Shown: piece after piece, positions 1 to 32,081 of the stretch
Layout of the letters: every line of letters starts with the position of its first letter
Numbering within the stretch: position 1 is the first letter of the stretch
Assembly: GCF_900113415.1 (NCBI RefSeq)
Contig: NZ_FOPH01000029.1
Coordinates: forward strand, 1 to 32,081
Source: Oribacterium sp. WCC10
GTDB lineage: Bacteria > Bacillota > Clostridia > Lachnospirales > Lachnospiraceae
DNA: 32,081 bases
Direction: 5' to 3'
Program-made: the position numbers and the translations under genes
The notes under the pieces: generated by a model
The model's input: only the letters and a program-made list of their open reading frames with translations
Told to the model about the DNA's origin: nothing
Database searches by the model: none

Positions 1-449
1 CTGTTTTTTCCGACAACTATTACAAGGATAAGCTTATTGAATACTATCTTAATCCCATTTCTTTACAGAATGATCTAAAGTTTGAGGATGTGCGGATACT
101 GCTTTACATGCACCTGACAGGAAGCCCGGTGACTGAAAAGATGGTAATGGATTACACCAGACTTCCGCTTGTTACGGTTGTTGCATCCCTTCAGAAAATG
201 AAATCAAGACATTTCATAAAAAGCATTCGTCCTACCCAGGATGATGCCAATGCCTCCTTCTCGGAAAGATACCGCGCATACTATGTTTTAGATGACGCAA
301 AACGCATAGAAGATCAGCTTGATGAAGCTTTAAAGGATTATGACACCCTTAGATATCAGGGACTTTCCGAAAAAGAGATAACCACACTCAAAGACCTGGA
401 AAAAAGAACTGTTGAAAATATCAAAAACTTTCTCAGGGCAAACGGGTGA
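1..449 (+). CDS. MarR-like winged-helix protein, 3' end (5' cut by window edge)
   Basis: The frame is open back to base 3, so the GTG at 90 is probably internal and the gene starts outside the window. The visible part (about 148 residues) reads like the second half of a MarR-type regulator: a helical stretch, then a winged-helix region (MVMDYTRLPLVTVVASLQKM followed by a wing with RPTQDD and YYVLDD), then a long amphipathic C-terminal helix of the kind that forms the MarR dimer interface. It is the only convincing intact coding sequence on the plus strand and converges on the DUF1294 fragment. I see no clear terminator in the 35-bp gap. Target and ligand cannot be told. The family call is moderately sure; the truncation at the edge is certain. 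Confidence 0.7.
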   Translation, partial: VFSDNYYKDKLIEYYLNPISLQNDLKFEDVRILLYMHLTGSPVTEKMVMDYTRLPLVTVVASLQKMKSRHFIKSIRPTQDDANASFSERYRAYYVLDDAKRIEDQLDEALKDYDTLRYQGLSEKEITTLKDLEKRTVENIKNFLRANG

Positions 450-484
450 GATCGGTGATCCCAACAAAACCTACAGTACTATAT

Positions 485-667
485 CTATAAATATTTTGCT
501 CCCAAAACTGCAATTATTATGATCTGCAAGATCATTATGACAGGGATACCGTATCTGAAATACCAGTGTCTGGTTTTATGATGAAAGAAGTGCATTCCCA
601 AAAAAGCTCCTATGCTGCCTCCGATCATAAAAGACATCCGATTTTTCAGGTTAACTCTTAACAACAA
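485..667 (-). pseudogene. DUF1294 membrane protein, N-terminally truncated
   Basis: The 60-residue frame carries the typical second half of DUF1294 proteins: GGSIGAFLGMHFFHHKTRH, then RYGIPVIMILQ and a hydrophobic end. DUF1294 proteins are usually about 90 or more residues with another membrane helix and a KxxA..RIPE region before this; those are missing. The only available start is a TTG inside the 3' end of the upstream gene (17-bp overlap), with no ribosome-binding site of its own. It is best read as a fragment joined to the tail of the neighbouring membrane protein. The family function is unknown. Confidence 0.65.
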
Positions 668-1502
668 GGAATACCCCAGACAACAATAAAGCTAAACTCA
701 CAATTAAACCAAATCCAATGCCAGAAGCAGAAGTTTTCTTATACGATTTCATAAGCTCCTCTTTACTATGAATATTCTCAAAACATGATATAGAATCGAT
801 ATCATCGGATTTTTCAAGTCGATTACCTACCTGTTTGCCAACAAGGGCAATTGAATCAATATTATCAACTACGGTTCCACGGTAGCTTATCTTTATGGCA
901 CCTACCTGTTCGGAATAATCATTCCACAATGAATCAGAAGCCTTTTTCCCATCGCAGTTTTTAAAATACCTGGAATCAGTGTCTGTTATATAGAGCACAT
1001 CATTATATTCTTCGGCACGAAGACCCTGAATTTCATCAAAAAGAGCCTGAAGATCCTCATTATTGTAATCAGCTCTTTGAAGTTGTTTTGAATTTCCTCC
1101 AAGACTGATCAACAAACTGCTGTCAACCTCGTACTCAAGACCGGTTATGTTTCCGAAGAAAACCTCATCAGTTAATTCTTCTTCATCGTTAAAACTATAT
1201 AAACGTTCCCATTTGATCTGATCTACACCGTCATATTTCAGTTCTTCAACTTCACGGTGGATCACCGGATATTCAAATCTCAGACCAAGTTCGTAATCTT
1301 CCGCATTCTCTATTAAATCAGTTGATACCAGCAATATAACATCTTTTCCCTCATTGGCCGGATCCACCTTGCCGTCCGTTATGAACGGAGCTTCTTCCAG
1401 CTGATTCATAGTCGAAGGATTAGTTAAAACAGCTTTTGCGGCTGCAAACGTAAAGAATCCGCCTGTGAGTATCAACACTACACCAATTATTTTTTTAATC
1501 AT
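651..1502 (-). CDS. Membrane-anchored protein with N- and C-terminal TM helices, unknown function
   Basis: The 283-residue protein has a hydrophobic helix at about residues 4-23 and a second at about 261-281, enclosing an acidic soluble domain of roughly 235 residues rich in Asp, Glu and Asn. The layout suggests a protein anchored at both ends, with the large domain probably outside the cell. No catalytic motif is visible. A weak GGTGG lies upstream of the ATG. The 3' end runs straight into the DUF1294 fragment, so its own C-terminus may have been affected by the same rearrangement. I do not recognise the family; the general shape recalls TMEM43-like or DUF3592-like membrane proteins but no motif confirms this. 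Confidence 0.6.
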   Translation of the reverse strand: MIKKIIGVVLILTGGFFTFAAAKAVLTNPSTMNQLEEAPFITDGKVDPANEGKDVILLVSTDLIENAEDYELGLRFEYPVIHREVEELKYDGVDQIKWERLYSFNDEEELTDEVFFGNITGLEYEVDSSLLISLGGNSKQLQRADYNNEDLQALFDEIQGLRAEEYNDVLYITDTDSRYFKNCDGKKASDSLWNDYSEQVGAIKISYRGTVVDNIDSIALVGKQVGNRLEKSDDIDSISCFENIHSKEELMKSYKKTSASGIGFGLIVSLALLLSGVFLVVKS

Positions 1503-1556
1503 GTTTTATACCACCGTTATTCTTGCACTACGCATATTCTGAAAACAATGCCTGTT

Positions 1557-1812
1557 TTAAATATAGCTCACAGTCTCTTCCAAAGATTTTCGACTGTCAT
1601 GATTTGCCAAAGGTCCCGCACCATCAGCTGCATATCCAAGATCTACAAATGTTAATACATTTTCGTTCTCCGGCAGATTGAAAGCCTCCTTTACCTTGTC
1701 AGGATCAAAGAAATTCACCCAGCAGCTTTCAACCCCTACGCTTTTCGCCGCAAGAAGCATATATTCCCATTATCCTGTTAAGATCTTCTTTTACAACTTT
1801 TCTAATGTTCAT
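1557..1812 (-). pseudogene. Nitroreductase remnant (frameshifted, internally deleted or chimeric)
   Basis: The last 67 codons (from 1760) are a clear nitroreductase C-terminus: MLLAAKSVGVESCWVNFF, then VDLGYAADG and a short tail. In intact relatives MGNMLLAAKS-type sequence follows about 100 residues of FMN-binding fold, absent here. A separate frame with a good ribosome-binding site (AAGGATAGT) starts at 1812 and reads MNIRKVVKEDLNRIMGIY before a frameshift near 1760. That opening could be a nitroreductase start or a GNAT start. Either way no complete enzyme can be made. It lies directly downstream of the intact GNAT gene. Confidence 0.65.
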
Positions 1813-1826
1813 ACTATCCTTTTTCC

Positions 1827-2378
1827 TTACGCGTTTTGCCCTAAGTATTTCTCCAGCAGAACAAGATTAACATCAGGTATACCATTAAAAACTGTAGGCA
1901 CAATGGCAACCTCTTTATAACCAAGTTTACTGTACATTTTTCGTGCTGCCATATTTCGTTCGTTAGTATCTATCCGAAGTTCTGAGCAGCCGTTTTCCAA
2001 TGCATAGTTTTCATAGAACTTTATAAACTCTTTCCCCAGTCCTTGCTTTCCAGCCATGGGAGATATGGTGAGCGTGTGGAGTACACATACTTTATCGTCT
2101 TCCGCCTCATGCTCCCATTTAGTTTTCTTATATACGTCCACCTGGATTTTATTTATTATACCTGAGCCAAGCACAATACCGTCCTTTTCAATAATAAAAA
2201 GGTCCTCTCTTTTCAAAGCCTCTTCCGCCGTTTCTTTTACAGGATATATTCCCCTGATCCATCCAACAGATATTATCCCTTCTTCCTCTGTCTTATGGAT
2301 TTCATCATAAATATTTACCACTGCATCAAGGTCAGATTTATTTGCTTTACGTATCCTAACATTATCAGAAATAGACAT
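1827..2378 (-). CDS. GNAT family N-acetyltransferase
   Basis: The 183-residue GNAT-fold protein opens with VRIRKANKSDLDAVVNIYDE, has the acetyl-CoA loop region around ISPMAGKQGLGKEFIKFYE (Q/G-x-x-G-x-G/A) and the late ERNMAARKMYSKLGYKE signature. These suggest acetyl-CoA-dependent acylation of an unknown amine. It is a close paralogue of the GNAT at 17002-17532, sharing long identical stretches such as the GWIRGIYPVKETAEEAL region. I chose the ATG at 2378 because GGAGA lies seven bases before it; the longer frame back to 2471 reads through a remnant of another gene. Gene order (SDR fragment, then GNAT) repeats the intact pair at 17002-18261, pointing to block duplication. Confidence 0.8.
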   Translation of the reverse strand: MSISDNVRIRKANKSDLDAVVNIYDEIHKTEEEGIISVGWIRGIYPVKETAEEALKREDLFIIEKDGIVLGSGIINKIQVDVYKKTKWEHEAEDDKVCVLHTLTISPMAGKQGLGKEFIKFYENYALENGCSELRIDTNERNMAARKMYSKLGYKEVAIVPTVFNGIPDVNLVLLEKYLGQNA

Positions 2379-2514
2379 CCGCATATCTCCAATTAGCCGC
2401 ATAATCACACACAGGAAACCACTTATACTCATCTCCGCTCTTAATGTATGACGGATGACGTGGATTTCCATCCCCTGTCATTGTTCCACGATAGTACCAC
2501 TCACAATCACATTC
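2365..2514 (-). pseudogene. C-terminal remnant of a DUF1643-like protein
   Basis: A 49-residue frame without a start codon, running from the end of the broken SDR to a TGA inside the GNAT start region. It contains GDGNPRHPSYIKSGDEYKWF, which resembles the GxPxHPLY motif near the C-terminus of DUF1643 proteins. Base 2514 joins directly to SDR sequence, so this is a foreign tail fused after the SDR was cut. The family assignment rests on one motif and is tentative. No function is expected. Confidence 0.4.
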
Positions 2515-2719
2515 CAGCTTTTCCTGCAAGGCTGATTGCTAGGGCATGTGTTAATGCAGCTATTCCGCCTTTTGCTGCAGTATAGCTTTCAGTCTGAGGC
2601 TGACTCATCCTGTCACGGGATGAAGAAATATTGATTATACATGCTCCGTCTGACAATACAGGTATCAGAAGCTTTGTGAGATAAAACGGAGCGGTCACAG
2701 CTACTTTACCATTGGTCAT
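2507..2719 (-). pseudogene. Short-chain dehydrogenase/reductase with internal deletion and lost C-terminus
   Basis: This is a broken copy of the SDR at 17557-18261. It keeps the opening NGKVAV, then jumps to TAPFYLTKLLIPVLSDGAC and continues through the catalytic ISSSRDR and SYTAAKGG region, stopping at LAGKAGM. Relative to the intact copy, 88 codons are missing in frame; these include the TGGAHGIG nucleotide-binding loop and the NNA motif. The C-terminal 70 or so residues are replaced by the DUF1643-like tail. The ribosome-binding GGAG of the intact copy has become TGAG. It cannot bind NAD(P) and is very probably non-functional. Confidence 0.85.
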
Positions 2720-2735
2720 AACGATCTCAATCTTC

Positions 2736-2766
2736 AAAAAAGCCGCCTACAATTATTACAGGCAGC
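2736..2766 (-). terminator. Intrinsic terminator / attenuator in front of the broken SDR
   Basis: Read on the minus strand, GCTGCCT and AGGCGGC arms (one G-U pair) enclose a short AT-rich loop and are followed by six T residues. It ends 16 bases before the SDR fragment's ATG. The same hairpin is found in front of the intact SDR (18278-18309). A terminator between a long leader and a start codon is the usual layout of transcription attenuation. Confidence 0.6.
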
Positions 2767-2784
2767 TCTAAAGAATTTTAAAAA

Positions 2785-2942
2785 TAAAACCAAAAAATTT
2801 TAAACAAAATTATTTTGACCCATGCCCCCTGCTATTACTGGCTCTGTAAGGTTTTGTTCATTTTAAATAAAATCTACAAAACAGTAATATACACCTATAC
2901 AATATTATAATAATTTTGTTTGTTTTTACAGTAAAAATATGT
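2785..2942 (-). repeat. Leader-like repeat, copy 1 (candidate structured RNA)
   Basis: About 158 bp nearly identical to 21304-21461 and recognisably related to 18310-18452. On the minus strand it holds a long hairpin (2833-2889): outer arms TATTACTG/CAGTAATA, inner arms GTTTTGT/ACAAAAC, and an AT-rich apical stem. A TATAAT lies upstream of the hairpin. It sits upstream of the terminator and SDR fragment. No reading frame is conserved across the copies. I could not match it to a known riboswitch class by eye. Confidence 0.6.
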
Positions 2943-3106
2943 GTTATAGAGTTCATGCGCAAGTGCATTAAGCTTTCTAAAAACTTCTTTACACCTCCAG
3001 AACATCAATCATTCCATTTTTTTAATGCTGTCCATGTATGTTTCTACTTGCTTTTTACATTGTGTCAGTAGAGAACTCTTTAGCCCCCTACTGACAATTT
3101 TGGGGG
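2943..3106. other. Intergenic remnant with inverted repeat
   Basis: No complete gene. A minus-strand frame without a start reads CKKQVETYMDSIKKME before a stop near 3013 and may be the tail of a lost helical protein. A 9-bp inverted repeat (TGTCAGTAG/CTACTGACA, 3063-3096) lies just downstream of the DAPG hydrolase fragment. It lacks a strong T-run on either strand, so it is only a weak terminator candidate. Confidence 0.4.
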
Positions 3107-3742
3107 TTAGAAATTATCTTTATTATCGTAATACAATTGTGGAAGGAAAGAAGCTAAGTTAGTAAATTCTTTTATATTATGGGCATAAAGATTCTTTGAA
3201 ACCTGTTCAGGAACGCTAATACCGTCAGGCAAACCTTTTATAAGCTCGCCACTTTCGGACATTTTTACTCCAATCCAAAATCTTGAACATAGCATTACAC
3301 CATCCTTGTGTGGATACCATTTGTGAGTCATAGCAGCAGCACAATTCCCTTCTCCAATGGCACATACCATAGATGCACATTTTTCGGTTCCGATCAAAGA
3401 TTCATCATATCCAAAGTCTCTTGGTCTTTTAAAGTTGAGTTTAATGAAATCCGGACCAAAACCTGTATCTTCCAAGATGTAATGACTTACATTCCATGTT
3501 TTTTGATTAATCGGAACTGAAGGGTCAACCACATAATCAGCTCTATCAGCTCTTGCAAAATAATGATCTTCAGGATCCCAAATTTTATATCTTAGATCAG
3601 AACCTACACTATGCCAAGGAAACCACCAATCAAGCATTTCAGGAGCAACTCCGGACATATAGGTCTCATTACAAACGAAACCCATTCCATCCGGGTTTGT
3701 TCCATAACCAATCTGACAATAATCACTGTCCTTACCGCTCAA
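3107..3742 (-). pseudogene. DAPG hydrolase (PhlG) family protein, 5'-truncated
   Basis: The 211-residue frame matches the second part of the 2,4-diacetylphloroglucinol hydrolase family: YGTNPDGMGFVCNETYMSGV, MLDWWFPWHSVGSDLRYKIW with DPEDHY, later GFDP-like and RFWIG segments. Family members cleave C-C bonds in acylated phenolics and are normally longer at the N-terminus. Here the only start is a TTG reached by reading out of an aldo/keto reductase start (3739-3828), with no ribosome-binding site. The zinc-binding His/Glu set cannot be judged complete. Probably the decayed last member of the TetR operon. Confidence 0.7.
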
Positions 3743-3828
3743 ATTTTATCGTTATCTATAAGCCATGTTCCAAGTGCAAGCTGCGGAACAACAACACCAT
3801 TTGATAATGTGCTCGTAGTATTAAACAT
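3739..3828 (-). pseudogene. Aldo/keto reductase N-terminal stub
   Basis: A 29-codon frame with a strong ribosome-binding site (GGAGGAAACAAAAG before the ATG at 3828) encodes NGVVVPQLALGTWLIDNDKI and stops. NG(V)xxPxLGLGTW is the standard start of aldo/keto reductases. The rest of the barrel is missing and the DNA continues directly into DAPG hydrolase sequence, so this is a deletion or recombination joint at about 3740. The intact start signals suggest the upstream part of this operon position was once a third AKR gene. Confidence 0.7.
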
Positions 3829-3852
3829 CTTTTGTTTCCTCCTGTTAACCAT

Positions 3853-4608
3853 TTATGATAATTTGCCATAGTCTTCATCCGATACAGCTTCCAGCCAATC
3901 GTTGCTTGTTTCCTCCCCGGCAACCTCGATTGCAAGATGTGAGAACCATGAATCCGGTGCTGCTCCATGCCAGTGTTTTACTTCAGCAGGAATGTTTATT
4001 ACTTTACCGGGTGTCATCTCAATCGCATCTTTACCCCATTCCTGATAATATCCTCTTCCACCGATGCAGATCAGCATCTGACCGCCACCATTCTTTGCAT
4101 GATGGATGTGCCAGTTATTACGGCATCCCGGCTCAAAAGTTACATTGAAGACAGGCACCTGCTCAGTTGAAACAGGAGCGAGGAAGCTTTGCCCAACAAA
4201 GAACTCTCCATAGGGGTTCGGATCTCCGATAGGGAAGAAAATCGAATTTTGATACCTGTCCTTTTCTGTCAGCTCTGGTACTTCTTCATTCCATACTTCC
4301 TTTGCAAGACGAAATACTGCCCATCCCTTTGGCCATCCTACATACATGGTGGCATGGGTTATGATGGCTGCAATCTCTTCCTTTGTGACTCCGTGAGCCT
4401 TCGCATTCTGAAGGTGATATGAAAGCGATGAGTCTGTGATGCCTGATGCCATAAGTGAAACCACTGTAATAATGCATTTGGTCTTAACATCAATCGCTTC
4501 CTCATTCCACACTTCACCAAAGAGTACATCATCATTTAAGTGTGCAAACATCGGAGCAAACTCACCAAGCTGATCTCTTCCTGCTGTCTGTACAATTTTC
4601 TCGCTCAT
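3853..4608 (-). CDS. Carboxymuconolactone decarboxylase-cupin fusion protein
   Basis: 251 residues. Residues about 10-115 form a CMD/AhpD-like helical domain (VKTKCIITVVSLMASG, SSLSYHLQNAKAHGVTKEEI, THATMYVGWPKG). Residues about 135-235 form a cupin with NNWHIHHAKNGGGQ and later PAEVKHWHGAA, supplying the usual metal-binding histidines. CMD-cupin fusions of this kind often sit with aldo/keto reductases and flavodoxins in Firmicutes; the substrate is unknown, probably a quinone-like or lactone compound. The classical CMD catalytic EACxxH pair is absent. It starts 11 bases after the AKR stop, with GAGGT upstream, so it belongs to the TetR operon. Confidence 0.85.
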   Translation of the reverse strand: MSEKIVQTAGRDQLGEFAPMFAHLNDDVLFGEVWNEEAIDVKTKCIITVVSLMASGITDSSLSYHLQNAKAHGVTKEEIAAIITHATMYVGWPKGWAVFRLAKEVWNEEVPELTEKDRYQNSIFFPIGDPNPYGEFFVGQSFLAPVSTEQVPVFNVTFEPGCRNNWHIHHAKNGGGQMLICIGGRGYYQEWGKDAIEMTPGKVINIPAEVKHWHGAAPDSWFSHLAIEVAGEETSNDWLEAVSDEDYGKLS

Positions 4609-4619
4609 TGCGTTTTACC

Positions 4620-5666
4620 TCACTTTCCAATTTTCTGGTCTCCGGTAGACCATACATGTTTCTTTGAAGCATCACTTCTCTTATTCTGTGCCATAACACC
4701 TGCAAGCGGATGTGGCACATATGGCTCTTCGAGATACTTCAGTTCATCATCCGTAAGTTCAATGTCCACAGCCTTTGCTGCCCCTTCTATATGATGCAGC
4801 TTGGTCGCACCTACCACAGGAGACGTCACCCTGGTAAGGAGCCATGCCAAGGATACTTCTGTCATGGTCACACCGTGTTTCTCGGCAAGTTCTGCCACAC
4901 GGTTTATTATCACAGCATCCTGATCCGCTGTAGCATTATACTTAAACTTCGCATATACATCCTCAACAGCTCTTTTGGTATCCCCTTCGCCCGCCTTTCT
5001 GGAAAGCCTTCCGCTTGCCAATGCGCTATAAGGAGTCAGTGCGATATTCTCTTCTTCACAATAAGGCACCATCTCACGCTCTTCTTCACGGAAGATCAGA
5101 TTATAATGTCCCTGGATTGAAACAAACTTTGCAAAGCCTTCTTTTTCTGCCAGAGCATTAGCCTTTGCAATCTGCCATGCAAAACAGTTTGAAATGCCGA
5201 TATACCTTGCCTTGCCTGCTTTCACGATGCGATTTAAGCCATCCATGATATCGTAGATATCTGTATTCCAGTCCCACATGTGATAGATATACAGATCCAC
5301 ATAGTCCATTCCAAGATTTTGAAGGCTTGTATTTATCATATTTTCTATATGCTGCTGACCACTAACTCCTTTTTCAATCTCTTCCGGTGTTCTCGGAAGA
5401 AATTTAGTCGCAACAACCACATCCTTGCGCTTTGAAAAATCTCTAAGTGCACGTCCTACGTACTGCTCACTGGTTCCGCTCTGGTATGCTATCGCCGTAT
5501 CATAGAAATTAACTCCAAGATCAAGACCTCTCTTTATAATTTCTCTGGAATGTTCCTCATCAATCGTCCAGCTATGCTGTCCTTTTTGGGCATCACCAAA
5601 TCCCATACAGCCCATACAGATACGGGATACATTCAAATCAGAATTTCCAAGTTTTGTATATTTCAT
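4620..5666 (-). CDS. Aldo/keto reductase
   Basis: 348-residue TIM-barrel oxidoreductase using NADPH to reduce aldehydes or ketones. The catalytic tetrad is visible: Asp56 and Tyr61 (FYDTAIAYQSG), Lys88 (VVATKF) and His129 (DLYIYHMWD). The cofactor-binding end is seen in SPVVGATK. Length and the opening KYTKLGNSDLNVSRICMG fit the AKR family close to YhdN/IolS types. It is the fourth surviving reading frame of the TetR operon, after the flavodoxin remnant and before the CMD-cupin gene. The physiological substrate cannot be told. Confidence 0.9.
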   Translation of the reverse strand: MKYTKLGNSDLNVSRICMGCMGFGDAQKGQHSWTIDEEHSREIIKRGLDLGVNFYDTAIAYQSGTSEQYVGRALRDFSKRKDVVVATKFLPRTPEEIEKGVSGQQHIENMINTSLQNLGMDYVDLYIYHMWDWNTDIYDIMDGLNRIVKAGKARYIGISNCFAWQIAKANALAEKEGFAKFVSIQGHYNLIFREEEREMVPYCEEENIALTPYSALASGRLSRKAGEGDTKRAVEDVYAKFKYNATADQDAVIINRVAELAEKHGVTMTEVSLAWLLTRVTSPVVGATKLHHIEGAAKAVDIELTDDELKYLEEPYVPHPLAGVMAQNKRSDASKKHVWSTGDQKIGK

Positions 5667-5684
5667 TGCCTGACTCCTTTCCGT

Positions 5685-5849
5685 TTACAGTACTTCATCA
5701 AGCCACTTTTTAATGATGGCTTCATCAGGGCGGTTAATCTGTGTACCTTTTTCCCACTTCACATCACCCTTTACATTCTTATGAAGTTCTTCATCACTTC
5801 TTCCTACACCTCTTCCTGAAAACACAGCTACTAAAGTTTTTCCTGCCAT
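5685..5849 (-). pseudogene. Flavodoxin with large internal deletion
   Basis: A 54-residue frame starting at 5849 with a good AAAGGAT site. The first ten residues (MAGKTLVAVF) are a flavodoxin beta-1 strand. The sequence then jumps to GRGVGRSDEELHKNVKGDVK and a WLDEVL tail, matching the C-terminal SGGSGxGxS...LxK region of flavodoxins. About 90 residues, including the FMN phosphate loop and both aromatic isoalloxazine contacts, are missing. Frame and start signals are intact, so a short peptide may still be made, but it cannot hold FMN. Too short for routine gene calling. Confidence 0.65.
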
Positions 5850-5912
5850 TTTCTATCCTTTCTTCTTATACAAAACAAGCCTCTGACCTTTGTAGGCCAG
5901 AGACTTGAAAAA

Positions 5913-6455
5913 TCAGTTCATCTTTCCACAGTTTCCGACCTTTTCTCCGGTAACAAAATACTCGTAGGTCGGGAATTCAAACAGTACCGGCTTAAAGGTA
6001 TGGTAATCAATCTTGCCCTGCTCGTTTAAAACTGCTTCATCAGCATAAGTGGCGAGGATCTTGCAGATAAAGTGGTCGAAGTTCTCCAGTTCATAGTTGC
6101 CATCAACTTCACATTCAATTGAAACTTTAGCCTCGTCAATAAGAGGAACTCCATTTTCGCCCATTGTCCAGGCAAAAGCCTCAGACTTATCCTCTTTGTT
6201 TCCGCTGATTGTTCCCATCTTATCTGCCTTTGCAAGCCATGACTCATCTACCACATTTACGGAAAGCTTTTTATTCTCACGGATACCCTTATTGATATAG
6301 TGAACCTGTACCAGAGACACCATCAGATGGCTGTGTGCCACAGTTCCTGCATGTGCCACCAGGGTCCATGTGGGTTTATCATTTACCATTGCCCCAACCA
6401 CGATTACAGGGCATGGATATAATGCCAGTGTTGCTCCGATATTTTTCTTTGCCAT
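5913..6455 (-). CDS. Flavin reductase family protein (FMN-binding split barrel)
   Basis: 180 residues with the split-barrel flavin reductase pattern: CPVIVVGAMVNDKPTWTLVA, AHAGTVAHSHLMVSLVQVHY, ENKKLSVNVVDESW, and a TGEKVGNCGKMN tail. Family members bind FMN and reduce it with NAD(P)H or serve as flavoredoxin-like electron carriers. It starts directly beyond the AKR stop (one base apart) inside the TetR operon, suggesting co-translation. Likely partner of the neighbouring NADPH-dependent AKRs in detoxifying electrophiles; the exact reaction is not visible. Confidence 0.85.
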   Translation of the reverse strand: MAKKNIGATLALYPCPVIVVGAMVNDKPTWTLVAHAGTVAHSHLMVSLVQVHYINKGIRENKKLSVNVVDESWLAKADKMGTISGNKEDKSEAFAWTMGENGVPLIDEAKVSIECEVDGNYELENFDHFICKILATYADEAVLNEQGKIDYHTFKPVLFEFPTYEYFVTGEKVGNCGKMN

Positions 6456-6456
6456 A

Positions 6457-7392
6457 TTATTTCATCTCCTTTTCCCAAAAACGAATTACATTAAGTTCAA
6501 GATTGTCAGCCACTTTTTCAAGTGAGGATACTTCCTCTTCTGTAAGTGTGATATTTGCTGCCTTTACTGCATCAAGTACCTGGTTTTCCTTTGTCACTCC
6601 GATAATCGGAAGAGTACCCTTTGCAATTGCCCATGCTACAGGAATCTGTGCCATACCTACGCCATACTTATCAGCAAGCTTTTTCAGTTCACCGTTTAAT
6701 ATTTCCAGCTTATCAAGTACAGGGTTATAGGTCTCTGCCCTTGCTGATCCTTCCGGCATAGGATGTTTTGTATCATACTTTCCGGATAATGCTCCCTGCT
6801 CAAGAACCATATATGCAAAGAAGTGGATATCATTTTCCTTACAGTAATCCAGAATTCCCGAATCTTCTGATGATCTGTTGATAAGGCTGTAATGATTCTG
6901 TACTGCTGAGAGCTTAAGTCCGTGAGCCTTAAGGATTTCATTTGCCTGCTTGATCTCTGCCAGATTATGATTTGATACTCCGAGGAGAGGAACATTGTCT
7001 TTTCCCTCGAAAAACTTAGCAAGCTCTTCTGTCCACTTGGGAGCCCCGGACACATTGTGAATCCAATAAACGTCAAATCGATCGAGGTCCATAAGACCAA
7101 GCTGCATCTCGATCATATCCTTCATCGCAGTAGCTGAAGTTGCATCAGCACACTGTGGAGTGAATTTATCGGAAATAAGATAGGACTCCCTTGGCAGTCC
7201 TTTAAGAAATCCTGCAAGCACCTTCTCTGATGTTCCCATGCCATATGCATAGGCTGTATCCCAGAGATTAAGCCCATTTTCCATTGCAGTATCAAAAATA
7301 GGTTTCAGACTCTCTGCTGTCAGATTGTTTCCAAAAGTTCCATCATTGCCCCATGCCCATGCACCAAGAGCGATTTTAGGTAAATTTGCCAT
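6457..7392 (-). CDS. Aldo/keto reductase
   Basis: 311-residue NADPH-dependent oxidoreductase. Catalytic residues are Asp45 and Tyr50 (NLWDTAYAYGMGTSE), Lys76 (LISDKFTP) and His112 (VYWIHNVSG); the cofactor end is TLPIIGVTK. The ATG follows AAGGAGG by seven bases. First enzyme gene after tetR (48-bp gap), so the most direct target of that repressor. It is distinct from the AKR at 4620 in sequence and length, so the two are not a recent duplication. Substrate unknown, probably a reactive aldehyde or ketone. Confidence 0.9.
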   Translation of the reverse strand: MANLPKIALGAWAWGNDGTFGNNLTAESLKPIFDTAMENGLNLWDTAYAYGMGTSEKVLAGFLKGLPRESYLISDKFTPQCADATSATAMKDMIEMQLGLMDLDRFDVYWIHNVSGAPKWTEELAKFFEGKDNVPLLGVSNHNLAEIKQANEILKAHGLKLSAVQNHYSLINRSSEDSGILDYCKENDIHFFAYMVLEQGALSGKYDTKHPMPEGSARAETYNPVLDKLEILNGELKKLADKYGVGMAQIPVAWAIAKGTLPIIGVTKENQVLDAVKAANITLTEEEVSSLEKVADNLELNVIRFWEKEMK

Positions 7393-7440
7393 TGTAGTTA
7401 TCCTCCTTAACTTTGTTGTTTTGTATCGGTCCGCCTCACT

Positions 7441-8058
7441 TTATAAAAGCTTCAGCAGACAGTTATTGGTTATCTCAAAAATGGACTGGTATACATAGTC
7501 CACATTTGCCTGCTTCATTGCATCCCGCTGTTTATCCGTTACGGTAGTGTAGGGATATATTCCAAACATAAACGGGAAGAAAACATATATGAAATCCTGG
7601 ATGTCCTGGACCGTTTTCTCCGGGCAGAACTTAGTAAGAATCCTGCATACGTTCTTCATGGACTCTCCATAAGCCACCTTGAAAGAGGTAAGAAGCTCGG
7701 TTCTGCTGTTTGCTTCCATATCATAGTTGTTCATGGAAAGAAGCTTTAAAAGCTGCTGTCTGTTTGCTATCGAGGATGCAATTTTTTCAGCTATCTGCTC
7801 CTTCGTAAGAGTATCATTATTCTCTAGTATGTCTGTCAGTTCTATATTCCAGCGATCATACTCGCGTTCATAAAGTGCCAGAAAAATCTCTTCCTTCGTC
7901 TGAAAGTAGTTGTAGATGGTCGGTCTTGAAAATGATGTCTCGCTTCCAATCTCCTTAAGGGTAATGTCCTTGAAACTCATGGTCTGATACAATTTCTCAC
8001 AGGCACTTATTATCTCTTCTTTCCTTGCTGCCGTTCTTTCCGGTGATCCTTTTGGCAT
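7441..8058 (-). CDS. TetR family transcriptional regulator
   Basis: The N-terminal HTH is clear: RKEEIISACEKLYQ, FKDITLKEIGSETSFSRPTI and YNYFQTKEEIF. A helical ligand-binding domain follows. I chose the ATG at 8058, which has GGGAGGAAGGAT directly upstream; the longer frame to 8115 would read through the promoter and operator. The gene is first in the operon reaching at least to 3853 and has two palindromes over its own promoter, so autorepression and control of the AKR/flavin genes are expected. The inducer is unknown but probably an electrophile or its adduct. Confidence 0.88.
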   Translation of the reverse strand: MPKGSPERTAARKEEIISACEKLYQTMSFKDITLKEIGSETSFSRPTIYNYFQTKEEIFLALYEREYDRWNIELTDILENNDTLTKEQIAEKIASSIANRQQLLKLLSMNNYDMEANSRTELLTSFKVAYGESMKNVCRILTKFCPEKTVQDIQDFIYVFFPFMFGIYPYTTVTDKQRDAMKQANVDYVYQSIFEITNNCLLKLL

Positions 8059-8083
8059 ATCCTTCCTCCCTATATTTTTATTC

Positions 8084-8131
8084 TGACATCGTGTCAACAT
8101 AAATTGTATCGGCATTCTGACACAGTGTCAA
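8084..8131 (-). promoter_or_regulatory. tetR operon promoter with two operator palindromes
   Basis: On the minus strand TTGACA (8126-8131) and TACAAT (8103-8108) are 17 bp apart, a near-consensus promoter. A perfect 13-mer palindrome TGACACTGTGTCA (8118-8130) overlaps the -35, and a one-mismatch copy TGACACGATGTCA (8084-8096) lies just past the -10, at or near the transcription start. The pair, 34 bp centre to centre, fits repression by the TetR protein encoded immediately downstream. Confidence 0.8.
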
Positions 8132-8157
8132 GTTATTATTTTGTAAAAAAATAGCGG

Positions 8158-8256
8158 CTACAAGATTTCTCTCATAACCACTGTATTTGGGGTTCCATCT
8201 CCAATATCAGATTTTACTTTACCATCCGTTATCGTTTTATCTTCCGATATAATATA
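8158..8256 (-). pseudogene. Unidentified C-terminal remnant
   Basis: A 33-codon open stretch in the same frame as, and directly after the stop of, the DUF1848 tail reads EDKTITDGKVKSDIGDGTPN and then TVVMREIL before a stop. It has no start codon. The sequence looks protein-like, but I do not recognise the family. It is probably another decayed fragment in this recombined stretch. Confidence 0.3.
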
Positions 8257-8259
8257 CCA

Positions 8260-8682
8260 TCATATCTCCAGTCTCATCTGCAGATCCAGCCAGCTTTTCT
8301 GCTCTGCCTCATGGATTACATCACCGGGCTGACTGTTCCCGATCAGGAAAGGTGACTTTGGATCGTGCTTCGTCATATTCTCTCTCACAAGTGCTGCATT
8401 CGTATTGGCATAACAGTACCTGCAAAGATGTCCACAGGTATCATATGCTCCGATATCTGCACCCAAAAGGCAGGCGCATTCATTGTTCCTCTGATTCCTG
8501 TTTCGTTTAGTAACATCGAGTCTTGCATGGAGAGCAGTCTCAAAAGTCTTTACCGTCATACAGCCGGAACAGTCTGCACCATATGATGCAAGATCATTTC
8601 CCTCAGCACACGGTCTGATGATCATGTCATGCTGTTTTGCGATCTCAGATTCATAGTAAAAGGCTTCCCACACTTCGGGCAT
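8260..8682 (-). pseudogene. DUF1848 protein, C-terminal fragment
   Basis: The frame encodes the cysteine-rich end of DUF1848: CAEGNDLASYGADCSGC, then RNNECACLLGADIGAYDTCG, HLCRYCYANTN and KHDPKSPFLIG. The CxxDIGxYxTCxHxCxYCYAN arrangement is the family hallmark and probably holds an iron-sulfur cluster. The N-terminal half is missing; upstream the DNA belongs to a sirtuin in another frame. The 61 bp overlap of the two frames includes the joint, where a stretch around 8644-8665 reads plausibly in both proteins. Confidence 0.75.
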
Positions 8683-9170
8683 TTCGGGATCAGATCCTTC
8701 GGAATCTTCATATCCTTTTGCTGCTCCACCATGTTTCTGACCATCTCTTCATTTTCATAGGTCACATCCGAGCACGGTTCGCTGCACTGGAACAGCCCAT
8801 AATCATCCTGGGTATAAAAAAGTCTATTCTTATCAAAACCCGCCTTCTGGAAACAATGATCCACATTCGTTGTGATGACAAAATAATCCTTATCCTTTAC
8901 CCAAGAAAGCAACTGCTCATAAACAGGCTTTGGTGCATCCATATATCTGTTTACAAAGATGAACTTCGACCAGTAAGCCCACATCTCTTCCGAAATCTCA
9001 TAAGGGTAGAACCCACCGGAGTACATATCCTTAAATCCATACTTCTTTCCGAAATCCGAAAAATGCTTCTCAAAGCTCTCACCGTTATAAACAAATCCTG
9101 CGGAAGTCGAAAGACCTGCTCCTGCCCCGATCACAACAGCATCAGCTTCTTCTACCGCCTTCTTTAATCT
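8622..9170 (-). pseudogene. SirTM-like sirtuin, truncated at both ends
   Basis: This is a broken copy of the sirtuin at 24168-25184. It begins inside the coding region (RLKKAVEEADAVVIGAGAG, preceded by an in-frame stop at 9171) and keeps the NAD loop GAGAGLSTSAGF, TTNVDHCFQKAGFDK, and YTQDDYG. Unlike the intact copy it has the zinc-ribbon cysteines: CSEPC and CPKCG. After TMNLRS the frame runs into DUF1848 sequence and stops, so the last 100 or so residues of the Rossmann domain are lost. The only start is an internal GTG at 9134. Non-functional. Confidence 0.8.
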
Positions 9171-9173
9171 CTA

Positions 9174-9329
9174 AAAGAACCTACAACAGAACTCTCAAAA
9201 ATCCATGATCGGATGCCCCTTATGCTGCCAAAAGAGAGAATAGATGAATGGATAAGTCCTGCATCAAATCCGGATAAAATCATTCCTTATGCATTATCGG
9301 ATATGATAGCAGAAAAAATATGTAGATAA
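9174..9329 (+). pseudogene. SRAP (SOS response-associated peptidase) C-terminal remnant
   Basis: A plus-strand frame with no start reads ELSKIHDRMPLMLPKERIDE, then WISPASNP, and ends at a TAA (9327-9329). The HDRMPxxLxxxxxxxWL pattern is the conserved end of SRAP/YedK/HMCES proteins, which crosslink to abasic sites in single-stranded DNA through an N-terminal cysteine. That N-terminal part is absent; the fragment abuts the sirtuin fragment tail to tail at about 9172. The short remaining tail ends about 10 residues after PYAL. Too short for routine gene calling. Confidence 0.65.
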
Positions 9330-9352
9330 TTCGGTAAGCTAAAAGTAGACAC

Positions 9353-9387
9353 CAATGATGTGGACATTATCGATGTTCGCATCATTG
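9353..9387. repeat. Inverted repeat (possible weak hairpin)
   Basis: Arms CAATGATG and CATCATTG match perfectly around a 19-base loop, just downstream of the lipoprotein-esterase stop. No T-run follows on the minus strand, so termination is uncertain. It may simply be part of the remnant DNA between SRAP and the esterase. Confidence 0.35.
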
Positions 9388-9398
9388 CGGTCTATATA

Positions 9399-10472
9399 TT
9401 ATTGCTCAAACAGCCAATCTCTTACTGCTGAAATTTTATATGCATAGTTAAATGAAGCCATATGTTCCATTCCGCTTTGGCCTTCTTTAAATACTGTACC
9501 GGTTTCAAATCTAATCATATTGATCGGAAGATTTTCGGACAGAAGTTCTTCAACTGCGGCGTTCTGCTCATCTTCGCTGTTCTGTGCATTCCATGTGCCA
9601 TAAGTGTATTCTACACCATCTGTATCAAGCATTTTCATTACTTCATCCTGTCCACCTGAAGCACGTTCGTCACCTCCTGCTGTCATATAGAAGAATGTCT
9701 CATTCTCGAGAGGTTCCAGTACAGAAATGTCCCACTGACCGGATACAAACAAGCTTGCAGCAAAAAGATCAGGATACTTGCTATTAAGATAGAGAGATGT
9801 CATACAGCCCATTGACTGACCTGTTGTATAGAGTCTGTCTGAGTCTATTGAGTAATCTTTCTGAAGCTGCGAGAGAAGGTTTACTAGAGCATTAACTTCT
9901 TCAGAAACATCCCAATTATCATTCACTACTGTTTCAGAAAATGCAGGAACAAGAACAAATGATGCATGTTTTGCCTGATCTTCATCAGTAACCCAGACTG
10001 TAGCTCCATAGTATTCCTCAACTATTTCGGAAGCAGTTTTTCCGGCTCCTGTTGAATCAGGAATGTACACTAAAAGCGGATACTTCTGTGATTCGTCATA
10101 GTTTTCCGGGATATAAAGACTGTAATCTAGTGTGATGCCGGTTGTTTCATCATTATATGTGAACTGCTTGAATTTTTCAGAATTTTCATCAAGAACCGCC
10201 TGAATCTCCGGATCATTTGAAGTGCTCATCATTCCGCCTCTGTCCATTGGACCTCTGGCTTTACTATCATCGAATGAGACATCTTCCTGAGTATCAGATT
10301 CAATTGTTTCTTCATAAGTGCTTTCGTTCTCATCCACATCACTTATAGCTTCCATGGTAAGCTTTGTTTCGGCACTACTGCTTAATGGGATGCTTGTACT
10401 ATTACAAGCTGCTAATGTGGCACTCATGAAAACAGACATTAAAATAGTAACTGACTTTAATTTCTTCATCAT
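9399..10472 (-). CDS. Secreted lipoprotein esterase (alpha/beta hydrolase)
   Basis: 357 residues. A lipoprotein signal peptide ends in LAAC (Cys23), followed by an acidic Ser/Thr/Glu linker to about residue 95 and then an alpha/beta-hydrolase domain. LDYSLYIPENYDESQKYPLL, TTGQSMGCMTSLYLNSKYPD (nucleophile Ser220) and a late EHMASF histidine are typical of PHB-depolymerase/feruloyl-esterase-like enzymes. It probably acts at the cell surface on ester-linked substrates; plant cell-wall esters are plausible for a gut anaerobe. A good AAAGGAGA site precedes the ATG. Monocistronic by spacing. The general class is clear, the substrate is not. Confidence 0.82.
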   Translation of the reverse strand: MMKKLKSVTILMSVFMSATLAACNSTSIPLSSSAETKLTMEAISDVDENESTYEETIESDTQEDVSFDDSKARGPMDRGGMMSTSNDPEIQAVLDENSEKFKQFTYNDETTGITLDYSLYIPENYDESQKYPLLVYIPDSTGAGKTASEIVEEYYGATVWVTDEDQAKHASFVLVPAFSETVVNDNWDVSEEVNALVNLLSQLQKDYSIDSDRLYTTGQSMGCMTSLYLNSKYPDLFAASLFVSGQWDISVLEPLENETFFYMTAGGDERASGGQDEVMKMLDTDGVEYTYGTWNAQNSEDEQNAAVEELLSENLPINMIRFETGTVFKEGQSGMEHMASFNYAYKISAVRDWLFEQ

Positions 10473-10602
10473 ACTTGTTCTCCTTTGGGGTATTATGTTT
10501 TCTCAATAGTGGAGTATTTTATAAAGCGAGCTACCATTCGCTGATTAGTATAATAATACACTAACCTTAATTAAGGCTGAAAATAATCATATTATTTCTA
10601 AG

Positions 10603-11166
10603 TTAATGGCAGGGTCTGGCTCCGCCATAATTTTCACCATCACACAACACCTGTTCAATCTGACCATATTTAAGGTAGTTACTTATAGAAACAGGTCCGA
10701 TAAAAGGTGCACACATGATTCCTTTATGCTTAAATGGTAGTTCCAGTAATATAGGTATTCTTTCATCAGTTCTTTTCTGATTCTCGCATGTCACATTGAA
10801 AAAAACGTTTTCCCAACCTCCACCCCAATTAAAGGGTAAATGCTCAGCTACGCGATCAGGACGTTTTGTAAGTAGAAAAAATTTAACATCAGGTCGTCTT
10901 TCTATAATAGACCATGCTTCGTCCCGCCAGTCATCTGCTTCCTCTAAAAAGAAGTCAGAGGTCATGCATACCCTTAGCATCTCTCCACTTTTTACTTTAT
11001 AATTTCCCTGACGATCTTTTGACAATGGATACTTAAACCCTGTTTTGGTTCTGTAAATATTCGAGCCGTCTTTATCTCTTAGGCTGTCCAGGTAATACAT
11101 ATAGCAGTTTTGGCATCCCTCACTGCATTTTATACACCCATGCCAGGGGTTCCAGATATCATGCAT
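10603..11166 (-). pseudogene. DUF5131 (phage Gp37/Gp68-like radical SAM) protein, C-terminally truncated
   Basis: The opening IWNPWHGCIKCSEGCQNCYM carries a CX3CX2C radical-SAM-type cluster motif followed by Tyr, as in DUF5131 proteins. CMTSDFFLEEADDWRDEAW, LLTKRPDRV and NVTCENQKRTDERIPILL also match the family. Intact members continue after a VGGES-type segment for about 60 residues (a YDWVxxIxxQC helix and a KQTG loop); here the frame ends at CDGENYGGARPCH. I prefer the ATG at 11166, with GAGGTG upstream. It may still fold around its cluster but lacks the final part of the barrel. It directly follows a radical-SAM tail (11188). Confidence 0.65.
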
Positions 11167-11187
11167 ACTGATTGTCACCTCTTATAC

Positions 11188-11439
11188 TCATTTCTTTTTT
11201 GCTGACTTTTTTACCTCCTCATGATAAAAATAGTTTGCCATGATAGGCGGCTCTCCAAAGTCTGACATTTTAGAATCATCATCCCTGACGTAAGGCATAT
11301 GATTCTTTTCTGCATATTTCCGAAGCTTAATGTCTAGCTCACTCCAGTACTCCCTGCTCTTTTTTGAATAAATCTGATGATATAATTCATCAAGCTCCGG
11401 ATGATTCTCATGAATCCAGTTCATGACCTCATCTGTCAC
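11188..11439 (-). pseudogene. SPL-like radical SAM protein, C-terminal fragment
   Basis: The 83 residues align along their length with the end of the radical SAM protein at 22071-22994: WIHENHPELDELYHQIYSKK versus YISDKHPDLVPLYDEIYNKK, and NYFYHEEV versus DYFYHEEV. The cluster-binding and barrel parts are missing. The frame begins at a GTG overlapping the esterase stop by four bases, which may be an accidental fusion. With the DUF5131 gene after it, the pair mirrors the two radical SAM genes at 22071-23668, although the order is reversed. Confidence 0.7.
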
Positions 11440-12104
11440 AAAATCCAGGCGATTCCCTTAGCAAGCCGAATATCAGCATTCTTAAAGTGATTTCCCGGAT
11501 TCAACTCAAAAACCGTATCTATACCGCTGTCTTTGTAATGCTCATAAGTCTCTTTAGTTTTATCCTCAACCGTGCTTAGCAGGTTATTTCTTGTTCGTGC
11601 CTCTTTATCTCCAAGAGAGAAATATACCCTGTCAGGCTTTCTCACAAAATCATTTTTGCTGGCATATTCCACAAAATCAGGAAACCACATGGACCCCGAT
11701 GCACTTACGACTCTTGAAAATATATCCGTCTTATACAAGCTATAGATAGCAAACAACCCTGCCAGAGAATAACCAGCTATAGCTATATATTCAGGTTCAA
11801 CAGCAAGTTCCTTCTTTATTGCCGGGATAATGGTGCCTGTCAGATTTACAAGATACTCATCTGCACCCCCTGTACATGGAATGTCATTTTTACTTAAAGG
11901 CGGACATTCCCACGGTGACATCTCATCATCCCAATTAATGTCACTGATGACAGCAAGATTCGCTTTCTTATCTGTCATTGAGCAAAGCGCACTGTAAATG
12001 CTGCTACCGTTTCCCTGAAATGTGTTAATAATCACAAGCGGAGCAGCCTCATCTCTGTCACCATATAAATAAACATGCTTTCCCTCAGCTATCATTTCCT
12101 TCAT
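11436..12104 (-). CDS. Alpha/beta hydrolase (enterochelin-esterase-like)
   Basis: 222 residues with an esterase fold: a nucleophile elbow AGYSLAGLFAIYSLYKTD (Ser113), an SASGSMWFPDFVEY segment, a SLGDKE acid loop and the late PGNHFKNADIRLAKG histidine. This resembles IroE/Fes-type and putative-esterase (Pfam Esterase) proteins, here without a signal peptide, so cytosolic. The start overlaps the hxlR stop by four bases and AGAGGAT lies upstream, indicating translational coupling. Paired with an HxlR regulator it probably hydrolyses a small ester or thioester sensed as a reactive compound. The C-terminus may have been altered by the radical-SAM tail that follows. Confidence 0.8.
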   Translation of the reverse strand: MKEMIAEGKHVYLYGDRDEAAPLVIINTFQGNGSSIYSALCSMTDKKANLAVISDINWDDEMSPWECPPLSKNDIPCTGGADEYLVNLTGTIIPAIKKELAVEPEYIAIAGYSLAGLFAIYSLYKTDIFSRVVSASGSMWFPDFVEYASKNDFVRKPDRVYFSLGDKEARTRNNLLSTVEDKTKETYEHYKDSGIDTVFELNPGNHFKNADIRLAKGIAWIL

Positions 12105-12505
12105 TTATCCTCTTTTGTTTCATATATCTCTTTTTCATGTTTAAAGCCCCAGTTCATGATTGAATAAAACACAGGGAAAAGATCTTTCCCCATATCAGAA
12201 AGTGAGTACTCCACATGAGGAGGGACTTCATTAAACTGGACCCTTGTAACAAGACCGTCATCCTCAAGCTCCCTAAGGCTCTTAGTAAGCATGGTATTTG
12301 TGATTCCCGACAGGTCTTTCTTTAGCTGTCCGAATCTCACACTGTCATAGATGCAAAGTTCATACATAAGCTGTGATTTCCATCTCCCCGAGAGCATCTC
12401 AAGAAGAGGTGTAACGGGGCAATGCCCATCCTTTGTTAGTATTCCTTCCTTAACCCTTACCAGATATTCATCATATGACATATAGTCTTCGTTTTTTTGT
12501 GACAT
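12101..12505 (-). CDS. HxlR family transcriptional regulator
   Basis: 134 residues with the standard HxlR winged helix: CPVTPLLEMLSGRWKSQLMY, RFGQLKKDLSGITNTMLTKS, LRELEDDGLV and the wing PPHVEYSLSDMG. HxlR proteins often respond to aldehydes, quinones or diamide through a conserved N-terminal cysteine, present here at the GHCPV position. GGAGG lies six bases before the ATG. It is co-transcribed with the esterase (four-base overlap) and has an inverted repeat in its upstream region (12532-12561) that may be its own operator. Confidence 0.88.
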   Translation of the reverse strand: MSQKNEDYMSYDEYLVRVKEGILTKDGHCPVTPLLEMLSGRWKSQLMYELCIYDSVRFGQLKKDLSGITNTMLTKSLRELEDDGLVTRVQFNEVPPHVEYSLSDMGKDLFPVFYSIMNWGFKHEKEIYETKEDK

Positions 12506-12531
12506 ATACTACCTCCGTTCCAAACAAAAAT

Positions 12532-12561
12532 TACGATATTACATAAATCTATTTTATCGTA
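12532..12561. promoter_or_regulatory. Inverted repeat upstream of hxlR, candidate operator
   Basis: Perfect 7-bp arms TACGATA and TATCGTA separated by 16 AT-rich bases, spanning the GNAT stop and the spacer before hxlR. HxlR-type regulators commonly bind such separated half-sites next to their own gene. The arrangement is clear in the sequence; binding is inferred. Confidence 0.5.
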
Positions 12562-13040
12562 TTTAATTTCATGTAGCCATTCATGTCTTCAAATCCAAGG
12601 GATCTGTATAATTCAACGGCCATATCGGAGCTCTCAAGATAGATCTTTTCAGCACCTTTCTCTGCCGCCCTCTCTATAAGATATCTGCATATCTCCTTTG
12701 CCAGTCCCTGCCTTCTGTACTCCTGCCTGACATATATATTCATAAGATAGGCACATTTACCGCTGCTATTGTCCGGAGATGGCATCTCTCTATACAGGCA
12801 AACTCCGCCACATCCCGCCAGTTCTCCTGACACATATATTGCACAAGCCACATGACCGCCCTTTTTAAGCTCTTCCTGATAATATTCTTCATTTTCTTTT
12901 CTGATATCATTCCACTCAGCATCCGAGAGCTTTTCTTTTTCCTGAAAAAAGACATTTGACAAAACCTCCATTCTAAGTGAAAGCAAAAGTTCCATATCAT
13001 CTGCCTTAAGCTCTTTTAACGCTATATTATTATCTGTCAC
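12549..13040 (-). CDS. GNAT family N-acetyltransferase
   Basis: 163 residues with GNAT motif A seen as LMNIYVRQEYRRQGLAKEIC (RQGLA acetyl-CoA loop) and the closing YLESSDMAVELYRSLGFEDM. The start overlaps the adenylation-enzyme stop by four bases, so the two are translationally coupled and probably act in one pathway. The second half of the fold is well conserved and the length normal. Acceptor unknown. An attractive but unproven idea is that it acylates the amino acid activated by its partner, or protects a reactive product. Confidence 0.85.
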   Translation of the reverse strand: MTDNNIALKELKADDMELLLSLRMEVLSNVFFQEKEKLSDAEWNDIRKENEEYYQEELKKGGHVACAIYVSGELAGCGGVCLYREMPSPDNSSGKCAYLMNIYVRQEYRRQGLAKEICRYLIERAAEKGAEKIYLESSDMAVELYRSLGFEDMNGYMKLNTIK

Positions 13041-14503
13041 GCTGCCACCTTCCTTAAAACGTTTGGGAGTGCTGTTTTATCAACCTTACCGTTTGCATTA
13101 AGGGGAAGGCTCTTAAGTTCAACAAAATATTCCGGAATCATGTAATCTGTCAGATAATCCTTCATGTAATCTGTAATATCCGTAAGTTTGACGTTCTCTT
13201 TTTCCGGCACCACATAGGCAACCATGTAGGATAGATTATTGTCATCAACTTTTGGTGCTACATATGCCTGTCTGATAAGCTCTGACTTGGTAAGGATATT
13301 TTCAACTTCACTCACCTCAACTCTTTTTCCATTAATCATTATCTGGGTATCTTTTCTGTGAAGAAAAGCAATGTTGCCATCTGGCAGATAGTAACCAAGA
13401 TCACCGCTTTTATACATTCTTCCGTTTGCAGTATTTACAAATGCTTTATTCTCCTCAAAACGGTTTCCTATATACCCGTTAGAAACTCCGCCTCCGAAGA
13501 TACAGAGTTCTCCGACTTCTCCATCCGGAAGTTCTTTTCCTTCCTCATCCATGACTTTGATCTCTGTTCCAAGCACAGACTTTCCGACAGGGAATGTGCC
13601 ATCTTCAAGGACATTATCCTTTGTGCATCTGCAATAAGAAGCGCACACTGTGGTCTCGGAAGGACCATAAGTATTGTAAACTTCCACCTTTCCAAGAAGG
13701 TTTTTTACATAAGAAGCTCTTATAACATCTCCGCCGCTTATGAGGAGTCTCAGGCTCTTAGGTATTTCTGGAAGGTCATTGATTTCCTGTAAAAGATATG
13801 GGAAGCCGCTAAGCATAGTCACATTATTTCTTTTGATAAATCCGATAAGCTTCTTAACATCTGCTCTTTCTTCATCAGAAGGAATTGCCAGAGCTGCTCC
13901 TGATAAAAGAGTTGTAAATACCTCTTCAACAAATATGTCAAAAGAACATACCGAATGCTGAAGCATTATATCGCCACATGCTGGGTGAAACTCATTGCAA
14001 AATGCTCTCACATAATGACATACATTTGCATTCGTTACAGAAACACCCTTGGGCTTCCCTGTAGTTCCTGATGTATAAAGGATATAAGCCAAATCCCTTT
14101 CGTCATATTCAGCATCACATACAGCTGTTTCCTCTATAGCTAATCCTTTGTCTACAATTATATTTGTTAACTTGGGAAATCTGTCTGCATACTCTCTGTT
14201 CGTAATAAGCACGCTCACCTCAGCCTCTTCCATCATGTATCTGATTCTTTCTTTTGGAAAAAATGGTTCAACAGGTATATATGCTGCCCCAACCCGCAAT
14301 GCTGCAAATATTGATGCTATCATTTCAACTGAATGATTCATCATTATACCTACTCTTTTGCATCCTTTGGGAAGTCTTTCAGCTATTGTATCTGCCAGTA
14401 AAAGCTGTTCCTTTCTGCTAAGATTTCTTTCATTATCAAAAACTGCTAAAGCATCTTTATTCTCATTTACCTGTGCCATGAATTTTTCAATTATTGTATT
14501 CAT
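13037..14503 (-). CDS. Stand-alone amino-acid adenylation enzyme (NRPS A-domain / DltA-like)
   Basis: 488 residues: a complete adenylation domain with core motifs AYILYTSGTTGKPKGVS (A3, 143-154), CSFDIFVEEVF (A4, with the Asp that binds an alpha-amino group), NTYGPSETT (A5), YKSGDLGYYLPDG (A7), NGKRVEVSEVE (A8) and NANGKVDKTALP (A10, catalytic Lys473). It activates a carboxylic acid, most likely an amino acid, as an AMP ester. There is no condensation, carrier or thioesterase domain, and no carrier protein gene in the window, so the activated group must go to a separate partner. TAGGAG precedes the ATG. Forms an operon with the GNAT behind it. Confidence 0.9.
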   Translation of the reverse strand: MNTIIEKFMAQVNENKDALAVFDNERNLSRKEQLLLADTIAERLPKGCKRVGIMMNHSVEMIASIFAALRVGAAYIPVEPFFPKERIRYMMEEAEVSVLITNREYADRFPKLTNIIVDKGLAIEETAVCDAEYDERDLAYILYTSGTTGKPKGVSVTNANVCHYVRAFCNEFHPACGDIMLQHSVCSFDIFVEEVFTTLLSGAALAIPSDEERADVKKLIGFIKRNNVTMLSGFPYLLQEINDLPEIPKSLRLLISGGDVIRASYVKNLLGKVEVYNTYGPSETTVCASYCRCTKDNVLEDGTFPVGKSVLGTEIKVMDEEGKELPDGEVGELCIFGGGVSNGYIGNRFEENKAFVNTANGRMYKSGDLGYYLPDGNIAFLHRKDTQIMINGKRVEVSEVENILTKSELIRQAYVAPKVDDNNLSYMVAYVVPEKENVKLTDITDYMKDYLTDYMIPEYFVELKSLPLNANGKVDKTALPNVLRKVAA

Positions 14504-14602
14504 CTATTAGTATCTCCTATATTTCACACATATCTCTTCGTTACAATGCATATGATATAGGAAATATACAAAGCCTCACAAGTACGCAGTTTTTTTAAAC
14601 AT

Positions 14603-14620
14603 AGTATCATCGATGATACT
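14603..14620. promoter_or_regulatory. 18-bp perfect palindrome upstream of the adenylation gene
   Basis: AGTATCATCGATGATACT is fully self-complementary and lies about 100 bp before the adenylation-enzyme ATG. A possible promoter (TTGTGA, 16 bp, TATATC) lies between it and the gene, placing the palindrome where an activator or upstream operator would bind. No regulator gene is adjacent. The remaining bases of the 14504-14870 gap are AT-rich and hold only this and the inverted-repeat element. Confidence 0.45.
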
Positions 14621-14786
14621 TTTGTGTGACTATGCGGTGTATCTGACACAAATTTTTTTGTACAATTTTAAATATTTGCTACTGCCTTTATCTGTGCCAC
14701 AAATATTGCCTTTACCCTATCATCTGTTATCCGCCTCAGTAAATTCTTCATTTCCATATCAAAAGCATCCTCTTCCTTCTCCTCCC

Positions 14787-14864
14787 ACACCTTGGGGTCA
14801 GGTACTGTAAAAGAATTATTAACAACAGTTCATAAAATGTACATGGTACCTGTCCCCAAGGTGT
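14787..14864. repeat. 78-bp inverted-repeat element (REP/MITE-like)
   Basis: Nineteen-base arms ACACCTTGGGGTCAGGTAC and GTACCTGTCCCCAAGGTGT pair with one mismatch around a 40-base AT-rich centre that contains a second inner repeat (ACTGT/ACAGT). It sits within seven bases of the kptA stop. GC-rich arms in an AT-rich gap suggest a mobile palindromic unit of the kind mobilised by RAYT/IS200-like transposases, though no transposase is present. It could also act as a strong hairpin ending transcripts from either side. Confidence 0.6.
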
Positions 14865-14870
14865 GATATA

Positions 14871-15356
14871 CTAATCATCAGCTATTCTCAAACTATTTTC
14901 TGCCATTCTTCCGGCATACACTTTGAATACTACAGGTTTTCCATGTCGGCTTCCTACTTTGATCGCTGTTTCATAGTCTTTTGACAAATGGACGTATAAT
15001 CTTGATTTAGGGATAAGTCCCTTCCCAAGTATGGACTCAACATACTTTTCGCCCGTACCGTACCAAAGGATTTCAGGAGGAATGGTCTTTATTAGTTCCA
15101 CATCCACGTTAATAGAATGCCCCTGATTTGCGCGAATAAGCGTCTTATCCTCGTTAAACGAATACCTCTTCTTTTCATCTTCTGCCACTATCTTTTCAAG
15201 CATTTCCTTGTCGAACTTATGAGTTTTTCCTATCCCGGCAATAAGTTTCCCGACATCTGCCCATCCATGTTCATCAAGGCTTATACCTATGGTCTCCGGT
15301 TTATGCCTAAGAATAAGACTCAGGAACTTGCTTAACTCTTTTTCTTTCTTGTCCAT
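14871..15356 (-). CDS. kptA: RNA 2'-phosphotransferase (KptA/Tpt1), C-terminally short
   Basis: 161 residues. Tpt1/KptA enzymes remove an internal RNA 2'-phosphate by transferring ADP-ribose from NAD+ and releasing ADP-ribose 1'',2''-cyclic phosphate. The catalytic set is present: Arg17-His18 (LILRHKP), Arg75 (LIRANQGHS) and Arg137 (KVGSRHGKPVV). The N-terminal winged-helix part (DEHGWADVGKLI) is complete. Intact homologues go on after the AGRM motif for about 20 residues ending in a VPPxY motif; here it diverges after AGRMAEN and stops, right beside the inverted-repeat element. Some activity may remain. The bacterial role is unclear; it fits the NAD+/ADP-ribose theme further right. Confidence 0.85.
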   Translation of the reverse strand: MDKKEKELSKFLSLILRHKPETIGISLDEHGWADVGKLIAGIGKTHKFDKEMLEKIVAEDEKKRYSFNEDKTLIRANQGHSINVDVELIKTIPPEILWYGTGEKYVESILGKGLIPKSRLYVHLSKDYETAIKVGSRHGKPVVFKVYAGRMAENSLRIADD

Positions 15357-15384
15357 AGTAAACGCCCCGTAAGGATATGATTAT

Positions 15385-15930
15385 TTAAAGACACTTGTAC
15401 ATGGAAATCACTTCCTGATATCCGCTTATCCTCGAATTAAAGCCCCTGGGATTACGTCCAAATTCCACAAAGCCCATAGCTTTGTACATTTCAATTGCCT
15501 TTATATTGTCCGAAACAACATTTAATTCAATCTGCACGAATCCGGCGTTTCTGGCGCATTCTATGCAAGCCTCCGAAATGGCTTTTCCAATGCCAATCCC
15601 CCAGTATTCCTTAAGTACACATACCCCAAAGTCAGTACGATGTCTTAGCTTATGTATTGTTCCTATTGCTTGAATGCCTCCAGTCCCTACGATTTTGTCA
15701 TCTACAACAGCAACAATCTCTATATCATTAGGACTCTTCGTCGTATCTGAAAGAAACTTAGCTTCTTTTTCAGGATCAAAACAATTTTCATCGGGATATG
15801 CGATCATAAAATCAGTTTCGGCATGGGTTTTATTGTAAACGTCACAGACTTCTTTACCGTCCGGCTCATCACCATTCCTAAGTAATGCTTCCTGTCCATT
15901 TTTAAGAATTATCTTCTTGCTATAAATCAT
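15385..15930 (-). CDS. GNAT family N-acetyltransferase
   Basis: 181 residues. The GNAT core appears as TDFGVCVLKEYWGIGIGKAI (acetyl-CoA loop WGIGIG) and IELNVVSDNIKAIEMYKAMG, a pattern close to YhhY/RimI-like enzymes acting on small amines or protein N-termini. The first 30 residues form an extra strand-loop before the fold. AAGGAAAG lies upstream of the ATG. It is 28 bp upstream of kptA on the same strand, so the two may be co-transcribed. Substrate not predictable. Confidence 0.85.
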   Translation of the reverse strand: MIYSKKIILKNGQEALLRNGDEPDGKEVCDVYNKTHAETDFMIAYPDENCFDPEKEAKFLSDTTKSPNDIEIVAVVDDKIVGTGGIQAIGTIHKLRHRTDFGVCVLKEYWGIGIGKAISEACIECARNAGFVQIELNVVSDNIKAIEMYKAMGFVEFGRNPRGFNSRISGYQEVISMYKCL

Positions 15931-15967
15931 CCGATACTCTTTCCTTTTTCCTTATTCCGATCCTTCA

Positions 15968-16198
15968 TCATTTTGTTCTAAGGACCACATTAACTGAATG
16001 TGTAAGATATACAGTTCCGTCGGAAGCCTTTATCTGAATCATGTCCGAATTCTCATAATCTGTCCACGAAGAAACTTCTACGGTTCCAACGCCATTAATG
16101 TCAGCATATTTATATGCCCACGTAGTATCTACTAGTGTTCTGTTACATCCTGGAAGAAGTAAGCTCAAAAGAGCCACAAAAACCAATAACTTCTTCAT
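15968..16198 (-). CDS. Small lipoprotein, unknown function
   Basis: 76 residues with a short lipoprotein signal (LLSLLLPGC, Cys18) and an all-beta-looking remainder (TTWAYKYADINGVGTVEVSS). A strong GGAGG lies seven bases before the ATG. The mature part resembles small lipoproteins with an immunoglobulin-like or lipocalin-type beta fold, often of 60-80 residues, but I see no defining motif. Located between a GNAT and the PrsW-type protease, with short gaps on both sides. Confidence 0.65.
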   Translation of the reverse strand: MKKLLVFVALLSLLLPGCNRTLVDTTWAYKYADINGVGTVEVSSWTDYENSDMIQIKASDGTVYLTHSVNVVLRTK

Positions 16199-16237
16199 AT
16201 CAAAACCTCCAAATCCAAACTTATGCTTATTTATAAT

Positions 16238-17005
16238 CTATTCCGGCAACAGACTCATGCTGCAGAATTCTCCTGTCTTTTTCTTGTATCTTATCAGCAT
16301 ATATATGATCCACACCGGGAATCCTATAAAACCTATCAGAACCAATATAATTCCGGAGACAAAGCTATCAGGGTTTACAACAAGCCTGTTTAAAGCTGTG
16401 AAGGCATCATACAGCGTATGTATAAGCATCGGAACGAATAAAGCGATAAAATAACGGCTGGCCAACGAACCTTTATTTAGAGCCTTCCTATACTTTGCAA
16501 TTCCGATAAACTCGCCCATTAACATATTAAGAGCCATATGAGCAGGAACTGATACCTTCCTAAGGAGCATATATATAATCTCCATCCAAGTATCATCACC
16601 TGAGTATGCCATTTCTTCCATTATCGTAAATCCAAATCCAACAGCTGCTCCTAAAACTATATATTCATAAACGTTTTTCAGTCTTGGTTTAAAGATTGTG
16701 GCAAACAAGATGATTGCAATAAACTTGATAACTTCTTCCGGCATGCCGGCGACCATAAATGCACTTACAACCGAACCCATTAATGAAGGCATTTGATCAA
16801 CTTCGGTCCTCAATGCCGCATTTGCAAAAAAGAGCTTAACTCCTATAAATCCGGAGATTTCCATCGTAGCCATCCCTAATGCAACCGGAACAAGTGCCTG
16901 TATCCAGCCAATAGATTTAGGTATCTCCCTTTTTAGCATCCTGTAATATAGTATTCCGCATACTAAAACCGTAATAAGTAAAGACAAAATTGTAGAAAGA
17001 GTCAT
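16238..17005 (-). CDS. PrsW family intramembrane glutamic protease
   Basis: 255 residues with about seven hydrophobic helices. The family signature is complete: GMPEEVIKF (Glu90-Glu91), GFGFTIMEE (Glu130-Glu131), VPAHMALN (His156) and LIHTLYDAF (His196, Asp200). PrsW and its CAAX-protease relatives cleave membrane substrates; in Bacillus PrsW cleaves the anti-sigma factor RsiW, while other members process prenylated or signal peptides. The start overlaps the GNAT stop by four bases, so it is the third gene of the SDR-GNAT-PrsW operon. No sigma/anti-sigma pair is present in the window, so the substrate is unknown. Confidence 0.85.
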   Translation of the reverse strand: MTLSTILSLLITVLVCGILYYRMLKREIPKSIGWIQALVPVALGMATMEISGFIGVKLFFANAALRTEVDQMPSLMGSVVSAFMVAGMPEEVIKFIAIILFATIFKPRLKNVYEYIVLGAAVGFGFTIMEEMAYSGDDTWMEIIYMLLRKVSVPAHMALNMLMGEFIGIAKYRKALNKGSLASRYFIALFVPMLIHTLYDAFTALNRLVVNPDSFVSGIILVLIGFIGFPVWIIYMLIRYKKKTGEFCSMSLLPE

Positions 17006-17532
17006 GCATGTCCTCCGATATATTTTTCCATCAACACAAGATTTACATGGGGTAAACCGTTATAGATTGTAGGTAAAATAGAAAGCTCTTTATATCCAAG
17101 TTTACTGTACATTTTTCGTGCAATAATATTTCGTTCGTTTGTATCTATCCTAAGTTCGGAACAACCATTATGTAATGCATAATCCTCATAAAATCCGAGA
17201 AACTGCTTGCCGAGTCCCATCTTTCCCGATCGAGGTGATATTGCAAGTGTATGCAGCACACACACCTTATCATCTTCCACCTCATGCTCCCATTTGACAT
17301 TATTATATATATCCATCTGAACCTTATTTATGATTCCTGAACCAAGGACAATGCCGTCCTTTTCAATAACAAAAAGGTCATCTCTTTTCAAAGCCTCTTC
17401 TGCCGTCTCTTTTACAGGATATATCCCCCTGATCCACCCAACAGAAATTATCCCTGCTTCCTCTGCCTGATGGATCTCATCATAGATATTTACTACTGCA
17501 TCAAGGTCCGATTTCACTGCTTTACGTATCAT
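17002..17532 (-). CDS. GNAT family N-acetyltransferase
   Basis: 176 residues, paralogue of the GNAT at 1827-2378, with the same GWIRGIYPVKETAEEALKRD block and GNAT loop ISPRSGKMGLGKQFLGFYED, plus ERNIIARKMYSKLGY. The start is at the MIRKAVKSDLD position, directly after the SDR (24 bp gap). It forms an operon with SDR upstream and PrsW downstream. Differences from the paralogue are spread through the gene, so the copies have diverged for some time rather than being a fresh duplication. Acceptor unknown. Confidence 0.88.
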   Translation of the reverse strand: MIRKAVKSDLDAVVNIYDEIHQAEEAGIISVGWIRGIYPVKETAEEALKRDDLFVIEKDGIVLGSGIINKVQMDIYNNVKWEHEVEDDKVCVLHTLAISPRSGKMGLGKQFLGFYEDYALHNGCSELRIDTNERNIIARKMYSKLGYKELSILPTIYNGLPHVNLVLMEKYIGGHA

Positions 17533-17556
17533 GATCTAAGCTCCTTTTTAACATTC

Positions 17557-18261
17557 TCAAACATCGTATGTCCATCCATGTTCGCCATGATAGATCATCT
17601 GTCTTGTCATGCCGCCGTCTATGCAGATATTCTCGCCCGTAATAAATCCGGCTTTATCAGAGCATAAGAACTTTACCATCTCAGCGATATCTTCCGGCTT
17701 TCCGACGCGTCCTACAGGCTGCTGTAAGGCATCTGCCCCTGTGATCTCAGTATCGGTCGTATCAATCCATCCAGGAGAAATGCTGTTCACCCTTGCTTTT
17801 CCTGCAAGGCTGATTGCTAGGGCATGTGTTAATGCAGCTATCCCGCCCTTTGCCGCAGTATAGCTTTCTGTTTTAGGCTGGCTCATCCTGTCACGGGATG
17901 AAGAAATATTGATTATACATGCTCCGTCTGACAATACAGGTATCAGAAGCTTTGTGAGATAAAACGGAGCGGTCACACCTACGGAAAGGGCGTATTGAAA
18001 GTCCTCGTAACTGCATTCATCAATTCCTTTCATGATTGGAAGGGCATTGTTGATGATGTAATCTACATGCCCGGACTGTTCTATGACTTGTTTTGCAAAT
18101 CTCTCTAATGTTTCCTTATCTCCTATATCACCCACAAACCAGTCCCCGGATGCTTTATCAATAATGTGCACGGTAACACCATCAGCACGAAACGATTCTG
18201 CTACAGCTTTTCCAATGCCGTGAGCACCACCTGTAATTACAGCTACTTTACCATTGTCCAT
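17557..18261 (-). CDS. Short-chain dehydrogenase/reductase
   Basis: 234 residues. Complete classical SDR: TGGAHGIGKAVAE nucleotide loop, VDYIINNAL, catalytic ISSSRDR with Tyr in SYTAAKGG, and the closing SISPGWIDT, then DKAGFITGENICIDGG. Probably oxidises or reduces a small alcohol/ketone with NAD(P). I prefer the ATG at 18261 (MDNGKVAV) with GGAG seven bases before it; the longer frame begins at a TTG. A terminator hairpin with seven Ts lies immediately upstream and a repeat element beyond it. A shortened copy of this gene lies at 2507-2719. Confidence 0.9.
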   Translation of the reverse strand: MDNGKVAVITGGAHGIGKAVAESFRADGVTVHIIDKASGDWFVGDIGDKETLERFAKQVIEQSGHVDYIINNALPIMKGIDECSYEDFQYALSVGVTAPFYLTKLLIPVLSDGACIINISSSRDRMSQPKTESYTAAKGGIAALTHALAISLAGKARVNSISPGWIDTTDTEITGADALQQPVGRVGKPEDIAEMVKFLCSDKAGFITGENICIDGGMTRQMIYHGEHGWTYDV

Positions 18262-18277
18262 AACGATCTCCATCTTC

Positions 18278-18309
18278 AAAAAAAGCCGCCTGCAATTATT
18301 ACAGGCAGC
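18278..18309 (-). terminator. Intrinsic terminator / attenuator in front of the SDR
   Basis: Minus strand: GCTGCCTG and CAGGCGGC arms (one G-U pair) around a nine-base loop, followed by seven Ts. It ends 16 bases before the SDR ATG, so a transcript from the leader must read through it to make the operon mRNA. No other gene ends here. This is the layout of an attenuator rather than an ordinary 3' end. Confidence 0.65.
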
Positions 18310-18452
18310 TCAAAAAAATTTTTTTGGTATTAAAAGCGTTTTAGACAAAACCAAAAAATAATGAACATTTAGATTTTAACCTATAAACCCTTATAACTAA
18401 TGGCTTTATAGAGTTTCGTTCATGTTACATAAAATCTACAAAACCTTATTAG
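18310..18452 (-). repeat. Leader-like repeat, copy 2 (candidate structured RNA)
   Basis: A diverged relative of copies 1 and 3. Shared blocks on the minus strand are GTTTTGTAGATTTTAT, ATGAAC followed by AAAC, AAGGGTTTATAGGTTA-type sequence, and an A-run/T-run hairpin GGT...ACC. The inner helix is kept with a G-U change (GTTTTGT/ACGAAAC) and the outer helix uses different bases (CTAAT/ATTAG, hairpin 18397-18452) than copies 1 and 3 (TATTACTG/CAGTAATA). Changes that preserve pairing suggest a real RNA structure. It lies between the EAL gene stop and the SDR attenuator. Confidence 0.55.
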
Positions 18453-18465
18453 CTGCCTAAAAAAA

Positions 18466-21048
18466 TTATGATTCTTTCTGTTTCATATGAGAGTCAATGA
18501 TACTGATACCAAGAATTATGCGATTTCCTCCCCTCATCTTTGTGATCTTCATATTGACGTATACCGGTGTTCCTGTATCGATCAGCCGGTATGTGGTCGT
18601 AAATACACCCTGGGCATCCAGATCATGTAGAACATTCTCTTTGGTGAATAATTTAAGGAATGGCTCCCTGTCCTCCTCATAGATTCGAGTCATTGTATCT
18701 CGTCTGGCAGATTCAAAAAATTCCTTACCATGACGTACTATTGTCATTTCCTCGCCGCCGACCTTCGAATAATACTCTGTGTAGTCGTTTGTATCTAGGT
18801 CGATCACATACAGATTATAATAGTCAGCCGCAAGTGCTCTGGCTATATCCGCATAGGTGGTGCTTTCATTAGGTTCCGTTATGGAAAGAACACCAATAGC
18901 AACCGCCTCCACTCCTGTTACACTGTTCTCAGCGATTATCCTTACAAATGAGCGGGCTATTGAACCGTCTTTAACTTCTTCATCTACAAATGCTCGATTG
19001 CCATTGTTCCGGCACTGCTCAATAGCCTTCATAAATGAAGATCCGGGGCCTTCCTTCGGAACCGGATATTCTGTTTCCGGATTTGACAGGTCAAATCCGA
19101 AAGCACGTTTCATAAAAACTCTAAAGGACTGATTGGTGCGTACATACCTTACTTTTTCACCGCTTCTGTTAATTTCCATAATACCAATTGGAACTGTATC
19201 AAAGGTATTCTTTATGACACTTTCATCCAAGTTGGAAAGAAATGAAAGATCAAAGAGATTGACACTTCCCAATGTTTCATAGTATTCGGATTGATCAAAA
19301 TCTTCGAACCCGTTTTGTATTTCTACAGTATACTTTTCTACTATCTGTTCAGGTGGAACCGGCTTCATAAAATAATATCCCTGAAGTTTAGAACATGCAA
19401 TTTCCTGAAGAAAACGGACCTGACGCTCTGTTTCAACGCCTTCACAGATCGTATCAATCCCTAGAGATGTCGCCATCTTCATCATCTCTTTCAGTATTAT
19501 TTTTCCTTCTTCTCCATCATCAAGCCTTCTCATAAAACCCATGTCAAACTTGATCAGGTCAAACTTAACACTTTGAAGATCTTCCAGTGACGAGTAGCCG
19601 CTTCCGAAATCATCCATCCAGACCTGGAATCCCTGTGAGCGGAAACGTTCGATCTGTCCTTTCATATAGTCGAAATCGCTGCCCACCATACTTTCTGTTA
19701 TTTCGATATTGATAAACTTCCGGTCAATTTGGGCTTCATCCACAAGGGTACAGATCTCTTTAACAAGATCGCAAGCTTCAAAATCAGCACGGGAAAAATT
19801 TATAGAAACAGGAACATTTTGATTATAGAGCTTCTTGTTTGATTTCAGATTTTCCAGAACCTGTCTCACCACACACATATCCAGTTTATGGATCAGACCG
19901 GTATCCTCAAGAACCGGAATAAATGCTGCGGGCGATAACATCCCCAGCACCGGGTCATCCCATCGTGCCAGTGCCTCAACACTGCAAACCTTGCCGTTGG
20001 TTGTTCGGACGATTGGCTGATAATACACTTTGATCCATTTTTCTTCGATGGCTTTATCAATATTGTCTATGATACTCTGGCGTTTTTTCTCCTCAGACAT
20101 CATATCCAGGTCAAAAAGCGCATAGTAGGATTCATTATTCTTTTTTCGGACATTAGCTGCCATCCGGGCACGATCACAGGCAGTACTGATTTGTACTGAT
20201 TCAATCCGGTTTGGATAAATACCGATGCGCACAGGAAGGTTTTTTCCATCGTTAACTTTTGCACACTCTGCTATCACTGCGTCAAGATGCTCTTTCAATC
20301 CCTCTTCCGGAGCAAATGCGACAAAATGATCCTGGGCAAAACGGCCACAGCTTTCGCTGCTAAAATGCTTGGCAAGAATATCTGCCACAGCACAGATCAA
20401 ACGATTTCCCTCTTCAAATCCATGCCAGCGGTTAAAATGCTTTAAGCCGGTCAGATCAAAAAATAGTATCGCGGAATCGATATTTTGTTCCTGCATCTTT
20501 TTACAGCCCGCTTCAGCCAGTTCATAGAAATAAACCGTATTTGGAAGTCTCGTCATATAATCATAGTAGGCACCACGATACTGATTGTCTTCCTCAAGAA
20601 AACGTCTTAAAGTCTGATTGAGGACACTTTCATAAGTTCCCTGTTCATTTGAGAAATGTCCCTCGTTGGCATACCAGGTCAGACATAAGCGCACATCCGG
20701 TTTCGGATAGATGCTCTTTCCATATGCATGCAGGATGATATAGTCTGGATCTTTTAAAGTGCGGGTACGATATACAATGTCATACGGAATATCAAAAGCG
20801 GCAAAACGATAAGCAGCATCTGCAACCCTGGTCTTATCATCAGGATGGGTGGCGCGATACATATCATTATCCATGGCTGCATATGCGTCTTCTAAACATT
20901 TGAATCCAAATTCATCGCAGAATCCTTTTGAGAGCGCAACTGTCACCACCCGTTTATCAATATATTGATAAACCGCAAACGGGATGGTAAGACTTTCCAG
21001 TATTTCTTGTGTTCTTTTATCAAAATAAAATCTCGCTGGGAAATTCAT
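18466..21048 (-). CDS. c-di-GMP phosphodiesterase: PAS-degenerate GGDEF-EAL-PAS protein
   Basis: 860 residues. Residues about 1-130 look PAS-like, about 155-310 GGDEF-like, about 325-570 EAL, and the rest holds one or two PAS-like modules. The GGDEF signature is replaced by GRFAQDHFVAF (235-245), so no cyclase activity is expected. The EAL domain keeps EAL (358-360), IEITES, WMDDFGSGYSSLED, CEGVETE and LQGYYFMKP, so it should hydrolyse c-di-GMP. No signal peptide or membrane helix; cytosolic. The ATG at 21048 has AGGAGG six bases upstream; the longer frame starts from a TTG. Monocistronic by layout. The sensory C-terminal extension after EAL is unusual. Confidence 0.88.
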   Translation of the reverse strand: MNFPARFYFDKRTQEILESLTIPFAVYQYIDKRVVTVALSKGFCDEFGFKCLEDAYAAMDNDMYRATHPDDKTRVADAAYRFAAFDIPYDIVYRTRTLKDPDYIILHAYGKSIYPKPDVRLCLTWYANEGHFSNEQGTYESVLNQTLRRFLEEDNQYRGAYYDYMTRLPNTVYFYELAEAGCKKMQEQNIDSAILFFDLTGLKHFNRWHGFEEGNRLICAVADILAKHFSSESCGRFAQDHFVAFAPEEGLKEHLDAVIAECAKVNDGKNLPVRIGIYPNRIESVQISTACDRARMAANVRKKNNESYYALFDLDMMSEEKKRQSIIDNIDKAIEEKWIKVYYQPIVRTTNGKVCSVEALARWDDPVLGMLSPAAFIPVLEDTGLIHKLDMCVVRQVLENLKSNKKLYNQNVPVSINFSRADFEACDLVKEICTLVDEAQIDRKFINIEITESMVGSDFDYMKGQIERFRSQGFQVWMDDFGSGYSSLEDLQSVKFDLIKFDMGFMRRLDDGEEGKIILKEMMKMATSLGIDTICEGVETERQVRFLQEIACSKLQGYYFMKPVPPEQIVEKYTVEIQNGFEDFDQSEYYETLGSVNLFDLSFLSNLDESVIKNTFDTVPIGIMEINRSGEKVRYVRTNQSFRVFMKRAFGFDLSNPETEYPVPKEGPGSSFMKAIEQCRNNGNRAFVDEEVKDGSIARSFVRIIAENSVTGVEAVAIGVLSITEPNESTTYADIARALAADYYNLYVIDLDTNDYTEYYSKVGGEEMTIVRHGKEFFESARRDTMTRIYEEDREPFLKLFTKENVLHDLDAQGVFTTTYRLIDTGTPVYVNMKITKMRGGNRIILGISIIDSHMKQKES

Positions 21049-21191
21049 GTTTAATCCTCCTGAGCCCAATCAATACGACATAATAATCTTCCATGTTGAT
21101 TTACGTTCGGTTAAGATTTATGGCTATTTGTTTCCTTTACTTCCATTATACAACAGCAAACCGTTTGTTTGACATAACCACATAAAACGAC

Positions 21192-21224
21192 AGGTCCCTA
21201 ATCATTTCGATTGATTAGAGACCT
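21192..21224. terminator. Strong hairpin upstream of the EAL gene
   Basis: Thirteen-base arms (AGGTCCCTAATCA / TGATTAGAGACCT) pair with one mismatch, or one G-U in the minus-strand RNA. A short T-run follows on the plus strand. No plus-strand gene ends here, so it is either a terminator for read-through or a leader structure of the EAL gene. Downstream (minus) a TATAAT at about 21146 may be its promoter. The wider 21049-21496 gap contains this hairpin and repeat copy 3, plus a 15-bp repeat piece (GGTTTTGTTCATTTT) near 21250. Confidence 0.45.
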
Positions 21225-21303
21225 TTTCCCATATTGCAATGTTATTTGAACAAGATAGGGTTTTGTTCATTTTTTGGATTTTTCGTCAAAAAAATTTTTT
21301 TGG

Positions 21304-21461
21304 TAAAACCAAAAATTTTTAAACAAAATTATTTTGACCCATAACCCCCTGCTATTACTGGCTCTGTAAGGTTTTGTTCATTTTAAATAAAATCTACAAA
21401 ACAGTAATATACACCTATACAATATTGTAATAGTTTTGTTTGTTTTTACAGTAAAATATGT
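21304..21461 (-). repeat. Leader-like repeat, copy 3 (candidate structured RNA)
   Basis: Differs from copy 1 at only a handful of positions by eye. It has the same hairpin (21353-21409). It is followed on the minus strand by an AT-rich stem GGTTTTACC flanked by A/T runs (about 21287-21320) that could act as a terminator. It lies downstream of the kinase gene stop and far upstream of the EAL gene. Unlike copies 1 and 2 it is not followed by the GC-rich attenuator hairpin. Confidence 0.6.
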
Positions 21462-21496
21462 CATAAGTGGTAGATAAATGGTTTATTTCAAATTTG

Positions 21497-22018
21497 CTAA
21501 TCCAATACTCCCCTTATCGAATCATCGAAGCTTTCTGTGATTAGAGTGATCTGTTCTCCGTTAGATTGGTACCCCTCTATGATTTGGTGGTTATCTTGTT
21601 TCAGTTGCTCAGCTGAACAATTAGAATCCTCAAGCCTTGTTTCGATATCAGAGCCATGTGATTTTATTTCTTCAAAATGCGAATCTATATATTCATCTGA
21701 CATAGCAAGGCAGATGAATCTTATCGACTGAAGATACTGCTCCCCAAAACTATTCCTCCAATCAAAAGGTATATAGCAGCCTTCAACAATAAGGTTCTGC
21801 TCATTCTCAATAGCAGTCTTTATTATCTCTCGAACGATTGGCCAAAGATAGTCTGTAAGTTCATCATCGTCTTCTGGGGTGAAATCAGTAATGCCGCTAC
21901 GAATAAGTCCCATTTTCAAATGGTCAATTGAAAAATAAGGGTATTTGTATTTCTCAAGCATCCGTTGTGCCAGAATCGTTTTCCCGACATGGGATGCTCC
22001 CGTTATAATTATTACCAT
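21497..22018 (-). CDS. P-loop kinase-like ATPase
   Basis: 173 residues. Walker A loop GASHVGKT (7-14), then SIDHLKMGLIRSG and NLIVEGCYIPFDW (Asp/Glu region typical of adenylate-kinase-like and zeta-toxin-like kinases). Probably phosphorylates a small molecule, as in 2-phosphoglycerate-kinase-like or AAA-33 proteins. GGAG is upstream of the ATG. It starts 52 bp downstream of the radical SAM gene at 22071 and could be the last member of the MarR operon. Substrate unknown. Confidence 0.7.
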   Translation of the reverse strand: MVIIITGASHVGKTILAQRMLEKYKYPYFSIDHLKMGLIRSGITDFTPEDDDELTDYLWPIVREIIKTAIENEQNLIVEGCYIPFDWRNSFGEQYLQSIRFICLAMSDEYIDSHFEEIKSHGSDIETRLEDSNCSAEQLKQDNHQIIEGYQSNGEQITLITESFDDSIRGVLD

Positions 22019-22070
22019 CTTTATCTCCGCAACTGGAAGTTGTGCGATTAACTTCTGATTTATTCTTCCA

Positions 22071-22994
22071 TCAAGAATTATGTATTACATTTCTCTTTCC
22101 ACTATTGGCAGTTCCTCTTACTTCTTCGTGGTAAAAGTAATCTACGATTGTTGGATGTCCTTTCTCTACTCTCTCATACGGAGTTTCATTATCAACAAAC
22201 CTGCAATCATACTTTTTAGCCAGCTCTTCTGCTTTCTTTTCCAGCGCTTCAAAATAGCTGCGGTTCTTTTTGTTATAAATTTCGTCATACAGCGGCACCA
22301 GATCCGGATGTTTATCGGAAATGTATTTCATGATATCTGCCTTAAAACCTCCGCGAAGATTCAGATTCTCAAGCCATACAAGGTCACACTGATCTTTTGT
22401 CCTGTCTATGATTGCTTCTATATCCGTAATCCCCGGGAAAACGGGTGAAATGAAGCAAATTGTACGAATGCCTGCCGCATATACCTCTTTCATTGCAGCA
22501 AGCCTTCTTTCTATGCTTACTGCCGCATCCATATCATCTTTAAACTCTTCATCGAGAGTATTGATTGACCATGATACTGTAAGTCTGCTATTTTCATTGA
22601 TCTCTTTTAGCAGATCCAGATCTCTTAGTACAAGGTCTGACTTTGTGCAGATAAGTATGTCCGCACCACTGTCCTTTAGTTCTTCCAGAAGTCTTCTTGT
22701 ATTTTTATATGTTTCCTCTAGCGGATTATAACCATCCGTAACTGTTCCAATGATTACCTTCTGGCCGGCATACTTCTTTGGATTCTTTATTTCAGGCCAG
22801 TCTTTCACATCCATGAAGGTTCCCCATTCCTCCGTATGCCCTGTAAAGCGTTTCATAAAAGATGCGTAGCAGTATTTACAGGCATGGGGACACCCCACAT
22901 AGGGATTCACCGAATATCCTCCAATAGGAGTATTCGATTTTGTCATTACACTTTTTGTTTCTATATGATTTACTTTGATTTCTGGTTGTTCCAT
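22071..22994 (-). CDS. SPL-family radical SAM protein
   Basis: 307 residues. The radical SAM cluster motif is VGCPHACKYCYASFMKRF (CX3CX2C). GYNPLEETYKNTR, LICTKSDLVLRDLDLLKE, SWSINTLDEEF and FISPVFPGITDIE resemble the spore-photoproduct-lyase-like and 'rSAM DNA repair' group (COG1533). Such proteins bind [4Fe-4S] and S-adenosylmethionine; the substrate of this subgroup is not known. The start lies within the end of the gene at 22970 (25-bp overlap), so the two are translationally coupled. A C-terminal relative is found at 11188-11439. Confidence 0.85.
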   Translation of the reverse strand: MEQPEIKVNHIETKSVMTKSNTPIGGYSVNPYVGCPHACKYCYASFMKRFTGHTEEWGTFMDVKDWPEIKNPKKYAGQKVIIGTVTDGYNPLEETYKNTRRLLEELKDSGADILICTKSDLVLRDLDLLKEINENSRLTVSWSINTLDEEFKDDMDAAVSIERRLAAMKEVYAAGIRTICFISPVFPGITDIEAIIDRTKDQCDLVWLENLNLRGGFKADIMKYISDKHPDLVPLYDEIYNKKNRSYFEALEKKAEELAKKYDCRFVDNETPYERVEKGHPTIVDYFYHEEVRGTANSGKRNVIHNS

Positions 22995-23668
22995 ATCCTC
23001 TGTTCCTCCAGCACTTTGTTAAAAGCATCCGGCATTTCCTGTATCATTTCTTCTCCCATAATCGGAACAAGATCTTCTTTCCAGAATACAGGAATGTTCA
23101 GTTCATGAGCCTGTTCTGTCAATGAATAAGCCCACCCGGGATCTGTTTTAACAGTCCTGCTCTTTGCACCTGTCATGGTTCCCACCACAATCCAGTCAAT
23201 GCCTGTAAGATCAACCTTACCCGGATCATCGAACAAAGGCTCAAAGGTAACATGATATTTTTTTGCCTTCACATTGCTCCGCAGTGCATCAATACGCCAT
23301 AACTCAGACTTTCTCGTAACTGTAACGCCAAACCATGCATTATCAAGATCTGTTTCAAAAGACAGAAGATCCGGTCGTTTGGTAAGAAAAAGAAACTGGT
23401 GCTGAGGATTCTCTGCTATCTTTTTAAAGATTTCCTCTCTCCATTCCTCATGCCAGCCCGAAAGATCGCTCATGCCGGTCAGCAGAAAATTCTGCGGTTT
23501 TTTCTTTTCCATCATACGAAGCTTTCCTTGAAAAAACTGTGGCTTTTCAAAATCATCTATGATGTGATAACGCCTCGTATTGTTTCTGGCATAGCAGTAC
23601 GGACATCCAACAGTGCACCCTATAACAAGATTCATGTTCTGAATCTGATCTTTAATACAGATACTCAT
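22970..23668 (-). CDS. DUF5131-like radical SAM protein
   Basis: 232 residues. Cluster motif IGCTVGCPYCYARNNTRRYH (CX3CX2C) near the N-terminus, followed by LLTGMSDLSGWHEEWREEIF, FLFLTKRPDLLSF, WFGVTVTRKSE, and VTFEPLFDDPGKVDL, a set typical of Gp37/Gp68-type (DUF5131) proteins. Complete to a normal C-terminal helix. Four-base overlap with the MarR stop and 25-base overlap with the next radical SAM gene make a tight three-gene unit. Two different radical SAM proteins acting as a pair suggest a two-step modification or an enzyme with its partner. Confidence 0.82.
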   Translation of the reverse strand: MSICIKDQIQNMNLVIGCTVGCPYCYARNNTRRYHIIDDFEKPQFFQGKLRMMEKKKPQNFLLTGMSDLSGWHEEWREEIFKKIAENPQHQFLFLTKRPDLLSFETDLDNAWFGVTVTRKSELWRIDALRSNVKAKKYHVTFEPLFDDPGKVDLTGIDWIVVGTMTGAKSRTVKTDPGWAYSLTEQAHELNIPVFWKEDLVPIMGEEMIQEMPDAFNKVLEEQRIWNNQKSK

Positions 23669-24102
23669 TTGTCACTCCATTCCTCAAGGTTTACCCTGAT
23701 GCGGTTTAGATACTCTTCAAACTGAAGAATCTCTTTATCCGTAAAATCACGATAATAAATATTCCCCATCTCATTGGATACGGAGTCATAAGCTTCTTTA
23801 AGTTCTTTGGCTTTATCTGTGAGGAACAGAAGAGTTTTTCTCTTATCAGCTTCATCAGTTTTGCGGCTTATCAGTCCGTTTTTTTCCATCCGCTCAAGCA
23901 TGGTTGTAAGTGAAGTAATTGCAAGTCCGCTTTTCTCGGAAATAATTTTAATAGGAACACCATCTTCCTGCCATAAGACATAAAGAATCCTTCCTTGAGC
24001 TCCGTTAAATGCATCAATGTTTTTTTCTGCCAGTATCCTTTCAAATATACGATCACCCAGCTGTTTTATTTTTGTAACAAGAAATCCACCATTTGCCTTC
24101 AT
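23665..24102 (-). CDS. MarR family transcriptional regulator
   Basis: 145 residues with a standard MarR fold: GAQGRILYVLWQEDGVPIKI, SEKSGLAITSLTTMLERMEK, NGLISRKTDEADKRKTLLF wing with the usual DxRxxx pattern, and long terminal helices. First gene of the unit with two radical SAM genes, and its ATG lies only nine bases from a perfect long palindrome over the promoter. Autorepression, with co-regulation of the radical SAM genes, is the natural reading. The ribosome-binding TAGGAG is itself part of the palindrome. Confidence 0.9.
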   Translation of the reverse strand: MKANGGFLVTKIKQLGDRIFERILAEKNIDAFNGAQGRILYVLWQEDGVPIKIISEKSGLAITSLTTMLERMEKNGLISRKTDEADKRKTLLFLTDKAKELKEAYDSVSNEMGNIYYRDFTDKEILQFEEYLNRIRVNLEEWSDK

Positions 24103-24110
24103 AATTTAAT

Positions 24111-24158
24111 ACTCCTATATCGTAGTTTAATGCTACGATATAGGAGTATTTTTGTCAA
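24111..24158 (-). promoter_or_regulatory. marR-rSAM promoter with perfect 15-bp-arm operator
   Basis: Minus strand: TTGACA (24153-24158), 17 bp, TAGCAT (24130-24135). A perfect inverted repeat with arms ACTCCTATATCGTAG and CTACGATATAGGAGT (24111-24147, 7-base centre) covers the -10 region and start site, and reaches to the ribosome-binding site. MarR proteins bind this kind of site. In RNA the same repeat would form a hairpin hiding the TAGGAG, so it could also limit translation. Confidence 0.8.
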
Positions 24159-24167
24159 GCACACATA

Positions 24168-25184
24168 TCATAACTTCCAATAATCACGCCACCTGTGATT
24201 ATCCAAAAGCTCATCTATATCACAGTTAATGCATACGCTCCTATCTTCTATCTCTCTGGGACAGTATGCCTCTTTGTAATTCAAGCATGCATATGTAGCT
24301 TTTTCATTTTCCATTGTCATTTGCCAGAATGGATACTTAATTATTACTGGTGTATTGCTGCCTACCCCAAGTTCCAGGAAAAGCACATGCAGATTTTCAT
24401 GTCTTCTAAGGAAATCAGAATAAGCCGCTGATGCTCTATGCCAGCCTCCATCTTCAAGGAATGTATCATCACTTCTAAGATTCATGGTGACATCACTTCC
24501 ATCAATCGGACACTTTGGAATCAAACTGCTGTCAATTTCCATTCTGACCACGCCGCCAGATGGTATTGCAAAAATTCCATTCCCATCCTTAACAAATCCC
24601 TGAGATTTCATGGCATTCATCACCCAGTCTTCATTATCAAAGTTTTTCCTAATTGCCGGATTCAAACTTTGAAACAGACCATAATCTCCCTGAGTGTAAA
24701 ATAATCTTTTCTTATCAAAGCCTGCTTTCTGAAAGCAATGATCCACGTTTGTTGTAATCACAAAGTAATCTTTATCCTTAACAAGGTTATAAAGTTTTGT
24801 ATAAGTATCTTTAGGTGCATCAAGGTATCTGTTGATGTAGATATACCTTGACCAATATGCCCAGAACTCTTCCTTGGTTTTGTATGGGTAAAACCCGCCT
24901 GAATACATGTCCTGAAAACCATATTTTCCTTCAAAATCAGAAAACCACTTTTTAAACCGGTCTCCACTGTACGTAAACCCTGCGGAAGTAGAAAGTCCTG
25001 CCCCGGCTCCAATAACAATAGCATCAGCTGTCTTTATTTCTTCTTTTAATCTGTCAAGCTGCTCTGTATCATCATCTTTTCCAAGGGACATACCGCTGTT
25101 AAAGCTATGTATGGCACTTAAACCTTTTTTTATTGTTTCTTGATATCCATTTGGCTGAAACAATCTGATCTTAGCCGTTGTCAT
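24168..25184 (-). CDS. SirTM-type (class M) sirtuin, protein ADP-ribosyltransferase
   Basis: 338 residues. NAD loop IGAGAGLSTSAGF (58-70), TTNVDH (144-149) and YTQGDYG (163-169), where a Gln replaces the catalytic His of deacetylase sirtuins. This N-D-Q triad marks SirTM enzymes, which ADP-ribosylate lipoylated GcvH-like proteins in concert with a macrodomain hydrolase. The second Rossmann part (ELGVGSNTP) is intact. Unlike the broken copy at 8622 it has only one cysteine in the zinc-ribbon region (CPIDG). GGAGTG lies upstream; 20 bp downstream of the macrodomain gene, in the same operon. No GcvH-L or lipoate ligase gene is in the window. Confidence 0.87.
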   Translation of the reverse strand: MTTAKIRLFQPNGYQETIKKGLSAIHSFNSGMSLGKDDDTEQLDRLKEEIKTADAIVIGAGAGLSTSAGFTYSGDRFKKWFSDFEGKYGFQDMYSGGFYPYKTKEEFWAYWSRYIYINRYLDAPKDTYTKLYNLVKDKDYFVITTNVDHCFQKAGFDKKRLFYTQGDYGLFQSLNPAIRKNFDNEDWVMNAMKSQGFVKDGNGIFAIPSGGVVRMEIDSSLIPKCPIDGSDVTMNLRSDDTFLEDGGWHRASAAYSDFLRRHENLHVLFLELGVGSNTPVIIKYPFWQMTMENEKATYACLNYKEAYCPREIEDRSVCINCDIDELLDNHRWRDYWKL

Positions 25185-25204
25185 TATAAAACACTCCTTA
25201 TAGC

Positions 25205-25987
25205 TTAACCATTTAACAGTTTTTCATATATTTCAAAATCAAGGTCCTTAAATACATTGAAAACAATCTTCATCTCACTGCCTGTCTCATCAAGCCAGTT
25301 TTTAACTGTCTCTACAGCAATCTCAGCAGCTCTCTGATTAGGAAACATGAAAACACCGGTAGAAATGCAGCATAAAGCAATGCTCTTTACGCCATTTTCT
25401 TCTGCTATATCAAGGCATGATTTATAGCAGGATGCCAATAGTTCCTCATGTTTTTTAGTCAGAGGTCCTTGAACTATAGGACCTACTGTATGAATAACAT
25501 AATCACAAGGTAAATTATATGCCGGAGTGATTTTGGCCTGACCTGTAGGTTCAGGATGCCCCTGCTTTTCCATTATGCAGTTACACTTGTAGCGGAGGCC
25601 AAGCCCAGCTTTCGAGTGAATAATGTTATCTGCGCAGGAATGAAGAATTTGCCAGCATCCTGTGAGACCACTGTTCGCAGGATTTACGATAGCTCCAATC
25701 TTTAACGTAGTCATATCACCTTGCCAAAGAATGATTCTATCATCACCTTTTATAGGTGGTAAGCTATGTACATCAACTATGCCAGCTAATCTATTTTCCT
25801 CAGATAAATAATCGTCATGAATTTTCCAAAACTCGTCATCATAATCCTTTGGAATCCAAATATTCATAAGTCCGCGCAGCAAATCCTTTTGCCCCTGTTT
25901 GTCCTTAGGTATTGGATAATTGCTAAGCTGACTATCTTCTTTCTGTAATTCCTGTATCAACCAAATTCTTTGTTCATCATGATTCAT
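25205..25987 (-). CDS. SirTM-linked zinc-type macrodomain protein
   Basis: 260 residues. A helical N-terminal part (1-75) precedes a macrodomain: WQGDMTTLKIGAIVNPANS (88-106), GCWQILHSCADNIIHSKAG with Cys111, His116 and Cys118 as the zinc-site candidates, EPTGQAKIT, and the ADP-ribose loop CISTGVFMFPNQRAA. The Zn-Macro class removes ADP-ribose from protein targets marked by SirTM. The first strand carries VNPANS in place of the more common VNAANS. The ATG overlaps the five-HTH gene by 11 bases and the sirtuin follows 20 bp later, so the three are coupled. Confidence 0.88.
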   Translation of the reverse strand: MNHDEQRIWLIQELQKEDSQLSNYPIPKDKQGQKDLLRGLMNIWIPKDYDDEFWKIHDDYLSEENRLAGIVDVHSLPPIKGDDRIILWQGDMTTLKIGAIVNPANSGLTGCWQILHSCADNIIHSKAGLGLRYKCNCIMEKQGHPEPTGQAKITPAYNLPCDYVIHTVGPIVQGPLTKKHEELLASCYKSCLDIAEENGVKSIALCCISTGVFMFPNQRAAEIAVETVKNWLDETGSEMKIVFNVFKDLDFEIYEKLLNG

Positions 25988-27155
25988 CTAAAGATAGTCC
26001 CCTTTCTTCCGCATATTTCTTTAATATATTGTAATTATCTCTGCTAGGAATAAACCTTCCTTGCTCCCAGTTAGCTAAAGATGATCTTGACACATCCAAT
26101 TCCTTAGCAAATTCTCCCTGTAGCATTCCGCATTGTTTTCGTATACTTCTTATTACTTTACTATATCCACTATTACAGAATAGCTCATAATCATCACCAA
26201 TCAATTCCGGAGTCTCATTTAACTCCGCAATGGTAATTCCTTTTTCCTTAGCTATTCTCTCTATAGTTTTGAAGTACTTAAGCTCTGGAGTACAAATACC
26301 TCTTTCCCATCTACAGACTGCTTCTCCAGTACACCCAATAAGATTTCCCAAAGCATAGGTTGTCATTCCATATGCCATTCTGATACTCTTTATTTTCTTA
26401 TTGCAGTCTTTCTCTATAAATCTTTGAAAATCACTCCCAAAATAGGACGGATTTGCATTTAATCTATCAAGTTCAATACCACAGGCGATAGCAGTTTCTT
26501 TTATAGCTGGAAAATACTTTCTTAAAGGTCTTACACATTCTATCTCCCAATGCTCCAGAGTTTGTTTGTCACATCCTATCACTGATGCATATTCTTCCAA
26601 GAGCATACCATGTGCTAACCTAATTTGTTTAATCTTCAGACCCCAATTGCTTTCAACAAAAATATTGTACTCATCTCTATATTCAGCAGGATTATCCATC
26701 AGCCTATTAAAATCAACTCCAATGCCCACTGCAAGATTTTTTATCTTATTGAAACTTTCTTCGTTTGGATGGAAACCCGTGCATTCAGATTCCCATGCTG
26801 ATAGCCTGCTTCTGGTTACACTGATAAGATCTGAAAACTCTTGTTGAGTCATACCATACATCTCTCGTATTTTTGCAATGCAAATACCATAACCAGGTTT
26901 GCAAAATCGAGTATGCTCATTAAGAAGTTCATCCGGACTAATATTGAGAATTTTGCCAAGCTTGACTGCATCTTTATAATGAATTGGATTGAATCCTCTC
27001 TCCAAATCCACTATTCCATATGCCCTCTTATATCCAAGTTTATCTGCCAATTCCTGATGACTAATTCCACGGTTCACTCTATGATACAAAAGAATTTCTC
27101 CAGGAGTAGCATCTTCAGAAGGCTTTTCTACAGGTAATGCAAGGTTTACGAGCAC
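25977..27155 (-). CDS. Protein with five tandem XRE-type HTH modules
   Basis: 392 residues made almost wholly of five Cro/CI-type helix-turn-helix modules, at about 18-78, 89-155, 170-235, 250-314 and 330-392. Each has a first helix IR..YGM or similar, an HTH core (QQEFSDLISVTRSRLSAWES; GEFAKELDVSRSSLANWEQG) and a conserved W-E or L-E at the end of the recognition helix. Linkers repeat a D-E/Y-x-x-F pattern, so the unit is about 78 residues. No enzymatic or ligand domain is seen. Start: GTG at 27155, without a clear ribosome-binding site and overlapping the truncated macrodomain gene by ten bases, so the true N-terminus may differ. No close family is recalled. Confidence 0.8.
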   Translation of the reverse strand: MLVNLALPVEKPSEDATPGEILLYHRVNRGISHQELADKLGYKRAYGIVDLERGFNPIHYKDAVKLGKILNISPDELLNEHTRFCKPGYGICIAKIREMYGMTQQEFSDLISVTRSRLSAWESECTGFHPNEESFNKIKNLAVGIGVDFNRLMDNPAEYRDEYNIFVESNWGLKIKQIRLAHGMLLEEYASVIGCDKQTLEHWEIECVRPLRKYFPAIKETAIACGIELDRLNANPSYFGSDFQRFIEKDCNKKIKSIRMAYGMTTYALGNLIGCTGEAVCRWERGICTPELKYFKTIERIAKEKGITIAELNETPELIGDDYELFCNSGYSKVIRSIRKQCGMLQGEFAKELDVSRSSLANWEQGRFIPSRDNYNILKKYAEERGLSLDES

Positions 27156-27580
27156 CTTGCCATTCTTTTGTTGTATACCTGTGTGATTGAGGTAGGTGCC
27201 GCTTTATCTATGCAAGTATGCATCGGGACAAAACAACCGAGCATCTGCGAATTAGCGGCATTAACAATAGCATCCACCGAAAGTCTTGTGATATCTCCTT
27301 GCCAGATAGAAAGTCCGTCCCTGATAACCGGAATGTCTGACAGATTCACCACACCCTTTTCAGCCGCTCTTTCAGTCAGATATTCATCCTGTACTTTCAT
27401 GACCTCAGAAGATAATTCTTTTGGCATACGAATATTCATAAGTGACCTTAAGATTCGTCTTTTATCTTCCGTACTATTTGGAGTCTTTAAATCCTTATAT
27501 TCAGCAGAATCTGCCTTAAACTCTTCTACGAGATAATCAAGGCGTTCTTCCTGTGTTGATTTTTTAGCCTTAGTTTCCAT
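27146..27580 (-). pseudogene. Zinc-type macrodomain protein, C-terminally truncated
   Basis: Starts at the ATG at 27580 (METKAKKS; AGAAGG upstream) and matches the intact Zn-Macro through the helical N-terminal part and macrodomain opening: WQGDITRLSVDAIVNAANSQ and LGCFVPMHTCID (Cys116, His121, Cys123). Then, instead of the rest of the fold, it reads KAAPTSITQVYNKRMARCS and stops, overlapping the five-HTH start. The ADP-ribose loop and the second half are gone, so no hydrolase activity is expected. Its VNAANS strand is closer to the usual form than the intact neighbour, so it is not a recent copy of it. First gene of the operon. Confidence 0.8.
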
Positions 27581-27594
27581 ATTACACATCCTTC

Positions 27595-27629
27595 TAAAAA
27601 AAGACTCTGAAGTAAACACCTCAGAGTCT
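27595..27629 (-). terminator. Intrinsic terminator after the Rrf2 gene
   Basis: Arms AGACTCTGA and TCAGAGTCT (9 bp, perfect) with an 11-base... loop region of ten bases, followed by seven Ts on the minus strand. It begins just after the rrf2 stop and its T-run touches the ribosome-binding site of the truncated macrodomain gene. The macrodomain-HTH-macrodomain-sirtuin operon therefore has no room for a promoter between terminator and start, unless one lies inside the coding region or read-through feeds it. Confidence 0.8.
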
Positions 27630-27634
27630 CATTG

Positions 27635-28075
27635 TTAAGCTTCTTTTGCCAACAGTTCCTGCATTCCGGATCTTAAATCATTAAGAGTGTATTTTTTCAT
27701 CTCGGATTCCATCGCTTCCTGGATGCTTTTCAACTTATCATCCAAAAGTAAATGGATATTCCTACCAACAGGGCACTCTGGATTTGGTGATTCATGAAAT
27801 CTAAATAAATCTCCATCCTCCAAAGGCTCAATTGCCTGATACACATCATAAAAAGTTATATCTTTAAGATCTCTTGTAAGCTCTATTCCGCCTGTTCCTC
27901 TGATAACATTTATTAGCCCTGCGTTCTTAAGCTGAGTAAGTATCTTTCTAATGATGACAGGATTCGTATTTATACTGGCTGCAAGAAAATCGCTCGTTAC
28001 CTTGTGTTCATCCTTAAATGTATCCACACATGTAAAAATATGAAGTGCAACCGTAAATCTACTTGATATCTGCAT
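27635..28075 (-). CDS. Rrf2 family transcriptional regulator
   Basis: 146 residues from the ATG at 28075, which has GGAGAG upstream; the longer frame to 28114 is unlikely. MQISSRFTVALHIFTCVDTF, then TSDFLAASINTNPVIIRKIL (HTH) and VIRGTGGIELTRDLKDITFY (wing) are typical of YwnA/IscR-like Rrf2 proteins. It has only a single cysteine in the cluster-loop position (PNPECPVGRN), so it does not look like a classical three-Cys [2Fe-2S] sensor; it may be a thiol-based switch. A matching operator lies in front of this gene and in front of the SnoaL gene. Confidence 0.88.
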   Translation of the reverse strand: MQISSRFTVALHIFTCVDTFKDEHKVTSDFLAASINTNPVIIRKILTQLKNAGLINVIRGTGGIELTRDLKDITFYDVYQAIEPLEDGDLFRFHESPNPECPVGRNIHLLLDDKLKSIQEAMESEMKKYTLNDLRSGMQELLAKEA

Positions 28076-28148
28076 TTTTAATCTCTCCATTCCATTTCGG
28101 TCGGCGCAGAACAATCATCCACTGGACGATTTGCGCCCTCCTGTCACC

Positions 28149-28187
28149 ATTTTACTTCGTGGCAGATGTAGTTGCAATGGTTACATT
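28149..28187 (-). promoter_or_regulatory. rrf2 promoter with operator (site 2)
   Basis: Minus strand: TTGCAA (28172-28177), 17 bp, TAAAAT (28149-28154). The operator at 28165-28187 has outer parts AATGTAAC and TACATC and matches the SnoaL-promoter site at 18 of 23 positions. In both, the operator covers the -35 hexamer at the same offset. The two sites look like one regulator's targets, with Rrf2 the obvious candidate. Confidence 0.7.
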
Positions 28188-28956
28188 AAAACTTTCCGTT
28201 TTCATTAGCCCATGTAGACTTATCAGCTAATGTCTCCATTACATCCCAGTGCTCTGCGATAAATCCGTTCTCAACACGGAACAGATCATAGTAGGTTGTA
28301 GGTACACCGCCAAAGGTTCCTTCCGAGCAGGCAAGTGCATAATCTCCATCTGCAAGAACCATATGAGTCTTGTTATAAACCATTGAGATTCCCTGCTTAG
28401 CCATAGCTTCAAGTGCAGCTCCAAGACCTGAAAGACCATCTGCAATTGAAGTATTATGCTGAATATATTTATCTCCATCGTAGTAAGAAGTGAGCTTGTC
28501 AGGATTCTCCCCACGAAGTACATCGCCTACAAATCCGGCAACAACCTTACGTGTCTCTTCCTTATCTACATCTTTCTTCTCAAGAGTTCCATCAATCTGA
28601 GTATGTCCTGAAGGATTAGGAGCTGCCTTGTCTGCCAGATTATCCCAGTGCTCTGCAATCTTACCGTCTGCATCGAATCTAAAAACATCGAATCCGACCT
28701 GCTCTCCTGCTCCTGCAAAATTATATACTGTCTGAAGGAAAACCTTATCTCCATCCTCGAATGCACGAATGTTATTAACTGTTGTTTTTACAGGTGCCTG
28801 TGCAAGTCCTTCAACTGCTGCTACAAATGCATCTGCCCCTGTTCCAAATGCGAGGTTATGCTGAATATAACCTGGTGCAAGAAGTTCCTTTGCCTTTGCT
28901 GTATCTCCTGATACGAATGTACCGATGAGTGCTAATGCTTTTTCCTTATTTGTCAT
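28186..28956 (-). CDS. Tandem SnoaL/NTF2-like protein
   Basis: 256 residues containing two SnoaL-like halves (about 5-110 and 130-250). The halves repeat the YIQHN motif (GYIQHNLAFG and KYIQHNTSIADG) and an FRVENG/FRFDADGKIAEHWD end. SnoaL-like cyclases and hydratases act on polyketide-like or aromatic substrates, but most bacterial members are of unknown role. The ATG at 28956 has AAAGGAAA upstream. A longer frame begins at a TTG at 29082, which lies inside the promoter, so the ORF as long as that is ruled out. Expected to be controlled by the Rrf2 regulator downstream. Confidence 0.85.
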   Translation of the reverse strand: MTNKEKALALIGTFVSGDTAKAKELLAPGYIQHNLAFGTGADAFVAAVEGLAQAPVKTTVNNIRAFEDGDKVFLQTVYNFAGAGEQVGFDVFRFDADGKIAEHWDNLADKAAPNPSGHTQIDGTLEKKDVDKEETRKVVAGFVGDVLRGENPDKLTSYYDGDKYIQHNTSIADGLSGLGAALEAMAKQGISMVYNKTHMVLADGDYALACSEGTFGGVPTTYYDLFRVENGFIAEHWDVMETLADKSTWANENGKF

Positions 28957-29053
28957 GATTATTTTCCTTTCCGGGCTCTGCCCTGCGAGGTAATTATCCT
29001 CGAATGTTAAAAAGTCCATTGTTGTAACCTCTGTGGTTTCATCCGATAGTGCA

Positions 29054-29092
29054 AATATATCATCCCATAGATGTAATGCCAATAGTTACATC
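29054..29092 (-). promoter_or_regulatory. SnoaL gene promoter with operator (site 1)
   Basis: Minus strand: TTGGCA (29077-29082), 17 bp, TATATT (29054-29059), a good promoter about 80 bases before the ATG at 28956. A 23-base operator (29070-29092) has perfect 7-bp arms GATGTAA and TTACATC and covers the -35. A closely similar site lies before rrf2 (28165-28187) in the same relation to its promoter. Confidence 0.75.
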
Positions 29093-29115
29093 AAAATAAT
29101 TTTTTTAAAAAAATA

Positions 29116-29145
29116 GTGACTATAAATCTTTCGACTTATAGTCAC
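29116..29145. terminator. Bidirectional intrinsic terminator
   Basis: Perfect 10-bp arms GTGACTATAA and TTATAGTCAC with a ten-base loop; Ts follow on both strands (TATTTTTTT on minus, CGTTTTTG on plus). It ends the operon 31640-29182 (minus) and separates it from the SnoaL promoter. Confidence 0.85.
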
Positions 29146-29181
29146 CGTTTTTGTACCAATATATTTCTACTTTAATAATCC

Positions 29182-29766
29182 CTATCCCATGCTAATAGTT
29201 ATTGTAACATCGCCATTTGAAAGCAACTCAGTCATGCCAGCCTCATCCTTATCAGATATGTGACCTAACCGTGTGTATGACCAGCTATTAGACCCATAGA
29301 ACACAACCATTTGATTCCCTGAATAAAGAACTATATCCCCTGATGATGTTGTCGTCTGTTTGTCATTTCTTGGAAGACTCTGACCTATAGATCCCACCTG
29401 CTCAAAACCGCCATACATTGACATCTGAATTGTAACATCACCGTCTTCAGCCATATTCCTCAATGCCTCTACAGCCTGATTGTCTTCCCAATCCACATTA
29501 ACTTTTGTATCGCCGATTTTCATTGTCATAGAACTATCTTCAATAGCTTCATCCTCTGCTGATTCATTTTCTGCGGCAAGCTGATACATAGCTGTTCCCT
29601 CCGACATAACATTCTCTTCCGGACTTTCCGTTTCATTATTTTCTGATGCTGATATTTCAGTTACGGCACCCAGATCTGAGCTTGTGTTTTTGGTTGTCCC
29701 TGCACAGGCGCTCATGCAAAACATTATGGTCATACAGAATGCCAGAAAAATCATTTTCATTTTCAT
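29182..29766 (-). CDS. Lipoprotein with cyclophilin-like domain
   Basis: 194 residues. A lipoprotein signal (MFCMSAC, Cys21) is followed by an acidic low-complexity linker to about residue 78 and then a cyclophilin-like fold domain (PF18050 type): MTMKIGDTKVNVDWEDNQAV, IQMSMYGGFEQVGSIGQSLP, TTSSGDIVLYSGNQMVVFYG, SYTRLGHI. These domains are named by fold; a prolyl isomerase activity is not established. AAGGAAG is upstream of the ATG. Last gene of an operon with an FMN-dependent reductase; probably exposed on the cell surface. Confidence 0.85.
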   Translation of the reverse strand: MKMKMIFLAFCMTIMFCMSACAGTTKNTSSDLGAVTEISASENNETESPEENVMSEGTAMYQLAAENESAEDEAIEDSSMTMKIGDTKVNVDWEDNQAVEALRNMAEDGDVTIQMSMYGGFEQVGSIGQSLPRNDKQTTTSSGDIVLYSGNQMVVFYGSNSWSYTRLGHISDKDEAGMTELLSNGDVTITISMG

Positions 29767-29778
29767 CGCAGACTTCCT

Positions 29779-30321
29779 TTATTTTAGAGCTTTACCAAAT
29801 TCGAAGGCTTCGTTTAACTCTTCAGTTTTTTTCGATGCCTCACCCATATCGCCTACGCCACCGCAGAATAAGGAACCGGAAAACTCAGCCTTTTCAAAAC
29901 AGTCAACCCATCCCTGAAGTCCGCTTTCAGCCTTTTCAGGCACAAACTCTTCATCCTCAGCCGCAACAGAGAGCATATATACATTCCTAAACTTATAGTC
30001 TGAAGGATACAGCGGATTGAGCCTGTCCAAAAGAGTTTTCATCTGGCCGCTCATCTCGTAATAATAAATCGGAGTTGCAAATACAAGGGTATCTGCATTC
30101 TTTACTTTTTCTGCAATCTCAGCAGCATCATCCTTAATGACACATTTCTGAGTATTCTGACATGCCAGACATCCTATACAAAAGCCTATGCTCTTCCCTT
30201 TAAGACTTATATGCTCCACATCATGTCCTGATGCTTTTGCTCCTTCTATAAGCTTTTCAGTAAGTATATCTGAATTGCTATTTGCACGAAGGCTTGTTGA
30301 AATTACTAATACTTTGCTCAT
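29779..30321 (-). CDS. NADPH-dependent FMN reductase / flavodoxin-like protein
   Basis: 180 residues with a flavodoxin-like fold: SKVLVISTSLRANSNSDILT (FMN phosphate loop), IGFCIGCLACQNTQKCVIKD (typical Cys-rich segment), TLVFATPIYYYEMSGQMKTL, and LDRLNPLYPSD. Members reduce quinones, iron or chromate-like acceptors with flavin. AAAGGATGGG precedes the ATG; 12 bp before the lipoprotein gene. The companion of the alpha/beta hydrolase upstream. The acceptor is not predictable. Confidence 0.87.
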   Translation of the reverse strand: MSKVLVISTSLRANSNSDILTEKLIEGAKASGHDVEHISLKGKSIGFCIGCLACQNTQKCVIKDDAAEIAEKVKNADTLVFATPIYYYEMSGQMKTLLDRLNPLYPSDYKFRNVYMLSVAAEDEEFVPEKAESGLQGWVDCFEKAEFSGSLFCGGVGDMGEASKKTEELNEAFEFGKALK

Positions 30322-30334
30322 ATCATCCCATCCT

Positions 30335-30406
30335 TTATTTCTTTTCTGTCATATCCTCTATTCTGTCCGAATTAAGATATTCCAGTATTTCTTCAACCGT
30401 TATCAT
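30335..30406 (-). pseudogene. 23-codon stub, probably N-terminus of a sugar O-acetyltransferase
   Basis: An ATG overlapping the hydrolase stop (TAATG) opens a 23-codon frame MITVEEILEYLNSDRIEDMT that ends in EKK. It resembles the first residues of maltose-O-acetyltransferase-like proteins in Lachnospiraceae (EEILEYLNSG... pattern), but the enzyme body is missing. It is translationally coupled to the hydrolase, so the short peptide may be made. The family link rests on recalled similarity and is weak. Too short for routine gene calling. Confidence 0.35.
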
Positions 30407-31407
30407 TATTTCAGATTCTTCTTAAAGAAGTTCTCCAGCTTGTCAAAAGGAATATAATCCTTATCTCCGCCATCATATAAATCTGTATGTACAGCATCAG
30501 GGATTATCATAAGTTCCTTATTATCTGCATACTTGCTGTCTCTGATCATATCTGCATAAGCATCTTTTGAGAAATAACATGAGTGTGCCTTTTCTCCATG
30601 GACAAGTAAAACTGCACTTCTGATTTCATTGCTGTACTTAAGGATTGGTTGATTAACGAAAGACTCACAACCGATCACGTTCCAGCCGCCGTTGGAATTA
30701 AGACTTCTCTTGTGGTAACCTCTGTCGGTCTTGTAGTAGTCATAGTAATCTTTTACAAAGAAAGGTGCATCCTCCGGAAGTGGATCTACTACTCCGCCGC
30801 CAAGCTTATATTCACCAGCCTTAAGGTCCTCCAGTCTCTGCGCGCACATAGCTGCCTTATGCTGGTATCTTGCTTCTTCACTGTCCTCTGAATCAAAATA
30901 TCCCTTGGCATTTACTCTTGTCATGTCATACATTGTCATAGCTGCAGTCGCTTTGATCCTTGTATCAAGAGCTGCTGTGTTAATTGATATTCCGCCCCAT
31001 CCACAGATACCAATGATTCCGATTCTGTCATGATCAGCCTTTTCATTTAAAGAAAGGAAATCTACTGCCGCCATAAAGTCTTCTGTGTTGATATCAGGAG
31101 ATGCCATGTATCTTACATTTCCACCGGACTCTCCCGTAAAGGAAGGATCAAATGCTATTGTCAGAAATCCTCTCTCCGCCATTGTCTGAGCATAAAGACC
31201 AGAACATTGCTCCTTAACTGCGCCAAAAGGTCCACATACTGCAATGGCTGGGAGCTTACCCTCTGCATCTTTAGGAACATACATATCTGCTGCCAGGGTG
31301 ATTCCATATCTGTTTACAAATGTTACTTTGCTGTGATCTACCTTATCACTCTTCTTGAAAGTCTTATCCCACTCTGTTACAAGGTTTAAATCTTCTTTTC
31401 TGATCAT
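30406..31407 (-). CDS. Alpha/beta hydrolase with a cysteine at the nucleophile position
   Basis: 333 residues from the ATG at 31407 (AGGAGG eight bases upstream). VNRYGITLAADMYVPKDAEG, AFDPSFTGESGG, GIIGICGWGGISIN (nucleophile elbow G-x-C-x-G, Cys135), VLLVHGEKAHSCYFSKD and PDAVHTDLYD (His). Cys as nucleophile is a feature of dienelactone-hydrolase-like enzymes, while most esterases use Ser. Likely cytosolic, perhaps acting on a lactone or thioester. Coupled to the small helical protein upstream and the FMN reductase downstream. Confidence 0.85.
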   Translation of the reverse strand: MIRKEDLNLVTEWDKTFKKSDKVDHSKVTFVNRYGITLAADMYVPKDAEGKLPAIAVCGPFGAVKEQCSGLYAQTMAERGFLTIAFDPSFTGESGGNVRYMASPDINTEDFMAAVDFLSLNEKADHDRIGIIGICGWGGISINTAALDTRIKATAAMTMYDMTRVNAKGYFDSEDSEEARYQHKAAMCAQRLEDLKAGEYKLGGGVVDPLPEDAPFFVKDYYDYYKTDRGYHKRSLNSNGGWNVIGCESFVNQPILKYSNEIRSAVLLVHGEKAHSCYFSKDAYADMIRDSKYADNKELMIIPDAVHTDLYDGGDKDYIPFDKLENFFKKNLK

Positions 31408-31424
31408 TTTGCTATCCTCCTGAA

Positions 31425-31640
31425 TCATTTTTCTTTCTGAATCTGTCTTATCAAAAAATCCATGTTATCTACTTTTTTCTGGCTGGCATGAAGTTCATCC
31501 ATAAGGTGACAACGGCATTTCCTGAGATCTCGAAGGAGCGTATCGGTATCCCCTTCTTCATACATCTTTTTCATAAAGCTTATTTCTTTCTCATTGCAGC
31601 CCATGTCTGAAAGGCTTACAAGAATCTTTTCTGTATCCAT
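31425..31640 (-). CDS. Small helical protein, unknown function
   Basis: 71 residues from the ATG at 31640, with AAGGAG upstream. The sequence is all-helical: EKILVSLSDMGCNEKEISFM, then DTLLRDLRKCRCHLMDELHA and a coiled-coil-like DNMDFLIRQIQ tail. Small proteins of this shape are often found in Clostridial redox gene clusters (with AKRs, flavodoxins and hydrolases), but I know no function. It has no complete HTH. First gene of the operon ending at 29182. Confidence 0.65.
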   Translation of the reverse strand: MDTEKILVSLSDMGCNEKEISFMKKMYEEGDTDTLLRDLRKCRCHLMDELHASQKKVDNMDFLIRQIQKEK

Positions 31641-31703
31641 CTTTTTTGCTCCTTCTGATTTCATAGTAAATCCTTGACCAGGTTTTCGCTAATGAATAAA
31701 ATA

Positions 31704-31717
31704 AATATCATGATATT
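31704..31717. promoter_or_regulatory. 14-bp palindrome upstream of the hydrolase operon
   Basis: AATATCATGATATT is fully self-complementary and lies about 65 bp before the small helical gene's start, in the 31641-31813 spacer. No clear -35/-10 pair can be fixed around it. A candidate operator only; the same spacer otherwise shows nothing recognisable. Confidence 0.35.
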
Positions 31718-31813
31718 CACTTTTGGAATAACACTTAACCAGTCAGCTTTAGGGAGCCCACTAGACTGTAAAGCGTCTGTATGTCAGATATAAAAGTGGT
31801 TTCGGAAAAGAAA

Positions 31814-31855
31814 ACGGCCATGAATACATCCTAAGAAAAATGCATCCACAGCCGT
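31814..31855 (-). terminator. Intrinsic terminator of the right-edge gene
   Basis: Minus strand: arms ACGGC/GCCGT plus TGGATGCAT/ATGTATTCA (with G-U pairs) around a ten-base loop, followed by TTTTCTTTT. It lies directly after the stop of the gene at 31869 and closes that transcript before the hydrolase operon. Confidence 0.7.
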
Positions 31856-31868
31856 GAGGTTGTAATAA

Positions 31869-32081
31869 TCAGAAATGTTCACCTTTGCCTGCTTCGACTT
31901 TCTGGATATTGATAGTATATGAAGCCTCTCCGTTCTTTCGGATATAGGTCTTGATATATACCGGAAAGCAAATATTTGAATTAAGTTCATGGTAGCTTTC
32001 AGGTGCATAATCATCAACATAGTATTTCCGGTCATCGTTGCCTTGTACAGTATAAGTAACGATCTCGGTGGTAGGGTTGTC
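31869..32081 (-). CDS. 3' end of an uncharacterised protein (5' part beyond the window)
   Basis: A frame open from the window edge to a TGA at 31869-31871, 70 residues. It reads as alternating polar/aromatic beta-like sequence: EIVTYTVQGNDDRKYYVDDY, ELNSNICFPVYIKTYIRKNG, then EASYTINIQK and EAGKGEHF. No family recognised. Being followed by a good terminator supports a real gene end. The reading frame starting at 32035 in another phase is a shadow of this one. Confidence 0.55.
   Translation of the reverse strand, partial: DNPTTEIVTYTVQGNDDRKYYVDDYAPESYHELNSNICFPVYIKTYIRKNGEASYTINIQKVEAGKGEHF

Follow-up and report, generated by a model that had tools for sequence, protein, structure and literature searches.

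The extended SirTM operons encode their target GcvH-L in the same operon, as stated in passages of PMC11490716 and PMC4518038; the former also calls the SirTM/Zn-Macro targets outside the extended operon elusive and gives Cx4HxC as the Zn-loop motif of the Zn-macros, and the latter names the Lachnospiraceae as carriers of SirTM/Zn-Macro. The present locus was found in a stretch of DNA of 32,081 nucleotides, here called the window, from the rumen-type bacterium Oribacterium sp. WCC10, in which a gene encoding a chain of helix-turn-helix (HTH) modules—the HTH array—stands directly before a Zn-macro gene and a sirtuin gene (Table 1). The earlier note on this DNA knew of no described SirTM operon with such a protein, in agreement with the main texts of PMC11490716 and PMC4518038, where the term "helix-turn-helix" has 0 occurrences; the open-licence literature on SirTM/macrodomain, SirTM in phage defence, tandem HTH, Butyrivibrio and TnpV likewise names no such protein in the titles and abstract starts listed.

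Table 1. Features of the HTH array locus in window coordinates
Feature	Position	Strand	Remark
SirTM2, class M sirtuin	24168..25184	-	nearest solved relative 5a3a, E 4e-54
macro2, intact Zn-macro (protein-ADP-ribose hydrolase), Cx4HxC	25205..25987	-	NF003163 340 bits vs cut-off 272
HTH array (XRE/Cro-CI)	25977..27155	-	392 aa, five modules, GTG start
HTH module 5 (residues 330-392)	25980..26168	-	top Pfam score among the five
HTH module 4 (residues 250-329)	26169..26408	-	scored singly: below Pfam cut-off
HTH module 3 (residues 170-249)	26409..26648	-	scored singly: below Pfam cut-off
HTH module 2 (residues 88-169)	26649..26894	-	
HTH module 1 (residues 17-87)	26895..27107	-	distinct type
Dyad over HTH start codon	27139..27160	-	7-nt arms, 8-nt loop
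Junction core, 65 nt	27144..27208	-	1 variable site among seven loci
macro1', 5' half of resident Zn-macro gene	27146..27619	-	N-terminal extension + Zn-loop part
Rrf2-family regulator gene	27635..28114	-	

By Pfam, the array chain contains Cro/CI-type HTH modules alone and no other domain, the module starts (residues 17, 88, 170, 250 and 330) being spaced by 71-82 residues. The whole chain matches Pfam HTH_3 at 6e-33 in four stretches and lies above the curated cut-off for the XRE/Cro-CI HTH superfamily (HTH_3-type, 113 bits vs 23). When cut out singly, modules 1, 2 and 5 score above a Pfam HTH cut-off, and modules 3 and 4 match HTH families at values that all fall below it. A profile prepared from the modules of other alleles alone (G418, G431 and G292) recognized five modules, no more and no fewer, in the window protein, with 1e-14 for the weakest; 500 shuffles of that protein gave five domains at 0.01, which is the chance expectation. 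The AlphaFold model consists of five units with 4-5 helices each (mean pLDDT 74.9, pTM 0.43). The earlier note had described five HTH repeats of about 78 residues without any other domain, and had set fewer than four HTH folds in a structure prediction as the outcome that would speak against it; the cross-allele profile and the five helical units of the model bear the description out. The Trp-Glu or Leu-Glu it had noticed in each module was also recovered, Leu-Glu following the recognition helix in module 1 and Trp-Glu in modules 2-5. A Foldseek search with the whole array chain gave no match at E 0.001; the second-look list holds mostly matches to module 1, and absence from that list excludes no family.

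Concerning the neighbours, the start of macro2—its best solved relative being 5kiv, among several matching solved Zn-macros—overlaps the array stop by 11 nt, and the end of macro1' overlaps the array start by 10 nt. The latter ORF is cut off past the Cys-Ile-Asp codons, a foreign tail ending it, and it matches the protein-ADP-ribose hydrolase model along positions 3-123 of 265 alone and below the cut-off. Of the overlaps with two macrodomain genes pointed out earlier, the downstream one thus concerns an intact gene, but the upstream ORF is only half a gene. Nothing pointed to a programmed frameshift joining macro1' and the array, no canonical slippery site being seen by eye. The Rrf2 gene is followed by a terminator-like hairpin at 27601-27630.

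Two other parts of the window deserve mention. The NCBIfam "radical SAM mobile pair" trio occupies 22071-24102 on the minus strand, all three members scoring above the cut-off; its MarR gene is preceded by a perfect 18-nt dyad (24108-24150). At 8622-9134 and 8260-8682, also on the minus strand, lie a broken second SirTM, with 60% identity over residues 46-241 of SirTM2, and next to it a DUF1848 C-terminal remnant; together they make up a decayed further sirtuin locus.

What stood at the site without the array can be seen in the genus of G207 (Butyrivibrio; the contig of G207, with locus L003, is also that of B. hungatei DSM 14810), where a macro1 search matched 27 of 79 genomes at 1e-12 and 15 places were fetched. 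Twelve of them (L121-L132) hold a whole macro1 gene, with ORFs of 267-310 aa that are 83-95% identical to macro1' across the shared part, followed by its own SirTM without an HTH gene between; this SirTM shares 65-72% identity with SirTM2 and is in two ORFs in L127. An Rrf2 gene precedes macro1 also in six of these 12 operons. The remaining three places contain more distant macros, with SirTM likewise behind. When three of the 12 array-less loci were compared by blastn, similarity to the window stopped at 27204. Sequence comparison places the array, macro2 and SirTM2 where the 3' half of macro1 and its SirTM were; the block of three genes has replaced these parts of a resident operon, leaving the 5' half, macro1', as a leading ORF that overlaps the array start. 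In G426, without the array, and G436, with it, the left-hand gene series is the same (protein starts, Rrf2 and PNPOx matches), so that the two operon forms look there like alleles of one site. The PNPOx match in G436 is a PNPOx-ferredoxin fusion (PNPOx_N + Fer4; L086, 6541-7161) located 5' of the macro gene, and proteins with like starts precede the macro gene in G426 and G340; such a fusion beside a macro gene fits a redox role.

The leftover half-gene is not in neutral decay, to judge from its dN/dS of 0.092 over 117 codons (15 pairs of six fragments), with 0.054 for the same half of intact macro1 genes (66 pairs of twelve) and a pN of 0.036 vs 0.018 in the intact halves. The dS between the window and L003 amounts to 0.18 for macro1' and to 0.013 for the array, and recombination of the fragment with intact genes seems to go on; the low dN/dS does not, therefore, show selection on macro1' as a protein.

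Array searches retrieved ten loci, i.e. the window, L003, L004, G440 (L005), G445 (L006), G418, G431, G436, G292 and G234, each with at least 42% identity over the chain or a remnant of it; two further remnants, reached via the macro search and counting less, make up 12 copies. The array lies directly 5' of a Zn-macro gene in all ten array-search loci, and the proposal that it goes with the genes of NAD+/ADP-ribose metabolism is strengthened by this. Eight of the ten have SirTM directly behind macro2 (in L003 it is truncated), and G234 has it further downstream; in G292 no SirTM was found behind macro2 within the fetched stretch. The array ORF is intact in seven of the 12 loci and broken or nearly gone in five: it is frameshifted in G440 (a metagenome assembly), 49 codons remain in G445, a 76-aa ORF in G234 and 11 codons (by eye) in the G340 remnant, reached from the macro side. 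With the macro gene kept in those five loci, the array is dispensable there. In the G208 remnant (L059, 148-402), an 84-aa ORF contains one HTH-like stretch with 46% identity to 24 residues of module 3 (E 4e-5). This ORF shares 4 nt with the start of a more distant Zn-macro, and the linkage of the array to Zn-macros may formerly have been wider. At L006 487-610 (SIG341), macro1' and four HTH modules have given way to a short segment in which hairpin-like repeats were seen by eye, macro2-SirTM2 being intact behind the Rrf2 gene. In L044 (G340), an AbiEi-like/AbiEii toxin-antitoxin pair lies between macro2 and SirTM at 2605-4106, the AbiEi match being below the cut-off.

The intact alleles differ strongly, with 50% identity to the window array in G418, 42% in G431 and G436 and 52% in G292, and with a module number of two (G292), five (window and G418) or six (G431 and G436). 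The modules of the window and G418 match position by position (57, 40, 40, 64 and 43% identity) and window module 4 is nearest to module 4 of G431, from which the module expansion looks older than these alleles. Module 1 of the window and module 1 of the two-module G292 allele share 63% identity. The second G292 module most resembles module 2 along its first half (69%, to G418) and module 5 along its second half (62% of 21 residues, to the window); this allele may be ancestral or contracted, and the module number presumably changes by recombination between modules. By blastn, the window has no match to G436 or G431 from 27099 to 26025; in macro2 the identity to these two is 59-83% in the first 660 nt and 97-100% beyond, and SirTM2 is 97-98% identical to that of the window in G418, G431 and G436. 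The HTH gene and much of macro2 thus form a variable block that is exchanged as an allele, strains swapping both together between near-identical flanks.

Diversifying recognition helices were not seen, the helices being no more variable than the rest of the modules (47/99 vs 172/363 over nine module pairs), which argues for a shared site and against allele-specific targets. The recognition helix of module 4 is identical at 9/11 positions to that of G418 and at 8/11 to that of G431, and that of module 2 is kept in G431. This conservation in the alleles compared, together with the ordinary HTH scores of modules 1, 2 and 5, makes it quite unlikely that the modules no longer bind DNA and that the array serves as an adaptor or scaffold through protein-protein contacts with macro2 or SirTM2, as the weak scores of modules 3 and 4 and the exchange of the array with macro2 could suggest.

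The junction core contains the macro1' stop/HTH GTG overlap and most of the dyad; to its left, macro1' is 84-94% identical to the window in G436, G431 and L003, and to its right the HTH body varies down to no detectable similarity. Four different macro1 ends—those of the window, L003, L004 and G440—meet nearly the same array. In G440 (L005, 5591-6010) the same block stands behind a different Zn-macro half, 56% identical to macro1', and is joined at the same GATAA, probably by very short-tract or illegitimate recombination. The core might itself be a recombining site, the array helping its own allele to move like an excision factor. In favour are the near-invariance of the 65 nt (one variable site) amid variable segments on both sides, the four macro1 ends and the tnpV-linked relatives (see below), TnpV being postulated to act in excision in a passage of PMC3158075. 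We hold this for very improbable, since no recombinase gene was seen in the block and the differing right ends are in keeping with ordinary homologous recombination of operons having macro1 and SirTM sequence in common.

The dyad over the start codon is perfect in seven of the eight aligned loci; it may act as an operator or as a coupling hairpin, or recombination may simply have kept the tract alike. Its RNA fold is clearly better than that of shuffles in the window only (z -2.4; 3/200 shuffles as good). At up to 1 mismatch it has no second copy in the genome, on which ground a regulon defined by it was rejected; at 3 mismatches it occurs at 4 places in the window including its own (0.85 expected; 1/100 shuffles as many). 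The long repeated DNA site that the array had been supposed to read was not recovered, as no repeated array for five modules occurs nearby: only two-copy direct-repeat families are present in 27000-28260, and none in 24100-24250 or 25900-26060.

With regard to its spread, the Zn-macro family is common (180/397 family genomes at 1e-40) and the array is rare, with matches, own genome counted, in 5/299 family genomes at 1e-10, 9/397 family genomes, 1/17 of the own genus, 5/344 of the order, 6/79 in the genus of G207 and 0/3 in that of G340, these counts having been obtained with unequal queries and thresholds on overlapping samples. Among 20 macro loci fetched from the top of the list of the 180 Zn-macro genomes, the macro gene is preceded by the array or by what is left of it in five (G207, G292, G234, G340 and G208); in one, L049, the neighbour was left unjudged, a longer antisense ORF hiding the macro ORF. 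In a tree of 31 macro proteins, all 12 array or remnant rows fall within one group of 18 (support 100/99), and ten of them within a less well supported inner group of 11 (91/88), in which G135 is the exception without the array; the macros of G234 and G208 lie outside the inner group. The array label needs 4 changes on this tree vs a shuffled mean of 9.8, with 0/500 shuffles as low (3 vs 9.2 when the G208 remnant is not counted). It should be noted that near-copies favour such clustering and that macro2 is partly recombinant, so the inner order is unsure.

Concerning the origin of the array, tblastn against collections of 50,697 phage and 72,556 plasmid records gave no match, and the viral contigs gave two pattern matches but no array relative; a phage or plasmid origin was thus rejected. 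Five distant homologues with two HTHs (G201, G169, G222, G032 and G067) share 26-33% identity with it. The two best, G201 and G169, are located directly 5' of TnpV (PF14198), no TnpV being seen by eye beside the other three, and share a stretch (NHT...GK) with the window frame upstream of the array GTG start. From this position and this stretch, the array comes most likely from a tnpV-linked two-HTH family and has lost the original N-terminus. Widespread homologues without a link to macrodomain genes had been named as evidence against the association: it stands for the close homologues, the ten loci all being linked to a Zn-macro, but no macrodomain gene was seen beside any of the five distant ones.

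The same origin would also suit a hitch-hiking leftover of a mobile-element regulator that came to lie in front of a Zn-macro gene, has little role in ADP-ribose biology and is being lost, a reading favoured further by the five broken or remnant copies out of 12 and by an array dN/dS of 0.5-0.9 within the window group. We consider it rather unlikely, since the array persists before one supported Zn-macro group across alleles at 42-53% identity, seven of the 12 loci keep an intact ORF, dN/dS is 0.21 against G292, and the array grew to five or six modules.

At about an even chance, the array is a DNA-binding regulator of the Zn-macro/SirTM2 block directly behind it, exchanged as an allele. From fold and linkage, a regulator of the block in which one chain makes several DNA contacts is the safest inference. 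The fold and the helix conservation would mean that the single-chain array binds DNA, the conserved dyad at its own start being the best candidate site; it would control its own macro2-SirTM2 block, and the gene overlaps would couple its translation with that of its neighbours. Its place before the gene of an ADP-ribose-removing enzyme, also in relatives with two to six modules, suggests that it is a rapidly changing partner or controller dedicated to that pathway.

The array could alternatively be the substrate, ADP-ribosylated by SirTM2 and cleaned by macro2, its DNA binding being switched by the NAD+/redox state; the minimal pair would then act as a redox- or NAD-responsive transcription switch whose array alleles, of two to six modules, are swapped between strains. 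The GcvH-L precedent in the extended operons and the elusive targets elsewhere (passages of PMC11490716 and PMC4518038) are in line with this, as are the position of the array directly 5' of the macro gene and its exchange together with much of macro2. The idea is nevertheless improbable, given that SirTM2 is nearly constant (97-98%) in G418, G431 and G436 while the array varies to 42%, that the array is rare where the Zn-macro is common, and that G292 lacks SirTM behind macro2 in the fetched stretch. The array, co-inherited with the macrodomain, is a concrete candidate partner for SirTM/Zn-Macro whose intact alleles differ widely in length and sequence. It also illustrates clearly how the copy number of an HTH domain varies within a tandem array at a single locus, and could help in learning how one chain with five HTHs reads DNA.

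Several known systems were considered as assignments and rejected. Among the ten proteins scanned with Pfam there is neither a GcvH-L nor an LplA2 gene product, as in an extended SirTM operon, nor a DarT-type family as in DarTG, the partner of macro2 being a sirtuin. A type II antitoxin (HigA/MqsA type) does not fit the neighbours, which are a macrodomain hydrolase and a macrodomain fragment and no known toxin. As for an anti-phage system (PADLOC 2023), the 19 family matches of the array all lie within the HTH modules, and macro1', macro2 and SirTM2 have no match in that collection. Membership in the tnpV-linked two-HTH family was not assigned either: the window array has five modules, and the gene downstream of it is a macrodomain gene instead of tnpV.

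In the male-killing HTH protein Wmk of Wolbachia WO, two HTH domains are present. The NCBIfam Wmk model matches array residues 26-204 at 2.9e-13, but with 49.9 bits vs a cut-off of 300 the array is not a member. The tnpV-linked proteins of G201 and G169 have two HTH_3 modules in the same order and the N-terminal NHT...GK stretch, but share only 25-26% identity, stop at two modules and have TnpV rather than a macrodomain as neighbour. Unlike the XRE (Cro/CI-type) regulators such as P22 c2 and HigA, the array has five or six domains per chain. The minimal SirTM/Zn-Macro operon has in common with the locus a Cx4HxC Zn-macro adjoining a class M sirtuin; what the locus adds is an HTH-array gene directly upstream of macro2 and, ahead of that, a truncated macro1.
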